NCBI RefSeq assembly: GCF_029581575.1
Contig: NZ_CP089975.1
Location: 992,001-1,056,000, forward strand
Direction: 5' to 3'
Length of the DNA: 64,000 nucleotides
Origin: Moraxella nasibovis
GTDB lineage: Bacteria; Pseudomonadota; Gammaproteobacteria; Pseudomonadales; Moraxellaceae
A model generated the notes under the pieces. The model was not told the origin of the DNA and did no database searches. It worked only from the letters and a program-made list of their open reading frames with translations. Made by a program: the position numbers and the translations under genes. This document shows positions 1-64,000 of the stretch, in pieces. Numbering within the stretch: position 1 is the stretch's first letter; each line of letters starts with the position of its first letter.

Positions 1-2393
1 AAGATGCGATTGCTGACACTTTTAATAAAAAATTGGGCGCTCGTCCTGATGTCTCTAAAACGCCAGATTTTCATATTTTTGCGGCGGCGAATAATAAATT
101 TGCCGAGCTGTTTTTGGATTTGTCTGGTACAAGTTTGCACCGCCGTGGCTATCGTGTGGTCAATACCGCAGCACCGCTCAAAGAAAACTTGGCGGCGGCA
201 CTGTTGTATGAGGCAGGCTGGCACACAGGTCGTCATGATGCTCTGATTGATCCGATGTGTGGTTCGGGGACTTTTATCACTGAGGCGCTTCTCATGCGCG
301 CCAATTATCCTGTGGGTCTGGATAAAACCACCAGCGAGTTTGGTTTTTATCATTGGCAGTATCACGATGATACGCTGTGGCAAGAGCTGGTCAGTTGTGC
401 CAGTGATGAATTTCATGCCAATTTGCAAAAACTGAGCGACACCATGCCGACCATCATCGCATCAGACGCTGACGCTACGGCGGTTCATGCGTGCCATCAA
501 AACTTGCTTGCCTCAGGGCTTGCGCCGATTGCGTCAAAAATCAGCCTACAACAAAAGCCTTTGTCCGCCCTAAAACATACGCTGGCTGACATGAAAGCGA
601 CATATCCGCTCATCATCACCAACCCACCTTATGGCGAGCGACTGGGCGAGAGCGATTTTATCAAGCCTTTATATCAAGGCTTGGGGCTGTCTGCGGTAGA
701 TGGGCTAAAGCGTGCAGGCGTGGTGCGTGCAGATTTGGCGGTGCTTGGCAGTCATGTGGAGTATGTGGATACGCTACCGATTGTTGAGCCTGCGACTTTG
801 CGTTGTCATAACGGGGCATTGACGGTGTATTTTCGTCATGGGGCGATGGATTTGTCGGACAAGCCCAGTCTGATTGAGCGTTTTGAAAAGCGAGAAGTCA
901 TCAATGACGATTCTCAAGAGTTCATCAACCGCCTACAAAAAAATCTTGCCCACCTAAAAAAACTTGCCAAAGCCGATGGCGTGAGCAATCTGCGTGCTTA
1001 TGACGCTGATTTGCCAAATTATAATGTTGCCATTGACATTTATGGCGACAAAGTCCATGTGCAAGAATACGCACCGCCCAAGCAAATCCCTGCTGATGTT
1101 GCCAAGGCTCGTTTTAATTTGGTCTTAAATGGCGTTCGTGAAGTGCTGGGCGTATTTCGTGAAGATGTGTTCATCAAAACTCGTGCCAGACAGCTTGGCA
1201 ACGAACAATACACCAAAAACCCCAATGCCGATAACAAACGCAAAAAAATGTATGTCGTGCAAGAACATGGGGCTTATTTTTATGCCAATTTTACCGATTA
1301 TCTGGATACTGGGCTGTTTCTTGACCATCGTAACATGCGTCAAATCGTGGCGGCGGCAAGTCGTGGCAAGCGAGTGTTAAATTTGTTCGCCTATACTTGC
1401 AGTGCCAGTGTTCATGCGGCGATGGCAGGGGCAAAAAGCGTAACGAGCGTGGATTTGTCCGCCAATTATCTGGACTGGGGTCGTCAAAATTTCGCCCTAA
1501 ATGGACTGGATTTGACCGCCACTTTCCAAGATGAATTAAAATATCAGTTTGTCGCTGCCGATACTTTTGAATGGATTAAGGAAAATACCGAGCAGTATGA
1601 GGTGATTTTTATTGATCCGCCGACTTTTTCTAATTCCAAAAAATTCAAAGGCACCTTTGATGTGCAGCGAGATCATGTCGCACTCATCAATCGTGCGATG
1701 AACCGCCTGACCGCTGATGGCGTGCTGTATTTTAGTAATAATTTTACTCGTTTTGAGATGGACGAGTGCCTATCCGAGCGTTATGAAGTGGTGTGCATCA
1801 CCGATAAGACCATTGGCTTTGATTTTAATCCCAAAAAACCCATTCATCAAAGTTTTGAGATCCGCCACAAAAATCGCCTAAAACGCATGGCAGATGTGCA
1901 TGATGATTTTGAATTTGCTGATGGCGTGGCGGATCGTTTTGACGGTGGTTTTGCTGACAAATCGGCAAGCAGACAAGCTCAGTTTTCAGCCAAGCCAGTA
2001 TTTGATAAAAAAGCAGAGAGCAAGTCTTATGCCAAAGATGGTCGTCAAGGCAAAACTTACGGCGATCGCCATGTGAATCATGATCGCCCAAAAACTTCGT
2101 CCAAAGACTTTAAAAAGAGCCTTGATAAAAAAGATGGTAAAAAAGATTTTGGCAAAAAAGACCGTGATCATCATGGCTTTGGCAAAAAAGACTTTGCCAA
2201 AAATGGCGTCAATAAATCAGCCCAATTTGTCTCTCATCGCCGTGAGTTTGATGACAAGTCATCATCCAATGATAAGCCTGTGCAAAAAGTGCGTTATGAG
2301 AAAATTGATGGCAAGCTGGTCGCCATGCCGATGGAGACTATGGCAGATACTACGCCTAAGCCAAAAAAATACACCGTAAAATCAAAAACTTAA
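1..2393 (+). CDS. rlmKL: Bifunctional 23S rRNA methyltransferase RlmKL, 5' end cut off by window
   Basis: Fused methyltransferase that modifies G2445 (N2, RlmL half) and G2069 (N7, RlmK half) of 23S rRNA. Coding is open from base 3, so the true start lies upstream and the THUMP region is missing. Visible motifs are DPMCGSGTF and TNPPYGER (RlmL half), then FAYTCSASVHAA and DPPTFSNSK (RlmK half), in the order expected for RlmKL. After the catalytic part, from about base 1880, the protein continues for roughly 165 residues in a Lys/Asp/Gly/His-rich tail with repeated GKKDF-type units, which E. coli RlmKL lacks. I infer a disordered RNA-binding tail. ttcA follows after 33 bases. Confidence 0.93.
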   Translation, partial: DAIADTFNKKLGARPDVSKTPDFHIFAAANNKFAELFLDLSGTSLHRRGYRVVNTAAPLKENLAAALLYEAGWHTGRHDALIDPMCGSGTFITEALLMRANYPVGLDKTTSEFGFYHWQYHDDTLWQELVSCASDEFHANLQKLSDTMPTIIASDADATAVHACHQNLLASGLAPIASKISLQQKPLSALKHTLADMKATYPLIITNPPYGERLGESDFIKPLYQGLGLSAVDGLKRAGVVRADLAVLGSHVEYVDTLPIVEPATLRCHNGALTVYFRHGAMDLSDKPSLIERFEKREVINDDSQEFINRLQKNLAHLKKLAKADGVSNLRAYDADLPNYNVAIDIYGDKVHVQEYAPPKQIPADVAKARFNLVLNGVREVLGVFREDVFIKTRARQLGNEQYTKNPNADNKRKKMYVVQEHGAYFYANFTDYLDTGLFLDHRNMRQIVAAASRGKRVLNLFAYTCSASVHAAMAGAKSVTSVDLSANYLDWGRQNFALNGLDLTATFQDELKYQFVAADTFEWIKENTEQYEVIFIDPPTFSNSKKFKGTFDVQRDHVALINRAMNRLTADGVLYFSNNFTRFEMDECLSERYEVVCITDKTIGFDFNPKKPIHQSFEIRHKNRLKRMADVHDDFEFADGVADRFDGGFADKSASRQAQFSAKPVFDKKAESKSYAKDGRQGKTYGDRHVNHDRPKTSSKDFKKSLDKKDGKKDFGKKDRDHHGFGKKDFAKNGVNKSAQFVSHRREFDDKSSSNDKPVQKVRYEKIDGKLVAMPMETMADTTPKPKKYTVKSKT

Positions 2394-2426
2394 GCATATA
2401 AATAGCATATTAAAATTGAGAGATTG

Positions 2427-3506
2427 ATGATGACCATGCAAGAAAAACAGCCACTAAGCCTAGATGCAGACGAGCTAGAAATCGTGCAGGCGTTTGCTGA
2501 TGGCGAACGCCTAGATGACGATGGCGATGATGATGAGCATGATTTTGATGACGGTATCAAATCCGCTCGCTTTAAAAAGCTACAAAAAAAGCTAAGAAAA
2601 GAAGTCTCGTGGGCGATTCGTGATTTTAAGATGATCGAAGATGGCGATGTCGTGATGGTGTGCATTTCTGGTGGTAAAGACAGCTTTACTTTGCTGGATA
2701 TTTTACTATTTTTAAAGAAAATTGCACCAATTCATTTTGATGTCGTGGCGGTCAATCTTGACCAAAAACAGCCTGGTTTCCCAGAAGAAGTCTTGCCAAA
2801 ATACCTATCCGAGCAGGGCATTCCCTATTATATCTTGGAAAAAGACACTTATAGCATCGTCAAGCAAGTCGTACCAGAAGGCAAAACTTATTGCTCGGCG
2901 TGTTCAAGACTTCGCCGCGGCTCGCTGTATGGTTTTGCCAAGCAGATTGGGGCGACCAAAGTGGCGCTCGGACATCATAGAGATGATATTTTGGCGACTT
3001 TCTTTTTGAATTTATTCCACGGTGGTAGCCTAAAAGCCATGCCACCAAAACTGCTGAGCGATGATAAGCAAAATGTCTTGATTCGTCCGCTGGCTTATGT
3101 CGCCGAAAAAGACATCATCAAGTACGCCAATTACAAAAAATTCCCCATCATTCCGTGTAATCTGTGCGGCTCTCAGGAAAATCTGCAACGAGCGATGATC
3201 AATGACATGCTTAGAGAATGGGACAAGGCACACCCAAAACGCCTTGCCAGCATGTTTAAGGCACTACAAAATGTTGCCCCAAGTCAGCTTGCCGACCGTG
3301 AGCTGTTTGATTTTGAAAACCTAAACCTTGACCGCAACAGTGACGAGCGGCTGTTTGAAGGCGATAACATTCAAGTGGGTGTGGCGGACAAACTGGACGA
3401 GATGGGTCTGCCTGTCAATCCAGAAGTGCAGACCTACAACCCAAAATACGACAAGGACAAAGACAGTAAAGATAACAAAATCCCTGTGATCAATCCTGTC
3501 TTATGA
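2427..3506 (+). CDS. ttcA: tRNA 2-thiocytidine(32) synthetase TtcA
   Basis: ATP-dependent iron-sulfur enzyme that thiolates cytidine 32 of certain tRNAs. The PP-loop SGGKDS is at residues 81-86, and the paired cysteines that hold the cluster are CSAC (156-159) and CNLC (244-247). At about 359 residues it is longer than E. coli TtcA (about 311). The extra length includes an acidic stretch at residues 29-42, made almost only of Asp, Glu, Gly and His, before the conserved core. Three ATGs lie close together (2427, 2430, 2436). GAGAG just upstream favours one of the first two. Probably co-transcribed with rlmKL and ended by the hairpin at 3515. Confidence 0.94.
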
Positions 3507-3514
3507 TTGGCAAA

Positions 3515-3549
3515 ATAAAAACTGGGCGGATGATTTGCCCAGTTTTTAT
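3515..3549 (+). terminator. Intrinsic terminator after ttcA
   Basis: A perfect 13-bp inverted repeat (3515-3527 and 3537-3549, core ACTGGGC/GCCCAGT) with a 9-base loop. It is A-rich on one side and T-rich on the other, so it can end both ttcA and the convergent ilvD transcript. Confidence 0.85.
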
Positions 3550-3649
3550 TTAAGTGTGGTATGCGCTGGATTGCACTATTCATACATAAGCCATGCATGA
3601 GTTTATGTCATGCAAGGGCAATTATTGCAAGTTAGCGCTCATTCGATCA

Positions 3650-5548
3650 TCACTCCACCTGAGAGACATCTCGCACCGCCCCTGTATCGGCACTCGTTGT
3701 CAAAACTGCATAGGCTCGCAGAGCTTGGCTTACCTTGCGGACGCGTGAGACAGGTTTCCACGCTTGTTTGCCTTTTGCGTTCATTTGTTCACGGCGACGG
3801 GCAAGCTCGTCATCAGACACATCTAGGTGGATAGAGCGGTTTGGAATGTCAATGATGATGGTATCAAACTCTTCCACCAGCCCAATCGCACCGCCTTCTG
3901 CCGCCTCTGGGCTTGCGTGTCCGATAGACAGCCCCGAAGTACCGCCGCTAAATCGTCCGTCCGTCAATAAGGCACAGGCTTTGCCCAAGCCTTTGGATTT
4001 TAGGTAACTTGTCGGATAGAGCATTTCTTGCATACCAGGCCCGCCTTTTGGACCTTCGTAGCGGATGATGACAATGTCGCCTGCCACAATTTTATCTGCC
4101 AAAATCGCCTCCACCGCAGAATCTTGGCTTTCAAAGACACGGGCACGCCCCGTAAATTTCAAAATACTCTCGTCCACGCCTGCGGTCTTGACCACACAGC
4201 CTCGCTCGGCAATGTTGCCAAACAGCACCGCCAAGCCACCATCTTGGGAATAGGCATGTTCTTTACTACGAATACAGCCAGACTCACGATTGACATCAAG
4301 ATTGGACCATTCTTTATTTTGGCTAAATGCCTGCGTGGTGCGAACGCCAGCAGGGGCGGCGATATACAAGTTTCGTGCGTCCACATTGTCAGGGTTCATG
4401 ATGTCCCATTTATTTAGAGCGTCTTTTAATGTGGGCGAATGCACGGTTGGTACATCGGTTTTTAATAGCCCAGCTCGGTCAAGCTCTGCTAAAATGCCCA
4501 TTACGCCCCCTGCACGGTGGACATCTTCCATATGATATTTTTGCGTTGCAGGGGCGACTTTAGACAGGCACGGTACGGCACGGCTTAGGCGGTCAATGTC
4601 CGCCATTTTAAAGTCCACGCCTGCCTCGTGTGCGGCTGCGAGCAAATGCAAAATCGTGTTGGTGCTACCGCCCATGGCAATGTCAAGACTCATTGCGTTT
4701 TCAAAAGCCGACTTAGTGGCGATACTTCTTGGCAAAACGCTATAATCGTCCTTCTCATAATGGCGTTTGGCAAGCTCAACAATCATTCTGCCCGCTTCTA
4801 AAAATAAGTCTTTGCGTTTGGCGTGTGTCGCCAATAACGAGCCGTTACCTGGTAAAGACAGCCCCAATGCCTCGGTCAAGCAGTTCATCGAATTGGCGGT
4901 AAACATACCAGAACAGCTGCCACAAGTTGGGCAGGCTGAGCGCTCCACGCTAGCCACATCTTCGTCCGAAATCAAATCGTCCGCTGCGTCAATCATCGCA
5001 TCCACAAGGTCAAGTTTTCGTACCTTTTTGCCGTCATCAGAAGTTACGGTTTCGTGGGTGGTGTGTCCATCTGCCAAATCAGATGCAAGCACCTTGCCAG
5101 CTTCCATCGGACCGCCAGAGACAAAGATGGTCGGAATGTTAAGTCGCAAAGCCGCCATCAGCATACCTGGGGTGATTTTGTCGCAGTTAGAAATACATAC
5201 CAACGCATCGGCGCAATGGGCATTGACCATATATTCTACCGAGTCGGCAATCAAATCACGGCTTGGCAAGCTGTACAGCATACCCCCGTGTCCCATGGCA
5301 ATGCCGTCATCAACGGCAATGGTGTTAAATTCTTTGGCAACGCCGCCTGCCTGCTCTATCTCGCGAGCGACCAGCTGACCTAGGTCCTTTAAATGCACAT
5401 GACCTGGCACAAACTGGGTAAAAGAGTTGGCGATGGCGATGATCGGCTTATTAAAATCATCATCATTCATACCTGTGGCACGCCATAGCGCACGAGCGCC
5501 TGCCATATTACGACCTGCGGTAGAAGTTTTGGAGCGGTAGATTGGCAT
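3650..5548 (-). CDS. ilvD: Dihydroxy-acid dehydratase IlvD
   Basis: Catalyses the penultimate step of valine/isoleucine synthesis, dehydrating 2,3-dihydroxy acids to 2-keto acids in the cytoplasm, with an iron-sulfur cluster and Mg2+. It has 632 residues, slightly longer than E. coli IlvD (616). Cluster cysteines are visible at C122 (CISNCDK) and in CPTCGSCSG (about 206-212). The C-terminal substrate motif [23 protein letters not shown] is complete. The ATG at 5548 follows AGGAA. The gene stands alone and is divergent from the BCCT transporter. Confidence 0.97.
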
Positions 5549-6142
5549 AGTGATTCCTATTTTTACATTTTATCAGTTTGTAACAATAATCAATAATTAT
5601 CAATTTTGTGGCGATATTTGTGGCAATAATCGTGCCAAAACAACACCAAAAAAGATGGCGACAGCTGTCTTTGGTTTTGGGCATCGCATAAATCAGATGT
5701 ATTGTACCACCATTGACGCTAAATTTTCATAAAAAATTCTTTATAAATGATAAACTTTCAGATTGGCTGATTTGGTTTACGATCAAAATGTGACGGCATA
5801 AATGATGGGTCGTTGGATGGTGTTTATGGGAGGTGGCGTATTTTGTTACAAAATTATAACTCACAGAAAAAATCCATAAAATACAAAGGGTTAATTTTAA
5901 ATAATATCAAAAATTTGCTGTAAGATGGACGCTTAATTTGCAAAAATAGCGTGATTTTGTTAAGGTTAGACTGCTGTAATTTATGGTTAATTTTTAAATT
6001 TGTTTAGTTAATCACCTAAAAATGATGATTTTTGCAAGATGTTTTTGAATATTTGAATTTATGAATGGATGAGTATTTTGTATTGTGTTTTTAAATTTAA
6101 GTATTTTATGGAAATCTGAATAAAATCATAAGGAGAAGATCA
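5549..6142. other. AT-rich divergent intergenic region ilvD/BCCT
   Basis: About 590 bases with no convincing gene. It must carry the promoters of ilvD (leftward) and the transporter (rightward). A 60-codon ORF inside has no ribosome site and no recognisable features. A good Shine-Dalgarno (AAGGAGAAG) sits just before the transporter ATG. Confidence 0.6.
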
Positions 6143-7840
6143 ATGAATGTCGATAATGAAAAACCCACCGCCGAAGAACGGCAGCTACAAGAGGACAGGG
6201 CGCTGATGGATGAGGGGCTTACCACCAAAAGATTTTTGGTGTTTCCCAAGGTCAGTCGCCCTGTTTTTATCATCTCAATGCTGCTGATTGTGGCATTTAT
6301 GGTGTTTGGCTCGCTGTTTACGGAGTTTGCTGGACAGCTGTTTGGCGATTTGCAAGCCTTAATCACCAAGCACTTTGGCTTTATGTTCATCATCTTGATG
6401 AATGCTGCCTTGGTGTTTTGTGTGTATGTGGCGCTCAGTCGTTATGGCGACATTCGGCTGGGGGCGCAGACCGAGACGCCTGAATACAGCTTTGGCTCGT
6501 GGATTGGCATGCTGTTTTCGGCGGGGATTGGTATTGGGCTTTTGTACTGGGGTACGGCTGAGCCTTTGTATCACTTCGTGCAGCCGCCGATGGCTGAGCC
6601 CAGCACCGTTGAGAGCGCCAAAGAGGCGATGCAGCTGTCGTTCCTGCATTGGGGGCTGCACGCATGGGCGGTGTATGCACTGGTGGCGCTGTCTTTGGCG
6701 TATTTTCATTACCGCCGTGGGCTGCCGCTGTCGATTCGCTCGGTGCTATTTCCCATCATTGGTAAGAATATTTATGGCAAATGGGGTCATGCGGTAGACA
6801 TCTTGGCGGTGTTTGGTACGATGTTTGGTGTCGTGACTTCGCTAGGCTTGGGGGTGATGCAACTTGAAACAGGGCTTGGACAGGTGTTTGGCATTGAGCC
6901 TAGCTTGGTGTTTAAGGTCGCCTTGATCGCAGGCATCACGGCGTGTGCGGCATTCTCGGTGATGGCAGGGCTTGATAAGGGCGTGAAGCGGCTAAGTGAC
7001 ATCACCATCATCGGTACGCTTGTCATGCTGGCATTCATGATCGTCACAGGTCCGACGCAGTTTATCTTAGACAGCTTTGTGGAGAATGTGGGCAATTATG
7101 CTGGCGATCTTGTTACTTTGGGGCTTTGGAATGAAGCTTATATGGACAGTAGTTGGCAGGCGTCTTGGACGATTTTCTACTGGGCATGGTGGGTGAGCTG
7201 GTCGCCATTTGTGGGGATTTTTATCGCTCGTATTTCAAGAGGTCGTACGATTCGAGAGTTTATCTTTGGCGTGCTGTTTGTGCCAATGCTGCTGTTGTTT
7301 TTGTGGTTTACGACTTTTGGTGGCGTGGCGATTCACATGGAGCTGATGGGCGACTATGGGCTGTCGGCGGCGGTGCTAAACGACTCAGGCAGTGCGATTT
7401 TTAAATTCATTGAATACTATCCATTCACACAAGGCTTAGTGGTGGTGATTTTGGTGATGATTGTGCTGTGGTTTGTGACTTCGGCAGACTCAGCCAGTCT
7501 TGTGGTGGACATGCTTACTGCTGGCGGCGACACCAATCCACCGAAAATTCAGCGCCTGTTTTGGGTGACTTCTGAGGGCATGATTGCTGCGATTTTGATG
7601 GCGGCAGGTGGATTGTCTGCGCTACAAGCGGCGGCGATCGTGGCAGGCTTGCCATTTGCCTTTGTCATCTTTGTGATGATGTACTGCCTGATTCGTGGTC
7701 TGGGTCGAGACCGATTGACCTTGTATCGCAACACCCAGTGGTACATCACCGAAGAGTCGGCAGAGCATAACAGTGCCAATGAGATGGTGGATGAGCATTT
7801 GCTCCCCGGTCCGCCACCGACAACAGACAAGACGGAGTAA
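6143..7840 (+). CDS. BCCT-family betaine/choline/carnitine transporter
   Basis: Secondary transporter for a quaternary-ammonium osmolyte in the inner membrane. The 565-residue length and about twelve hydrophobic segments fit the family. Signature pieces are the glycine-rich unwound helix segment FSAGIGIGLLYWG, the aromatic box stretch YWAWWVSWSPFVGIF, and the following SRGRTIREF loop. The N-terminus is short and polar with no long regulatory domain. The substrate (betaine, choline or carnitine) cannot be fixed from the sequence, and no betaine-synthesis genes lie next to it. The start is supported by AAGGAGAAG. Confidence 0.93.
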   Translation: MNVDNEKPTAEERQLQEDRALMDEGLTTKRFLVFPKVSRPVFIISMLLIVAFMVFGSLFTEFAGQLFGDLQALITKHFGFMFIILMNAALVFCVYVALSRYGDIRLGAQTETPEYSFGSWIGMLFSAGIGIGLLYWGTAEPLYHFVQPPMAEPSTVESAKEAMQLSFLHWGLHAWAVYALVALSLAYFHYRRGLPLSIRSVLFPIIGKNIYGKWGHAVDILAVFGTMFGVVTSLGLGVMQLETGLGQVFGIEPSLVFKVALIAGITACAAFSVMAGLDKGVKRLSDITIIGTLVMLAFMIVTGPTQFILDSFVENVGNYAGDLVTLGLWNEAYMDSSWQASWTIFYWAWWVSWSPFVGIFIARISRGRTIREFIFGVLFVPMLLLFLWFTTFGGVAIHMELMGDYGLSAAVLNDSGSAIFKFIEYYPFTQGLVVVILVMIVLWFVTSADSASLVVDMLTAGGDTNPPKIQRLFWVTSEGMIAAILMAAGGLSALQAAAIVAGLPFAFVIFVMMYCLIRGLGRDRLTLYRNTQWYITEESAEHNSANEMVDEHLLPGPPPTTDKTE

Positions 7841-7861
7841 GGCATATCAATTAAAAATGCC

Positions 7862-7901
7862 AAAAAAAATCGGGCGGTTTAGGCTGCTCGATTTTTTTTT
7901 T
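7862..7901 (+). terminator. Intrinsic terminator after the BCCT gene
   Basis: Stem A8TCG-GC (from 7862) pairs with GC-CGAT9 (to about 7900) with one mismatch, followed by a T run. Confidence 0.75.
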
Positions 7902-7940
7902 GATTTTTAAGTTTTTGGTGGTTGGCAGCAAGGTGGGCTG

Positions 7941-8705
7941 TTAAAAATCCGCCCATTTTTCTTTGTCTTTGAACATACATTCATCAAAGACCACGCACGA
8001 GCCGCATTTTGGACTTCTTGCCATACAAGTATAGCGGCCGTGCAGGATTAGATAGTGATGAGCATCAACCAAAAACTGTTTGGGGATTCGCTTCATCAGG
8101 GCTTTTTCTACCGCCAGCACGGTTTTGCCTGTGGCAAGTCCTGTACGATTGCCAACACGGAAAATGTGCGTATCCACCGCCATCACAGGCTCGCCAAATG
8201 CGGTGTTCAAGACGACATTGGCGGTCTTTCGCCCTACACCAGCCAGTGCTTCAAGCTCGGCTCTGGTGCGTGGTACTTGACCGCCGTGTTTTTTTAGCAA
8301 ATCTTCACAAGTTTTCATCACATTGGCAGCTTTGGAATTATACAGTCCGATGGTGCTGATGTAGCTTTTTAGCCCATCAAGCCCCAAATCTAGGATTGCC
8401 TGCGGTGTGTTGGCGACAGGGAATAGCTTGTCGGTGGCGATATTGACGCTTTTGTCGGTGGCTTGTGCTGAGAGCATCACGGCGATGAGTAGCTCAAAAT
8501 CGCTAGAATAGTTCAGCTCGGTAACAGGCTCTTTGATGTGTTGGGATAATTTTTGAAAAAACGCCAAGCGTTTTTCATCATTCATCGGACGAGAGGCAGG
8601 CGTGTCGGCGGTTTTGGCGACGGTGAGCTTACTGGCTTTGCCAGAGGCAGCAGTGCTAACGGCTTTTGAGATGGCTTTGGATTTTGGTTTTTTGATGTCG
8701 GTCAT
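7941..8705 (-). CDS. nth: Endonuclease III (DNA glycosylase/AP lyase) Nth
   Basis: Removes oxidised pyrimidines from DNA and nicks abasic sites. The helix-hairpin-helix LAGVGRKTANVV contains the catalytic Lys. VDTHIFRV holds the catalytic Asp. The C-terminal 4Fe-4S loop C-x6-C-x2-C-x5-C is intact (CMARSPKCGSCVVFDEC). The protein has 254 residues against about 211 in E. coli because of a 40-residue Lys/Ser/Ala-rich N-terminal extension. An internal ATG (at 8585) would remove that extension, and neither start has a clear ribosome site, so the start is uncertain. Confidence 0.93.
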   Translation of the reverse strand: MTDIKKPKSKAISKAVSTAASGKASKLTVAKTADTPASRPMNDEKRLAFFQKLSQHIKEPVTELNYSSDFELLIAVMLSAQATDKSVNIATDKLFPVANTPQAILDLGLDGLKSYISTIGLYNSKAANVMKTCEDLLKKHGGQVPRTRAELEALAGVGRKTANVVLNTAFGEPVMAVDTHIFRVGNRTGLATGKTVLAVEKALMKRIPKQFLVDAHHYLILHGRYTCMARSPKCGSCVVFDECMFKDKEKWADF

Positions 8706-8912
8706 AAAATGGGGTTTGGTAAATTTGGTTTAAAATTGGCAGAAAAATTTACATTATTATAACATGGCTGATGATAAAAAATGGATTCTAAGCATTGGCA
8801 AAACTAAAATTTGTCATCGATGAATTAAAATGGGTTGCAATTTTTGACGTTTTCAAGTAAGTTTTTAAGTAATTTTTAGGGTGTTTTTAAGCTGTTTTTA
8901 AGATATTGTTTT

Positions 8913-9521
8913 ATGATTTATGTTTATTTTGACAAATTGGCAAATATCATCGCACAAGCAAATATTGCGCAAGACAATCTGCAAAAATCTCAAATAAAAT
9001 CAATGCTTTTTAGTCATAGACATCAGATTTTAAGCCAGTTTTGCTCGCAAAATCATCTGCCTGTGCCAGTATATGCCAAACAATCGCATGGCAAGCCTGT
9101 GGTGACAAACAGTCCGCTTGCGTTTAATCAATCACACAGTGATGATGATTATGCGCTTGTGTATTCATTGTCTGTACAAAGATTGGGCGTGGACATTGAG
9201 GGTGTTCATCGGCAGGCGAATTTTGAGCCGTTGGCAAGGCGGTTTTTTCATGCAGATGAATATGCACTTTGGCAGGCGAGTGGATGCGATCGTGTGCTGT
9301 GGTTTAAGATTTGGACGATTAAAGAAGCGGTGTTAAAGGCAAGTGGTCTGGGCATTCGCATGCCACTTCGTGAGCTCAATGCTCAATTTGCAAGCGAGCG
9401 ACAGGGCGAGGTTGTTCATGAGAAAATCGGTCGTTATCGCTTTGAATGTGTGATGGTGGGCGAGTGTGTGCTGACGGTGGCTTATGAGGGGTGTGTGCAG
9501 GCGTGGCAGTTTGTCAAATGA
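8913..9521 (+). CDS. 4'-phosphopantetheinyl transferase, Sfp type
   Basis: Transfers phosphopantetheine from CoA to carrier proteins. Both family signatures are present: LGVDIE (Asp94, Glu96, metal ligands) and WTIKEAVLKASGLG (W134, K137-E138-A139). The 202-residue length fits the Sfp/EntD type rather than the short AcpS type. There is no NRPS or PKS cluster nearby, so the carrier protein it serves is unknown. It may serve fatty-acid ACP or a siderophore system elsewhere. Confidence 0.9.
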   Translation: MIYVYFDKLANIIAQANIAQDNLQKSQIKSMLFSHRHQILSQFCSQNHLPVPVYAKQSHGKPVVTNSPLAFNQSHSDDDYALVYSLSVQRLGVDIEGVHRQANFEPLARRFFHADEYALWQASGCDRVLWFKIWTIKEAVLKASGLGIRMPLRELNAQFASERQGEVVHEKIGRYRFECVMVGECVLTVAYEGCVQAWQFVK

Positions 9522-9564
9522 CTGAGCGCCCAAATGCAGGCGCTCACTGTGATAAAAATGTGGT

Positions 9565-10101
9565 TTATAGTCCGATTTCACCGATGAATGGCAGGTGGCG
9601 ATATTTTTGATCATAATCAAGCCCGTAGCCAACGATGAAACGATCTTCCACTTCAAAGCCCAAAAACTTCACTTCCATCTCAATTTCACGGCGAGAGGGC
9701 TTGCTGACTAGGGTGCAAAGCTCGATGGAGTTTGGATTGCGGGTTTGTAGAATCTCAACGACCTTTGACAGCGTGCGTCCAGAGTCGATGATGTCTTCGA
9801 CGATCAGCACATCTTTACCTGAGATCTCGCTGTCCAAATCTTTTAAAATCTTGACATCGCCGCTGGATACGGTGGTCTTATTGATGTAGCTTGATACGGT
9901 CATAAAATCCAGCTCGTGCGGCTTGTCGATGGCACGGCACAAGTCTGCCATAAAAATCACCGAGCCACGCAGCAAGCCGACCAAGATTAGCTCTTTGTCG
10001 CTGTTTTGGTAGTGTGCGTTGATGGCGGCGCCAAGCTCTTTGACCTTGTGGGCGATGTCTTCGGCTGTGATCATGACATTCATGGTTGGTTGTGTATTCA
10101 T
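9565..10101 (-). CDS. hpt: Hypoxanthine phosphoribosyltransferase
   Basis: Purine salvage enzyme making IMP (and GMP) from hypoxanthine/guanine and PRPP. The PRPP loop VLIVEDIIDSGRT (residues 98-110) and the family piece LVGLLRGSVIFMADLCRAI are clear. The 178-residue length is typical. Internal Met8 is an alternative start. Convergent with the phosphopantetheinyl transferase gene. Confidence 0.95.
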   Translation of the reverse strand: MNTQPTMNVMITAEDIAHKVKELGAAINAHYQNSDKELILVGLLRGSVIFMADLCRAIDKPHELDFMTVSSYINKTTVSSGDVKILKDLDSEISGKDVLIVEDIIDSGRTLSKVVEILQTRNPNSIELCTLVSKPSRREIEMEVKFLGFEVEDRFIVGYGLDYDQKYRHLPFIGEIGL

Positions 10102-10167
10102 TGCGATATTTTATTAAAAAAAAGTTTATTTTAGTGCATTGTGTCAAAATTAGCAAGCGCCTGCTTT

Positions 10168-11430
10168 CTAAAAGCTACTGTGAAGCACCGCCATCTCAGA
10201 CAGGGCAAACTGCCGCACATCGTTTAGCATCGTCGTGTCAAAATTGTGAATAAAGGCAAACGAAAGCTTGCGGTCAGGGTCGCAAAAAGCCACCGAGCCA
10301 TTATAGCCCATGTGTCCATAGGCATTGGGCGTGTGCTGTATGCTAAATAGTCGATGAAAGCCTGTCCGCCAGCGCATGTTGGCAGGCATCACCGCATCAA
10401 AGCCATCGACCTGCACACGGCGCAAATCTGCCATGACAGCAGGGGAGATCAGTATCTGATCTTGCCATACGCCGCCATTTGCGTGCATGGCGTAAATCAA
10501 AGCTAGGGCATGGGCGCTGGATACGCCATTGGCAGCAGGGATTTTGGCGCACATTACTGACGGGCTATAATACTCCACGCCATCTCGTCCATTGGGCATG
10601 AGGGCGTTTTTGTAGTTAGTAAGATTCATCTTGGAGGTGTCAAAATACAGACGGTTGATGTTGGCGGTACCAAGAAGATTGGTGCTGCCAAGTGCATCTT
10701 GCCACAGCTTAGCGGCAGGCAGCTTTGACAGCGTCTGTACGGTCTGTGGGCTGTCTGGCTTTAAAGTGGGTTTGCGCTTAGTGTCAGGCACGCCTTCAAA
10801 ATAACGCACCGGTCTTGCCACCTCATCGACCTTATCATAAGGAAGCTCATAATAAATCTGCCCGACCATGCCAAGTGGCTTGGCAAGATGCTCATCGAGC
10901 ACCGCCTGCAAACGCTGACCTGTGACACGCTCAATCACATGACCCAAGATCCAGCCTGAGACAAGGGCGCTGTATGCACTGGCATAGCCATGCTGTTCTT
11001 GACCTTTTGGGATATCAGGACTCATCGACGCCACAAGCTCGCCCATCGCCTGCCAGTCGGTCAAGTCATCGACAGACTGTGTCAAATTTGCAATATTAAA
11101 CAGCCCAGCGCTGTGCGTGAGTACTTGGCGCAGTGTGATGTTTTGTTTGCCATGATTGGCAAATGCCGCCCAATACTGCCCAATCGGTGCGTCATAATCG
11201 ATGATGCCTTTTGATACCAAGATCGCCACCAGCGTCGCCATCACGCCCTTGCCGATGGAAAAATTCACCGAAAGCGTCTTGGTCGTCCATGCGTCATTGA
11301 TGGTGGCGTTGCCAAAGGCTGTATTGACCACTTCTTTGCCATCTTGATAAATGACGAGCGCACCGCCTGCCGTTGGTTCGTCGAATTGTAGCTGTTCTAG
11401 CACTTGGGGGAAATCTTGCCAGCTTGTCAT
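10168..11430 (-). CDS. Serine hydrolase of the beta-lactamase/EstB family
   Basis: Penicillin-binding-protein-like fold. S58-I-G-K61 gives the SxxK nucleophile motif. Y153-S-A is the YxN-equivalent base, and HMGYNG near residue 380 is the HxG motif. No signal peptide is visible, so a cytoplasmic esterase or lipase-like role (EstB type) is more likely than a secreted beta-lactamase. It lies 96 bases downstream of the MaoC gene on the same strand and may share its transcript. The substrate is unknown. Confidence 0.85.
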   Translation of the reverse strand: MTSWQDFPQVLEQLQFDEPTAGGALVIYQDGKEVVNTAFGNATINDAWTTKTLSVNFSIGKGVMATLVAILVSKGIIDYDAPIGQYWAAFANHGKQNITLRQVLTHSAGLFNIANLTQSVDDLTDWQAMGELVASMSPDIPKGQEQHGYASAYSALVSGWILGHVIERVTGQRLQAVLDEHLAKPLGMVGQIYYELPYDKVDEVARPVRYFEGVPDTKRKPTLKPDSPQTVQTLSKLPAAKLWQDALGSTNLLGTANINRLYFDTSKMNLTNYKNALMPNGRDGVEYYSPSVMCAKIPAANGVSSAHALALIYAMHANGGVWQDQILISPAVMADLRRVQVDGFDAVMPANMRWRTGFHRLFSIQHTPNAYGHMGYNGSVAFCDPDRKLSFAFIHNFDTTMLNDVRQFALSEMAVLHSSF

Positions 11431-11526
11431 GAAGCACTCTTTGTTTGGGGTTTGGAAACAGTGGGGCTGCCATCAACACAAAAACTGGAAATTAATCCAG
11501 TCTTTGAGCGTTGGATTTGTGCATGA

Positions 11527-12405
11527 TCACAAAAAAGTAATGCGACCTTGCAGATGTGGCTTGTCTGTGCCTGCTGCATACAGCGCAAAGCTGCGACCAT
11601 CTGTCTCTTGGCGTGCCACAAAATCAATCTTAGAAGGCAGAAAAATCGGCGTTTTGAATGATACATCCACTCGATAAGCCTTGGGCAAATCATGAAACTG
11701 AGCGATGCTTGCCGCCTTTGACCACATGCCATGCGCAATCGCACGAGGAAAGCCAAAAGCTCTCGCCGACAGCGGATGCAAGTGAATCAAGTTAAAATCA
11801 CCAGAGACGAACGCATAGCGACGACCGATGTCTTCAGGAATGTTGATGAGCTCTGCCCAGTGGTTATCATCAGGTTCAAGGCGTGGGGCTGGCGTTTCGA
11901 TGCTTTTAGCCTTGGCACGCTCTTCGGCGCTTTTTTTCTGGCGAGAAAGGTAGGTGGATACGCCTTCCCACACCAGCTCGCCGTCGATGGTGGCTGTCGT
12001 CACGAAATCAAACTGCTGCCCTTTGTCATGCGCTCGCAGATTTGCCAGACGCACCGAGAGTGTCACAGACTCGCTGTCGTAGATGACTCGATACTGGGTG
12101 ACGCTGTTTTCAAGATGCACCAAGCCAAGCATGGCAAAAGGAAAATCTGGCTTTGCCATCATGTTCATCTGCAAAGTCTGAGACAGCACGGCATAATAAG
12201 TTGGCGGCACACGACCGTCATTGATGAATCCGCAGATTTTGCGGTACTCTTTTAAGTTATGCTCATCAATGGCAAGATGATCCACTTGATACACCGACTC
12301 TGGCAAATCACTCGCCTTATTATCGCCAATGGGAATCAAGCTTTTGATGACATTGGCGTAAGTGGTGTGCATTTTTGGCAATTCTTTAAAATGTTGTTCT
12401 GCCAT
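11527..12405 (-). CDS. MaoC-like acyl dehydratase
   Basis: Hot-dog-fold protein predicted to hydrate or dehydrate (R)-3-hydroxyacyl thioesters. The C-terminal half carries the hydratase-2 motif with the catalytic Asp/His region (FNLIHLHPLSARAFGFPRAI, then AHGMW). The 292 residues suggest a double hot-dog, with a degenerate N-terminal copy. The start at 12405 is preceded by AGGTATCGT. It sits 50 bases after the FabG-like gene, so the two probably act in sequence: ketoreduction, then dehydration. Confidence 0.87.
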   Translation of the reverse strand: MAEQHFKELPKMHTTYANVIKSLIPIGDNKASDLPESVYQVDHLAIDEHNLKEYRKICGFINDGRVPPTYYAVLSQTLQMNMMAKPDFPFAMLGLVHLENSVTQYRVIYDSESVTLSVRLANLRAHDKGQQFDFVTTATIDGELVWEGVSTYLSRQKKSAEERAKAKSIETPAPRLEPDDNHWAELINIPEDIGRRYAFVSGDFNLIHLHPLSARAFGFPRAIAHGMWSKAASIAQFHDLPKAYRVDVSFKTPIFLPSKIDFVARQETDGRSFALYAAGTDKPHLQGRITFL

Positions 12406-12454
12406 ACGATACCTATTGTTAAGTTTTTTTTGAAATGTTAATCATCGATGCGGT

Positions 12455-13816
12455 TTAGGCGCCAAGCAGGCTTTGACCGCAAACTCGTACGACATTGCCA
12501 TTAAGACCGCAGGCTTTTGGTGACAGCAGCCATGAGATGGTCTCTGCCACATCGACAGGCTCGCCGCCTTGGCTCATGGAGTTCATGCGTCTGCCTGCCT
12601 CTCGAATGGCAAACGGAATCAGCCCTGTCATCTTGGTCTCGATGAAACCCGGTGCGACAGCATTGATGGTTTGGTTGGTACCTTCAAAGGCTTTGGCGGT
12701 CGCCTCGACCAAGCCGATCACACCTGCCTTGCTCATGGCGTAGTTGGTCTGACCCAGATTGCCCGCAATGCCTGAGATGGACGAGACGCAGACGATGCGT
12801 GCGCTGTCGCTAAATCCTTGGTTGTTCATCAGATGGTCATTGATGGTGTGGATGGCTTTTAGGTTGATGTTCATCACCAGATCCCATTTGTCCTCGCCCA
12901 TGTTCGCCAGCGTCTTATCACGGGTAACGCCCGCATTATGCACGATGCCATCTAGCGCGCCACACGCTTTGACAATCTGTTCGGCAGCGTCTGGCGCTGT
13001 GATGTCAAGCGGCAGGGCGTGAGCGCCTAAGTTGCCAGCGACTTTTTGTAGCTCAGACAGGCTTTGAGGCACATCCAGACAGTATAGCGTAGCGCCATCA
13101 CGAGCCAGCACTTGTGCCACTGCCGCACCGATGCCACGAGAGGCACCTGTGACGAGAATTTTTCGACCTTGTAGTGGCTTGTTTTCATTGAATGCCACGA
13201 CATTTACTTCACCGCCTTTTTTGATAAAAATAGGCTGACCTGACACATAGGCAGACTTTGCTGACAAGAAAAATCTTAGTGCGTGGTCGAGGTGTGACTC
13301 AGCACCCATTTGCGTATAAAGGACATTGGCAGTGATGCCTTTTTTGAATTCTTTGCCCACTGATTTGGCAAAGCCTAGTAGGGCACGCTGAGCCAAGGCA
13401 AAGCCGATGTCATCTGCCGTGCAGCACTCAGGGCGAGCGATGATGATCACACGACCAGAGGCTTTGATACGGCGAGCAAGCGCATGGAAAAATTCATACA
13501 CCGCTTTGAGTCCGTCTGTGTCTTTGATGTTGGTGGCATCAAAAATCGCCACTTTAAATTTGGCATGGTCATCAGCAAGTCTTTCACTAAGCTGTTCACT
13601 GGTGGTGATCTTGGCGTCGAGATTGGCAAGCAGGCTACCGATGGCGTCTGCCACCGAAGTATCCTCGCCTGCCGTTTTGCCAAAGGCGACCTCACCACGC
13701 AGCACAGGCTGACCTGACTCATAGCGGTCAAGCTTGATGGGCATGGGCAGCCCTAGGTTTTTGGCGACTTTTTTGCCCAGTGGAGACTGTACCAATTCAC
13801 CATAACGATCGCTCAT
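12455..13816 (-). CDS. High-molecular-weight 3-oxoacyl-ACP/CoA reductase (FabG4-like)
   Basis: Short-chain dehydrogenase of about 453 residues, twice normal FabG length. The N-terminal half (1-205) resembles a degenerate Rossmann domain. The active C-terminal half starts with VTGASRGIG (222-230), then HNAGVTRDKTLANM and the catalytic YAMSK. This architecture matches mycobacterial FabG4-type reductases. The start follows AGGACA. First gene of the leftward reductase-MaoC(-hydrolase) operon, divergent from a thiolase. Together they could lengthen or degrade short acyl-CoAs. Confidence 0.88.
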   Translation of the reverse strand: MSDRYGELVQSPLGKKVAKNLGLPMPIKLDRYESGQPVLRGEVAFGKTAGEDTSVADAIGSLLANLDAKITTSEQLSERLADDHAKFKVAIFDATNIKDTDGLKAVYEFFHALARRIKASGRVIIIARPECCTADDIGFALAQRALLGFAKSVGKEFKKGITANVLYTQMGAESHLDHALRFFLSAKSAYVSGQPIFIKKGGEVNVVAFNENKPLQGRKILVTGASRGIGAAVAQVLARDGATLYCLDVPQSLSELQKVAGNLGAHALPLDITAPDAAEQIVKACGALDGIVHNAGVTRDKTLANMGEDKWDLVMNINLKAIHTINDHLMNNQGFSDSARIVCVSSISGIAGNLGQTNYAMSKAGVIGLVEATAKAFEGTNQTINAVAPGFIETKMTGLIPFAIREAGRRMNSMSQGGEPVDVAETISWLLSPKACGLNGNVVRVCGQSLLGA

Positions 13817-14327
13817 AAGATTGTCCTATTATCCTTAAAAGTGTATGTCATCTGTCATCAAAGCCTTAAGTCCATGATGAACTTGGGATCATCTGCCGTA
13901 AACTTTGGCGTTGGGTTGTGGCTTTGCATTCATTTTAATACTGCTTTAATTGTCATGCTGCTTGCGTCAAGCTTGGTCTTTAAAATTTACAACGACATTG
14001 GCATGACTCAGCTTGGCATAACCATACAAAAAGCATAAACACCTACATTCTAACACAAAAAATCAGCCTTACCACCCATTTATCATCGCTTTTTGTGTAC
14101 TGGTCGGTATTTGTTTGCGTGATTTGCCAAAATTTTGTTACAAATTACATCAATCTTTTTGCATCAATCTTTGGATTTTGATAAAAATAATGCTAAGCTA
14201 GTGGGGTGTTAAGACTGAGTGTTTGGGCTTTAAACCACCGATTGAACAGCGGATTTTAACAATATTAACAATGAACAACCCCTAAAATTTCACGATCACA
14301 GATCGCACTTGATTCAAGGAGAATCTT
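13817..14327. other. Divergent control region between reductase and thiolase genes
   Basis: About 510 bases. A 65-codon ORF on the + strand (13841-14038) has no ribosome site and I do not accept it. The region should contain the two divergent promoters. I found no convincing operator palindrome. Confidence 0.5.
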
Positions 14328-15611
14328 ATGACCATCAAAAAAGTCGCCATCTTAGGTGGCAATCGCATTCCCTTTGCCCGCTCAAATGGCGCTTATGCCG
14401 ACGCCAGCAACATCGACATGCTAAGCGCTGCCTTAGATGGCTTGGTGACACGCTTTGATCTGGCTGATAAAGAGATCGGCGAGGTGGTGGCAGGCACGGT
14501 GCTAAAACACAGCCGTGACCTAAACCTAACCCGTGAGTCTGTGCTAAATACCAGGCTTTCTGCCACGACGCCTGCCTATGACATCTCGCAAGCGTGCGGC
14601 ACAGGTCTTCAGGCAGCTTTTGCGGTGGCAAACAAAATCGCACTTGGCATCATTGATAGTGGCATTGCAGGCGGTACGGACACGACTTCTGATGCACCGA
14701 TTGCCTTAGGTGATGGCATCAGAAAGCCACTGCTGCGCTTAAATACTGCCAAAGACGCCAAGGCAAAACTTGCCGCACTAAGCACCATCAATCCAAAAAA
14801 ACTACTGGCGTTTCCTGAAAATGGTGAGCCACGCACCCGCCTATCTATGGGTGAGCACCAAGCAATCACTGCTTTGGAGTGGGACATCACTCGTGCTGAT
14901 CAAGATGCACTCGCCTATGCCAGCCATCAGAACTTGGCTCGTGCTTATGAAGAAGGCTTTTTTGACGACCTAATCACCCCTTACAAAGGCGTCAGCCGTG
15001 ATAATAATTTGCGTGCCGACACCACCCTTGAAAAACTTGCCACCTTAAAGCCTGTCTTTGGCAAGAAAAACGCCAATCCAACCATGACCGCCGCCAACTC
15101 CACGCCACTGACTGACGGTGCGTCTTGCGTGCTTTTGTCCAGTGATGAGTGGGCGCAGGCAAATGGCTATGAGCCTTTGGCGTACATCACGCATCAGCAG
15201 ACGGCAGCTGTGGATTTCATCGGCAAAGAAGGCTTGACCGAAGGGCTGCTCATGGCGCCTGCCTATGCCGTGCCAAAGATGCTACAAAGAGCAGGACTGA
15301 CCTTGCAAGACTTTGATTTTTATGAAATTCATGAGGCATTTGCTTCGCAAGTGCTGTCCACTTTGGCGGCATGGGAAGATGAAAAATTCTGTAAAAATCG
15401 TTTGGGCTTGGATGCGCCGCTTGGCTCAATCGACCGCAGCAAGCTCAATGTCAATGGCTCAAGCCTTGCCGCAGGGCATCCATTTGCAGCGACAGGTGGG
15501 CGCATTCTTGCCACTGCTGCCAAGCTACTGGCTCAAAAAGGCTCGGGTCGTGCGCTCATCTCCATCTGTGCAGCTGGCGGTCAAGGCGTTACTTGTATCT
15601 TGGAGCGCTGA
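14328..15611 (+). CDS. Acetyl-CoA C-acyltransferase (thiolase)
   Basis: Condenses or cleaves 3-ketoacyl-CoA. The acyl-accepting Cys90 lies in SQACGTGLQAA, the His base in YEIHEAFA, then NGSSLAAGHPFAATGGR and the second catalytic Cys in CAAGGQG. The 427-residue length resembles FadI-like thiolases. The ribosome site CAAGGAGAA precedes the ATG. Divergent from the FabG4-like/MaoC operon, so the module supplies thiolase, reductase and dehydratase steps. Direction (biosynthetic or degradative) cannot be told. Confidence 0.93.
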   Translation: MTIKKVAILGGNRIPFARSNGAYADASNIDMLSAALDGLVTRFDLADKEIGEVVAGTVLKHSRDLNLTRESVLNTRLSATTPAYDISQACGTGLQAAFAVANKIALGIIDSGIAGGTDTTSDAPIALGDGIRKPLLRLNTAKDAKAKLAALSTINPKKLLAFPENGEPRTRLSMGEHQAITALEWDITRADQDALAYASHQNLARAYEEGFFDDLITPYKGVSRDNNLRADTTLEKLATLKPVFGKKNANPTMTAANSTPLTDGASCVLLSSDEWAQANGYEPLAYITHQQTAAVDFIGKEGLTEGLLMAPAYAVPKMLQRAGLTLQDFDFYEIHEAFASQVLSTLAAWEDEKFCKNRLGLDAPLGSIDRSKLNVNGSSLAAGHPFAATGGRILATAAKLLAQKGSGRALISICAAGGQGVTCILER

Positions 15612-15657
15612 TTAGCCTGTATTTGCTTTAAGCTTAAGCATATGATAAGCATTTAAT

Positions 15658-15683
15658 AAAAGCATGCCTTAGGGCGTGCTTTT
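15658..15683 (+). terminator. Intrinsic terminator after the thiolase gene
   Basis: AAAAGCATGCC pairs with GGCGTGCTTTT (one G-T wobble) around a 4-base loop, followed by T residues. Confidence 0.8.
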
Positions 15684-15745
15684 TTGTGGCTTATTTATGA
15701 CTTAAAGTCGTCTGATAAATTGTATGACTTTTGTTAATTTTTCAC

Positions 15746-15774
15746 TTTACATTTGTACATTTTTTAGGTATGTT
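15746..15774 (+). promoter_or_regulatory. Probable sigma-70 promoter of cstA
   Basis: TTTACA, 17 bases, TATGTT. It lies about 110 bases before the cstA ATG, leaving a leader whose function is not evident. Confidence 0.45.
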
Positions 15775-15885
15775 ATTGCAGATGTATGTCTGGAAGTTTA
15801 AACACTTTTGGTGTTTTTTAGTGTTTTTTCGTGTTTTAAAATTTTCTTAACAGTAAATTTATCATCTTTTTAGGAATAACAACTC

Positions 15886-17469
15886 ATGTTATGGTTCTTT
15901 TTCTGTGTGGCGGTGCTTGTCATTGGCTACTTTGTGTATGGTAAGGTGGTCGAAAAAATTTTCGTCATCAATCCAAATCGTGAAACGCCCGCCTACACGA
16001 TGGCGGATGGCGTGGACTATGTGCCGATGTCAAAAGGTAAGATTTGGCTCATTCAGCTGCTGAATATCGCTGGCACAGGTCCGATTTTTGGTCCGATTTT
16101 GGGTGCGCTGTATGGGCCTGTGGCGATGCTTTGGATCGTGCTTGGCTGTATTTTTGCTGGGGCGGTGCATGACTATATGTGTGGTATGCTGTCTGTGCGT
16201 AATGGCGGTGCAAGCATGCCGTACTTGACGGGTAAATACTTGGGCGCCATCCCTAAGCACTTCATCAATCTTTTGGCGGTGGTGCTTTTGGTGTTGGTGG
16301 GCGTGGTATTTGTGGCAAGTCCTGCGCAGCTGCTTAGCTCCATCACGATGGATGTCTTTGGCACGACGGCGACGGGCGCCATCTCGGTGGACAATGCTGA
16401 GAGTGTGAGTGTTGCCGCCACCGATGCTGCCAATACGGTCTTTGGCATGACCAAAGAGGGCGTCATCATCGCTTGGACGACCATCATTTTTGTGTATTAC
16501 ATCGTCGCAACCTTGCTACCGATTGACAAAATCATTGGGCGTGTTTATCCATTCTTTGGCGGTCTATTGCTGTTCATGTCGCTTGGCATGACTTATGGCT
16601 TGGTTGCCAATGAATTAGGCACTGCTCAAAGCTATTTTTATAGTAGCATGGGCGGTCTGTCTGTCGAGGCATTTTTCCAAAACTTCCAGCCCAAAGGCGA
16701 TCTGCCCATCTGGCCGCTGCTATTTTTGACCATCACCTGTGGTGCTTTGTCGGGCTTTCACGCCACGCAGACACCGCTGATGGCTCGCTGCGCCATGAAT
16801 GAATCGGAAGGGCGCTTTATTTTCTACGGTGCGATGATTGCCGAGGGTATCATTGCTCTCATCTGGTGTACAGTGGGTCTGTCGTTCTATCCTGATTTGG
16901 TGTCGCTACAAGAAGCCATCGCCGCAGGTTCGCCATCAAAAGTGGTCTATGACAGCTCGATTGCTTACCTAGGTGCGATTGGCGGTGTATTTGCTGTGCT
17001 GGGTGTAGTGGTATTACCGATCACTTCGGGTGATACAGCTTTCCGTGCCGCTCGCTTGATCATTGCAGAGTTTTTGAACATGGAGCAGCGCACTTTGATG
17101 AAGCGCCTCATGATCGCCATTCCGCTGTTTGTGATTGGCTTTGTCGTGTCAAAAGTGGACTTTCAGATTCTATGGCGCTATTTTAGCTGGGCAAACCAAA
17201 CGGTCGCTGTCGTGATGCTTTGGACTGCCGCAGGCTATTTGTATCGCTATCGCAAGCTACATTGGATCTGCACCATTCCTGCCATCTTTATGACTGCCGC
17301 TTGCGCAACTTTCTTAGCCTATAATAAGATCGGCTTTGGTCTGGATTATACGCTGTCGCTGTACATCGGTGCGGCTTTGACTGCCTTGATTACCGCTGCG
17401 TTTTTCTTGTTTGTCAAGCGTGAAGGCATCGCAGGCGATCCTGAGGCGCTGGTGAATCACAAAGCTTAA
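15886..17469 (+). CDS. cstA: Carbon starvation protein A family transporter
   Basis: Polytopic inner-membrane protein of the CstA/BtsT family, known for peptide or pyruvate uptake. Family stretches include the N-terminal VYGKVVEKIF...TPAYTMADGVDYVP, IAGTGPIFGPILGALYGP, FAGAVHDYM, and GFHATQTPLMARC. The 527 residues are shorter than E. coli CstA (701) because the C-terminal extension is missing. Short members exist in related bacteria. The ATG at 15886 is the first residue of a hydrophobic helix. The substrate is not resolved. Confidence 0.92.
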   Translation: MLWFFFCVAVLVIGYFVYGKVVEKIFVINPNRETPAYTMADGVDYVPMSKGKIWLIQLLNIAGTGPIFGPILGALYGPVAMLWIVLGCIFAGAVHDYMCGMLSVRNGGASMPYLTGKYLGAIPKHFINLLAVVLLVLVGVVFVASPAQLLSSITMDVFGTTATGAISVDNAESVSVAATDAANTVFGMTKEGVIIAWTTIIFVYYIVATLLPIDKIIGRVYPFFGGLLLFMSLGMTYGLVANELGTAQSYFYSSMGGLSVEAFFQNFQPKGDLPIWPLLFLTITCGALSGFHATQTPLMARCAMNESEGRFIFYGAMIAEGIIALIWCTVGLSFYPDLVSLQEAIAAGSPSKVVYDSSIAYLGAIGGVFAVLGVVVLPITSGDTAFRAARLIIAEFLNMEQRTLMKRLMIAIPLFVIGFVVSKVDFQILWRYFSWANQTVAVVMLWTAAGYLYRYRKLHWICTIPAIFMTAACATFLAYNKIGFGLDYTLSLYIGAALTALITAAFFLFVKREGIAGDPEALVNHKA

Positions 17470-17481
17470 CAGCCCTTAATG

Positions 17482-17514
17482 AAAAAATGCGAATCTTGAC
17501 GGTTCGCATTTTTT
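17482..17514 (+). terminator. Intrinsic terminator after cstA
   Basis: A6TGCGAA (17482-17493) pairs perfectly with TTCGCAT6 (17503-17514), with a 9-base loop and more T after it. Confidence 0.88.
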
Positions 17515-17576
17515 TTTTGATTTGGGCGTCTTAAAATGATGGCAAGGCTACCTTTAAAGCCTTCAAGTCATAAGGA

Positions 17577-17900
17577 CTACAAGCAGTTTGGCGGCTTGGG
17601 CAAGCCTGCAATGCGATTGACATGGCGAGCGACCAATCCTGTATTAAACAAGGCTTGCAGCTTGGCGTTGTTGATTTCATCGTCAGGCAGGGTTTGGCTT
17701 AGGTGTTTGATGAGTGGGCGTGTCGCAGGACTGTGATGATATTTGTCAAAAAATGCCCGCACTTCGCCCAAAATGCGATAGTGAATCTCATCAAGCGTCA
17801 CATCCAGCGTGTCCGCCAATATTTGTGCCACCACAGGCGTCCAAAGCGTGTGATCGGTCAAATGCCCATCATCGTCTAAAGTCAATGTCAAATCTGCCAT
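17577..17900 (-). CDS. tusE: Sulfur relay protein TusE (DsrC family)
   Basis: Last carrier of the sulfur relay that passes persulfide from TusBCD to MnmA for 2-thiolation of tRNA U34. The conserved C-terminal end GLPKPPNCL contains the penultimate reactive Cys. I place the start at 17900 (MADLTLTL), which gives 107 residues like other TusE and is preceded by GGGAG. A longer reading to 17984 would overlap tusC and has an unlikely N-terminus. It lies 16 bases after tusC. Confidence 0.88.
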   Translation of the reverse strand: MADLTLTLDDDGHLTDHTLWTPVVAQILADTLDVTLDEIHYRILGEVRAFFDKYHHSPATRPLIKHLSQTLPDDEINNAKLQALFNTGLVARHVNRIAGLPKPPNCL

Positions 17901-17916
17901 AACAACTCCCAACCCA

Positions 17917-18222
17917 TCAAAACACCAGTACGCTGTCAAAATCTGTCGAACACACCGCATCCGTTGGCACAACCACATCGCCAATCACATCGTCCAAGCG
18001 AATGTCTGGGGCGAAATCTGCCCACGCTTTTGGTAAATCGTACAAATCCAGCGACTGAATCATGCCATAAATTCGGCTCTGTGGGTCATTTAACACCAAA
18101 TGACTGCCATCTGTAAAATAAAATTGTACCTGATGATCAAAACTTGCCAAAGTAAAACCCAAAGCAATCGCTTCGTAGCCGATCAGCTCACTGTCTGAGC
18201 GGATTTGTATTAAGAATTTCAT
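17917..18222 (-). CDS. tusC: Sulfur relay subunit TusC (DsrF-like)
   Basis: Small DsrE-fold protein of 101 residues between tusD and tusE. The stretch QSLDLYDLPKAW and the C-terminal end FDSVLVF match the TusC/DsrF pattern better than TusB/DsrH. No catalytic Cys is expected in this subunit. Since only one gene lies between tusD and tusE, either TusB is encoded elsewhere or this protein covers both roles. The TusC rather than TusB assignment is by recognition. Confidence 0.72.
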   Translation of the reverse strand: MKFLIQIRSDSELIGYEAIALGFTLASFDHQVQFYFTDGSHLVLNDPQSRIYGMIQSLDLYDLPKAWADFAPDIRLDDVIGDVVVPTDAVCSTDFDSVLVF

Positions 18223-18284
18223 GATAAATCAACATGGTCAAATGATAAAAATGGATAAATTCGCCAAAGGCTTAGTGGGCGTGA

Positions 18285-18665
18285 TTAAAATTGCATGACG
18301 GTGTCAGCACCATCAATCTGTAAGGCAAGCTCGGAAAGTCCCACCAAGCGAAACGGCGAACGCAAATTATCGCCGTCTAGGTGGTGGCGTTTGGCGTTGT
18401 CGCTGTCGGTAATGCCACGAGCCAAGGCGGTGCTGACACAGACGGGCAGGTCGAGCGAATATTCATCGGCAAGCTTGACCCATTCATCGGACACGCTTGG
18501 CACATCGGCGGTCTGCCACATCAGGCGGTTTGCGGTATAAGCCCCATCGCCATAAAAAAACACGCTAACATTTTGTTTTTGGTCTAGCAGGGATTTGGCG
18601 GTGGCGATGGCTTGTTTGGCGGTTTGGCTGTGTGGGTTTGCGGTAATGAGTAATAAAGTGGGCAT
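18285..18665 (-). CDS. tusD: Sulfurtransferase TusD (DsrE-like)
   Basis: Accepts sulfur from TusA on a conserved Cys, here in LPVCVSTALARGI, and passes it to TusE. The start at 18665 (MPTLLLITANP) gives 126 residues, the usual size. Upstream in-frame codons to 18854 encode an unrelated basic stretch and run into the glnE promoter region. First gene of a tusD-tusC-tusE operon. ttcA in the same window makes a different tRNA thio-modification and uses a different route. Confidence 0.88.
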   Translation of the reverse strand: MPTLLLITANPHSQTAKQAIATAKSLLDQKQNVSVFFYGDGAYTANRLMWQTADVPSVSDEWVKLADEYSLDLPVCVSTALARGITDSDNAKRHHLDGDNLRSPFRLVGLSELALQIDGADTVMQF

Positions 18666-18782
18666 GGCAATAAAATGTTTAGAAAAATAAAAATCTGCAA
18701 AATTGTGCTTATTATAGCGAATTTTTGGTGTAAAATGGGAAAACATTTTATTCTGTTTGTATTGTTTGTTGATTGAATTGCC

Positions 18783-21572
18783 ATGACTCACTGTGTATTT
18801 ACCCCAACGCAAAATCAGCTTCATCAGCTTTGGCTTGCCAGCCCCTTTGCTCATAAATTATACGAAAAACACACCGCTTTGGCTGAGGTGTTTTTGGGGG
18901 AGTTTCGCTTAGATCATCCGATGGCAGATGATGAATTTACGCAGTTGATTGAGCGGTTTGTCGGTGAGTCGGCGGAGCAGGGCGATGAGGCAGGCGTGAT
19001 GGCAGCTTTGCGTAAACTGCGTCACCTACTCATGCTAAAATGGATTTGGCAGGATGCTTTGGGTGTGATTGCTCTTGAGACACTCATGCGTGAATTGTCG
19101 GTTTTTACCGATGCTTGTATTAAGTTTGCTAAGGATTTCGTCTATCAAAACTTAACAAAACGCTATGGCATACCCACTGTGATGGTGGATGGGCAAAAAC
19201 AAGCGGACGAATTTGCCGTGATTGCCATGGGTAAGCTGGGTGCAATGGAGCTTAATTTATCCAGCGACATTGATTTGATTTTTATTCATAAGGGGCTGGG
19301 TGAGACGGACATTGGCCAAAAAAGCATTGAAAATCAAAAATTTATGACGCATCTGGGGCGTGGTATCATTCGGCTTTTAGATGAAGTCACGGCAGATGGC
19401 TTTGTATTTCGGGTGGATATGCGTCTGCGTCCGTGGGGCGATGGCTCGGCACTGGTGATGACAGCGCAGGCGTTGGAGAAGTATTTTAACCAGCATGGGC
19501 GCACTTGGGAGCGATTTGCTTGGCTAAAAGCTCGTGTGGTCAATGAAGTGTCGACACAGTTTTTGGATAGATTATTAAGCCTTCGTAAGAACTTTGTTTA
19601 TCGTTATTATATTGATTATAGTGCTTTTGGGGCTTTGCGAGAAATGAAATCGTTGATCGTCGCTCAGCAGACCCAAAGGCAAGATTTGGATAATGTTAAG
19701 CTTGGCGTGGGTGGGATTCGTGATATTGAGTTCATTGTGCAGTCGTTCATGCTCATTTATGGCGGGCATGAGGCGGCGCTTGGCGAAAATCTGCCTTGCT
19801 TGGACGGCATACAGGCACTCTTGCAGTATGGCTATCTGGACGCCAAAGAGGCGGAGGACTTGGCGGGTGCTTATCGTTTTTTAAGGCGGCTTGAACACGC
19901 CATTCAAGCTCGTCATGATGAGCAAACCCAAAGGCTGCCACAAAATCCAGACGAGCTAAGTAGCATCGCTTGCGTGCTGGGTTTTGAGGATGTCGGTCAA
20001 TTTCGCCAAGTGTTAGACACGCACCGCCATCGTGTGTCTGTGCCTTTTAATAGAATGATCACCGACCGCCAAAGTCCTGCGCAGGATTTGGATGATGCCA
20101 AGACCACTTGGCAGACGCTCAAAGGGATTTTGAGCGATGAAAGCGTGCGTTTGTTTGAGGAATTTTTTGACTCAAAGCTGGTCAAGAGCTTAGATGCTGA
20201 GCCAAAATCTCGCCTGGATGCTGCCCGCCCCATCATTTTGCACGCTTTGCTTGAGCACGCTAAGAGTGATGGCGCACCTAGGGCGGATGTCGCTGTGCCT
20301 AGGCTGATTGCACTTTTGGAGTCTATCTGTCGCCGCTCAATTTATCTGGTGATGCTTGCGGAGAATCCAAACGCCACCATTGCGCTTGTGCCCATGCTCT
20401 CGGCAAGTCATTGGATCGCCAAAGAGCTTGCCTTACACCCCATGCTTTTGGATAATTTTCTACAAAAACGCTATTTGCACCTGCCAAACAAAGATGAGCT
20501 TGCTGATCTGTTGCGTCAAAGTCTGCTGCGAGTCGAGCGCTTTGATGATGAAAGCTATCTGGCAAATATTCGTTTATTCAAAAAAACGCAAGTCCTTGCG
20601 GTGGCGACTGCCGATGTGCTGAGACTTCGCCACATCATGAAAGTATCAGACAGCCTGACATTCATCGCTGAGGTGGTGCTTGAGTCCGCCATGCACCGAG
20701 CCTTTGATGAGCTTGCCGCCAAGCACGGCCATCCGCTATTACAAAGCGGCGAGCGTGCCTGCCCTGAGCGCATGGGCTTTGCCATCATTGGCTATGGTAA
20801 GCTTGGTGGCATTGAGATGAGCTATGCGTCTGATTTGGATGTGGTATTTTTGCACAGCATCAATGAGCAAGCCGACACCGATGGCGACAAGCCTGTCAGC
20901 GGCATGAAGTTTGCATCCCGTTTGGTGCAAAAGGTACTCAGCTATCTCACCACGCAGACTCGTGACGGTCGAGTGTATGAGCTGGACATGAGACTGCGCC
21001 CTTCGGGTAATGCAGGCGTGATGATCGGCTCGGTACAGGCGTTTGAGCTGTATCAGACTCAAAAGGCGTGGTCTTGGGAGCATCAGGCGCTTGTGCGGGC
21101 TCGTGGCATTGCAGGTGATAGGGCGGTGCTTGGGGTATTTGATGAGATTCGCCAAGCGGTATTGACCAAAGCGCGTGATGTCGAGCAGGTGCGTGTGGAT
21201 GTACAAGAAATGCGCCAAAAAATGCAAAGTCATCTAGGGACGCAGGGCGATAAGACGCATCAATTTAACCTAAAACAGGATTTTGGTGGCTTGGTGGATA
21301 TTGAGTTTTTGGCACAGTTTTTGGTGCTGGCACACGCCCATCAACACCCAAATCTTGCCATTTGGTCGGATAATGTGCGAATCTTTGAGGAAGTGGCAAA
21401 GACAGGACTCATCAGCGATGAGTGGTGTGATAAACTCACCCAAACCTACCTACTACTTCGTAAGACCACGCACGAGCTTGCCCTATCCGACAAGCAAATC
21501 ATCGTGGATGATGAGCTGTGGCAAGAAAGCCGAGCCTTTGTGCGTGGGGTTTGGGAGAGGGTGTTGGGGTAA
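18783..21572 (+). CDS. glnE: Bifunctional glutamine synthetase adenylyltransferase/deadenylase GlnE
   Basis: Adds AMP to glutamine synthetase and removes it in response to PII signalling. Two nucleotidyltransferase domains are visible. The N-terminal one is AMGKLGAMELNLSSDIDLIF (deadenylase) and the C-terminal one GYGKLGGIEMSYASDLDVVF (adenylylase). Each is followed by a MRLRPxG(D/N) motif. The 929 residues are close to E. coli GlnE (946). Divergent from tusD and convergent with the glycan operon, which ends 4 bases away. Confidence 0.96.
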   Translation: MTHCVFTPTQNQLHQLWLASPFAHKLYEKHTALAEVFLGEFRLDHPMADDEFTQLIERFVGESAEQGDEAGVMAALRKLRHLLMLKWIWQDALGVIALETLMRELSVFTDACIKFAKDFVYQNLTKRYGIPTVMVDGQKQADEFAVIAMGKLGAMELNLSSDIDLIFIHKGLGETDIGQKSIENQKFMTHLGRGIIRLLDEVTADGFVFRVDMRLRPWGDGSALVMTAQALEKYFNQHGRTWERFAWLKARVVNEVSTQFLDRLLSLRKNFVYRYYIDYSAFGALREMKSLIVAQQTQRQDLDNVKLGVGGIRDIEFIVQSFMLIYGGHEAALGENLPCLDGIQALLQYGYLDAKEAEDLAGAYRFLRRLEHAIQARHDEQTQRLPQNPDELSSIACVLGFEDVGQFRQVLDTHRHRVSVPFNRMITDRQSPAQDLDDAKTTWQTLKGILSDESVRLFEEFFDSKLVKSLDAEPKSRLDAARPIILHALLEHAKSDGAPRADVAVPRLIALLESICRRSIYLVMLAENPNATIALVPMLSASHWIAKELALHPMLLDNFLQKRYLHLPNKDELADLLRQSLLRVERFDDESYLANIRLFKKTQVLAVATADVLRLRHIMKVSDSLTFIAEVVLESAMHRAFDELAAKHGHPLLQSGERACPERMGFAIIGYGKLGGIEMSYASDLDVVFLHSINEQADTDGDKPVSGMKFASRLVQKVLSYLTTQTRDGRVYELDMRLRPSGNAGVMIGSVQAFELYQTQKAWSWEHQALVRARGIAGDRAVLGVFDEIRQAVLTKARDVEQVRVDVQEMRQKMQSHLGTQGDKTHQFNLKQDFGGLVDIEFLAQFLVLAHAHQHPNLAIWSDNVRIFEEVAKTGLISDEWCDKLTQTYLLLRKTTHELALSDKQIIVDDELWQESRAFVRGVWERVLG

Positions 21573-21575
21573 AAT

Positions 21576-22589
21576 TTAAGGGTTTAGGCTTTGTCTGATG
21601 TGATCATAATACGAACCTTTTTTGCATTCTTTAATGTAGGTCAGCTTATGAATCTGCGTCTGTTTGCAAATTTGCTCAAAGTCGTGCTGATTAAATGGTT
21701 CATTTAGGCGACTGATAAGCAGATGGGGTAGGGTATCGTCCATCGGCAACATCACAGGCATCGTCCCACGCTCGGTCAAAACATCAAACATAATCTGAAA
21801 AAAGAAATAATGCGTGATGTGATTTTGTGTGTGCCAAAAATTAAGCATCAACTGCAAACTGTCGTACGCTAGGTTATTACCTTGTTTGGCGACGATAAAA
21901 CTATTTAGAATATTTACATAATGATGCTTATGCCAACCAAAATAATCAGCATTAAAATTCTCCCAAAAGTCCTGATTGCCTGCATTTGGATGGCGAGAGA
22001 ACATAAAAAAATCTTGTGCCAAAATCCGCTCATCAATCGGTGCTGTCAAAAGTATGGTCGCATCAACCCATACACCACCATAATGATAAAGCAAAGCTAA
22101 GCGTAAAATATCAGCAAAAAATGCTGGCTTAAACTGTGGATTTTGTCTTTTTTCAAATACAAAATCTGGAAATTCGAGATAATCAGACAGATTGTCATCA
22201 TCCAGACGAATGACTTGATAATCGCCTTTGTATTTATCTACTGATTTAAAGCATAGCTTAACAATATCAGGCAAATCGCCATTGACGCCTTGCCCCCAAT
22301 ATTGCCAAATGATTTTTTGATGGGTAAATTGTTTTTTGGGTGTGATGGTGAAATGCGGGAGTTTATTTTGTCGATACAGCCCAATCAGCTCTTGCCAACA
22401 TTCTGCCAGATGAGCTTGCTGAGTGAGTTTGGCTTGTTTTTCGGCAAGCTTTCTGCGATTTTTTGGTACAAAAGCATTATAAAACCACTTAAGCGGTTTT
22501 TGTTTATAACGCTGAATTTTTTGCATTGATGGTGTTAACTGGTCAAATTTTTCTATCAATGGCTGAAAGTTGGTTGTAGTTTGTGCCAT
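21576..22589 (-). CDS. Capsular-polysaccharide-synthesis-type glycosyltransferase
   Basis: 337 residues resembling the capsular polysaccharide synthesis family related to GT32. HQKIIWQYWGQG is the usual N-terminal strand, and FFADILRLALLYHYGGVWVDATILLT carries the donor/metal-binding WVDAT equivalent of DxD. Last gene of the leftward glycan operon, starting 1 base after the YibB-like gene ends. The acceptor and sugar are unknown. Confidence 0.78.
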   Translation of the reverse strand: MAQTTTNFQPLIEKFDQLTPSMQKIQRYKQKPLKWFYNAFVPKNRRKLAEKQAKLTQQAHLAECWQELIGLYRQNKLPHFTITPKKQFTHQKIIWQYWGQGVNGDLPDIVKLCFKSVDKYKGDYQVIRLDDDNLSDYLEFPDFVFEKRQNPQFKPAFFADILRLALLYHYGGVWVDATILLTAPIDERILAQDFFMFSRHPNAGNQDFWENFNADYFGWHKHHYVNILNSFIVAKQGNNLAYDSLQLMLNFWHTQNHITHYFFFQIMFDVLTERGTMPVMLPMDDTLPHLLISRLNEPFNQHDFEQICKQTQIHKLTYIKECKKGSYYDHIRQSLNP

Positions 22590-22590
22590 A

Positions 22591-23436
22591 TTAAATCAAC
22601 CTATCTTTAATCTTTTCCCAAATTGAAATGTTAGAAGTTTGGTCGTATTTTTTGAATGTAGAAAACCATTGGTTTTTGCCCAAATAATTCAGCTGAAACA
22701 ATTCTGGCTGATGGTATAAGCACATCATATAAAGCCCCTGATCATCATCAACAATGTTTAGTTTGAGTAATTGTTTTTGTTGGTCAAATAGCAATTTTAA
22801 GAATGCTTGCCATGCCTGCTGATTGGCGACAGTTACGCCACCGATGATATAAACCTTATTTTGAAAAATGCAATCCAAAACATCTTGCCAGCTTTTAGGT
22901 GCACTATTTTTGACAATACTAAAAAAATTGATTTTATTGTTATTAAAATCATATCGCCAATTACGGACATTATTTAGCGTGTCTTGTGAGCGTACATAGC
23001 CAAAATCAACCCAAGCTACCAAATTATTTTTAGCCAATTTTTCTTTGATGGCTTTATTGATAAAATAAGTTTTTAGATTGGTAACCAACACGTAATCAGC
23101 CGACCAATATTCAATATTATTTCGCAAATCTGGGTGAATTTGACCGATAAACTGCTTGTCCTGCTGTATGTTGGCAATCTTGTTTCTAAGATAGTGCAGT
23201 CTATTATGAAAATCAAATGCAACGACTCGTGTTGGTTTGCCTTGTCTTAATGCTTTGATTTTCTCGACATATTCTAGACTGGTAAAAATTACCATCTCAT
23301 TTTCTAGTTGTGCCAGATTGGCAAAATATTCAAAATAAGTGTCGGTCGTTCTGCTCATATAGCTTGGTGCATTTTGTCTTTGAATATTGCCACGACCAAT
23401 GTCAAAAAATGCGGTTACGATAGTGATGTTTGACAT
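22591..23436 (-). CDS. HtrL/YibB-family protein
   Basis: The N-terminus TIVTAFFDIGRGNIQR is the hallmark of the HtrL/YibB family, which occurs in lipopolysaccharide core and glycan loci and is thought to act in surface sugar assembly. It has 281 residues, no signal peptide, and an aromatic and Asn/Lys-rich composition like its neighbours. It lies between two glycosyltransferase genes with 1-base gaps, so it is part of the same transcript. The biochemical activity is not established for the family. Confidence 0.8.
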   Translation of the reverse strand: MSNITIVTAFFDIGRGNIQRQNAPSYMSRTTDTYFEYFANLAQLENEMVIFTSLEYVEKIKALRQGKPTRVVAFDFHNRLHYLRNKIANIQQDKQFIGQIHPDLRNNIEYWSADYVLVTNLKTYFINKAIKEKLAKNNLVAWVDFGYVRSQDTLNNVRNWRYDFNNNKINFFSIVKNSAPKSWQDVLDCIFQNKVYIIGGVTVANQQAWQAFLKLLFDQQKQLLKLNIVDDDQGLYMMCLYHQPELFQLNYLGKNQWFSTFKKYDQTSNISIWEKIKDRLI

Positions 23437-23437
23437 A

Positions 23438-24271
23438 TCAAGCCTTATTAAATAGATGGTACTTAATTATTAAGCCAATTTTCGATAGATAGTAATGTAT
23501 TTTTCTACCGTTATCACGATTCAGCTTTATCTCTTTTCTCTTAAGATTGTATAGTGCCTGCTTATAGGTTGGTTTATTTTTGTAAAGTGATAAAATTTGA
23601 TGTTCAGCTTGAAACATTTTGGTAAAATTAGCAGACATATTATCATCGTGCTTACGATACTGTACTAATACATCTTCTAAAAAGACTACTCTATAATCGT
23701 TATCTAATAGTCTGAGCCATAGATACCAATCTTCAATCATGATGTTTTCATCAAACCCACCTATGTTTTTTATTGCGGATAGATGATGCATTTGGCTGGG
23801 GGCGAATAGATGATTATGAATCAAGGTTTCATCAAAATGATATTCTTTTTGTATTTGATTGGTGCGTCCCGTGATTGAGTTGTTGTGATTGATAAATTCA
23901 AGATTTGCAGAAACCGATGTAATTTTAGGGTTGTCTTCCAGATATTCTACTTGGATGCTAGATTTTTTTGGCAGCATCATATCGTCAGAGGCGATAATGC
24001 TAAGATATTTTCCTTGACACCATGTTAGAGCCTCATTTAATGTAGCGCACAGTCCTTTGTTTGGACGGTGATGGAATTTGAAACGCACAAATCTATCTTC
24101 GCAAAGCGGTTTCATTTGTTCAATTTTTTGCACGGAATTATCTTTTGAGCCGTCATCGATGATGATTAGCTCAATATTTTGATAATCTTGATCAATAATG
24201 CTATGAATGCAGTCTTGAACATAGTGTTCGTGGTTGTAGCATGGTATGATAATACTTAACAAGGGCTGCAT
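23438..24271 (-). CDS. Family 2 glycosyltransferase
   Basis: GT-A fold enzyme using a nucleotide sugar. N-terminal LSIIIPCYNHEHYVQDCIHS and ELIIIDDGSKDNS are classic GT2, and IIASDDMMLP holds the DxD equivalent. Near residue 185, MIEDWYLWLRL fits the acceptor-side ED motif. It has 277 residues and its start abuts the acyltransferase stop. The sugar transferred is unknown. A dTDP-Fuc3NAc/Qui3NAc transferase is possible from context only. Confidence 0.87.
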   Translation of the reverse strand: MQPLLSIIIPCYNHEHYVQDCIHSIIDQDYQNIELIIIDDGSKDNSVQKIEQMKPLCEDRFVRFKFHHRPNKGLCATLNEALTWCQGKYLSIIASDDMMLPKKSSIQVEYLEDNPKITSVSANLEFINHNNSITGRTNQIQKEYHFDETLIHNHLFAPSQMHHLSAIKNIGGFDENIMIEDWYLWLRLLDNDYRVVFLEDVLVQYRKHDDNMSANFTKMFQAEHQILSLYKNKPTYKQALYNLKRKEIKLNRDNGRKIHYYLSKIGLIIKYHLFNKA

Positions 24272-24871
24272 TTAACTTCCTGGAATTTCTCTAATAAAAT
24301 GAGCTGGTACGCCTGCAATAATTGAATTGGCGGGCATTGATTTTGTTACAATAGATCCATTGGCTATGACACAATTATCACCAATGCTCACTCCTTTTAA
24401 AATTGTTACATTATTGCCAATAAAAACATTATCTCCAATTTTAATATCAGCAGATAAATAATTGCTGTTTGTTCTGTTTTGGATGGCTAAACCGTGAAAA
24501 TCGGAATTTATCGCAGTAAAATTTAGCCCGATTAAGCAATTTTTACCAATGTAAATATTTGCTTTGTCTGCAATAATTTCTACTTGATTATTAAAAATTG
24601 TTCCTGAGTTAATGCTGATGATATCATCATTATTTCTGGCTTCAATATATCCATAGGTACTGAGGAATTTTGGAGATGGAAATACGCCAAATTCAACATG
24701 ATCAAGCTTTATTTTGCCATTACCAACAAATTGCACAGGCTGATTAAGTCGACAATTTTTTAAAGTTAAGTGTTTATTATTGGAAATGATTTTGTAAAAT
24801 GCAATTCGCCATTTTTGATAATATTTCATCAGCTTATGAGCAATCTTATTTTTGATTTTTTTATTGAGCAT
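24272..24871 (-). CDS. Left-handed beta-helix acyltransferase
   Basis: Hexapeptide-repeat acyltransferase of the CatB/LacA type. The repeats appear as [44 protein letters not shown] and [11 protein letters not shown], and FHG supplies the likely catalytic His. I prefer the ATG at 24871 (MLNKK), which overlaps the aminotransferase end by 11 bases. A start at 24901 is possible. It probably O- or N-acetylates a glycan sugar, separately from the acetyltransferase domain fused to the ketoisomerase. Confidence 0.8.
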
Positions 24872-25979
24872 TTTGGATACCAAATTGATTGCAAACGTCA
24901 ACTACCTCTTGAACTTCCCTCATCGTCATCACAGGTGAAATTGGCAAGCTTAACACTTCTTTATGGATTTGTTCTGTAATTGGCAGGCATAAGTGATTAA
25001 ATTCACCATATGCCTGCTGTTTGTGCGGAGCAATTGGATAGTGAATTAAGGTTTGTATGCCTCGGTTGCTTAGATATTCTTGTAATTGCTCACGGTACTG
25101 GGTGCGTATCACAAATAAATGCCAGACATGTTGTTCATCCTTAATCGGTTTTTGCGGCAACTGAATGTAAGGATTTTTGATATTATCCAGATAGTAATTA
25201 GCGATTGTTTGACGATGGATGGTTTCTTGCATCAAGTAATTTAATTTGGCGCTTAACATTGCTGCTTGGATTTCATCAAGACGGCTATTTACCCCCTGTA
25301 TCAGGTTTTTATACTTTTGATGAGAACCATAGTTGCGCAAGGCTTTTAGCAAAGTCGCCAATTCATCGTCATCGGTTGTAATTACTCCTGCATCGCCCAA
25401 TGCTCCTAAATTTTTACCAGGATAAAAACTGAATCCTGAGGCATGACCCCATGCCCCTGCTTTTTGGCTGTCAATGCTGGCAAGGTGAGCTTGGGCGGAA
25501 TCTTCTATGACTAGTAAATTGTGCATATTGGCAATCTGCATAATTTCAGGCATCGGAGCAATTTGTCCATACAAATGCACCGCTAAAATGCCTTTTGTTC
25601 TATCGCTAATGGCATTTTTGATACTGCTTGGGCAAATATTAAAGCTGAGTGGGTCGGGCTCAACCAAAACAGGCGTTAAGTCGTTTTCGCTAATCGCCAA
25701 AATGCTGGCAATATAAGTATTGGCGGGCACAATGATTTCATCGCCTTTTTGCAATTTACCAAGTTCTTTATAGGCTCTCAAAATTAAAATCAATGCATCC
25801 AAGCCGTTTGCCACGCCAATACAATGTTTTACCCCACAAAGGTGTGCGAATTTTTGTTCAAAATTTGTTAATTCTTTGCCCATAATATACCAACCAGAGT
25901 CAATCACACGAGTGCAAGCGTCTATCAATTCTTGGCGGTATTGGGCATTCATTTGTTTTAAATCTAAAAAGGGAATCAT
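24861..25979 (-). CDS. fdtB: dTDP-3-keto-6-deoxyhexose aminotransferase (FdtB/QdtB-like)
   Basis: PLP enzyme of the DegT/DnrJ/EryC1 family. It has an N-terminal [13 protein letters not shown], the cofactor region EDSAQAHLA, and the internal-aldimine Lys in [16 protein letters not shown]. The 372 residues are typical. Next to the ketoisomerase and rmlAB, it should convert the dTDP-3-keto sugar to the 3-amino sugar. Fuc3N or Qui3N depends on the isomerase stereochemistry, which the sequence does not settle. Its ATG overlaps the isomerase stop (ATGA). Confidence 0.87.
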
Positions 25980-26833
25980 TTTGTATATCCTTTGATATAA
26001 GCAGGATTGCCAACGACAATAGCATTGTCAGGCACATCTTTGGTAACAACTGCACCCGCTCCAACCATTGCATTTTTACCGACTTTAATATTCGGTAATA
26101 AAGTGGCGTTTGCCCCAATACTTGCTCCTTGTTCAATAATTGTGCTTAAAAATTTTTCTGGATATTGCTTGGAGCGCGGGTGTTTGTCATTGGTAAAGCT
26201 GACATTTGGACCGATAAATACATTTTCGGCAATATGTACACCATCCCAAATAAAAACGCCTGATTTGATGGTGGTATTATTCCCAATTTTGACATTGTTT
26301 TCAATTAGTGTATGAGCACAGATATTGCAGTTTTCACCAATTTGAGCATTTGGCAATATGACCGCATATTGCCAAATTCGAGTTTTTTGTCCAATGTTCT
26401 TTGATTGTACGTCAGCTAAATGATGAATAAAAGGGCGGTTAACATATCCCAAAAATTCATCATAATTACGAATATAATCACCTTCGTCATAATAATCACT
26501 TGCCAACACCAATAAGACGCAATCTTCTGAAAAATCGTGCATCTCGTGCCAAATTTCAGGTTCTACAATCAACCCTTCGCTTGGTTTGTTTAAGGTCATC
26601 CTCTCTTTTTGCTTGCCATTGTCTAGCAGCACTGAGCATTGTCCGCTGACACAAATTAAAACTTGATTCAGTTCTTTATGTGCATGAAATCCACGAGCGA
26701 CATCGGTCTTGGTGCTAAAAATATAATAGACTCGTTTGATGTCAAAAGGGATGTTTTTGTATGACTCTAAGGCGACCAAGCCACCACGCTCATCGCCCAA
26801 GTTTTTAAAATCAATCAGTTTAATTAAGCTCAT
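25976..26833 (-). CDS. Fused dTDP-4-keto-6-deoxyglucose 3,4-ketoisomerase / N-acetyltransferase
   Basis: Two enzymes in one 285-residue chain. Residues 1 to about 135 are a cupin ketoisomerase of the FdtA/QdtA/WxcM type ([17 protein letters not shown], the catalytic [10 protein letters not shown]). Residues about 140-285 are a hexapeptide-repeat N-acetyltransferase ([41 protein letters not shown]). They would supply steps three and five of dTDP-Fuc3NAc or dTDP-Qui3NAc synthesis. The order, isomerase first, appears opposite to what I recall for Shewanella FdtD. It overlaps both neighbours by ATGA. Confidence 0.87.
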
Positions 26834-27699
26834 TTATCATCCACCAGTGAAAGCAGGTATTGTCCATATTCGTTTTTACTCATTTTTTGCCCAATAGATC
26901 TGAGCTCATCAGACGATAGCCAGCCGTTATTAAAAGCAATTTCTTCCAAACAAGCTACTTTATAGCCTTGGCGCTTTTGCAATGTTTCTACAAATTGACC
27001 TGCTTCTAGCAAACTGTCATGCGTGCCTGTGTCAAGCCACGCAAAACCACGCCCCAAAAGTTCCACTGTCAAATCACCACGGTTTAAATAAGCCTGATTG
27101 ATGCTGGTAATTTCCAATTCCCCACGTTCAGAAGGTTTGACTTGTTTAGCAATCTCAATCACATCATTGTCATAAAAATATAAGCCTGTCACCGCAAAGT
27201 GTGATTTAGGACTTTTGGGCTTTTCTTCAATAGACAGCACTTTATTGTTGTTGTCAAATTCTACCACACCAAACCGCTCAGGGTCTTTGACTTGATAGCC
27301 AAATACAGTCGCTCCTTTGGATTTGGCTGCTGCGTTTTTTAGCATTGGGGTAAACCCTTGACCATAAAAAATATTGTCGCCAAGCACAAGGCAAACCCTG
27401 TCCTTATCAATAAATTTCTCGCCCAAAATAAAAGCTTGTGCCAAACCGTCCGGGCTGGGCTGGGCAATATAACTAAGATGTACGCCAAACTCCGAACCAT
27501 CGCCGAGTAGTCGCATAAAACCATCTTGGTCATCTGGCGTGGTGATGATTAAAATATCACGAATACCAGTAAGCATCAGTACAGATAAAGGGTAGTAAAT
27601 CATTGGCTTGTCATAAATCGGCAAAAGCTGTTTGGATACGCCTTTGGTGATCGGGTACAAGCGAGTGCCTGAGCCTCCTGCTAAAATAATGCCTTTCAT
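26830..27699 (-). CDS. rmlA: Glucose-1-phosphate thymidylyltransferase RmlA
   Basis: Makes dTDP-glucose from dTTP and glucose-1-phosphate. The nucleotide loop [11 protein letters not shown] and [17 protein letters not shown] at the N-terminus are diagnostic, and LGDNIFYG and EEKPKSPKS follow in order. 289 residues, full length. First committed step of the dTDP-sugar branch. Because rmlC and rmlD are absent here, the product is not dTDP-rhamnose at this locus. Confidence 0.96.
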
Positions 27700-27713
27700 T
27701 GTCTAGAATCCTA

Positions 27714-28781
27714 TTATGATTTGTACTGCTTGTTGATCCAGTGGCGATATTCGCCACTTTGCACATTTTTAACCCACTCTTGATTTGCTAAATACCATTC
27801 TACGGTTTTGCGTATCCCGCTTTTAAAGGTTTCCTGTGGTCGCCAGCCTAGTTCACGTTCAATTTTACTGGCATCAATGGCGTAGCGCACATCGTGCCCT
27901 GCACGATCCTTGACATGAGTAATTAGGTCTTTGTAGTGCTTTACACCGTTTGGTTTGTTTGGGGCTAGCTCTTCTAACAATTCACATATTTCATGCACTA
28001 CATCAATATTGCGCCGCTCGTTATGTCCGCCAATATTGTAAGTTTTTCCATTGTCTGCTTGGGTTGCCACGAGATATAACGCTCTGGCATGATCTTCTAC
28101 AAACAACCAATCACGGATTTGTAAGCCATCGCCATAGATTGGCAAAGGTTTGCCGTTTAGGGCATTTAAGATGATAAGCGGAATAAGTTTTTCAGGAAAA
28201 TGATAGTATCCATAATTATTGGAGCAGTTTGTGATTACCACGGGTAAGCCATAGGTGCGCCCCCATGCTCTGACTAAATGGTCAGAGCTGGCTTTGCTTG
28301 CTGAGTAGGGTGAGCTTGGGGTATAGGCGGTGGTCTCGGTGAATAAATCTGTCGTGCCATGCAAATCACCATAAACTTCATCGGTAGAGATATGGTGAAA
28401 TCTGAATGTTGCCTTCTGCCTCTCGTCTAAATTATCATAATACTGGCGAGCAACTTCTAGAAGCATATAGGTGCCTATGATGTTGGTTTGAATAAAATCT
28501 GCCGAGCTTGCGATAGATCTATCCACATGGCTTTCCGCTGCCAAGTGCATAATAATGTCTGGGCGAAAGGTTTGGAACAAGTGGGTAAGTGCTTCTTTGT
28601 CACAGATATCGGTTTGACTAAACTGGTAACGTGAGCTGCCACTTACACTGACCAAAGACTCTAAATTGCCTGCATAGGTTAATTTATCTACATTCAATAC
28701 ATTGTCGGTTGTTTGAGTAATGATGTGACGGATAACGGCTGAGCCGATAAAACCAGCGCCGCCAGTAATTAGGATATTCAC
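27714..28781 (-). CDS. rmlB: dTDP-glucose 4,6-dehydratase RmlB
   Basis: Extended short-chain dehydrogenase that converts dTDP-glucose to dTDP-4-keto-6-deoxyglucose with bound [13 protein letters not shown] is the NAD loop, STDEVYGDL contains the catalytic Asp/Glu pair, and YSASKAS is the YxxxK motif. 355 residues. Its ATG abuts the stop of the upstream GT25 gene. Its product feeds the fused ketoisomerase two genes downstream. Confidence 0.96.
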
Positions 28782-29564
28782 TTATCTAAACTCCACCATC
28801 TGTTTTGAATCTTTATCTTGATTGATTTGTTTAAACACTCGCCCAAACTCTCGCTTCACTTTTTGCAACAGGGTGCGTTTTTGTTTTTCGCTGTCCATTC
28901 TGGCTCGGCGTTCGGCATTGATGTCGCTTACCAAAGCGGTGTTTGGGTCAAGCCTATCGCTTTGAATGCATAGTGCTGGGCTGAGCTGGGCGATGAATAT
29001 TGATTGATTTTCAATCATCTGAGCAAACATAAAATGATCGATGGCAATGATGTCATCGGCAGAGATATTTTTAAGAATTTTTAATAAATGATGGGCTGTA
29101 TTTTTGTGAATGACATAGCCTGCCGTGCCAAGATTGGCGCTTAATAAAGGATAAACCTCTCTACCGTGATGGCTTGCGATCGCCTTGCCCAGATGTAGTT
29201 TTGGATAAAAATGCTCAATCTTAACCAAGCCAAACGCACCGCTTAGCCAGTCGGAACGATTTAAAAACAGATGGGCATTTTCGCCCAAATGCACATCATC
29301 TTCAAAGATGGCAAGCCACTCTATGTCATCATCAAGCAGTTTTTGCCACAGTGAAAGATGGCTTAAAAAACAGCCTTTTTCGCCATTGGCAAGGTGGTGG
29401 GTTTGTTTGATGTTATCAAATCCCAAACGGTCGCATACCGCATCAATGTCGGCAAAACTAACCGCATCAAAAAACTCAAAATCAATGCCTTGTTTACCAA
29501 ATTCTTGGCAAATGTGCGTGCGTCTGTCATGGGCGGTGGCAAGACTGATGACGATATTTTTCAT
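28782..29564 (-). CDS. Family 25 glycosyltransferase (lipooligosaccharide type)
   Basis: Galactosyl/glucosyltransferase-like protein of the LgtB/Lex2B/Lpt family. N-terminal SLATAHDRRTHI, mid-protein FLSHLSLWQKLL and WLAIFEDDVHLG are the family blocks; EDD is the metal-binding motif. 260 residues. Probably adds a sugar to the lipooligosaccharide outer core at the inner membrane's cytoplasmic face. The gene overlaps nothing and lies 3 bases after the upstream gene, within the operon. Confidence 0.87.
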   Translation of the reverse strand: MKNIVISLATAHDRRTHICQEFGKQGIDFEFFDAVSFADIDAVCDRLGFDNIKQTHHLANGEKGCFLSHLSLWQKLLDDDIEWLAIFEDDVHLGENAHLFLNRSDWLSGAFGLVKIEHFYPKLHLGKAIASHHGREVYPLLSANLGTAGYVIHKNTAHHLLKILKNISADDIIAIDHFMFAQMIENQSIFIAQLSPALCIQSDRLDPNTALVSDINAERRARMDSEKQKRTLLQKVKREFGRVFKQINQDKDSKQMVEFR

Positions 29565-29567
29565 GAT

Positions 29568-30356
29568 TTATACCTGATTATCCAGCATTTTTGCCAAAAT
29601 GCAATCTGGAGAGATTTCATCCAAATTCAAATGTCTGATGGTTTCATTGTACAGATGCACGCAAACACTTTGATTGGTGATGGCGTCCTTGATGTCGATA
29701 TTTGGGTCTAGCAGTTTGCCCGTTTCGTGATGTTGAATGGGGTATAGGACATCTACGGGCTGCACCAGATGGTTGAGTTGTAATTTATTGACATAGTGCG
29801 TGACGGCACTCGGACCTGTCACTCCCCAGCCCATCTTTCCTAAGGTGTTAGCATGACCAAATAGGCGTTTGATTTTCAGTCTAAGCTTATCATAGCCTGA
29901 ATACCATTCGGGGGTAAAATAAGGCTGGCTGGTCAGATGAATCAAGATGTCAAGTAACTCGCTATCTTGGGGCAGGGCAAGAACGGCATTGCTGATGATA
30001 CTGGGGTTTTCGTAGCCGAGCAGATAGCCATGATCTGGGAGTGTCATAGGTTTTAGGCAGTACACATCGCAATCCACATAAATGCCATTGCTGATTTGTT
30101 TTAGCATATTATAGCGAAAAACATCGGAAAACGGTGCATAGCTGCCCCTTTTGTGATGTCTAAAAATTTTGGATTTGCCCAAGATTTGATTGGCATCAAG
30201 CACATTGATCCCTTGGGGCAAGTCAGCCATCTCGTCATAAGCGTACAGATTGACTTGGTGTCCGTGCTTTAAAAAGGAAGTTAGGCAAGCTGATGAAATT
30301 TTCCCTAGACTGCCGCCAATCCATAGGGCATTAATGCTTGGTAATTGCTCATTCAT
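29568..30356 (-). CDS. DxD-type glycosyltransferase, GT32-like
   Basis: 262 residues with the GT32 layout: INALWIGGSLGKISSACLTSFLKHGHQV at the N-terminus, then SDVFRYNMLKQISNGIYVDCDVYCL with the DxD motif (DCD), and a C-terminal WGVTGPSAVTHYV. Similar proteins act as lipooligosaccharide galactosyltransferases in Moraxella and related bacteria, but the linkage cannot be read from sequence. Lies 10 bases after the second GT25 gene. Confidence 0.8.
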   Translation of the reverse strand: MNEQLPSINALWIGGSLGKISSACLTSFLKHGHQVNLYAYDEMADLPQGINVLDANQILGKSKIFRHHKRGSYAPFSDVFRYNMLKQISNGIYVDCDVYCLKPMTLPDHGYLLGYENPSIISNAVLALPQDSELLDILIHLTSQPYFTPEWYSGYDKLRLKIKRLFGHANTLGKMGWGVTGPSAVTHYVNKLQLNHLVQPVDVLYPIQHHETGKLLDPNIDIKDAITNQSVCVHLYNETIRHLNLDEISPDCILAKMLDNQV

Positions 30357-30366
30357 GATGAATTTC

Positions 30367-31173
30367 CTATAAAAATTTATCCCTATTTACCAGGATTTCT
30401 CTTTTTTCTCCCAGTAGAAGTGCTTTGATGGTTTTGATGCCAAGTTTTATTTGGGTGAAAATGCGGTTTTTCTTAAAGGCAAGCTTATGCCTAAGCGTGG
30501 GCTGAAAGTCGATGGTGTTTTTGATGGCACCGATGATTGAGTGCGGCGGCGTTTCTACAGGAATGTCGTAGGCAGGGCAGATGACATCTTGTAGAAGTGC
30601 GGCAGGCTCAATTTGGGTGGTTTTTAAATCAGGGCAGCTATAAATAAAAGCATCCGCCAAAGCAAGGGTGGTTTTTGCTTTGTTAAGCAGTTTTTTTGCA
30701 CCGCTTGGATAAATGATGTAGCCACCTGTGCCGTTTTTTTCCAAGAATAATTGATATAAGCGGTATTCTTGGTTTAAAAGGCTGGCGATCGGTGCTTTAC
30801 TGACGATTTTTTTTCTGGGCTGTACTTCAAGATTGATGAAATCAACGGTTTCATTGAGATTTTGGCGTTCGATGTCTTGCAATAGTTCGGCAAAGTCATG
30901 CGTAAGTAGGGCATCATCTTCTAGAATGACGCAAGGCTCGTCATGATGGACGACCAGCTCCCACGCCTTTTTATGGCTTAAAAAACACGCCATTTCGGTT
31001 TGTTTCATCAATCGCTGACCGTGCCAAATATTTGTAAGATAAAACTCTTTGGAGATGTTGGTGACGGACACGGCAGGTAAGCGTTCAAATGACAGATTGA
31101 GTCTGGCAAATTGTTTGTGCTGCAAGGCAAGTCTGTCTGTGGATTGTTCCAAATTGATGATATAAATTTTCAT
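30367..31173 (-). CDS. Family 25 glycosyltransferase (second copy)
   Basis: 268 residues from the ATG at 31173. That start overlaps the upstream GT2 stop (ATGA) and is preceded by AAGGTCGAG, so I prefer it to a start seven codons earlier. Family blocks are IYIINLEQSTDRLALQ, CFLSHKKAWELV and CVILEDDALLTHDF (EDD metal site). It differs clearly from the GT25 at 28782, so the two probably add different sugars or linkages to lipooligosaccharide. Confidence 0.87.
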   Translation of the reverse strand: MKIYIINLEQSTDRLALQHKQFARLNLSFERLPAVSVTNISKEFYLTNIWHGQRLMKQTEMACFLSHKKAWELVVHHDEPCVILEDDALLTHDFAELLQDIERQNLNETVDFINLEVQPRKKIVSKAPIASLLNQEYRLYQLFLEKNGTGGYIIYPSGAKKLLNKAKTTLALADAFIYSCPDLKTTQIEPAALLQDVICPAYDIPVETPPHSIIGAIKNTIDFQPTLRHKLAFKKNRIFTQIKLGIKTIKALLLGEKREILVNRDKFL

Positions 31174-31946
31174 TTTGCTCGACCTTTTTGCCAAAGTAGC
31201 AAGTATTTATTAAAAGTGTATTGACAAAAAATTAACGAATAAACGAAACCGTGCTTGCCTTGCAAAAAACGCCCATCAAACACATACTGACGCATAAACT
31301 GCCAAAGCGGATTGGCGATGATGGCAAATAAGCTGGTTTTTTTGCCTTTTTGGTGTTTTTCGTTCGCCCAGATTTCGGCGTATTGTAGGCGTTTTGATAA
31401 TAAAAACTGAGCATCAGGGGCGGTGTGATGATTCAAAAAACCCGCTAAGCTCACCGTTTTCGCCCCTGTGATGTCCAAAGATTCATGGACTTGTAGGTCG
31501 TTAAACTGATAAGATTTTGGGAACAGTCGCCAGTAGGATTTCACGCCCCAATAGGGATTGTCAATCTGATGACCAAAAATAAAATCTAGGCGTTTTAAAC
31601 CATAAACAGTGTGTTCAGGTTTGTTCTGAATGACTTTTAAAATGCTTTGTTTTAACTCTGGCGTGATTTCTTCATCAGCGTCCAATGCCAAAATCCAATC
31701 GCCTGTGGCATAAGATTGGGCAATTTGTCGCTGCTTGCCAAAGCCTTGCCAGTCGGTATTGACAAACCATTTTGCCCCATATGCTTGGGCAACCGAACGG
31801 CTGTCATCGGCGCTGCCACTGTCCAAAATAATGATTTCATCTGCCAAGCCGTCCAAAGCAGGCAGAGAGATTGCCAGATTATGCGCTTCGTTTTTTACGA
31901 TCATGACGACAGATAGGGAGTGGGGGCGTTTTTGCATGGCAGTCAT
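31170..31946 (-). CDS. Family 2 glycosyltransferase, lipooligosaccharide core (LgtF/WaaE-like)
   Basis: SVVMIVKNEAHNLAISLPAL, DEIIILDSGSADDS, then WQGFGKQRQIAQSYATGDWILALDADEE match the LgtF/KdtX-type beta-glucosyltransferases that extend the inner core from heptose. The C-terminal FLQGKHGFVYSLI is also typical. Starts at 31946 or 31937 are both possible and neither has a strong ribosome site. This is the first gene of the leftward glycan operon. Its promoter should lie in 31947-32032, or farther upstream. Confidence 0.87.
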   Translation of the reverse strand: MTAMQKRPHSLSVVMIVKNEAHNLAISLPALDGLADEIIILDSGSADDSRSVAQAYGAKWFVNTDWQGFGKQRQIAQSYATGDWILALDADEEITPELKQSILKVIQNKPEHTVYGLKRLDFIFGHQIDNPYWGVKSYWRLFPKSYQFNDLQVHESLDITGAKTVSLAGFLNHHTAPDAQFLLSKRLQYAEIWANEKHQKGKKTSLFAIIANPLWQFMRQYVFDGRFLQGKHGFVYSLIFCQYTFNKYLLLWQKGRAK

Positions 31947-32032
31947 TGGATGAAATTTTTGCTTATTATACTCATTATCTGAGCAAAATTTAAGCATTAA
32001 ATGATATATTTTTGCATTTTGTCAGCTTGGGC

Positions 32033-32503
32033 TTACACCACACCCCTACGAAACACTTCCCTTAATTCAAAACTGGTATGAAGTTGACTGACCCCTTCAA
32101 TTTTACTCAAGCGATGGAGCAAAAATTCTTCATAATGAGCCATGTCTTTGACCATGACTTTGAGTAGGTAGTCTTCTGTGCGTCCTGTCACCAGACTGCA
32201 CGACACCACTTCGTCAAATTCACGGATTTTGTTTTCAAATTCGCCAAACCGCTCGGCAGTATGCTTATCCATGCTCACCGCCACAAAGACTGACAGCGTG
32301 TAGCCCAATTTGGCAGGGCTGGTGTGGGCGTGATAGCCTGTGATGATGCCCAGCTCTTCAAGCCGTTTGATGCGTCTTGCGGTCGGTGTGGCAGACAGAT
32401 TGACCACATCGGCAAGTTCGCTGATGCTGGCTTGGGCGTTGGTGATGAGATGGGCGAGCAGTTTTTTGTCGGTGGGGTCTAGGGTGGGTGTTGGCGTGTT
32501 CAT
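32033..32503 (-). CDS. lrp: Lrp/AsnC-family transcription regulator
   Basis: 156 residues from the ATG at 32503. N-terminal winged helix-turn-helix LDPTDKKLLAHLITNAQASISELADVVNLSATPTARRIKRLEELGII, written here as one known block of the family, is followed by the ligand-binding RAM domain (HTAERFGEF, VSCSLVTGRTEDYLLKV). Divergent from leuA, so regulation of leucine synthesis and of itself is likely. A palindrome at 32527-32548 lies between the two genes. A TTG start nine codons upstream is less likely. Confidence 0.9.
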   Translation of the reverse strand: MNTPTPTLDPTDKKLLAHLITNAQASISELADVVNLSATPTARRIKRLEELGIITGYHAHTSPAKLGYTLSVFVAVSMDKHTAERFGEFENKIREFDEVVSCSLVTGRTEDYLLKVMVKDMAHYEEFLLHRLSKIEGVSQLHTSFELREVFRRGVV

Positions 32504-32526
32504 GCGTGGAATTTGAGTGAAATTTG

Positions 32527-32548
32527 CCAAATTTTACCATAAATTTGG
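32527..32548. promoter_or_regulatory. Candidate Lrp operator between lrp and leuA
   Basis: Inverted repeat CCAAATTT, 6 bases, AAATTTGG, 23 bases upstream of the lrp ATG in the divergent region. A second half-like stretch (CCAAAATTTT) lies near 32559. Assignment to Lrp is by position only. Confidence 0.45.
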
Positions 32549-32670
32549 TGATTTTTGCCAAAATTTTAAAAAATTAATATGAAATATGGTTAAAATTGCT
32601 CAAAAAATTTGTTATGATAACTACCATAAAAACACCATCAAATTTCTTAGGAAAATTTATAGGAAAAGCC

Positions 32671-34413
32671 ATGAGTCAGCCAGCCGTTTCTCCAAAAATC
32701 ACCCCAAAAAATCCAGCCTTCGACTTTACCAAGTACCGTCCTTTTGAATTTGCACCGCACATTCCAGACCGTACTTGGTGCGACAAACGCATTGAAAAAG
32801 CCCCAATCTGGGCGAGCGTGGATTTGCGTGATGGCAACCAAGCCTTGATTGACCCGATGACCATTGAGCAAAAGTTGAAGTTTTTTAAATTGCTTGTGGC
32901 AGTGGGCTTTAAGGAAATTGAAATCGGTTTTCCGTCTGCCGCCCAAGTGGAGTTTGACTTCACACGCCTTTTGATTGAAGGTGGTCATGTGCCTGATGAT
33001 GTGACTTTGCAGGTATTGGTGCAGGCTCGTGAGCATTTGATTGAGCGTACTTTTGAGAGCTTGAAAGGTGCCAAAAAAGCCATTGTTCATGTCTATAACA
33101 GTACTTCAAAAGTACAGCGAGATAAGGTGTATCAGCTTGACAAAGACGGCATTAAAGCGATTGCGGTCAATGGGGCGACCTTGCTACGAGACATTGCCAA
33201 ACGCTATCCTGACACCGATTGGACTTTCCAATACAGCCCTGAGAGTTTTAGCCAGACTGAGACCGATTTTGCCGTAGAAGTCTGCCAAGCGGTGTGCGAT
33301 GTGTGGCGACCCGAGGATGGTCAAAAGGTGATTTTAAATCTGCCTGCCACCGTAGAGGCAAGCACGCCAAATCTGTACGCCGACCAGATTGAGTATTTCT
33401 GCCGTCATTTGCCAAGTCGTAAAGATGTCATCATCAGCCTACACACGCACAACGACCGTGGCTGTGGCGTGGCGGCAAGTGAGCTTGGTGTGATGGCAGG
33501 GGCTGACCGTGTGGAAGGCACGCTTTTGGGCAATGGCGAGCGTACGGGCAACATGGACATTTTGACCATGGCGATGAACCTTTATACGCAAGGCATTGAC
33601 CCTGAGCTGGATTTGTCGCAAGTGAGCGAGATTGTGCAAGTGGCGACCGAATGCACCAATTTGCCAGTGCACCCACGCCATGCCTATGTGGGCGAGCTTG
33701 TATTTACTGCGTTCTCAGGCTCGCACCAAGATGCGATTAAAAAATCACTTGACTATAATGAAAAGCACCCAGAAACCGAAAAACACTGGGATGTGGCGTA
33801 TTTGCCGATTGACCCTGTGCATATTGGGCGTAGCTATCAAGATGTGGTGCGTATCAATAGTCAGTCTGGTAAGGGCGGGGCGGCGTATATTCTACAAAGA
33901 CATTATGGCTTTGATTTGCCACGCTGGACGCAAATTGACTTTGCCAAAGTGGTGCAAAACGAGGCGGAGACTTTGGCTCGTGAGCTAAAAACTGAGGAAC
34001 TCCTTGACATCTTCACTCGCACTTTCTTGACCCAAGAGACCTTTAAGCTCAGTGATTATCAAATCAATAATAAAGGCGGGGAAGTGTCATTCCAAGGGCA
34101 AGTCGCCACCACTGATGAAGTGCTAGAAATCATCGGTCAGGGCAATGGGGCGTTAAGTGCGTTCATTGATGGCTTGGTGAAAGTGACTGGCAAAGAAATC
34201 CATGTCACCAATTACTCTGAACACGCCATCAACACCAAAGCGACCGTGAGCGTGTTGGATGATGAGCTGGGCGACAATCAGACACACTCTGCGGCGGCGT
34301 CTTATGTACAGCTTAATGTGGCAGGCAAAGTGTATTCTGGGATTGGCGTGTGCAACAGCACGGTATCGTCCATGCTAAAAGCGGTGTTGTCGGCACTGTC
34401 GCAGGCGTGGTGA
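32671..34413 (+). CDS. leuA: 2-isopropylmalate synthase LeuA (long form)
   Basis: First committed step of leucine synthesis: acetyl-CoA plus 2-ketoisovalerate. SVDLRDGNQALIDPM is the catalytic DRDGxQ equivalent of the long LeuA type. HTHNDRGCGVA supplies metal ligands. GNGERTGNMD is conserved. The C-terminal regulatory domain (from about residue 440) ends in CNSTVSSMLKAVLSA. I place the start at 32671 (AGGAAAAGCC before ATG), giving 580 residues. The upstream in-frame codons look like leader. Probably Lrp-controlled. Confidence 0.94.
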   Translation: MSQPAVSPKITPKNPAFDFTKYRPFEFAPHIPDRTWCDKRIEKAPIWASVDLRDGNQALIDPMTIEQKLKFFKLLVAVGFKEIEIGFPSAAQVEFDFTRLLIEGGHVPDDVTLQVLVQAREHLIERTFESLKGAKKAIVHVYNSTSKVQRDKVYQLDKDGIKAIAVNGATLLRDIAKRYPDTDWTFQYSPESFSQTETDFAVEVCQAVCDVWRPEDGQKVILNLPATVEASTPNLYADQIEYFCRHLPSRKDVIISLHTHNDRGCGVAASELGVMAGADRVEGTLLGNGERTGNMDILTMAMNLYTQGIDPELDLSQVSEIVQVATECTNLPVHPRHAYVGELVFTAFSGSHQDAIKKSLDYNEKHPETEKHWDVAYLPIDPVHIGRSYQDVVRINSQSGKGGAAYILQRHYGFDLPRWTQIDFAKVVQNEAETLARELKTEELLDIFTRTFLTQETFKLSDYQINNKGGEVSFQGQVATTDEVLEIIGQGNGALSAFIDGLVKVTGKEIHVTNYSEHAINTKATVSVLDDELGDNQTHSAAASYVQLNVAGKVYSGIGVCNSTVSSMLKAVLSALSQAW

Positions 34414-34428
34414 TTGTCGGTATTTATC

Positions 34429-34460
34429 AAAAAGCGAGGGCGTGGTGCTTCGCTTTTTTT
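34429..34460 (+). terminator. Intrinsic terminator after leuA
   Basis: AAAAAGCG (34429-34436) pairs with CGCTTTTT (34451-34458), followed by more T. Confidence 0.75.
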
Positions 34461-34546
34461 GGTTGGTTAAAAAGTATGAGGATTTGTTTTGGTGGTAAGT
34501 CTGCCAAACCATTGAGGAATTTTGGTTTTAAGCATGAGGTGTGTTT

Positions 34547-35271
34547 ATGAGTCGTACTGACTGGGGTGCTTTTCCAAATGCAATGATTGCTCATACTGAC
34601 AATACAATTACAATGCATCATGAATATCTAAAAGCTAAATCAGGCGACATTAATTCAGCATTGATACTGGTTGATGAATTCTTGTCTGATGAGTTTGTTG
34701 CAAAGATCCAAAAGGTAATTATTGGTTATTCAGACATTCATATTTTGCCTGTACATGCCGAAGAAATGCTGGGGAGAAATAAGATTTTAATGGTGTATGC
34801 ACTGGCATTATCTGAAATTTTGGGCGTGTCAATGGATTTGAATATCGTAGAAGCTGAGAGAGCTTATCGTACGATTCTGATGGCGTTGGTAGGCTGTTAA
34901 AGCGTGTTGGTTTTGATGGTAAAGTGGAAGAAAATCGCCATTATGTCATTGTTGATGATGTGATTACGCAAGGCGGTACGCTGGCAGATTTGCGAGCGTA
35001 TATTGAAAATTATGGCGGTAATGTGGTATTGGCAAGCACCTTGAATGGCAGGTCAAATTCTGCTAAACTACCCATTACTAGAGCTACGCTTGGGCAGTTA
35101 CGCAAACAAGCAGGTAGGCAGATTGAACAATGGTGGCAAGAGGAATTTGGTTATGACTTCTCAAAATTTACAGAATCAGAAGCAAGATACCTTGCAAAAC
35201 AAATCCATCGGCATGGCATTGACACCGTCCGAGATACGCTCATTAAGACAAGACCTTCGGGAGGCTTATGA
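34547..35271 (+). pseudogene. Phosphoribosyltransferase-like gene split by a one-base deletion
   Basis: The first part (34547-34900, MSRTDWGAFP...) ends in a premature stop. The second part continues in the next frame from about 34875 and contains the PRPP-binding loop VIVDDVITQGGTLADLRA. Reading across the break gives SDGVGRLLKRVGFDGKVEENRHYVIVDD, as expected for one phosphoribosyltransferase of about 241 residues. Restoring one base near 34872-34876 joins them. A ribosome site (GAGG) precedes the ATG at 34547. The substrate is unknown. Either a real pseudogene or a sequence error. Confidence 0.75.
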
Positions 35272-35332
35272 GCATGGCAAGGGGTATTTTGCTCATCGTG
35301 CCAAGCGAGTGCAGACCTTGACAAGCCAATAG
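35153..35332 (+). CDS. Small hypothetical protein overlapping the phosphoribosyltransferase end
   Basis: 59 codons in another frame. AGGAA lies 8 bases before the ATG, and the sequence has a plausible charged helical make-up (LTPSEIRSLRQDLREAYEHGKGYF). It overlaps the last 119 bases of the split gene and stops before a terminator, so translation coupled to the phosphoribosyltransferase is possible. I do not recognise a family. Confidence 0.45.
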   Translation: MTSQNLQNQKQDTLQNKSIGMALTPSEIRSLRQDLREAYEHGKGYFAHRAKRVQTLTSQ

Positions 35333-35363
35333 TGATTGATAAACTTTGTAGCAAAAAAATATT

Positions 35364-35402
35364 AAAAAATCGGCGTGGCGATAATGCTCATGCCGATTTT
35401 TT
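35364..35402 (+). terminator. Intrinsic terminator after the phosphoribosyltransferase locus
   Basis: A6TCGGCGTG pairs with CATGCCGAT6 (one G-T wobble) around an 11-base loop. It is T-rich on both strands' 3' side. Confidence 0.82.
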
Positions 35403-35459
35403 GATGGCTTGTGATAAAATGTGATGACATTAACCACGACTTTCATCAAAGGATAATTC

Positions 35460-36989
35460 ATGACTCAATTGACCTTGGCAAAAAGCATTGATACTCATAG
35501 CGATCAAGTATTGAATGGTAAAATGGCGAACCGCCACGGTCTGATCGCAGGGGCGACAGGTACAGGTAAGACCATTTCACTTCGCAAAATGGCGGAGGAA
35601 TTTAGCCGTGCTGGTGTGCCTGTGTTTTTGGCAGATGTCAAAGGCGACTTGTCAGGCATTGCCAAGCGAGGCGAACACACGGGCAAAGTCGCTGAGCGTA
35701 TGGCTCAGTTTGGGCTTGATGAGAGCTATTTGTCCGATTTTCCTGTGCGTTTTTGGGATGTGTTTGGGCAGGCGGGCATTCCTGTGCGTGTTACGGTCAG
35801 TCAAATGGGAGCGATGTTGCTGGCTCGTTTGATGAATCTGAATGACACGCAAGAGGGGCTATTGAACATCGTCTTTAAGGTGGCGGACGATCACGGCTGG
35901 CGTATTTTGGATTTAAAAGATTTGCGTGCCATGCTGACCCATATCTCGGACAATGCCAAAGAATACCGCACCCAATACGGCAACATTTCATCTGCCAGTG
36001 TGGGGCCGATTTCTCGTCAGCTGCTACAATTAGAAAGCGAAGGGGCGGAGACTTTTTTTGGTGAGCCTGCTTTGAATTTGGAGGACTGGGTGCAAACCGA
36101 CGACGGTCATGGCGTGATCAATGTCCTAAATTCTGAAAAACTCATGCGTTCGCCCCGTCTGTACAGTGCGTTTTTATTGTGGTTTTTGGCGGAAGTGTTT
36201 GAGACTTTCCCAGAGGTGGGCGACCTTGACAAGCCCAAATTTGTGCTGTTTTTTGACGAGGCGCATTTGTTGTTTGACAATTCGTCCAAGGCGCTGATTG
36301 AGCAGGTTGAGCAGGTGGTGCGACTGATTCGTTCAAAAGGCGTGGGCGTGTATTTTGTTACCCAAAATCCGCTGGATTTGCCCGAAAGCATCTTAGGTCA
36401 GCTGGGCAATCGCATTCAGCACGCCCTGAGAGCCTTCACCCCAAAAGACCAAAAAGCGGTCAAAGCGGCGGCGGATACTTTTAGAAGCAATCCCAATCTG
36501 AATGTCGCAGCGGTCATCAGCGAGCTGGGCGTGGGCGAGGCACTGGTGTCATTTTTGGACGAAAAAGGCATGCCAAGCGTGGTGGAGCGTGCCTATGTCA
36601 TGCCGCCATCATCTCACCTGACACCGCTTAGCGACACAGAGCGAGCCGCAAGCTATTTAAACGACACATTGTATCTACATTATAAAGACATGGTAGATGC
36701 TCATTCTGCTTATGAGACACTCAATGAACAAGCCCAAGCATCAGCTCAGGCTGAGCAAGCCAAACAAGAGAATGCGTCTGCCGGCGAAGAAAATAAGACA
36801 AATACCAAACAAAATGATGAGCTGGGAGCGTTGGACGGCTTTATCGGTGGTCTGACTGGCTCTCGCAAAAAAAGCGGTCAAAGCGCCAGCTATAATGTCG
36901 CCGATGCCATTGGCAGCCAGCTGAATCGCCAAGCGGTCAAGGCGGTGGAGCGTGGACTGATGGGCGTGATTAAAAATTTGTTTAAGTAG
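35460..36989 (+). CDS. yjgR: HerA-like ATPase YjgR (DUF853)
   Basis: P-loop ATPase of the HerA/FtsK clade, widespread but of unclear role. Walker A GATGTGKTISLRKMAEEF (residues about 30-40) and Walker B KFVLFFDEAHLLF are both intact. The arginine-finger-like region GVYFVTQNPLDLPESIL and the C-terminal GVGEALVSFLDEKG are typical. It has 509 residues with an Ala/Gln/Glu-rich linker near 420-450. No nuclease partner (NurA) is adjacent. Confidence 0.9.
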   Translation: MTQLTLAKSIDTHSDQVLNGKMANRHGLIAGATGTGKTISLRKMAEEFSRAGVPVFLADVKGDLSGIAKRGEHTGKVAERMAQFGLDESYLSDFPVRFWDVFGQAGIPVRVTVSQMGAMLLARLMNLNDTQEGLLNIVFKVADDHGWRILDLKDLRAMLTHISDNAKEYRTQYGNISSASVGPISRQLLQLESEGAETFFGEPALNLEDWVQTDDGHGVINVLNSEKLMRSPRLYSAFLLWFLAEVFETFPEVGDLDKPKFVLFFDEAHLLFDNSSKALIEQVEQVVRLIRSKGVGVYFVTQNPLDLPESILGQLGNRIQHALRAFTPKDQKAVKAAADTFRSNPNLNVAAVISELGVGEALVSFLDEKGMPSVVERAYVMPPSSHLTPLSDTERAASYLNDTLYLHYKDMVDAHSAYETLNEQAQASAQAEQAKQENASAGEENKTNTKQNDELGALDGFIGGLTGSRKKSGQSASYNVADAIGSQLNRQAVKAVERGLMGVIKNLFK

Positions 36990-37002
36990 TCAAATCCATA
37001 GG

Positions 37003-37039
37003 CAAAGTATCTGCCGTTACTGGCTTGGCAGATACTTTG
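37003..37039. terminator. Hairpin between convergent yjgR and TerD-like genes
   Basis: Perfect 13-bp stem (CAAAGTATCTGCC and its complement) with an 11-base loop. Neither side has a T run, so termination is likely but not certain. Confidence 0.5.
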
Positions 37040-37056
37040 TGGACGCTTTGAAATGA

Positions 37057-37716
37057 CTACCAGCGAGTATTTTTGGCAGATAAAAGCTCTTCGGCATTGT
37101 CAATAAGGTCGGTCATGTCGGCGTGCTTGATGCTTTTGAGTGGGGCGCTTACTCGCCAGTCGCCATCATCTCTTTGTAGATGCCATGCCACGAGCGCCTG
37201 CACGCCATCGTCCAATGATGCCAATTCAAATTCGTGCACCAAAGCGCCTTCATTGTCCCGAAGTACGCCCAAGCCTTTATTGGCCTTAGGTAGGGGCTGC
37301 TTGTGGTGGTTGGCGATGATGATGAAAAGATGATGCACTTCTTGGTCGATTTTATTAAGATGCAGCTGAATCTGCTCTTGATTGATGAATTTTTCTTCAA
37401 AATCAGACGCCCCGAGCAGCCCATCACCGCCATGACGCACGCTGCCATCATCAGTGCGAATGTTACCATAATGCACGCTTTGCAATATCTTGCCCGTCTG
37501 ACTCATCAAGACACAGCCGACATCGATGTCCATGGCAATGGGCGCTTTGCTTATTTTTGGCAAATGCGACAGCCATTTGGCAAGTCCTGTTTTTGGCAAG
37601 GCGGTGTGCTCATAACGCACGGCAGGCAGCAGGATATGCCCTGTAATGCCAAGCTCGCTTAGGGTTTTTGGTTCAAAAAAAGTCTTTAATGGCTGATCTG
37701 TCGCTGACTGACTCAT
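37057..37716 (-). CDS. TerD-family stress protein
   Basis: Residues about 65-215 follow the TerD fold pattern: AMDIDVGCVLM, SVHYGNIRTDDGSVRHGGDGLLG, then VHHLFIIIANHH and VHEFELASLDDGVQALVAWHLQRDDGDWRVSAP. TerD proteins bind calcium and are linked to tellurite, phage and envelope stress, but no other ter genes are nearby. I start at 37716 (MSQSATDQ, preceded by AGGAA), giving 219 residues. The N-terminal 55 residues are family-atypical. Confidence 0.75.
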   Translation of the reverse strand: MSQSATDQPLKTFFEPKTLSELGITGHILLPAVRYEHTALPKTGLAKWLSHLPKISKAPIAMDIDVGCVLMSQTGKILQSVHYGNIRTDDGSVRHGGDGLLGASDFEEKFINQEQIQLHLNKIDQEVHHLFIIIANHHKQPLPKANKGLGVLRDNEGALVHEFELASLDDGVQALVAWHLQRDDGDWRVSAPLKSIKHADMTDLIDNAEELLSAKNTRW

Positions 37717-38164
37717 GAGAAATTCCTTAAAAATTTTCACCATTGTAGCAAATTTTTGTTAAAAAATCCCAACAATGCGTCAGTTTTTCAAAGACTTAAA
37801 ACAATTTGTACAATTCGTTACGCCTACGCATCAAAAATCATCAAAACAACCATCAGAAACACCAGTGACAAAACCATCAATTACAAAAAACTATCAAATA
37901 TCTTCATTAAGCAACAAATCCTAACATAACGCCTTGCCAAGATGTGATATATTACGCCAAAATTTAACTTTTCATAGAATATAGAATAACGCCAATGACG
38001 GACGAATGCTGACGGTCGGCTGTTTTTAAATCGTTTTAATTTAAATTTTAAATCGTTTTAATTTAAAACAATTTTAAAAAACAGTTAAGCCATAAGCAAA
38101 CACAAAGCATTGACAGATGCCAAGCACCACCAACCCACCCAAAGTGCCAATACGAGCCAACGCC
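37717..38164. other. AT-rich intergenic region with tandem repeat
   Basis: About 450 bases without a convincing gene. Contains a duplicated 20-bp unit (38026-38067), which may be part of the lipoprotein promoter. No terminator or RNA gene was recognised. Confidence 0.5.
38026..38067. repeat. Two direct copies of a 20-bp AT-rich unit
   Basis: TTAAATCGTTTTAATTTAAA at 38026-38045 and again at 38048-38067, a 22-base period (two helical turns). The ends of each unit are themselves near-palindromic, so paired regulator binding is conceivable. Confidence 0.7.
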
Positions 38165-38959
38165 ATGAAAGCAACCGCCAAATTTTTCAAATTCTCACCG
38201 TCTAGCCTTGTTGCCTGTTTGGCGATTTTTTTGGCGGGCTGTCATTCTGCCAGTGACACGGTGAGCCTTGCCGACAAGCGAGAGCAGGCGGTCTTGGTAA
38301 GTGCTGACAAGCTGTCTGAGTACGAGTGGCGACTGGCGGAGGCGAACGGGGCGTTGTCGTCGTTTGTTGGGGCGGTCAGGCTTGATTTTAAGGGTGATAA
38401 GCTAAGCTTTGATGCTGGGTGCAATGTGCATACGGGCGAATTTGCCTTAAATCAAGAGAGTATTTCGCTGGATTCATCTCGGCTGTCTGCCACACGCCGT
38501 GCCTGTGAGCCTGAGCGCCACCAAGCTGAGGCGGCATTGACAAAGGCTTTGTCATCGTCAAAGCTGTCTTTGACGGTCAGTGAGGATCGCACCACGGCGA
38601 CCTTAATACAGACAGTCAAGTCTCAGGATAAGGCGCACACTCTGCGATGGTACGGCACAAAAAAGCCTGAAAAAATCTCAAAGCCTGTGATGGTGTATTG
38701 GGAAATCGACCCTGAGCCTGCCATCTGCGCAGATGATACCAGTGCGCATTGTCTAAAAATTCGCCACATCCGTTACAATGATGATGGCATCCAAGAGGGC
38801 AAAGGGGCATGGCAAAACTTTGAAGGTGACATCAAAAATTACACGCACCACACCAACATGCGCAGTATCGTGCGTCTCAAAGCTTATCAAGATACCACCA
38901 ATCCCGACCAGCCCATTTATGTGTATGATGAGACGGTGGAGTCTAGCATCATTAAATGA
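38165..38959 (+). CDS. Lipoprotein with META (HslJ-like) and DUF4377-like domains
   Basis: The N-terminus from Met at 38165 has Lys-rich, hydrophobic and LAGC lipobox parts, so it is a lipoprotein cleaved before Cys. Residues about 45-150 form a META domain (YEWRLAEANG, LSFDAGCNVHTGEF, DSSRLSATRRAC). The C-terminal part (MVYWEIDPEPAICAD, LKIRHIRYNDDGI, NFEGDIKNYTHH) resembles DUF4377. HslJ proteins affect outer-membrane stress and novobiocin tolerance. An earlier ATG at 38117 would add 16 polar residues before the signal and is less likely. Confidence 0.82.
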   Translation: MKATAKFFKFSPSSLVACLAIFLAGCHSASDTVSLADKREQAVLVSADKLSEYEWRLAEANGALSSFVGAVRLDFKGDKLSFDAGCNVHTGEFALNQESISLDSSRLSATRRACEPERHQAEAALTKALSSSKLSLTVSEDRTTATLIQTVKSQDKAHTLRWYGTKKPEKISKPVMVYWEIDPEPAICADDTSAHCLKIRHIRYNDDGIQEGKGAWQNFEGDIKNYTHHTNMRSIVRLKAYQDTTNPDQPIYVYDETVESSIIK

Positions 38960-39054
38960 TGGGCATTTAAACGATGAGTGTTGAAATGATGAGAGTCAGT
39001 GATGGGTGCTGGGTTTTACGAAAATCCAAAAGATAAGTCCAAAAATAACCGATA

Positions 39055-39639
39055 TTAGCGAAGCTTTAATAAGTCTTCTTCTGACAGCCGCCAGCGTCCT
39101 TTTTTCTTGGAAGTGCTGCGTCCTGACAGTGCGGCATTGCCGAGCAGCTTGTGCATCGAGTGGCTAGAATGCGCATGACAGATGGCACACGCCAAACCGT
39201 CTGCGGCATCCGCCTGCGGCACGACATCCAGTAATAAAATGCGACAGACCATCGCCGAGACCTGCTCTTTGTCGGCGGCGCCATAGCCACAGACCGCTTG
39301 CTTGATTTGGCGAGCGGTGTATTCTGACACGCTTAGATTCATGGCGGTCAAGGCGGCGATGGCAGCGCCACGAGCCTGCCCAAGTTTGAGCGCTGAGTCT
39401 GGGTTGGTTGCCATAAATACCTGTTCGATGGCGGCGTGCATGGGCTCGTCGCTGTATTTTTGATAATGCTGAACAATGCGGCAGACGCCAGAGAAAATCT
39501 GAGCAATGCGAGTTGGCATGTCGCTGCTGTCGGTGCGAATCGTCCCTGCGTCTAGGAAAGTCAGCTTGTCTGCATGAGAGCTGATGATGCCGTAGCCGGT
39601 CATGCGTGAGCCGGGGTCGATACCGATGATGAGTGACAT
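39055..39639 (-). CDS. ruvC: Holliday junction resolvase RuvC
   Basis: Cuts Holliday junctions with RuvAB. IIGIDPGSRMTGYG carries the first catalytic Asp, AIEQVF the Glu, and the C-terminal PQADAADGLACAICH the remaining Asp residues. It has 194 residues, about 20 more than E. coli, with a basic C-terminal tail (STSKKKGRW). ruvA and ruvB are not adjacent. The prophage at the right carries a second, distant RuvC-fold resolvase. Confidence 0.94.
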   Translation of the reverse strand: MSLIIGIDPGSRMTGYGIISSHADKLTFLDAGTIRTDSSDMPTRIAQIFSGVCRIVQHYQKYSDEPMHAAIEQVFMATNPDSALKLGQARGAAIAALTAMNLSVSEYTARQIKQAVCGYGAADKEQVSAMVCRILLLDVVPQADAADGLACAICHAHSSHSMHKLLGNAALSGRSTSKKKGRWRLSEEDLLKLR

Positions 39640-39777
39640 GAAAGATTACCGCCTAAAAATCAGATTTACGCTTGAAAAACTTGCCAAGCGCCTAAATAAT
39701 CTGATAGTATAGCTCATTTGTGAGCAGTTTAGCAATTCATTGATTTTTATTGATTTTAGATAGGATAAGGAAACTTT

Positions 39778-40401
39778 ATGGGTGCAGTCGTTGGCATTGC
39801 TTTGGTTTGGTTCATCATTGAGATGATGGTTTGGTATTTGGTGGCGCAGTTTGTGAGTGGTTGGTGGGTGTTTTTTTGGTTCATCATCGCTGCCGTTATC
39901 GGCATCATGCTCATCAAAAAAGCCGCCAGCACACTAAATCCGATGGCGCAGCAGCTCAAACAGATGCAAAATGGCGTCATTCCAAACCCTGCCAATCAGC
40001 CTGCTGAGGCGACGGTTGCAGGGTCGGTGGCGACTGGCATTGCGGGCATTTTATTTTTGTTGCCGGGGCTGTTGTCTGATGTGGGTGGCTTGATTTTGCT
40101 TTTGCCATTTGTACAAAGAAAGCTGACTGGCGCCGCCAAAAATTACGCCCTAAAAAATCAAGACAAAGTCCTACAAATGATGTCTCGACAAATGGGCGGT
40201 CAAAGCCCCTTTGGCATGGGCGGCACCGTCAATCCGAACAATCCTTTTGGTCAGGGCAATCCTTTCGGTCAAGGCGGCGGCTTTGGTGGCTTTGGCAAGG
40301 GTGGTTTTGGTCAAGGCGGCTTTGGTGGCACGACTGTCGATGGTGAGGCAAGATCTGTGCAAAAAAATGTCAAGCGACTTAAATCTGCCAATGATGAATG
40401 A
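39778..40401 (+). CDS. fxsA: FxsA-family membrane protein
   Basis: Inner-membrane protein related to FxsA, whose overexpression helps cells with phage T7 exclusion. Hydrophobic segments are VGIALVWFIIEMMVWYLVAQF, WWVFFWFIIAAVIGIMLI and GIAGILFLLPGLLSDVGGLILLLPF, followed by a cytoplasmic tail. The tail is unusually long and Gly/Phe/Gln-rich (repeats of NPFGQG and GGFG, residues about 148-190), which E. coli FxsA lacks. 207 residues. Confidence 0.85.
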   Translation: MGAVVGIALVWFIIEMMVWYLVAQFVSGWWVFFWFIIAAVIGIMLIKKAASTLNPMAQQLKQMQNGVIPNPANQPAEATVAGSVATGIAGILFLLPGLLSDVGGLILLLPFVQRKLTGAAKNYALKNQDKVLQMMSRQMGGQSPFGMGGTVNPNNPFGQGNPFGQGGGFGGFGKGGFGQGGFGGTTVDGEARSVQKNVKRLKSANDE

Positions 40402-40447
40402 TGACTTTTGATGTCGTGTTTCATCTCACCATGAAGTAAATTTTGAT

Positions 40448-40474
40448 AAAATCCGTCCACTTGGGCGGATTTTT
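40448..40474 (+). terminator. Intrinsic terminator after fxsA
   Basis: AAAATCCGTCC pairs with GGGCGGATTTT (one T-G wobble) around ACTT, followed by T residues. Confidence 0.85.
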
Positions 40475-40554
40475 ATTGTAAGTGCTTGGAGGATTGGTTA
40501 AGATATGGGTTTGGTAAAGAATGTCGTTTATTTAAAAAGTCATCAGGAAATATC

Positions 40555-41160
40555 ATGAAAAAATCAATGATTGCCATCGCCATGATGGTCTTATGCGATT
40601 TGGCTGTTGCAAAGGATGTAAGCGTGCTGCCCGAAGGTTTTGTCAGCATTATGAAGACGCATGAAGGCTGTGTCATTAACAATCCATTACCCAAAGACGG
40701 AGAGTCTGTCTCATGGTCGGGCGGCTGCGTCAATGGCTTGGCAGACGGCTACGGCGTGCTACAATGGTACTTGCATGGCAAGCCCACAGACAGGTATGTG
40801 GGTGAGTATCAAGCAGGGCGCATTCATGGCGTGGGTCAGTATGTGCGGCGAGATGGCGTCGTTCATACAGGGTCTTGGAAAGATGACAAGGTGGATGGCT
40901 TTGCTGAGATTGTATTTACTGGGATGTGGCAGGGCGATGTGTATGTCGGTGCGATGCAAGATGGCAAACGACATGGCAGGGGTACTTATTATAGCAATAT
41001 CCACAACTTAGGCACCAGACGCGACTACGGAGATGACTTTTTGTCAAAGCATGTTGCGGGTGTGACTCGGCGTGGCAGTTATTTGGTGGCAGACGCCATC
41101 TATGAAGAAGGCGGTCTTGTCGCCATCTGCGGTAAAGATGCGCATGATCTGTGCCACTGA
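40555..41160 (+). CDS. Secreted MORN-repeat protein
   Basis: The signal peptide MKKSMIAIAMMVLCDLAVA predicts export. About four MORN repeats follow (YVGEYQAGRIHGVGQY, HTGSWKDDKVDGFAE, YVGAMQDGKRHGRGTY). The start at 40555 is preceded by CAGGAAATATC. Five or more cysteines suggest periplasmic disulfides. Function unknown. MORN repeats in bacteria often mediate lipid or protein contacts. The gene stands alone and is convergent with the LysR regulator. Confidence 0.82.
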   Translation: MKKSMIAIAMMVLCDLAVAKDVSVLPEGFVSIMKTHEGCVINNPLPKDGESVSWSGGCVNGLADGYGVLQWYLHGKPTDRYVGEYQAGRIHGVGQYVRRDGVVHTGSWKDDKVDGFAEIVFTGMWQGDVYVGAMQDGKRHGRGTYYSNIHNLGTRRDYGDDFLSKHVAGVTRRGSYLVADAIYEEGGLVAICGKDAHDLCH

Positions 41161-41169
41161 TGCGTGCCA

Positions 41170-41200
41170 CAATCAATCCGCCATTTAGACGGATTGATTG
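41170..41200. terminator. Hairpin between convergent MORN and LysR genes
   Basis: CAATCAATCCG (41170-41180) pairs perfectly with CGGATTGATTG (41190-41200). No T run follows on either strand, so its role as terminator is plausible but unproven. Confidence 0.45.
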
Positions 41201-41220
41201 CAAGTATCATCAAAACAAGG

Positions 41221-42162
41221 CTAGCTAGCAAACTGCTCTTGACATAGCTTGATGAATTCATGCCCAAATTTGCGAATCTCGCTGTCATCACGCACGGCGA
41301 TCCAGCTGGTAAACCGCCCAAAATGCGTGATCGGAATGGCGACCAGATCGGGGTAGTGCTTTGGTTCGTATGCCATTTCGGCGATGATGCCAATGCCTAA
41401 GCCTGATGAAACATAGGTGCTGATGACATCTGAGTCGAGTGCGGCAAGCACGATGTCAGGCGTCAAGCCTTCTTTGGCAAAGGCTTCGTCCATCGCCCCA
41501 CGCCCTGTAAAGCCGCCATGATAGGTGATGATGGGATAGCTTGCCAAAGTTGGCAAATCCACGCCATCTGTCACGCCTGCCAGACTCGCCAGCTCATGAT
41601 CTTTTGGCACGATGACCACATGCGACCAGTCGTAGTAGCGATGACAGCGCAGAATGTCATTATTCAAAAGCGACTCGGTGGCAATGCCAATGTCCGCCTG
41701 TCCACGAATCACCATCTGAGCGATGGTCTCAGGGTCGGCTTGTTGGAGCACCAGATTGACCTTGGAAAATTTTTCACGAAACGCCTTGACAATGCTTGGC
41801 AAGACATAGCGGGCTTGGGTGTGTGTGGTGGCGACCGTGAGCGTCCCTGCTTGGGCATTATTAAAATCAAGACTTAGGTTTTCGATGGTGCGAATCTCAG
41901 CAAAAATCGCTTCAATGTGCGGCAGCAGCGCCTTACCAATCGGTGTCAGACCTGTTAAGCGCTTGCCTTGACGGGTGAAAACATCGGATTTAAGCTGATT
42001 TTCTAGGGCGGCGATTTGTTTTGAAAGGCTAGACTGGCTGGTGTGGAGTAGAGTGGCGGCTTGGCTTAGGTTGTAGCCATTGACCACAGTGTGCCAGACA
42101 GTTTCAAGCTGTTTGAGTTGGATTTGTAAGTGTCGCTGATTGATGACGATGTCGATTGCCAT
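41221..42162 (-). CDS. cysB: CysB-like LysR-family regulator
   Basis: 313 residues. The N-terminal helix-turn-helix starts as in CysB with LKQLETVWHTVVNGYNLSQAATLLHTSQSSLSKQI. The effector domain has VATTHTQARYVLP and GQADIGIATE, as in the CysB/Cbl group. CysB activates sulfur assimilation in response to N-acetylserine. No cys genes are adjacent, so the name rests on similarity only and Cbl is possible. Divergent from ampG. Confidence 0.82.
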   Translation of the reverse strand: MAIDIVINQRHLQIQLKQLETVWHTVVNGYNLSQAATLLHTSQSSLSKQIAALENQLKSDVFTRQGKRLTGLTPIGKALLPHIEAIFAEIRTIENLSLDFNNAQAGTLTVATTHTQARYVLPSIVKAFREKFSKVNLVLQQADPETIAQMVIRGQADIGIATESLLNNDILRCHRYYDWSHVVIVPKDHELASLAGVTDGVDLPTLASYPIITYHGGFTGRGAMDEAFAKEGLTPDIVLAALDSDVISTYVSSGLGIGIIAEMAYEPKHYPDLVAIPITHFGRFTSWIAVRDDSEIRKFGHEFIKLCQEQFAS

Positions 42163-42435
42163 AAAGATTTCCGTATATTAAACTGCCGATGGGTGGTTTG
42201 TTTTGCTTGCATTATAAAAGCCTAATCCCAAAAACAGATAAGCAAAAACAGTAAAAATATATTCCATATTTGCATATCATAGCAAAATCTGTCTGCCATT
42301 TGTGACTAAAAAGGGGGGATGCGCAAAAAAATTTGAGAATGTTTTGCAAAAAAAGCAAATTTGTTCTAATATTGTGCATTTATTTGTATTTTGTGGTTTG
42401 ATACCGCTTGTATTTTAGTTGTCATTTGGATTGTT

Positions 42436-44268
42436 ATGGCGAACACAGCACACTCATCGTCTTGGTCGGTTTTTAAAGAAACTTATCTCACCAAAAATGC
42501 TCTGGTCATGCTCATGCTTGGCTTTTCGGCAGGTCTGCCGTATTTTTTGGTGTTTTCGACATTGGGGATTTGGCTTCGAGAGGCGCAAATTGACAAAAGC
42601 ACCGTGACGATGTTTGCTTGGGCGGGCTTGGCTTATTCTTTTAAGTTTCTGTGGGCGCCTTTGGTGGACAGCTTGTCCATACCGTTTTTACAAGATTATC
42701 TGGGCAAGCGCCGCAGCTGGCTTTTGCTCATGCAGTGCTGTGTGATCGCAGCGATCGTATTGATGGCGTTTACAAGCCCTATGGCAAGCCAAATGAGCTC
42801 GCTTGAAATGATGGCGCTGTTTACCGTGCTTTTGGCGTTTTCGTCGGCATCGCAGGACATCGTCATTGATGCTTATCGCATTGAGATCGTGCCTAAGTCC
42901 ATGCAGACGGCATTTTCTGCGCTTTATGTCTTTGGCTATCGACTTGGTCTCATCATCTCAGGTGCAGGCGCTTTGTACTTGGCGACTTATTTTGGTTCGT
43001 CCGAGGAGGCGTATCAGTACGGCGCATGGAAAAATACTTATCTGGTGATGGCTTTGGTGATGGGTGTGGGCGTGCTTACCACCCTAAGTGCCAGTGAGCC
43101 AAACAGCCAGATGCTCACACCAAAAAAACAATGGCTCAATGATAAAGTCATGGGTATTTATGCGGCGCTGGCGCTCATTCCGATGGCGATATACGGCGTG
43201 TGGTATCTGCTTGATCAGATTTCGGTGCGTATTCTTGAAATGGTGAACAGCCCATTTGCCATCACAGAGTCGGTGGCGCATGTCGCAGGCATGTATGGCA
43301 TGGCGGTGCTTGTGCCTGCACCTTTGGTGCTGATTTTCTTGCTGCTCAATCAACCCAAGATCAAGCCGCTGTCTGTGCTAAGCCGCCATGACGCCCAAAC
43401 GATGCGCCAAGATGGCAGAGACAATCTGCGTCTTTTGCTGATGTTTGTGCTGTCGATGGTGGCGTTTGTGTTTGCTTTCCGTGCGCTTGGCGAGGTGTTG
43501 ATTGGCGGTACAGAGCATTCTAATTTGGTTGGCTTTGCACTTGAAAGCGTCCGCTTTATCGGCAGTGCAATGATGGCGGCGATGACGGCAGGCGTGCTGG
43601 TGAAACTGGGCTTGGTCAAAAAACAAGTCGCCGTGCGCAACTGGATCGAGCCGATTTTAGACTTTTTTAGAACTTATGGCAAAAAAGCTGCACTCATCTT
43701 GGCACTCATCGGCGTGTACCGCATTTCTGACATCGTGGCGGGCAACATTGCCAATATCTTTTATCAAGACTTAGGATTCACAAAGGTGCAGATCGCCGAT
43801 GCCAGTAAGCTTGTGGGTTTGACGATGAGTATTTTGGGTGGTTTTTTGGGTGGTTTTATTGCCCAAAAAATGCGCATCATCGTTGCCATGATGGTGGGGG
43901 CGGTCTTGGCGGCAGCGACCAATTTACTGTTTGTTTTGCTATTTAATAGCCCGACGGCAGGCATGCTGTATGTGGCGGTCATCGCAGATAATTTGGCAGG
44001 TGGTCTGGCGAGTGCGGTATTTGTGGCGTTCTTGTCGGTGCTGACTTCCATTCGCTTTACGGCGGTGCAGTATGCGCTATTTTCGTCTTTAATGACTTTG
44101 TCGCCAAAGATTTTGGGTGGTTATTCTGGTAGCATCGTTGAGGCGACCAGCTATCCGACTTTCTTTATGATTACTTGTTTGATGGGCGTGCCAGTGCTGT
44201 TTTTGGTGTATTTGGTGGGCAAATACATTGACCTAGGTGATGGCAAATTTGCCCTAAAAAATGACTAA
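42436..44268 (+). CDS. ampG: AmpG-type muropeptide permease
   Basis: Major-facilitator transporter that returns GlcNAc-anhydroMurNAc peptides from periplasm to cytoplasm in cell-wall recycling. MLGFSAGLPYFLVFSTLGIWLREAQI, FKFLWAPLVDSL and SSASQDIVIDAYRIE are AmpG signatures. About 610 residues with 12-14 helices and a polar insert around residues 220-300. The ATG at 42436 is favoured over the in-frame start at 42391 because the homology begins there. It overlaps prmC by 8 bases. Confidence 0.9.
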   Translation: MANTAHSSSWSVFKETYLTKNALVMLMLGFSAGLPYFLVFSTLGIWLREAQIDKSTVTMFAWAGLAYSFKFLWAPLVDSLSIPFLQDYLGKRRSWLLLMQCCVIAAIVLMAFTSPMASQMSSLEMMALFTVLLAFSSASQDIVIDAYRIEIVPKSMQTAFSALYVFGYRLGLIISGAGALYLATYFGSSEEAYQYGAWKNTYLVMALVMGVGVLTTLSASEPNSQMLTPKKQWLNDKVMGIYAALALIPMAIYGVWYLLDQISVRILEMVNSPFAITESVAHVAGMYGMAVLVPAPLVLIFLLLNQPKIKPLSVLSRHDAQTMRQDGRDNLRLLLMFVLSMVAFVFAFRALGEVLIGGTEHSNLVGFALESVRFIGSAMMAAMTAGVLVKLGLVKKQVAVRNWIEPILDFFRTYGKKAALILALIGVYRISDIVAGNIANIFYQDLGFTKVQIADASKLVGLTMSILGGFLGGFIAQKMRIIVAMMVGAVLAAATNLLFVLLFNSPTAGMLYVAVIADNLAGGLASAVFVAFLSVLTSIRFTAVQYALFSSLMTLSPKILGGYSGSIVEATSYPTFFMITCLMGVPVLFLVYLVGKYIDLGDGKFALKND

Positions 44269-45112
44269 AACGGAACAGCTGATTTTGACTTTATCTGACA
44301 TCAAAGCCCTATATCGCAGCGACTCCCTGCCCCGTCACTGGTGGCAAGGTTGGCTGTGCCATGTCCTTGATCAGCCGTCAAGTTTTTTGATCACGCATGA
44401 TGATCATGTGCTCACACCAAAGCAAAGACAGCTGTTTGATGAAGGGATTGCCAAGATGAGGCAGGGCGTGCCTTTGGCGTATCTGACTGGCGAGCAGGCG
44501 TTTTTTGGTCGAATTTTTGCGGTTAATGAACATACCTTAATCCCAAGACCAGACACGGAGCGACTCATTGAGGTGGTGCTTGACTGGGCAGCCAAAAGCC
44601 CGCTTGATGCTGGCTATATTTTGGATTTGGGGACGGGTTCTGGCTGTATTGCCATCACGCTTGCCAAGGAGCTGCCATCTTGGCAGGTGCTGGCGGTGGA
44701 TTTTTCTGACGAGGCGTTAAAAGTCGCCAATGATAATGCCAAGCGTTTGTCGGCGAATCATTGCCAGTTTGCGCGCTCGGATTGGTTTGAAAATATTGAG
44801 GGTGCATTTGATGTCATCGTCTCAAATCCACCCTACATCGCCCAAGATGATGAGCATTTGGCGACGCTTGTGGCAGAGCCGATCACGGCACTGGTGGCTA
44901 AGGACGATGGGCTTTATGACATTGAAATCATTGCCAGTCAGGCGCAGCGATTTTTGAATAAAGACGGTCTGCTCGCGGTGGAGCATGGGTATGATCAGGG
45001 TATGAGCGTGCGGCAAATTTTTGATAAATATGGCTATGATGACATCAAGACCATCCAAGACTATGGCGGCAATGACAGACTGACGGTGGGTGTGCGAGGT
45101 GTGAGTAGATGA
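44261..45112 (+). CDS. prmC: Release factor glutamine methyltransferase PrmC
   Basis: Methylates the GGQ glutamine of release factors RF1 and RF2. The SAM motif LDLGTGSGCIAITLA and the catalytic NPPY in VSNPPYIAQDDEHL are intact, and LIPRPDTERLIE is the family N-terminal block. 283 residues, full length. It overlaps ampG by 8 bases and moeB by 4, so the three are one operon. No prfA is next to it. Confidence 0.94.
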   Translation: MTKTEQLILTLSDIKALYRSDSLPRHWWQGWLCHVLDQPSSFLITHDDHVLTPKQRQLFDEGIAKMRQGVPLAYLTGEQAFFGRIFAVNEHTLIPRPDTERLIEVVLDWAAKSPLDAGYILDLGTGSGCIAITLAKELPSWQVLAVDFSDEALKVANDNAKRLSANHCQFARSDWFENIEGAFDVIVSNPPYIAQDDEHLATLVAEPITALVAKDDGLYDIEIIASQAQRFLNKDGLLAVEHGYDQGMSVRQIFDKYGYDDIKTIQDYGGNDRLTVGVRGVSR

Positions 45113-45858
45113 GCGCTTTGACAGACAAGGAGCTTTTGCGTTATTCTCGGCAGATTTTGCTGGATGATTGGGATTTGGAGGCGCAGATTCGCCTAAAAAA
45201 CAGCACGGCGCTCATCGTTGGCTTGGGTGGCTTGGGTTGCCCTGTGTCGCAAATCTTGGCACGAGCAGGGGTTGGCAGACTGCATTTGGTGGATTTTGAT
45301 GTCATTGATGAGAGTAATTTACAGCGGCAGACGCTATTTTTTGAGGCAGATGTCGGCAAATCAAAAGTCAAAACCGCCCACAAAAGATTGCGTGAGCATA
45401 ATGAGCTCATCGCCATTGACCACACTGAGACCAAGCTAACTGCTGAGAATTTGCCAAAGCTTTTGACGCAAGTATCGCCTGATCTTGTGATTGATTGTAC
45501 TGATAATTTTTCTGTTCGTGATTTATTAAATAAATCATGCCGAGCATTGGGCGTGCCATTGTTGTCCAATTCGGCAATCGGTGAAGTGGGGCAAATCGCG
45601 TTATTCACCAAAGAAACAGGCTGCTATCAGTGTCTGTTTGGTGAGGAGGGTGGCGATGAGCAGACCTGTGCGACATCAGGCGTACTGGCAAGTACGGTGT
45701 CTGTGATTGGCTCGATGGCGGCTCAGGTGGCGCTTGACTTTTTGGGAAGGGGGCGCAATCCCATTGCAGGCAAGCTTGTGCTGTGGCAGGGTCGGACGAT
45801 GACTCTGCGTAATGTTCAATTTGCCCAAGATGAGCTGTGCGCAGCCTGTTCTGGGTGA
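45109..45858 (+). CDS. moeB: MoeB/ThiF-family adenylyltransferase
   Basis: E1-like enzyme that adenylates the C-terminus of a ubiquitin-fold sulfur carrier (MoaD or ThiS). N-terminal RYSRQILLDDWDLEAQIRLKNS, nucleotide loop GLGGLGCPVSQILARAG, and the zinc Cys pairs CYQC and CAAC are present. The 249 residues fit MoeB/ThiF without the rhodanese domain of MOCS3. No moa or thi genes are adjacent, so MoeB is preferred only on length and general similarity. Confidence 0.87.
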   Translation: MSALTDKELLRYSRQILLDDWDLEAQIRLKNSTALIVGLGGLGCPVSQILARAGVGRLHLVDFDVIDESNLQRQTLFFEADVGKSKVKTAHKRLREHNELIAIDHTETKLTAENLPKLLTQVSPDLVIDCTDNFSVRDLLNKSCRALGVPLLSNSAIGEVGQIALFTKETGCYQCLFGEEGGDEQTCATSGVLASTVSVIGSMAAQVALDFLGRGRNPIAGKLVLWQGRTMTLRNVQFAQDELCAACSG

Positions 45859-45989
45859 GCCTTTGAAATTTTAATCATTCAAAGAGTTGTCAATTAAACA
45901 CTAATCTTAGCCAAGCTTTGCCGCCAAGACCTAAAATCATCTTTCTAAGACTTAAAAAACCAACAAAACCAACAAAACGACCAACAACC

Positions 45990-47279
45990 ATGCTAAAAAA
46001 ACCAACAAGAAAATCGCCTTTTGCCATCGCAAAGAAGTCTGTCAGCACAAGCCTAAATGTGCTGGGGCGCATTCAAAAGACCGCTTCTGTGGCAGGTCTG
46101 TCAGCACTTCGGGTAGCGACTGGCGAAAAAATGGATGCCGAACTTTTAAAAGAGTCGTTTGAGCAGATGGGGGTGACTTACATCAAGCTTGGGCAGTTTA
46201 TTGCAAGTACACCGTCTATATTTCCCAAAGACTATGTTCTTGCATTCCAAGATTGTTTGGATGCGACGACGCCTGTGCCTTTTAATGAAATTTTGGCAGT
46301 GCTGCGTGAGGAGCTGGGGCAGGAGCGGGGGCTTGGAGATATTTTTGAGCACATTGACCCCAAGCCTTTGGCATCGGCAAGCATTGCGCAGGTACACCGA
46401 GCGACACTCATCGGCGGCAGGCAGGTGGCATTAAAAGTACAAAAACCCAATGTCGGCACGGTCATTCATACCGATCTTAGCGTGCTGCATGGCGGCTTTT
46501 GGTTGGCTGAAAAGCTGGTGCCGTCGATGAAGGCAGCGAATTTGGCACCGATTTTAGATGAAATTCGCTCACGCATGATGATGGAGACCGATTTTTTGGC
46601 GGAAAGTCGTCACATCGAGCGGTTTTTGGGCTTTTTAAAACAAACGGGCAATACCAAAATCACCGCACCCACCGTGCATCAAGCGCTGACCACCAAGCGT
46701 GTGCTGACGATGGATCTTTTGGTGGGTAAGTCGCTCATCGATGAGACGCTGGGGCTTGCCAAAGACGAGGCATCGGCACGCCAGACGATGAGTGATGTGC
46801 TTGACACTTGGTTTTTGTCGTTGATGATGACAGGTGAGTTTCATGCCGATTTGCACGCAGGAAATCTCATGATGCTTGATGATGGGCGCATTGCTTTCCT
46901 GGATTTTGGTTTGGTGGGGCAGATTGAGCCAAAGAGCTTGCAGGCGTGTTTTGCTTTGGTGCAAAGCTTGCAGGTCAATGATTATCAAGGCATGGCAAAA
47001 GCGATGGTTGAGATCGGTATGACGCATGATAAAGTGAGTATTGATCGGCTGGGTGAGGATTTGCACCGCATGCTTGGTAAGGTTGGCAAAGACAGTCAGC
47101 CTGAGAGCCTAAATGCCATGATGCTTGAACTTTCTGAGATTGGCAAGCGGCATGGCATTCATTTTCCTAGGGATTTTGCGCTGTTATTAAAGCAGCTGCT
47201 GTATTTTGACCGCTTTATGGTGACGCTCGCCCCAGAGATGGAGCTGTTTGAAGGCGAGCGATTAAAGATGGTGGGCTAG
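45990..47279 (+). CDS. ABC1/AarF (UbiB-like) atypical kinase-like protein
   Basis: About 429 residues from the first ATG. GVTYIKLGQFIASTP is the KxGQ motif of the UbiB family, PLASASIAQVHRA the Ala-rich nucleotide loop, VALKVQKPN the lysine motif, and FHADLHAGNLMMLDDGRIAFLDFG the metal/catalytic stretch. UbiB proteins support ubiquinone synthesis or lipid homeostasis. The hydrophobic C-terminal anchor of classical UbiB is missing, so this may be the shorter AarF-like paralogue. Short repeats of ACCAAC lie in the leader, without a ribosome site. Confidence 0.86.
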   Translation: MLKKPTRKSPFAIAKKSVSTSLNVLGRIQKTASVAGLSALRVATGEKMDAELLKESFEQMGVTYIKLGQFIASTPSIFPKDYVLAFQDCLDATTPVPFNEILAVLREELGQERGLGDIFEHIDPKPLASASIAQVHRATLIGGRQVALKVQKPNVGTVIHTDLSVLHGGFWLAEKLVPSMKAANLAPILDEIRSRMMMETDFLAESRHIERFLGFLKQTGNTKITAPTVHQALTTKRVLTMDLLVGKSLIDETLGLAKDEASARQTMSDVLDTWFLSLMMTGEFHADLHAGNLMMLDDGRIAFLDFGLVGQIEPKSLQACFALVQSLQVNDYQGMAKAMVEIGMTHDKVSIDRLGEDLHRMLGKVGKDSQPESLNAMMLELSEIGKRHGIHFPRDFALLLKQLLYFDRFMVTLAPEMELFEGERLKMVG

Positions 47280-47284
47280 GTGTT

Positions 47285-48694
47285 TTATGTAGGATTTGCC
47301 AGTTTGGTTTGCAAATGGTCGAGCAGCAGGACGCTCAGTCTGTCGCTTAGCTCTTGGCGAAGCGACATATTGTCTTCATAGCGCCCCTCAAGACTAGAAT
47401 AATGCGGACGGGCACGAGCTTTTTTGAGAGCGTTAGGCAGTTTGCCAGTTTGCCACGGTAGGGCGGTGTCGGTAGCGTCAGACTTGATGGCGTGCAGGCT
47501 TGCATGCCCACGGTGGCGCAAGGTGTGGTGCAGGTGCTGCGCTCGTGTGGCAAGCAAAGTCAAAGTGGCGTCATCAATGGTGAGTGTCTGTACGCCCATC
47601 GCCTTATCACGGATGGTACTTGTGTTTGGCAAAAGACCGCCAAGCACGCCGCCCAGCGCTGTGCCAAGCCCAAGACTTGCCCCAAGCGTCGCCATGTCGA
47701 TGCCTGCGCCAATCACCATGCCAGTCACACTGCCTCCTGCGGTACGAATGCCATAGCGAGTCAGTAGCTCACCATCAAACAAATCTTGCTCTTTGCCAAG
47801 GATACTCACCTCATCGTCGTCAATGTGCGCATGATAAAACTGATACAAGTGTAAAAGCTTGCTTTGCATGATGTCCTCAGATTGTCTGACGGCGGTCTGC
47901 ATGGCGCTTAAAGTTGGGGCGGGGTCTTCGTTTTCCTCGATTTTCTTACTAAAACTTGCCACATTCACCAAAAAATCAGCGATGATGGCGGTACCTACCT
48001 CCGCCATGTCCTGCCATGTCTCTTGGCGTTCATGGCGTAAAGTGATTAGACTTTGATGATCCATGCTAAGCGTCGCAAGATTTTGCCAAAGCGCCATCTC
48101 ACCTTCAAAATCAAAAGCGACAGTGTCAAAAGCGTGCGTCACATGCAAAGCACGCCGAGACAGCATCTCACGCCATGTTGCCATATTCTCTTCGTTGCCT
48201 TTAATGAAGTTGAACACTGGCAGAACAGGCGTACCACTGCTTGCCAAGACCGCAAGCTCATCTTTATATTTGGACAATACAGGCTCTCTGGCGTCGATCA
48301 CATACATGGCGATGTCCGCAGCGATGAGACTGCGAATTACTTTCGCCTCTTGACTAAAATCCTCACTTAGGCGTGGGTCGGACGACGCCACCGCCTGCAA
48401 AAAAACCTGCAAACGCTCGACACCATCAGCACGCCCGTCAGTATGATCCTGCAAAAAATCCATCACCCCTGTGGCATCTTCAAGACCGGGCGTGTCGTGC
48501 AGACCAATCAAAACCTTGCCGTGCTTATCAAGAATATTGACAGCTGCGACATGACGCGTGGTGGCAGATTCATTTTTAACCTCGCCAAATTCTGCGTCTC
48601 TCAATAAGGTGCGCATGAGTGAGGTTTTGCCGACATTGGTATGTCCAATAACCGATATTGTAACTAAGTATTTGTTTTTACTTGATTTATTCAT
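47285..48694 (-). CDS. GTPase with DUF3482-like C-terminal domain
   Basis: 469 residues. Era/TrmE-like G domain at the N-terminus: G1 IGHTNVGKTSLMRTLL, G3 LHDTPGLED, G4-like FNFIKGNEEN. The rest, with an Ala/Gly-rich amphipathic region (GMVIGAGIDMATLGASLGLGTALGGVLGG) that could bind membranes, fits DUF3482 GTPases found beside DUF2868 proteins; that partner is absent here. Its start lies only about 110 bases from the first prophage terminator, so it marks the chromosomal side of the prophage boundary. Confidence 0.82.
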   Translation of the reverse strand: MNKSSKNKYLVTISVIGHTNVGKTSLMRTLLRDAEFGEVKNESATTRHVAAVNILDKHGKVLIGLHDTPGLEDATGVMDFLQDHTDGRADGVERLQVFLQAVASSDPRLSEDFSQEAKVIRSLIAADIAMYVIDAREPVLSKYKDELAVLASSGTPVLPVFNFIKGNEENMATWREMLSRRALHVTHAFDTVAFDFEGEMALWQNLATLSMDHQSLITLRHERQETWQDMAEVGTAIIADFLVNVASFSKKIEENEDPAPTLSAMQTAVRQSEDIMQSKLLHLYQFYHAHIDDDEVSILGKEQDLFDGELLTRYGIRTAGGSVTGMVIGAGIDMATLGASLGLGTALGGVLGGLLPNTSTIRDKAMGVQTLTIDDATLTLLATRAQHLHHTLRHRGHASLHAIKSDATDTALPWQTGKLPNALKKARARPHYSSLEGRYEDNMSLRQELSDRLSVLLLDHLQTKLANPT

Positions 48695-48719
48695 TGAGAT
48701 TTTTTCTTTATTTTAAATT

Positions 48720-48739
48720 ATGTACACCATTATGTACAC
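48720..48739. repeat. Direct repeat ATGTACAC near the prophage edge
   Basis: ATGTACAC at 48720-48727 and 48732-48739 (12-base period). It sits in the only non-coding DNA between chromosome and prophage, so it may be part of the attachment region or an AlpA/excisionase site. The opposite prophage end is not visible, so an att core cannot be tested. Confidence 0.4.
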
Positions 48740-48803
48740 AAAATGGTGGGCTGCTGTGTTTTTAAATGAGTCATTGTGTTGCATTATAGCTTTTTGATGG
48801 ACG

Positions 48804-48828
48804 AAAAAAAAGCCCATTTCTGGGCTTT
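48804..48828 (-). terminator. Terminator of the leftward prophage operon
   Basis: On the minus strand AAAGCCCA, GAAA loop, TGGGCTTT, then a run of T. The stem overlaps the stop codon region of the AlpA-like gene. Confidence 0.85.
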
Positions 48829-49024
48829 ATTTGTTGGTGTGTTTTAGCTCCCATTCGTGGACTTCTTGGGTTAAGTAGCGTTTGATGCCGCCGCCCATGC
48901 CACCGCCAAGCACATGCTTTGGGAATGGCTCGCCATGTGGATAATGCTTTTCCCAGCGGTGCAGGGTCATTTTGCTGATGCCAAAGATTTCACAAACTTC
49001 ATTAGATGTTAAATACTTTTTCAT
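48827..49024 (-). CDS. AlpA-like DNA-binding protein (possible excisionase)
   Basis: 65 residues with an AlpA/MerR-type winged helix-turn-helix: YLTSNEVCEIFGISKMTLHRWEKHYP, then FPKHVLGGG and IKRYLTQEVHEWEL. AlpA-type proteins act as excisionase or as regulators of integrase genes. Last gene of the leftward operon, at the place where lambdoid phages carry xis, but no integrase follows. The short Gly-rich turn GGGMGGG is unusual. Confidence 0.78.
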   Translation of the reverse strand: MKKYLTSNEVCEIFGISKMTLHRWEKHYPHGEPFPKHVLGGGMGGGIKRYLTQEVHEWELKHTNK

Positions 49025-49037
49025 AATCTAGCTCCAT

Positions 49038-49445
49038 TTATGTTCTAATTCTCGCAAAACTGCGATAGCTGTCTGGGCTTAGCTGTGGGTTTTGCTCGTA
49101 CAATTCATCCAAATGATTGACCACCACGCCGTAAATATCTCCAAAATTGCAGGGTTCGGTGCGATAGCCATCGACAAAAGTGCGATTGACCACCTTTTCT
49201 TTAATCACAATCTCAATGTGATACACGCGCTTGCCTTGTGGTGGCTTGTCTTGTTGCCAATCACCAAACCAAGTGCTACGGGAAAAGACTTCACGGGCGC
49301 TGACACCGTACAGGGGGAATTGACAATAGCCAAAGCGTTCTGTGCCAAGCTCTAATTGTAGTCTGATTTCATGGTCAAGCTTGCGCTGATAATTGCGCAG
49401 GCCTTGTTTGGCTTTTTTGGCAAGTTTTTGTTTGCGGAATTTCAT
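49038..49445 (-). CDS. Hypothetical prophage protein
   Basis: 135 residues with a strongly basic N-terminus (KFRKQKLAKKAKQGLRNYQRKLDHE) and a mixed alpha/beta remainder (EIVIKEKVVNRTFVDGYRTEPCNFGDIYGVVVNHL). No family recognised. The ATG at 49445 overlaps the end of the DUF551 reading frame, and 13 bases separate the stop from the AlpA-like gene, so it belongs to the leftward operon. Confidence 0.68.
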   Translation of the reverse strand: MKFRKQKLAKKAKQGLRNYQRKLDHEIRLQLELGTERFGYCQFPLYGVSAREVFSRSTWFGDWQQDKPPQGKRVYHIEIVIKEKVVNRTFVDGYRTEPCNFGDIYGVVVNHLDELYEQNPQLSPDSYRSFARIRT

Positions 49446-49702
49446 GTGAGTAGCTCCGTGATGGGCTCATCTTTGGTGGACTAGGCAATGGCATCCAGTG
49501 GGTGACTATCAAATCAGTATATTTATCAAAAAGAAAACAATTCTCGCCAAAGATAAAATTATCAATAGAAATGCAACTACCAGTCCCCTTGGGTGTATAA
49601 ACCATAACTTCTACTTCTTTTCTGTTAATCTCATGACGACTGAAAACAAAACCATCTTTTTTCTGTTGGCAATCTATCTTTAACACTAATCCAATCACTC
49701 AT
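49375..49702 (-). pseudogene. DUF551 protein, frameshifted in a poly-A run
   Basis: From the ATG at 49702 (which overlaps the upstream stop as ATGA) the frame reads MSDWISVKDRLPTEK and then hits a stop. The adjacent frame continues with EVEVMVYTPKGTGSC and ends in THWMPLPSPP. WISVKDRLP at the start and WMPLPxPP at the end are the DUF551 hallmarks. Removing one A from the six A's (plus-strand T run 49657-49662) joins the halves. Small phage protein of unknown role. Decay or assembly error. Confidence 0.78.
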
Positions 49703-49929
49703 ACCGCTTGCTCCTTTTGGCTGTGGATATAGTCAGGCTCAAGCCAATAGATGGCATGGCGTTTGCCGCTTTTGGCGGTGACCATCTGTGTTTTGACGGG
49801 GATGCCTTCTTTTTTGAGATCGGTGATGCGCTGAGACAGGGCAAAGCACCCAAACAGGTTGAGTGCTTTGATTGGGTCTAGCGTATCGCTTGCCATCAGA
49901 TGGTCTAAAATCTGTGTGCGATAGCTCAT
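49699..49929 (-). CDS. Small winged-helix-like prophage protein
   Basis: 76 residues: YRTQILDHLMASDTLDPIKALNLFGCFALSQRITDLKKEGIPVKTQMV is a typical winged-helix block, with a beta-wing (KSGKRHAIYWLEP). Similar small proteins occur in recombination operons of prophages in related bacteria. It overlaps recT upstream (ATGA) and DUF551 downstream (ATGA). Likely DNA-binding. The target is unknown. Confidence 0.7.
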   Translation of the reverse strand: MSYRTQILDHLMASDTLDPIKALNLFGCFALSQRITDLKKEGIPVKTQMVTAKSGKRHAIYWLEPDYIHSQKEQAV

Positions 49930-50915
49930 TTCTGTTGCTCCATCAGTTGATTGAGATGATAATCCAAATGATTGTCCAAGCTCTCAAAGTCATCTGGCGA
50001 TAGCTTGGCTTGGTTGTCATACACCATACGGCGAGCGGTCTCGGCTTCATCGAGCATCACCTGCGCGATGTCATCACGCATGGTCAGATATAGCTTGCGT
50101 GCCTTGAATGCATTGCCAAGGATCGTGCGCTCATCGTCATTGATTGCCCCTGTTTGGCGGTACTGACCGATGGTCTGTGCCAGTGCGTCTAGGCTTGTGA
50201 TGTCATCGGCTGTGACGATTTGCTCGGCAAGCTTGGCGGTGTCCATCTGCTCAATCTGCGCGACAGGTGCAGTGGGTACGCTCACCTGTGCCACCGCTTG
50301 ATTTACCATGGCATTGATGTCAGTCACGGTCGCATTGATGGGCTTTGGCTCTCGTGCGGTATCTGCCAGCTCATCAGGGGTATAAACGCCCAAGATGACA
50401 TCAGGGCAGTGCAGGCGTGCCCAACGCTTGGCACCCAGATAGGCAAGCTGTTGGCGTGGGTCGGCAGTCCAAAGTGGCGAATTTCGCACTGTGCCCACCT
50501 GCGCCATGCTGATCGATAGCGTGGTCGGCTCGCTCTCGCCTTGCATGATGGCTGATACCACCACGCCGACATCATCGGATTTATCATCTTTGGATTTGAC
50601 CTTTGACCAATCGCCAAAATACTCAAACTTAAGCCGCCCAACAATCGGTGCTTTGGCATTAATCACGGCAATGACCAGCTGTGCTTCATAGCCAAGTGTG
50701 CCATTGACCAGATGGGTCTTTTGGGCAACGGCATAAGGGTCCATGCCCCAACGGATTGACTGACCGATGATGGCAAAGCAATCGCCCACCTTGCCCTGTA
50801 GGTGCTTGGGGATGGTGCATGAGCCTGATGCCATAATCTCAGCTAGGCGGTGGCATTTGTCAAACAGTCCATCATCTAGGACGATTTGGTTTTGGGTGGT
50901 GGCAAGTTCGTTCAT
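49926..50915 (-). CDS. recT: RecT-family single-strand annealing protein
   Basis: 329 residues. The RecT core occupies about residues 30-190 (QGKVGDCFAIIGQSIRWGMDPYAVAQKTHLVNG, GYEAQLVIAVINA, LAYLGAKRWARLHCPDVILGVYTPDE). The C-terminal part is Ala/Gln-rich with a helical tail. Pairs with the RecE-like exonuclease encoded two genes upstream to promote annealing-based recombination, as lambda Bet/Exo does. Overlaps both neighbours by 4 bases. Confidence 0.88.
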   Translation of the reverse strand: MNELATTQNQIVLDDGLFDKCHRLAEIMASGSCTIPKHLQGKVGDCFAIIGQSIRWGMDPYAVAQKTHLVNGTLGYEAQLVIAVINAKAPIVGRLKFEYFGDWSKVKSKDDKSDDVGVVVSAIMQGESEPTTLSISMAQVGTVRNSPLWTADPRQQLAYLGAKRWARLHCPDVILGVYTPDELADTAREPKPINATVTDINAMVNQAVAQVSVPTAPVAQIEQMDTAKLAEQIVTADDITSLDALAQTIGQYRQTGAINDDERTILGNAFKARKLYLTMRDDIAQVMLDEAETARRMVYDNQAKLSPDDFESLDNHLDYHLNQLMEQQK

Positions 50916-51187
50916 TGCGTAACTCCTAATTTATGTTCACGATAGGTTTGGATAAAGTGGCTGATGACAGCACCATCTGGGTGCATGATCATCAAGTCCA
51001 TCTCACGGATGATGCCAGCCAGTTCATTGATGGCTTGGTTGCCTGTGCTGACTTCATCCTTTAGGTCTTGGATATGCAGGTTCATGGCGTGATTGGCGTT
51101 TTTAAGCTCTTCAATCATGCGATGGGCTAGGGTAAGCTGTTTTTTGAGCCCAGTGATAAATTGCTGTTGGGCGTGTTTTTTATTCAT
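50912..51187 (-). CDS. Small coiled-coil protein between recE-like and recT
   Basis: 91 residues from the ATG at 51187, preceded by a strong AGGAGAAAG site. Heptad-like helix LKKQLTLAHRMIEELKNANHAMNLHIQDLKDEVSTGNQAINELAG points to a coiled coil. No known family. A longer frame to 51265 would overlap the exonuclease gene. Its place inside the recombination pair suggests an accessory role, but that is inference. Confidence 0.68.
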   Translation of the reverse strand: MNKKHAQQQFITGLKKQLTLAHRMIEELKNANHAMNLHIQDLKDEVSTGNQAINELAGIIREMDLMIMHPDGAVISHFIQTYREHKLGVTQ

Positions 51188-51197
51188 GACTTTCTCC

Positions 51198-52001
51198 TCA
51201 TGCCCACTTCGGCAAATCAATCGCCATAATCTCACTGCCGTAAGCAGGGTAGCTGTCTGCATCACGGCAAGCCTTGAGCCGTGCCAGGGCGGTGTCTAGG
51301 TCGGCTTTGCCACGCTCTAGCATCTCATCGCTCGGTGTGTAGCTTGCCACCGCATAGGGTGCATCTCGCTCAACCACCAGCCAAATATAGGCAGGGCGTA
51401 CGCCAAACTCGGCTTCATAGCCATCAAGATACATCGCCGCTGACAGATGATAGCCAAAATTGGTAATCGTACGCATAAACGCTGTTGGGCTGGCGTTGTC
51501 CGTGGTCTTTAGGTCCACAATCAAGCCATTTGGGAAAGCATCACACGGCTTAATCATAAAGTCAGGACGCACACGGCAATCAATACCTGTGGCAGGGTCG
51601 GTATAGAAAATCGACGCTTCGCAGGCTGTCTCATTGACCTTGAGTAGCTGTGCCACTCGGCTGGTCGCTAGGCTGTCCGTCATATTGATGGCGGTGTCCA
51701 TCTGCTCGGCGGTGATGGCCGTCTTGTGACTGTTGTGCTCAAGCCAGGCTTCATAGTCTGCCTTACCTTGCTTGGTGCGGCGGTCAAACTTGGGCATGAC
51801 GGTGTACTCATCATCGATCAGATGTGGCTCAAGCAGTAGCGTATGCACCAGTGAGCCCAATTTCATTGCTTCGGTCGGCTCTTTGGATGTCTCAAGGCTT
51901 GCCTTAAAGTGTGCTGGCGTGCGTAGCATATGCTTGAGCTGGCTTGATGAGACAGCAGGGTGGGCGTGGTATTCGGCGTTGGATAGGTGGTAATGGATCA
52001 T
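51198..52001 (-). CDS. RecE-like PD-(D/E)XK exonuclease
   Basis: 267 residues from the ATG at 52001 (AGGAGCAGTCGC upstream). NAEYHAHPAVSSSQLKHML and GSLVHTLLLEP are the usual N-terminal blocks of RecE/exonuclease VIII-type proteins. CRVRPDFMI and LIVDLKTTDNASP give the PD...DxK metal site, with the downstream YHLSAAMYLDGY supplying QxxxY-like residues. It should resect double-strand ends for RecT. Confidence 0.85.
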   Translation of the reverse strand: MIHYHLSNAEYHAHPAVSSSQLKHMLRTPAHFKASLETSKEPTEAMKLGSLVHTLLLEPHLIDDEYTVMPKFDRRTKQGKADYEAWLEHNSHKTAITAEQMDTAINMTDSLATSRVAQLLKVNETACEASIFYTDPATGIDCRVRPDFMIKPCDAFPNGLIVDLKTTDNASPTAFMRTITNFGYHLSAAMYLDGYEAEFGVRPAYIWLVVERDAPYAVASYTPSDEMLERGKADLDTALARLKACRDADSYPAYGSEIMAIDLPKWA

Positions 52002-52011
52002 GCGACTGCTC

Positions 52012-52248
52012 CTAAATGTGGAATACATCTTGAAAAAATACAAAATCTTGTAGATTGAGTAGCTTGGTGTAGTGTTCTCTAGTTTCTTTTTGATTGCAGA
52101 TTAGATACTGAGGTTCACTACCGCACTTTAAGTCAATCAAGATTGAGTGAATGACTTTTTGCAATGTGATGGGTGTTACACTATATCGCACGATAAAAGT
52201 AACGATATCACGATCAATGTGGCGTTCACGAAGTTTGTTAGTTTTCAT
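52012..52248 (-). CDS. Hypothetical prophage protein
   Basis: 78 residues, Lys/Arg-rich N-terminus (KTNKLRERHIDRD) and a hydrophobic beta-rich middle. It has a good ribosome site (CAGGAGAAC) and overlaps the small membrane gene upstream by ATGA. No family recognised. Confidence 0.62.
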   Translation of the reverse strand: MKTNKLRERHIDRDIVTFIVRYSVTPITLQKVIHSILIDLKCGSEPQYLICNQKETREHYTKLLNLQDFVFFQDVFHI

Positions 52249-52415
52249 GGGTTTGGGTTCTCCTGTTGTAGGCGGATGGATTCTTGATAATACTGGCGTC
52301 CAAGCTCTTCTTGGATTTGCATCTCTTTGTCAAAGGCATGTAGACAGCCTTTCATCAGTAGCATCATGCCAAGTAAGCTAAGAATGAGTTGTACTGGGCG
52401 GATAGGGTTTTGCAT
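52245..52415 (-). CDS. Small single-span membrane protein, first gene of leftward operon
   Basis: 56 codons. AAGGAGATACGCC precedes the ATG at 52415. Residues about 8-26 (VQLILSLLGMMLLMKGCLH) form one likely membrane helix, followed by a Gln/Glu-rich tail. It is the first gene after the PL-type promoter (52568-52595). Position and size recall early lambda inhibitors such as Kil/CIII, but nothing in the sequence proves that. Confidence 0.62.
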   Translation of the reverse strand: MQNPIRPVQLILSLLGMMLLMKGCLHAFDKEMQIQEELGRQYYQESIRLQQENPNP

Positions 52416-52567
52416 GGCGTATCTCCTTAGTTAACCTGACACTGGCAACCAAAGCGATTGCCAGTAGCTGATTAGCTTATTTGCCTCCGTTTGTTGTCTA
52501 TCACGGTGGGCTCGATAGGATCTATGCTGTTAAATAATTTGGGTCAGTTTCATTGGCTGATGGGCGT

Positions 52568-52595
52568 ATTATACCATAGGTTTAATTTATGTAAA
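52568..52595 (-). promoter_or_regulatory. PL-type early promoter of the leftward operon
   Basis: On the minus strand TTTACA (52595-52590), 16 bases, TATAAT (52573-52568). An operator-like sequence (52570-52584) covers the -10 box. Confidence 0.72.
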
Positions 52596-52654
52596 CCCAT
52601 TTTAGCCCAAAATATAAACTTTGGGTTTAAATATTTTATAAACCATTGGTTTTA
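52570..52654. promoter_or_regulatory. OL-like operator cluster, three sites
   Basis: Three 15-bp sites of the form TAWAC-N5-GTWTA: TATAC-CATAG-GTTTA (52570-52584), TAAAC-TTTGG-GTTTA (52615-52629) and TAAAC-CATTG-GTTTT (52639-52653). The same pattern occurs at the repressor/Cro region (57045-57137). They probably bind the S24 repressor and/or Cro. Confidence 0.65.
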
Positions 52655-52669
52655 TTGAAATTTTGGAAA

Positions 52670-52698
52670 TAAAAAAAACCGCCCAATCAAAGGGCGGT
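52670..52698 (-). terminator. Intrinsic terminator (second of a tandem pair)
   Basis: Minus strand: ACCGCCC, 7-base loop, GGGCGGT, followed by eight T residues. It lies directly before the OL/PL region, so it insulates the early operon from transcription coming from the XRE/ImmA module. Confidence 0.85.
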
Positions 52699-52712
52699 GA
52701 ATTTGGGGGGGT

Positions 52713-52742
52713 AAAAAAACGACCTTGTATTCACAAGATCGT
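52713..52742 (-). terminator. Intrinsic terminator (first of a tandem pair)
   Basis: Minus strand: ACGATCTTGT, GAAT loop, ACAAGGTCGT (one wobble), then seven T. It ends the gene at 52770. Confidence 0.82.
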
Positions 52743-52769
52743 CCAAGCAGTGCTTGTATTACAGGTCAA

Positions 52770-52919
52770 TCAACATCGCACTAAAAAGCACCATGCTTCA
52801 TAACCGTAGTCGTGCGCATCCAGAACTTTGCCAGATGACCCTCGCACTTTTCGAGTGCGACAACAGACCCATTTAAAGCCTTTTGGGGCGGGCTTATTCG
52901 CCACATTTTTTAAGTTCAT
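52770..52919 (-). CDS. 49-residue Cys/Trp-rich prophage protein
   Basis: The start at 52919 is preceded by AGGAGTTCGG. Sequence features: PAPKGFKWVCCRTRKVRG, then HDYGYEAWCFLVRC. Four Cys and several aromatic/basic residues suggest a small metal- or nucleic-acid-binding fold. A longer frame to 52994 is possible but lacks a ribosome site. The two terminators directly downstream show it is a real transcript end. Confidence 0.65.
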   Translation of the reverse strand: MNLKNVANKPAPKGFKWVCCRTRKVRGSSGKVLDAHDYGYEAWCFLVRC

Positions 52920-53045
52920 AACCGAACTCCTATTACAAAAATGTAACCGAAGTTGATTTATGACCCAAAAACTTGATACAATATTGACTCTCACATCATG
53001 TTGTATAGTTTTTTGAGCGTGCCGCTCGGTTACTTAACAGCACCC

Positions 53046-53077
53046 AAGCCGATAGCTTAGCAATAAGTTATCGGCTT
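53046..53077. other. Strong hairpin overlapping the end of the ImmA-like gene
   Basis: 14-bp stem with one mismatch (AAGCCGATA...TATCGGCTT) and a 4-base GCAA loop. It has no T run on the minus strand. It could stabilise the upstream mRNA or separate it from the 49-residue gene. Confidence 0.45.
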
Positions 53078-53617
53078 TTGCATTCTTTATACCTTAGTGC
53101 TGCGCACTGGTAGCTGATATTGTATTTTTTCATTATTTCATCAATAGATAGCCCAACACACCCATCTAGAGGTGCTAATAACTCAGCAGCAAACTGGTTG
53201 GCTTGCCATTCACTGTCTTCGTAAGGTTTGTGTGCTGATGGGTTGCTGCGATTCAGAGTGGTTGCGACACCTTTATGCATGAACAAATGGCCAAAATTCA
53301 TGAGCTATAGTAAATCTTGCACGACTGTCATTATTATACAAGGCGTCAAATACATCTTGTCTAATGTACATTACCATATCATCCGGTGATACAGACGCTT
53401 CCACATCTTTCATGTAGCCTTTTTCCTTTGGTTCAAAAGAAAAATCATAGGCTGTGGCTTTGGGCAAATCAATCTCAAGGCAATTTAATACATCAAAGGG
53501 TTTGTGTATGTCGTCTTGAAAATGCTGACGAACAAGACGGGCAAAGCCTCTAATCTCATGCTTGCTTCGTGGTTTGACACGCACGCCTTTATTGTATAAA
53601 TGCAGATTATTTAACAT
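53068..53617 (-). pseudogene. ImmA/IrrE-type metallopeptidase, frameshifted inside its zinc motif
   Basis: The first part (53617-53273, strong AAAGGAGGTATA site) ends ...RFTIAHEFWPFVHA. The next frame reads FGHLFMHKGVATT and continues with EWQANQFAAELLAP. Removing one T from the four T's of GAATTTTGG (plus strand 53293-53296) restores HEFGHLFMH, the HExxH zinc motif, and gives about 182 residues. In ICEBs1-like systems ImmA cleaves the partner XRE repressor. As written the peptidase would be inactive. Confidence 0.8.
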
Positions 53618-53967
53618 TATACCTCCTTTAAAAACTGCATGATTTTTTTAATGTCTAGTGTTTGATTGTCTAGTTTCCGTGCAAACATTAATGCCAGCTC
53701 TGCCTCACAGTCATTGGCGGGCTTGATGACAATATCCTGATCAAGCGTACTTGCTACTGCAACAAGTTCATTGGCTTGTTGTGCGGATAGCCCAAGATAG
53801 TCAATAATTTTGTTTAGCAAATTGGCATTAATTGGCTTTTTGCCGGTCTCAATTGCTGACAAATAAGGTGCAGATACGCCAATATTTTCCGCCATGGTTT
53901 TTAGCATGATATTATGTTCAATGCGTAATATTCTAAGCATTTTACCAAATTCTGTAACGGTTGCCAT
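53617..53967 (-). CDS. XRE-family repressor, partner of ImmA-like protein
   Basis: 116 residues with an N-terminal helix-turn-helix (FGKMLRILRIEHNIMLKTMAENIGVSAPYLSAIETGKKPIN) and a helical C-terminal part. Its stop overlaps the ImmA start (TAATG). A perfect palindrome in its promoter (54021-54036) suggests autorepression. This is a second regulator besides the S24 repressor. It could control the local module or work as a toxin-antitoxin-like pair. Confidence 0.8.
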   Translation of the reverse strand: MATVTEFGKMLRILRIEHNIMLKTMAENIGVSAPYLSAIETGKKPINANLLNKIIDYLGLSAQQANELVAVASTLDQDIVIKPANDCEAELALMFARKLDNQTLDIKKIMQFLKEV

Positions 53968-54019
53968 AAAACAGCTCCTAATGATGATTGAGCAAGAAAT
54001 AAATCTTGTCAGATATATA

Positions 54020-54047
54020 TTATCCTATAGGATAATTATTTGTCAAG
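54020..54047 (-). promoter_or_regulatory. Promoter of the XRE/ImmA module with palindromic operator
   Basis: Minus strand TTGACA (54047-54042), 16 bases, GATAAT (54025-54020). The perfect 16-bp palindrome TTATCCTATAGGATAA (54021-54036) covers the spacer and -10 box, a typical autorepression layout. Confidence 0.75.
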
Positions 54048-54071
54048 AAAAAATCTTAAAATATGTTAAAT

Positions 54072-54096
54072 AAAAAACCACCCGCGGGGGTGGTTT
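54072..54096 (-). terminator. Terminator after the three-gene cassette
   Basis: Minus strand AAACCACCC, 4-base loop, GGGTGGTTT, then T residues. It separates the repressor-linked cassette from the XRE promoter. Confidence 0.85.
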
Positions 54097-54103
54097 GGTG
54101 GGC

Positions 54104-54715
54104 TTAGGCTTTGGGATTGTGTGAAAGATTTACCCAAAAGTGACGGATGTGGTAATCGTAACCAGAATAAATGTGGTTATGGGTGCTATCGAAGTATAGC
54201 TTGCGATTCGGAATGTTGGAACAATCAATTACAGGATCTTTAATGCTGCCAATATAGTCTCTCCAACCCTGTAGAGAATCAAGTGCGGTTTTGTGTGAAT
54301 TCTGGTGATAGACGATAATTCCGCCTCTGTACTCGCAATCATTGCCACGGCTATAACGCGTGGTTAGTTGATTGAAGCCTTTATAAGTGTTCTCATCTCC
54401 TTTTTGGAGCTTGCATTCACCAAGCCATTTGAATTTTCCACATTGAATATTGATGTCCACATGGCCATTGTGATTGCTATCGTGACTAGCATTATACCCC
54501 ATGGCCTTTAATGCTGTGACCAAGCAAGTGGTAATTTGATCTTCTCCAGCCTTATACCACTGGTTGGCATTTGATGTCAGCTCATAAAGTTGAAATTCAA
54601 CATCTTTATTTAATTGGTCTGTAAACCCATCATAATCACCCTCACTAATAGCTTTTTTGCGGTTAAACAGGCTTTGTTCGAGTGGATCTGTTAGGTCAAA
54701 TTGGAAGCTAATCAT
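54104..54715 (-). CDS. Predicted PD-(D/E)XK nuclease, third gene of the repressor-linked cassette
   Basis: 203 residues from the ATG at 54715 (TGATG overlap with the preceding gene). A nuclease-like core is visible: Glu58 (KAGEDQI), Asp87 (GHVDINI), E100-C-K102 (WLGECKL), that is E...D-x12-ExK, plus a following NQLTTRY stretch like a QxxxY motif. This is the usual restriction-endonuclease-fold signature. Overall similarity to a known family was not recognised. It could cut DNA or RNA as the effector of an exclusion or defence system. Ends at a strong terminator. Confidence 0.72.
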   Translation of the reverse strand: MISFQFDLTDPLEQSLFNRKKAISEGDYDGFTDQLNKDVEFQLYELTSNANQWYKAGEDQITTCLVTALKAMGYNASHDSNHNGHVDINIQCGKFKWLGECKLQKGDENTYKGFNQLTTRYSRGNDCEYRGGIIVYHQNSHKTALDSLQGWRDYIGSIKDPVIDCSNIPNRKLYFDSTHNHIYSGYDYHIRHFWVNLSHNPKA

Positions 54716-55173
54716 CAAGACATCACCTCTTGGCAAAAATCTTGAGAGATTTTAAAATAGCTAGTTACAGCATCCGAGAAAGTCTTAGCATCCACTTCCT
54801 GCTCGGTAATTGGGTGGATATATCGTGAGCCATCGATAATATATTGACTAAATTCCTGAAAGTCCATGGAGATGCTTTCATTTGATAAATCATTATGTAC
54901 TTCAAACATCTGTTCTAGTACATTGATTTGTGGATCAGATAGTATATATAGTGTAAGCTTGAGAATACGAACACTGCTTTCATCATCGCCTTGTAGTTGG
55001 GCTATTTGCTTTAATCGATGATAATTAAGATAGAGCAGGGTGTTTGGACGTGCGTGATTTGCCAAAAAATCTAATATATTTCTTAGCGAAGAATATGTTT
55101 CAGACTCATGGGTGCAGCCATGTGTTTGACTGATTTTGTCAAGGTACAGCTGCACAATATCATGTTTTGTCAT
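54715..55173 (-). CDS. Unknown helical protein, second gene of the cassette
   Basis: 152 residues, acidic and predicted mostly helical (MTKHDIVQLYLDKISQTHG; HRLKQIAQLQGDDESSVRILKLTLYIL). A winged-helix-like block around residues 50-95 is possible. Starts in ATGA overlap with the first cassette gene and ends in TGATG overlap with the nuclease-like gene, so the three proteins are probably made in fixed ratio and may form a complex. No family recognised. Confidence 0.7.
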   Translation of the reverse strand: MTKHDIVQLYLDKISQTHGCTHESETYSSLRNILDFLANHARPNTLLYLNYHRLKQIAQLQGDDESSVRILKLTLYILSDPQINVLEQMFEVHNDLSNESISMDFQEFSQYIIDGSRYIHPITEQEVDAKTFSDAVTSYFKISQDFCQEVMS

Positions 55174-56228
55174 TTTTTCTTAGAGAAGGTGACGAGCTTA
55201 TTTATTATATCACAAAATCCCTGATGGCTCTTGCATGAAATTTTGGCATAAGACACAACCAATATATCTTTTTGAAACTGCTGCCACGGCATACCAATGC
55301 TAACTTCATTTTCTTTCTGATATGCCTTATATATGTCATATACACTGACATCCGCAGCCTTAGCACCTGCCGTATGATAAGCAGTCTCTCGAGCATCTTC
55401 AATGCCATGTCTGACTTTTGCTCGATGTGATACACCTTCATCATCAGCAAATGCCATTTCTTTCACTTTGCCAACTGGCTCCTTGTATAGATTCTCAATA
55501 CAGGGAAATAAGTCAATCCCCAGATCCTTGATTACTTGTCCTGCAGAATCATTATTGGTAGCATTTACTTCTGAGCGAATAATACGCACCAGTTTGGCAA
55601 TTTGAGCTTGAAGATTTTCAACTGGTGATTTGCTTGCTAAATCTGCAGAAAGAATCAAGCGTTTGTTATTCTTGTCAAATATCAGCATGTCAAAAGCTGT
55701 AATTTCAATTGTCTTGTAAGCAATAACACGCTCAAAATCTTCATCCAAGTGTTCTGATTTAAGTGCATAAACACCAAGGTCAATCTTGACAGGTAGTACC
55801 CTTTCTGACTTATAAAGATAGAAATCGATGCCATCCTCTTGTATTTTTACACAGTTAAAATCCACCGTCTTGTCCATAATGGAGCTGTAGTCGTTATTGA
55901 ATGGTGTGGACGCATTATTAATAGCAGAATGGATTTCATCCAAGTTTTCTAGATCTTCATAGATAAACGCAATCTTATCTCGATACAAGATAACTGACAT
56001 CAAATCTTGTGCGATTTCAGAAGTGATTTTTGCAATAATGTCATTATTGATATCAGATTCGGATAGATTGTCAATCATGCGAATGGTATCATCCCATGAA
56101 CGCTTGGTTGCCAATCCAGCTTTTTCTAATATGGGATTAATATCATTTCTTAGTGTATATCCGCGATTTTTATAGAAGTTAATCGCTTGTTTGATGAAAA
56201 ATTTTCTATCTTCAAAGTTTGTCTGCAT
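55170..56228 (-). CDS. Unknown protein, first gene of the cassette downstream of the repressor
   Basis: 352 residues; GAGGTGAG precedes the ATG at 56228, 47 bases after the repressor stop. Features: an N-terminal helix-rich part (FFIKQAINFYKNRGYTL), a beta-rich centre (FYLYKSERVLPVKIDLGVYAL, AFDMLIFDKNNKRLILSADL), then an Ala/Lys-rich C-terminal part (DARETAYHTAGAKAADVSVYDIY). No enzyme motif stands out. It may be the sensor or adaptor of the cassette. AT-rich compared with the core prophage genes. Confidence 0.7.
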   Translation of the reverse strand: MQTNFEDRKFFIKQAINFYKNRGYTLRNDINPILEKAGLATKRSWDDTIRMIDNLSESDINNDIIAKITSEIAQDLMSVILYRDKIAFIYEDLENLDEIHSAINNASTPFNNDYSSIMDKTVDFNCVKIQEDGIDFYLYKSERVLPVKIDLGVYALKSEHLDEDFERVIAYKTIEITAFDMLIFDKNNKRLILSADLASKSPVENLQAQIAKLVRIIRSEVNATNNDSAGQVIKDLGIDLFPCIENLYKEPVGKVKEMAFADDEGVSHRAKVRHGIEDARETAYHTAGAKAADVSVYDIYKAYQKENEVSIGMPWQQFQKDILVVSYAKISCKSHQGFCDIINKLVTFSKKK

Positions 56229-56275
56229 ATCTCACCTCAATGTTTTATTAATATTGAAAATTGATAGTTAAGGAA

Positions 56276-57022
56276 TCAATACTCCACCAACTTCCCAACC
56301 ACCTTACCCACCAATCGGCATTCGCCCATCGGTAGCATCTTTTGTTCTGGCCAGTCAGGATTGAGTGGCTTTAGGTACATATCGGATTCGGTTTCACCAA
56401 GTACGAGCTGCTTAAATGTCGCTTCGGTGTCATCATTGCACTGCACCACGATCAAATCCCCGTCTTTGAGCGCAAGCGTTGAGATATTTGGCTCAACATA
56501 GATGATGTCATCAGGCTCAAACTTGGGCAGCATTGAGCGACCACGCACCTTGAGTGCAAAGCCGTCGGCTGATAAATTGCGTGGGCGTGGATAATAGCCC
56601 AAGGCATCATCTAGGGTCACAGGTGAAACTTCTGACCATGAGCCAGCCGCCACCCAGCTGATGAGTGGTACATCATTGGCAGGCATGGCAATGCGCACTG
56701 TATCGACAATGTCATGCGCCTGCTCATCGGTCAATATACCGCCAGTCTGTAGTGCGGCAATCTGCGCTTTTAGGTCATTAAGCACATCGGATTTATCGGC
56801 TTGGGGTGGGGTATCGGCGGTCATTGAGCCTTGGCCGGTCAAAAGCCAACCAACATTAACACCTGTTACTTGTGCGAATTGCTCAAGCGTATCTTTGCCA
56901 ATCTGACCCTTTTTCCACTTGGATGCAGCTTGGGCGGATTTGCCCGCTTCGATGGCTGCTTTTGACCAAGATAAGCCTGAATGATCCAAAGCCTGCTGCA
57001 TTCTTGAAACAAGATCTGACAT
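56276..57022 (-). CDS. S24/LexA-like prophage repressor (CI type)
   Basis: 248 residues. N-terminal helix-turn-helix (LSWSKAAIEAGKSAQAASKWKKG), linker, then an S24 peptidase domain with the A126-G127 cleavage site (WVAAGSW), catalytic Ser163 (GRSMLPKF) and Lys204 (EATFKQL). RecA-stimulated self-cleavage would induce the prophage. The ATG at 57022 gives the correct helix-turn-helix spacing; an upstream start at 57037 adds five residues. Operators lie 23-81 bases upstream. Its transcript probably continues into the three-gene cassette. Confidence 0.92.
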   Translation of the reverse strand: MSDLVSRMQQALDHSGLSWSKAAIEAGKSAQAASKWKKGQIGKDTLEQFAQVTGVNVGWLLTGQGSMTADTPPQADKSDVLNDLKAQIAALQTGGILTDEQAHDIVDTVRIAMPANDVPLISWVAAGSWSEVSPVTLDDALGYYPRPRNLSADGFALKVRGRSMLPKFEPDDIIYVEPNISTLALKDGDLIVVQCNDDTEATFKQLVLGETESDMYLKPLNPDWPEQKMLPMGECRLVGKVVGKLVEY

Positions 57023-57044
57023 GGTGTTAGTCCTCAAAATTTAC

Positions 57045-57103
57045 TATACCTTAAGTATAATATTATACCAAAAGTATAGAAAAATAAAGCAACCAAAGGT
57101 ATA
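57045..57103. promoter_or_regulatory. OR-like operators and PRM region
   Basis: Three 15-bp sites: TATAC-CTTAA-GTATA (57045-57059), TATAC-CAAAA-GTATA (57064-57078) and GCAAC-CAAAG-GTATA (57089-57103). A minus-strand TATAAT (57067-57062) overlaps the second site and is the likely -10 of the repressor promoter. Its -35 is weak, as in lambda PRM. Confidence 0.72.
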
Positions 57104-57110
57104 TTTATTC

Positions 57111-57139
57111 TTGACTTTTGTTTAAACTTAGGGTTTAAT
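57111..57139 (+). promoter_or_regulatory. PR-type promoter of the rightward operon with embedded operator
   Basis: TTGACT (57111-57116), 17 bases, TTTAAT (57134-57139). Between the boxes is TAAAC-TTAGG-GTTTA (57123-57137), a fourth operator of the same class. The Cro-like gene starts at 57178. Confidence 0.75.
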
Positions 57140-57177
57140 TAGCGATATTATTGGTTTAATCATATCAAGGTGAAAGA

Positions 57178-57399
57178 ATGAATAAAAACCCAGTCCGAGA
57201 TGTGGTCAAGCATTTCGGCGGTCGAGAGAAAGTTGCCAGCATTACGGGCGTTACCTATATGGCGGTGAAAAAGTGGGAAGAGCGTGGCTATTTCCCACGC
57301 ACCGACTACACAGGTGAAACGACACACGCCCAAAAGCTTGCAACAGCCAGTCAAGGTGCATTCTCAGAAAGCGAACTGTTGCCGAAGTATCAAGGATGA
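57178..57399 (+). CDS. Cro-like/YdaS-type regulator
   Basis: 73 residues with VVKHFGGREKVASITGVTYMAVKKWEERGYFP, a Cro/YdaS helix-turn-helix. AAGGTGAAAG precedes the ATG. First gene of the rightward operon and divergent from the repressor, so it should shut down the repressor promoter in the lytic cycle by binding the shared operators. Confidence 0.85.
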   Translation: MNKNPVRDVVKHFGGREKVASITGVTYMAVKKWEERGYFPRTDYTGETTHAQKLATASQGAFSESELLPKYQG

Positions 57400-57563
57400 A
57401 TATGACCACCTTCAGCCGTCCAAAAGACCAGTCCTGCGTCCGTGAATCGGATGCATGGCTGGCACGCCATGGTAATGGTATGGATAGGATTGCAAAGCCA
57501 ATCTCGCCTGCCATCAGTGCCGCCCATCACAAACGCCAACGCAGAAAACAAAAGGGGGCGTGA
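57396..57563 (+). CDS. Small basic prophage protein
   Basis: 55 residues, start overlapping cro by ATGA, stop overlapping the next start by TGATG. Basic C-terminus (AAHHKRQRRKQKGA) and a middle block CVRESDAWLARHGNG. The position corresponds to that of lambda cII, but no helix-turn-helix is visible. Family not recognised. Confidence 0.62.
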   Translation: MNMTTFSRPKDQSCVRESDAWLARHGNGMDRIAKPISPAISAAHHKRQRRKQKGA

Positions 57564-58066
57564 TGCATTTTTATAATTTCAACATCAAAGACTATCGGGC
57601 AAAAACCGCCCATCTGTCACCAGTTGAGCACTACATCTATCGGTCGCTACTTGACTGGTACTATCTGACTGAAAAGCCATTCCCTTGTGATATCACCCAT
57701 ATCGCACGCAAACTGCTATTGTCCAGTGATGATGAAATGCAAGCACTGCAAAATGTGCTGGATGAGTTTTTTGTGTTCAAAACAGACGAACATGGAAAGA
57801 GTTGTTATCACAACAAGCGTATTGACCGAGAATTGGGTATAGGTGAGCGCATGCCATGGCATAAATGGAAATATGTCAGAATGAGAGTATTTCAACGAGA
57901 TAATTTTACATGTGTTTATTGTGGCGTAAAAAATGTTCAGCTTGAGTGTGACCACATTCTTCCAATTTCAAAAGGTGGCTCGGATGATATTGACAACTTA
58001 GCCACCGCTTGCAAAAGTTGCAACTGTAGCAAAAACAACAAATTGTTGGAGGATTGGCTGAAATGA
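57563..58066 (+). CDS. DUF1376 (YdaU-like) domain fused to an HNH endonuclease
   Basis: 167 residues. Residues 1 to about 95 are a DUF1376 domain (HLSPVEHYIYRSLLDWYYLTEKPFP, IARKLLL, VLDEFFVF, CYHNKRIDREL). From about 110 an HNH module follows: CVYCG, CDHILPISKGGSDDIDNL, CKSCN. DUF1376 proteins belong to phage replication modules. The nuclease may help replication or recombination, or be a homing-type insertion. The gene is followed by a second DUF1376 gene with ATGA overlap. Confidence 0.85.
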   Translation: MHFYNFNIKDYRAKTAHLSPVEHYIYRSLLDWYYLTEKPFPCDITHIARKLLLSSDDEMQALQNVLDEFFVFKTDEHGKSCYHNKRIDRELGIGERMPWHKWKYVRMRVFQRDNFTCVYCGVKNVQLECDHILPISKGGSDDIDNLATACKSCNCSKNNKLLEDWLK

Positions 58067-59139
58067 CAACTATTCATTATATCAACCACAATTTTAGTGA
58101 TTGGGACAGTCAAACCAAACACATGAGCCGACTTGAGCGCAGTATCTATCTAGATTTACGAACATTATATTTTAGTGATGCGAGTGCAAATAATGGCAAA
58201 ATTGATGTAAGCGATTTTGAATTATTGTGCTATCGCCTGTCATGCCGTACCGAAGAAGAAATCAGCGCCCTAAAATTACTGCTCAAGGACAAATTTAAGA
58301 AGAATGGAAATTCTTACCGTCATGCTGATTGGGATAGACAAATCAAAGCAATTCAGTGGGAAATCAAGAAAGGTAACACTGGTAACACTGGTAACACTGG
58401 TAACACTGGTAACACTATTGGTAACGCATTGGGTAACGATGGTAACGGTGATGGTAACGCATTGGGTAACACAGGGAAACCACTGAGTAACGCAGAACGC
58501 ACAGCAAAAGCCAAAGCTGAGCGCAAAAAACTACTATCTGATTTGGCTACTGCAGGTGTTGAAACGCCAGCAAATACACCAATTGCAGAACTAAGAGCAT
58601 TGCACGAGCGACATTTTGCAAACACCGTCGGTAATAACGATGGTAACGCATTGGGTAACGATGGTAACGCTCAAAAACCGTCTAATAACCAAGAACCATT
58701 AACCAATAACCAAGATATAAATACACACACAAACGCGCGCGAGAAAATTTTTGAAAAAATCGGCGATTTGATGGCTTGGCAAGCACCACCCATCGAAGAA
58801 ATGCAATCAGAGCTGATCAGATCAGGGATTAATCGCACGCTGAGCCAAGCTCAGTATGATACTGCCATTGGTGATTTTAAGGCGTACTACGAGCAGCAAG
58901 CACAGCTTGGCAAACCGCTCAATACCGATGCCATCCGCAAATCCAAGCTCAGGCAGTGGCTTGCTCGTGAAAAACCACAGGCACTGCCCACCAACCGCAT
59001 GGATGAGCTACGAGCTTTGGCAATGATAGCACCAGTCAATGAATTTGGTGAGTTGCCATCTGAGCATGATTTGAATTTTTATCAATCAACCGTCAATGGG
59101 GTGAGTTATGAACAATCTGGTACCAATCAACAACACTGA
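58063..59139 (+). CDS. DUF1376-containing phage replication protein with Gly-Asn repeat linker
   Basis: 358 residues; GGAGG precedes the ATG at 58063. The N-terminal DUF1376 domain (NFSDWDSQTKHMSRLERSIYLDLRTLYF) is followed by a linker of Gly-Asn-Thr/Ala/Asp repeats (about residues 104-136 and again near 194-203). The C-terminal part resembles the DNA-binding region of DnaT/replication proteins (SQAQYDTAIGDFKAYYEQQAQLGKPLNTDAIRKSKLRQWLARE). The DNA of the linker has 13 GGTAAC repeats that may be the replication origin. Confidence 0.82.
   Translation: MTTIHYINHNFSDWDSQTKHMSRLERSIYLDLRTLYFSDASANNGKIDVSDFELLCYRLSCRTEEEISALKLLLKDKFKKNGNSYRHADWDRQIKAIQWEIKKGNTGNTGNTGNTGNTIGNALGNDGNGDGNALGNTGKPLSNAERTAKAKAERKKLLSDLATAGVETPANTPIAELRALHERHFANTVGNNDGNALGNDGNAQKPSNNQEPLTNNQDINTHTNAREKIFEKIGDLMAWQAPPIEEMQSELIRSGINRTLSQAQYDTAIGDFKAYYEQQAQLGKPLNTDAIRKSKLRQWLAREKPQALPTNRMDELRALAMIAPVNEFGELPSEHDLNFYQSTVNGVSYEQSGTNQQH
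58372..58470 (+). repeat. GGTAAC repeat array, candidate iterons
   Basis: Five perfect tandem copies of GGTAACACT (58372-58416), then five further GGTAAC hexamers at 58420, 58432, 58441, 58453 and 58465. They lie inside the replication gene, as iterons do in lambda O. Confidence 0.85.
58642..58669 (+). repeat. Second copy of a 28-bp composite GGTAAC unit
   Basis: Identical base for base to 58420-58447. It contains three GGTAAC hexamers (58642, 58654, 58663). Confidence 0.88.
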
Positions 59140-59710
59140 GCATCTGACCGCCATGATCAAATCCATCGTACCACGCTCATTTGAAAAAACCTTTGATGGG
59201 CTTGCCATGCCCGAGATTGTCGCAGGATATCGCTTTTGTGTGCAGGGATTGACCCAAGCTCAGCTGAATGTCGGTCTTGATAAAATCAAGCAGATGGGCT
59301 ATTGCCCTGATCCTGCCATGTTTGCCAAGTGGTGCAGGGGCTTGGATGGATTTGATAATGCCAATGCCATCGCCGATGGCTATGTCGATAAACACGCAGC
59401 ATTGCACCGCCTAGAAAAATGGCTGGCCGACCCATCACAGCCGATCACTGTGGCCATCAAACAAGCCTATGATGCGACTTATCAGGCTTGGCGATATATT
59501 CATACTGCCAGTGACCGCACTAAGGCGGAATTGGCGTTTAAGGGCGAATATCAAGCCATCATCAGTCAGCTTGTGCGTGATGGCATCACCTGCCAAGAGT
59601 ATCAAGCGCCCATCGCTATTACGGCGCAGGCGAGTCAAAAACCACACATCCCTGCAAGTGATGAGTTTGTCAATGAGATATTTGCAAAACTTAGAGGGCA
59701 GAGAAAATGA
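59108..59710 (+). CDS. Lambda P-like replication protein (helicase loader candidate)
   Basis: 200 residues, overlapping the replication gene by 32 bases. Block MGYCPDPAMFAKWCRGLDG matches the conserved P(x)PGQFVAWCR-type motif of lambda P and its relatives. The gene order (initiator, then loader) is as in lambda O-P. The C-terminal VNEIFAKLRGQRK is also typical. It probably recruits host DnaB to the origin. Confidence 0.78.
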   Translation: MNNLVPINNTEHLTAMIKSIVPRSFEKTFDGLAMPEIVAGYRFCVQGLTQAQLNVGLDKIKQMGYCPDPAMFAKWCRGLDGFDNANAIADGYVDKHAALHRLEKWLADPSQPITVAIKQAYDATYQAWRYIHTASDRTKAELAFKGEYQAIISQLVRDGITCQEYQAPIAITAQASQKPHIPASDEFVNEIFAKLRGQRK

Positions 59711-59886
59711 GACCTAGACAAGAAATTGATATCAAGCTTTGGCACAGCATCACAACATTGGATTATGACGATGTGATGTGCAAGCGAAATATGTACTACA
59801 GCGGTGTCAGAAATGATGAAACGAGAAAGGCTTGTAGCGTTTATAAATTTTATCGTGCAAGGCTAAAAGATGGAGATAGAACATGA
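59707..59886 (+). CDS. Small hypothetical prophage protein
   Basis: 59 residues; its ATG overlaps the upstream stop (ATGA) and its stop overlaps the next start (ATGA). Basic (RPRQEIDIKLW, YKFYRARLKDGD). No family recognised. The tight overlaps on both sides are the main support. Confidence 0.65.
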   Translation: MRPRQEIDIKLWHSITTLDYDDVMCKRNMYYSGVRNDETRKACSVYKFYRARLKDGDRT

Positions 59887-60293
59887 TTTACATTGGTATC
59901 GACCCTGGAACGAACACAGGCTTTGCCAAGTCATTTGATGGCGTGCTATACGAAGTCAAAACCTACAGCATCGTACAAGCGCTAGAAGCCGTCGCACACA
60001 CTGCCAAATGGGCTAAGAGCCAAGACCAATCGCTTATCGTCTATATCGAAGATGCCAGACAGCGTAAATGGGTTACCAGTGGCCGTGAGAAGCTACAGGG
60101 CGTGGGTTCGGTCAAGCGTGACTGCGGTATCTGGGAAGAGTTCTGCGTGCATCACGACATCCAATTTGAGCTTATCGCACCCAAGAACAACAAAACCAAG
60201 CTGAGTGCTGATGCGTTCAAGCGATACACAGGCTGGGCACATCGCACCAGTGAGCACGCACGAGATGCGGCCATGCTGATCTGGGGGCGATGA
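59883..60293 (+). CDS. Phage RuvC-like resolvase
   Basis: 136 residues in the RNase H fold: YIGIDPGTNTGFAK (catalytic Asp7), VYIEDARQRKW (Glu) and HARDAAMLIWG (Asp). This is the pattern of phage-type Holliday resolvases. It probably resolves branched replication intermediates before packaging. It is unlike the chromosomal RuvC at 39055. It lies in the four-gene overlap chain after the loader gene. Confidence 0.85.
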   Translation: MIYIGIDPGTNTGFAKSFDGVLYEVKTYSIVQALEAVAHTAKWAKSQDQSLIVYIEDARQRKWVTSGREKLQGVGSVKRDCGIWEEFCVHHDIQFELIAPKNNKTKLSADAFKRYTGWAHRTSEHARDAAMLIWGR

Positions 60294-60463
60294 TGCGTTA
60301 TTACTACAACCCTAAAACCTGCCAATACGCCAAGGTGCTGGGCGTGAATGACAGAACAGGCATCGCCACTGTCATCATCGATAACAAGAAAGATGAGATG
60401 GATTGGGATGAATTTATCAGTGAGTTTAAACAGTTGAGAGATAAAGATGAAAGAAGTAACTGA
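60290..60463 (+). CDS. Small hypothetical prophage protein
   Basis: 57 residues; two adjacent ATGs (60290, 60293). Contents: RYYYNPKTCQYAKVLGVNDRTGIATVIIDNKKDEMDWDEF, beta-rich with an acidic helical end. Overlaps the resolvase gene (ATGATG) and the DUF3310 gene. No family recognised. Confidence 0.62.
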   Translation: MMRYYYNPKTCQYAKVLGVNDRTGIATVIIDNKKDEMDWDEFISEFKQLRDKDERSN

Positions 60464-60716
60464 AATCAAAGATGACGAAATCATCTATCAATCTGCACCT
60501 GTGGCACACGACCCAATCAATCATCCTAAGCATTACACCAGTCAACCAAGTGGGATTGAAACCATCCAAATCACTCGCCACATGAACTTCAACCGTGGTA
60601 ATGCGGTGAAGTATCTGATGCGCGCAGGACTCAAAGACCCTGCCAAAGAAGTGGAAGACTTACAAAAAGCGGCGTGGTATATCCAAGACGAAATCAAACG
60701 GCTAAGCCAAGAATAA
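60447..60716 (+). CDS. DUF3310 protein
   Basis: 89 residues. NHPKHYTSQPSGIETIQITRHMNFNRGNAVKYLMRAGLKDP is the DUF3310 block, followed by the helical KEVEDLQKAAWYIQDEI. DUF3310 is common in phages near nucleotide-metabolism and replication genes. Function not established. Overlaps the preceding gene by 17 bases. Confidence 0.88.
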   Translation: MKEVTEIKDDEIIYQSAPVAHDPINHPKHYTSQPSGIETIQITRHMNFNRGNAVKYLMRAGLKDPAKEVEDLQKAAWYIQDEIKRLSQE

Positions 60717-60727
60717 AAGGGGGTGTT

Positions 60728-61062
60728 ATGACCGGTAAATACAGCCAACAAGGCAATCAGTGCATGGATGACATCAGAAGCTATGGAGCGATAGCGATGA
60801 TGGATGCACTGGGCATTGATGCTGCCATCGCAGAGCAGGTGGCTAATGAGATCGCTTATCGATTGTCCGAGCATTGGGATGGGTCGATGATTTATATCAC
60901 CAAAACACCCTGTGGCAGGCGCGTCAGCGAGATCATGAGATCATACAGGCATTTACAGGGCATAATCAGCATGAGCTGGCTAAGCAGTTTGGTTTGTCCT
61001 TGCAATATATTTATACAGTGCTGGCTAGGGCAAGAAAACAGCAGCAGCCCAATCTTTTTTAA
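60728..61062 (+). pseudogene. Mor-family late transcription activator, frameshifted
   Basis: From ATG 60728 (GGGGG site) the first part reads YGAIAMMDALGIDAAIAEQVANEIAYRLSEHWDGSMIYITKT, a Mor N-terminus. The helix-turn-helix lies in another frame: WQARQRDHEIIQAFTGHNQHELAKQFGLSLQYIYTVLAR. Adding one C to the CCC at 60908-60910 joins them (about 112 residues). Mor activates middle or late genes of Mu; here it precedes Mu-type packaging genes. Without repair, the protein lacks its DNA-binding half. Confidence 0.8.
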
Positions 61063-61126
61063 AGTTGTTTAAAAGACAGAATGGGGAATTTGGGATACAG
61101 TGGGTTTGGATGATTTTTGGTGAGTT

Positions 61127-61636
61127 ATGGCACAAAAAACAGCAATTGATCAGCTCAGTGATGAGCACAGACAGCAACTGAACGAACGGCTAATTAGCGA
61201 AGGCTTTTTTGGATATCAAGCCTTGGCAGATTGGCTCAATTCGCTTGGCTATCAAATCAGTCGCTCCAGTGCTCAAAGATACAGCAAAAAGCTTGAACGC
61301 AAGGTGCAAGCCATCGAAGATGCGCTATTGACCGCCAAAATCATCAACGAGCAAGTGGGTGATGACAAGGATTTGCTGTCTGAAGCGACGGTGCGATTTG
61401 TGCAGTCTGAGATTTTCCAGGGTTTGATGGCGCTTGATGTGCCGCCCGAAGAGGCACTGCCGTTGTGTTTTAAATCTGCCAAAGCGGTGAGCGAGCTTGC
61501 CAAAGCCAGCCGTGATACCAAGAAATTTCAGCAGGATATGGCTCGTTTGCAGGCAGAGCTTGAAGAAGACCCGAACAACGATAAGCCAACGCTTGCCACT
61601 GTCTTTGACCATATCAAGCAGGTGTATGGGCTGTGA
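61127..61636 (+). CDS. Mu gp27-like (DUF3486) terminase small subunit
   Basis: 169 residues. AIDQLSDEHRQQLNERLISEGFFGYQALADWLNSLGYQISRSSAQRYSKKLER is the DUF3486 DNA-binding block, and the rest is helical with a Glu-rich end. In Mu-like phages it precedes the large terminase. Its stop overlaps the GTG start of that gene. The start at 61127 has weak Shine-Dalgarno (GGTGAG). Confidence 0.85.
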   Translation: MAQKTAIDQLSDEHRQQLNERLISEGFFGYQALADWLNSLGYQISRSSAQRYSKKLERKVQAIEDALLTAKIINEQVGDDKDLLSEATVRFVQSEIFQGLMALDVPPEEALPLCFKSAKAVSELAKASRDTKKFQQDMARLQAELEEDPNNDKPTLATVFDHIKQVYGL

Positions 61637-62847
61637 TTTTATACCCGTACCAAAAACGCTGGCTGAATGATGAGAGCCGTTTTAAGGTGGGGATGTTTGC
61701 ACGGCAAACGGGCAAAACCTTCACCACCACATTAGAAATCGTGCTGGATTGTATGCAGGCGGAGCTAGGCGGCAAAAAGGCACGCTGGGTGATTCTGTCT
61801 CGTGGTGAGCGCCAAGCCAAAGAAGCCATCAATGAAGGGGTAAAGCGGCATTTAGAAGCGCTTGGCATTGCTTGTCAGATTATGGAAGTGCCATTTAGCC
61901 CAACCATCAATGCGCTTGAAGTCATCTTGCCAAATGGCTCAAAGATTACTGCACTGCCTGCCAATCCTGATACGGCTCGTGGCTTTAGTGCGAACGTGTT
62001 CTTGGATGAGTTTGCCTTTCACGCCGATAGCCGTGAGATTTGGAAGGCGCTTTTCCCTGTGATATCGGCAGGGTGGAAGCTAAGAGTGGTGAGTACGCCC
62101 AATGGCAAGGGCAATAAGTTTTATGAGCTGATGACCGATGACAATCCGCAGTGGTCCAAGCATACGGTGGATATCTATCAAGCGTTGGCGGATGGTTTGC
62201 CACGACAAATTGATGAATTAAAGCAAGGCTTAAATGATAGTGATGCTTGGCAACAAGAGTTTGAGCTGGAGTGGCTGGATGAAGCGTCGGCTTGGCTGTC
62301 TTATGAGCTCATCGACAGCGTGGAGCATATCGATGCTGGTAAGCCTGAGCTGTACAGTGGCAATCCGTGCTATGTGGGCGTGGATATTGGCGCTCGCAAT
62401 GACTTATTTGTCATCTGGGTCATCGAAGAAGTGGGTGATGTGTATTGGACGCGAGAGCTGATCACACGGCGTAGGATTAGCTTTGCTGAGCAAGATGACT
62501 TGCTTGATGATGTCTTTAATCGTTATCGGGTCATCCGCTGCTGTATCGATAAGACAGGTATGGGCGAAAAGCCTGTCGAAGATGCGCAAAAACGCTATGG
62601 CAGCACCCGTGTCGAAGGGGTGATGTTTACCCTATCATCCAAGCTTGCGATGGCAACAATCGGCAAACAGGCCTTTGAAGATCGTAAAATTCGCATACCG
62701 CAAGGCGATGGCGAACTTCGAGAAGATTTGCATAAGCTCAAAAAACAAAGCTCTGCCACAGGTGCGCCACGATTTGTCGCAGAGTCAGATAGTAGCGGTC
62801 ACGCCGATAGGACATGGGCGTGTTTTTTTGGCATTGAATGCCGCTAG
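61633..62847 (+). CDS. Mu gp28-like terminase large subunit, reading frame broken near its end
   Basis: ATPase/nuclease that packages DNA. Walker A-like FARQTGKTF, Walker B FLDEFAFH, the coupling motif VVSTPNGKGNKF, and nuclease residues in YVGVDIGARNDLFVIWV are all present. The frame stops at 62847 after a run of seven T (62823-62829). Deleting one T gives LALNAASNDTGQVRVGSR and a stop at 62923 that overlaps the portal ATG (ATGA). So the intended protein is about 429 residues. GTG start. Only the last 25 or so residues are affected. Confidence 0.87.
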   Translation: MILYPYQKRWLNDESRFKVGMFARQTGKTFTTTLEIVLDCMQAELGGKKARWVILSRGERQAKEAINEGVKRHLEALGIACQIMEVPFSPTINALEVILPNGSKITALPANPDTARGFSANVFLDEFAFHADSREIWKALFPVISAGWKLRVVSTPNGKGNKFYELMTDDNPQWSKHTVDIYQALADGLPRQIDELKQGLNDSDAWQQEFELEWLDEASAWLSYELIDSVEHIDAGKPELYSGNPCYVGVDIGARNDLFVIWVIEEVGDVYWTRELITRRRISFAEQDDLLDDVFNRYRVIRCCIDKTGMGEKPVEDAQKRYGSTRVEGVMFTLSSKLAMATIGKQAFEDRKIRIPQGDGELREDLHKLKKQSSATGAPRFVAESDSSGHADRTWACFFGIECR

Positions 62848-62919
62848 TAATGATACAGGGCAGGTGCGTGTCGGCAGCCGTCCTGTGCGTCGAAATAGCC
62901 GACTTACCCAAGGATTTTT

Positions 62920-64000
62920 ATGAAACCAAAAGCATCCGTATTAACAGGACATATTGCCAACTTAGAGTACAATTTTTTGGGTCAGTACTTCGGTGCTTTG
63001 CCCAATCCTGATTTGATTTTACAAAAGCTTGGTCGGTCTGTGAGCGCCTATCGTGAGCTACTTATCGATCCGATCGTGGCAGGGGCGGTACGCAGACGCA
63101 AGGCGGCGGTATCTCGGATGAGCTGGCGCATTGATGGTGATGATGACAAACAAGTCAGTCTGCTAACAGACGCCTTAGAAGCGCTTGATGTGCCATCATT
63201 GATTGAAACTATGATGGACGCGGTGCTGTTTGGCTATCAGCCGATGGAAGTGATTTGGTCGCTTGATCGGTATTGGTTACCGACGGCGGTGATTGCCAAG
63301 CCACAAGAGTGGTTCGGCTTTGATGTTGATGGTGCGCTGATTTATCTCAAAGACAGCAAGCAGCTGCCCGTCCCTGAGTTTAAATTCATCTGCCCTAGGC
63401 ATGGCGCAAGCTTTACCAATCCTTATGGTACAGCCGAGCTATCTAGCGTGTATTGGGCGACTATCTTTAAGCGGGGCGGATTGAAGTTTTGGGCGGAGTT
63501 TGCTGAGAAATTTGGTTCACCGTGGATTATTGGCCGTGAACCACGCAGTAATACCGATGAAGACATCATCCGCCTACTGGATGCACTGGAGAATCTGATG
63601 GGTAATGCGGTGGCCACCATCCCTGATGATAGTAGTGTCGAGATCAAGGAAGCTACTGGCAAGACAGGCTCATCACAGGTCTATGATGACTTTATCCGCT
63701 ATTGTCGCAGTGAAATCAATATCGCACTGCTGGGTCAAGACCAGTCCACCGAAAAAGACTCCACCCACGCATCAGCGACCGCAGGGCTTGAAGTCACAAG
63801 CGACATCCGTGATGCTGACTGTCGCATCGTGTCACAGGCGTTCAATGCACTGCTTGAGATGATTGATACGCTAAACTTTGGCGCTGGTACACCGCCGAAG
63901 TTTGTGCTGTATGAAGAAGCGCTGGGCAGTCGAGAATTGGCTGAGCGAGATCAGATCCTAGGCAATCTTGGCGTGTCATTCACCGATGTGTACTTTGAGC
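62920..64000 (+). CDS. Mu gp29-like (DUF935) portal protein, cut by window end
   Basis: Open from the ATG at 62920 to the right edge. AYRELLIDPIVAGAVRRRKAAVSRMSW, DAVLFGYQPMEVIW, KPQEWFGFDVDG, YGTAELSSVYWATIFKRGGLKFWAEFAEKFGSPWIIG and LLGQDQSTEKDSTHASA are DUF935 portal blocks. It forms the dodecameric DNA gate of the capsid. It overlaps the corrected terminase stop by ATGA. The C-terminal part lies outside the window. Confidence 0.92.
   Translation, partial: MKPKASVLTGHIANLEYNFLGQYFGALPNPDLILQKLGRSVSAYRELLIDPIVAGAVRRRKAAVSRMSWRIDGDDDKQVSLLTDALEALDVPSLIETMMDAVLFGYQPMEVIWSLDRYWLPTAVIAKPQEWFGFDVDGALIYLKDSKQLPVPEFKFICPRHGASFTNPYGTAELSSVYWATIFKRGGLKFWAEFAEKFGSPWIIGREPRSNTDEDIIRLLDALENLMGNAVATIPDDSSVEIKEATGKTGSSQVYDDFIRYCRSEINIALLGQDQSTEKDSTHASATAGLEVTSDIRDADCRIVSQAFNALLEMIDTLNFGAGTPPKFVLYEEALGSRELAERDQILGNLGVSFTDVYFE

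Follow-up and report, generated by a model that had tools for sequence, protein, structure and literature searches.

We analyzed a 64-kb window of DNA (positions 992001–1056000 of a 2.23-Mb single-contig genome), in which three overlapping minus-strand genes lie directly below an S24/CI-type prophage repressor, as the original prediction had it. The repressor gene (56276–57037, minus strand; Peptidase_S24 at 4.6e-20, phrog_4 at 4.4e-42) is separated by a 47-nt gap (56229–56275) from the start of gene A (55170–56228, 352 aa, a proposed sensor or scaffold), which is followed by gene B (54715–55173, 152 aa, a proposed adaptor) and gene C (54104–54715, 203 aa with the ATG at 54715 as start, a probable PD-(D/E)XK nuclease). 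A and B overlap by ATGA and B and C by TGATG, and these overlaps suggest that the three are co-transcribed. An intrinsic terminator on the same strand closes the cassette (54075–54096, dG −13.8 kcal/mol, z −2.9); a strong one had been predicted at 54072–54096, and this was the sole minus-strand terminator-like site detected within 53950–57250. The 47-nt gap held no minus-strand promoter-like or terminator-like match. With no terminator intervening, we infer that A, B and C are expressed from the repressor transcript, yet because promoter-like matches occur on the minus strand inside the repressor gene (56620–56591 and 56760–56733), A could have its own promoter. G+C content was 36.4% for A, 36.8% for B and 40.2% for C, with the window at 45.8% and the repressor gene at 50.3%.

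The surrounding prophage genes include RecT-like and exonuclease VIII-like genes, regulators and primosomal-type genes, together with genes for a terminase large subunit and a Holliday junction resolvase. Moraxella phage Mcat13 was the nearest phage record for A, B and C alike, and carries the trio, unannotated there. Beyond the terminator (53068–53617), an ImmA/IrrE-like (M78) gene is present as two overlapping open reading frames that part near the HEF motif; its counterpart in a genome of the same genus, G006 (L141), is a single frame reading through HEFGH. On the other side of the repressor (57560–59139), a 168-aa open reading frame begins like a primosomal-type protein and ends like an HNH endonuclease, and a similar N-terminus recurs in the next protein, an arrangement that resembles insertion of an HNH element into a duplicated gene.

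In protein C, residues E58, D87, E100, K102, Q116 and Y121 were invariant in 57/57 non-redundant trios; the originally predicted Glu58, Asp87, E100-x-K102 and QxxxY-like stretch (here QxxxxY) are among them. AlphaFold modelling, which had been proposed as a check, returned a nuclease-type core: in the AlphaFold2 model (pLDDT 94.9, pTM 0.90), the listed secondary-structure elements, from which we judged the topology, run H58–71, E76–81, E85–92, E95–103, H107–121 and E130–137, an alpha-beta-beta-beta-alpha-beta core in which the motif residues fall, as expected, on the helix, the strands and the second helix. Both the sequence motifs and the modelled topology are those of the superfamily, and C is thus very probably a PD-(D/E)XK nuclease. 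Near its C-terminus lies an H-x-H...RH stretch, of which H192 was invariant in 57/57, while H179 and H181 were invariant in the first 15 sequences but not in a set of 30. C matched phrog_9664 (8.6e-48) and no curated family in Pfam, NCBIfam or PADLOC; PDDEXK_9 was reached, at 5.6e-4, by one of 67 scanned members of the A, B and C families, and profile searches of solved structures returned chance-level matches only. A comparison of C with the YhcG PDDEXK domain (hhalign 0.2%) yielded no relation and was set aside. In the same type of comparison C scored 88.7% with L117, which is distantly PD-(D/E)XK-like and has no Pfam match of its own. L117, L118 and L119 are proteins of about 410 aa with a distant C-like PD-(D/E)XK domain (ECKFW...Q.LGY), two of them followed, by eye, by HsdR- or helicase-like frames; weak matches at L148–L151 resemble these three.

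For protein A, AlphaFold2 gave a confident model (pLDDT 90.6, pTM 0.88) with a helical N-terminal part followed by an alpha/beta part that bears a long hairpin. A matched phrog_12777 (1.9e-20) and B matched phrog_11490 (1.7e-6); these two, like phrog_9664, are families of unknown function. None of the three window proteins gave a match above cut-off in Pfam, NCBIfam or PADLOC, and when the 67 family members (23 A, 20 B, 24 C) were compared with Pfam, four families came up, each through a single member. Weak matches to DUF2028, MsyB, TamA and the acetolactate synthase small subunit fell below cut-offs and were rejected. The literature search found the trio under no name, which does not prove its absence from print. 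The description of the cassette as unrecognised therefore stands for Pfam, NCBIfam and PADLOC but not for PHROGs, which hold it as three families of unknown function, and the cassette may also equal the published 3HP system discussed below; on the best reading, the libraries that we searched give the trio neither a name nor a function so far.

Co-occurrence of the three genes elsewhere, which the original prediction had called for, was found in other prophages, in chromosomal places and beside restriction genes. A-B-C stood in the same order on the same strand in 104/110 fetched loci, a count that admits matches with E up to 0.01 and uses profiles that include many of the same rows. These loci came from GTDB genomes (18 loci), IMG/VR (scans giving 8, 2, 25 and 29 among the matches listed, some repeated), relatives, phages and E. 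coli; most were fetched via C, and the window itself is present three times. The median gaps between longest open reading frames were 0 nt (A–B) and −8 nt (B–C). Of the six remaining entries, L006 and L010 contain A without its partners, at a short contig end, and the other four are two loci that were each fetched twice (as L026/L052 and L031/L053). A is shortened in L015/L021, which counts among the 104. In genome G114 (L006, L015/L021), A is in two pieces on different contigs, the first part near a contig end and the last after a transposase-like frame, with B and C complete. The C sequences fell into 62 clusters at 95% identity, and removing L015/L021, L026, L031 and the P2-type clusters L079 and L080/L081 left the set of 57 trios. 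Across these, the distances of A, B and C correlated (Mantel r 0.877, 0.865 and 0.837; permuted maximum 0.161), and the trio is inherited as one unit. Comparison of the window with Mcat13 gave dN/dS values of 0.117 for A, 0.404 for B and 0.109 for C; all three are under purifying selection. Given these values and the order kept in 104/110 loci, the trio is more than a chance grouping.

The trio spreads from Proteobacteria to Bacteroidota, with hosts in the GTDB scan, by record title, such as Acinetobacter, Psychrobacter, Gilliamella, Paraburkholderia, Erythrobacter, Roseomonas, Methylobacterium and Catalimonadaceae. Within this range the family is patchy and rare: A was present in 10/194 genomes sampled, the window's own included, and C in 2/369 genomes of the class, one of them the window's own. 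Other samples for C, each including its centre genome, gave 5/292 (four weak), 1/385 (the centre only) and 5/345 (four weak). One record filed as an Acinetobacter phage, L002 (CAKLQF020000019.1), has the host-type genes entF, fabG, acrR and garK annotated around its trio. Neighbours of the trio elsewhere include HsdR/HsdS/HsdM (L022), HsdM (L013), a YhcG nuclease (L012), DUF4062 (L033) and HTH-M78 (L021), a selection made by eye that gives no measure of enrichment.

The position beside the repressor is itself exchangeable. In G006 the repressor protein is 98% identical to that of the window, and the flanks match at 96% over 937 and 94% over 1131 aligned positions; the match ends at 54094, within the terminator, and restarts at 56278, at the repressor stop codon. 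Between these points (54095–56277) the contents are replaced and both flanks retained: G006 carries a plus-strand gene for a C5 cytosine methyltransferase and, on the minus strand like the repressor, a gene for a GHKL-type ATPase. We opened seven repressor-side regions, out of 19 places found; the six genomes concerned other than the window's, G006 among them, gave no match to A. The slot holds an HTH-M78 gene with a DUF4411/PIN-like gene in G004 (L142), a GNAT gene with a small partner in G009 (L144, truncated where the contig ends) and, in G113 (L146), a gene for an AAA_21 ATPase; in three of the seven (L143, L145, L147) we could put no name to the genes. By domain content, four of the seven opened slots look like defence or toxin-antitoxin genes. 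On the corresponding side, Acinetobacter phage AbIPP1 has a regulator and a putative nucleotidyl transferase along with small hypothetical genes. As the contents of G006, G004, G009, G113 and AbIPP1 differ, the slot accepts different cassettes. A small gene that looks lipoprotein-like by eye precedes the trio in L022 (5006–5395), and a similar one precedes the AAA_21 ATPase gene in L146 (1820–2212), perhaps marking a second swap site.

Trio relatives also occupy a second kind of prophage position. In Klebsiella KP12 (L004) they lie between gpA and gpQ of a P2-like prophage, and the KP12 trio DNA, used as a query, matched 28/5426 E. coli genomes, always in the chromosome, with 6 of the 28 matches spanning at least 80% of the query. 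All three of the E. coli loci opened (L016–L018) showed three hypothetical genes between replication and portal genes of P2-like prophages. The gpA–gpQ interval is described in PMC9122126 as a hotspot rich in anti-phage systems, and the same paper reports that three genes from it, none with a clearly predicted domain, defend E. coli against P1 (Rousset et al., 2022). The window copy lies outside this hotspot. We take the three-gene P2-hotspot system of Rousset et al. 2022 to be the Rst_3HP/3HP of later tools.

That the present trio belongs to Rst_3HP/3HP seems to us doubtful, if by no means far-fetched. Its relatives are likewise three hypothetical genes in the gpA–gpQ hotspot (L004, L016, L017, L018), and Rst_3HP is reported to be mostly prophage-borne (PMC9090908) and to occur at low frequency across Enterobacterales (PMC13370402). 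Against this, the E. coli, Klebsiella and Acinetobacter trios that we scanned lack a PADLOC match above chance, a point that weighs little when taken without a positive control. 3HP is tabulated in PMC10855318, which mentions PADLOC 19 times. A PADLOC search of the proteins of L111, L112, L114, L116 and L017 returned no 3HP-labelled match; L111–L116 are a sample of the E. coli P2 hotspot, six opened among 60 listed of 1268 records. L113 and L114 carry a different trio (231, 216 and 105 aa), the first protein of which matches HNH-type CBASS effectors in PADLOC. Should the trio be 3HP, defence would already be demonstrated for a relative, and what is new would be the nuclease assignment, the fusions described next and the repressor-side slot; our results would then offer a mechanistic explanation for a published system in which no domains had been recognisable.

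Two natural fusions, one locus each, give the strongest hints at how the three proteins might work together. In L026, a Microcoleus MAG, a 995-aa NACHT-HEAT protein ends in C (2.9e-53 with a C profile lacking that row), and neither A nor B was detected at the locus. In L031, a Sphingopyxis MAG, the end of a type I HsdR (residues 1052–1164) matches B at E 1.5e-4 with a profile that excludes that row, the next non-B match being at 0.57; the order there is an HsdM-type gene, HsdR with the B-like C-terminus and a free C, with no A. Across these two loci, B is present where C is separate and absent where C is fused, and at each of them C accompanies another likely sensing machine. On this two-locus basis, A would be a sensor, B a coupler or adaptor and C the nuclease. 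The two natural fusions suggest the logic of the originally predicted three-component system of sensor, adaptor and nuclease, with a putative anti-phage role.

Taken as a whole, we lean towards reading the trio as an anti-phage module of three components that the prophage carries and the lysogen expresses. Transcription from the repressor gene would there read through A, B and C and end at the 54075–54096 terminator. A would sense a sign of a second phage and B would link A to C, the nuclease activity of which would be kept inactive until triggered; C would then cut DNA and so halt the second infection. The target may be phage DNA only or, in an abortive response, host DNA too. Control by a trigger appears likelier than control by modification, because the trio is without a methyltransferase. 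More tentatively, at somewhat below even chances, B-C may be a portable nuclease output plugged onto different phage sensors, with A as a new infection-sensor family; the sensors would then be A in the common form, the type I restriction motor via B, and STAND/NACHT by direct fusion.

Two further explanations would give the nuclease a different purpose. Were the trio a toxin-antitoxin or addiction module, C would be a toxic nuclease restrained by A and B, whose loss kills, and any effect on phages would be secondary. The overlapping genes would suit such a module, and the slots of L142 (HTH-M78 with DUF4411/PIN-like) and L144 (small protein with GNAT) resemble toxin-antitoxin pairs. Usual antitoxins are, however, smaller than A, and the fusion of C to a NACHT-HEAT protein, whose end it forms, and its place next to an HsdR-B fusion point to a triggered effector, so that we regard addiction as improbable. 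More improbable still is that these are the phage's own DNA-metabolism genes, with C a recombination, replication or packaging nuclease. The QxxxxY motif does recall RecB/Cas4-type nucleases, and a prophage location would be natural for such genes, but this prophage already has RecT-like and exonuclease VIII-like genes, the trio sits on the repressor side, where the sibling G006 has a methyltransferase cassette in its stead, and it is also found among annotated host genes (L002).

If the portable-output reading of B-C is true, the trio is a new three-component immunity family, largely phage-borne and directed against rival phages, and the sensor-swap logic would make its shared nuclease a link between a small phage-borne module, type I restriction and STAND immunity. 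On the anti-phage reading as a whole, the trio is a candidate for prophage defence of the host against rivals that is compact, occurs in widely scattered places and can be tested, with obvious catalytic mutants to hand.

Among known systems, lambda rexAB sit just below the repressor, and the trio likewise lies directly below one; it differs in having three genes, including a predicted nuclease. No Rex-named family was matched by A, B or C in Pfam, PHROGs, NCBIfam or PADLOC. Hachiman (HamAB) is touched on by the C of one relative, which reaches HamA at E 0.012; a match to a helicase, as in HamB, was absent from the window trio, which we do not assign to Hachiman. ABC-3C systems combine a large first component, a small middle component and an effector, and the trio resembles them with its large A, small B and effector C; it differs in that no ATPase family was found in Pfam among the 23 A members scanned. 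3HP is likewise three genes without clear domains between gpA and gpQ, as are the trio relatives there, a likeness of position and description, and the present family differs in occurring also in the repressor-side slot and in chromosomal places. With the PD-(D/E)XK superfamily C shares the catalytic E-D-ExK, the Q....Y and the alpha-beta-beta-beta-alpha-beta core, and it differs in lacking a curated family that covers the window protein and in its conserved H...RH stretch near the C-terminus. The window trio had no translocase, methyltransferase or NACHT match, and HsdM, HsdS and HsdR appear only in neighbours and in one fusion; the likeness to type I restriction and to STAND/NACHT systems lies in the fusions themselves, which join B to HsdR (L031) and C to NACHT-HEAT (L026).
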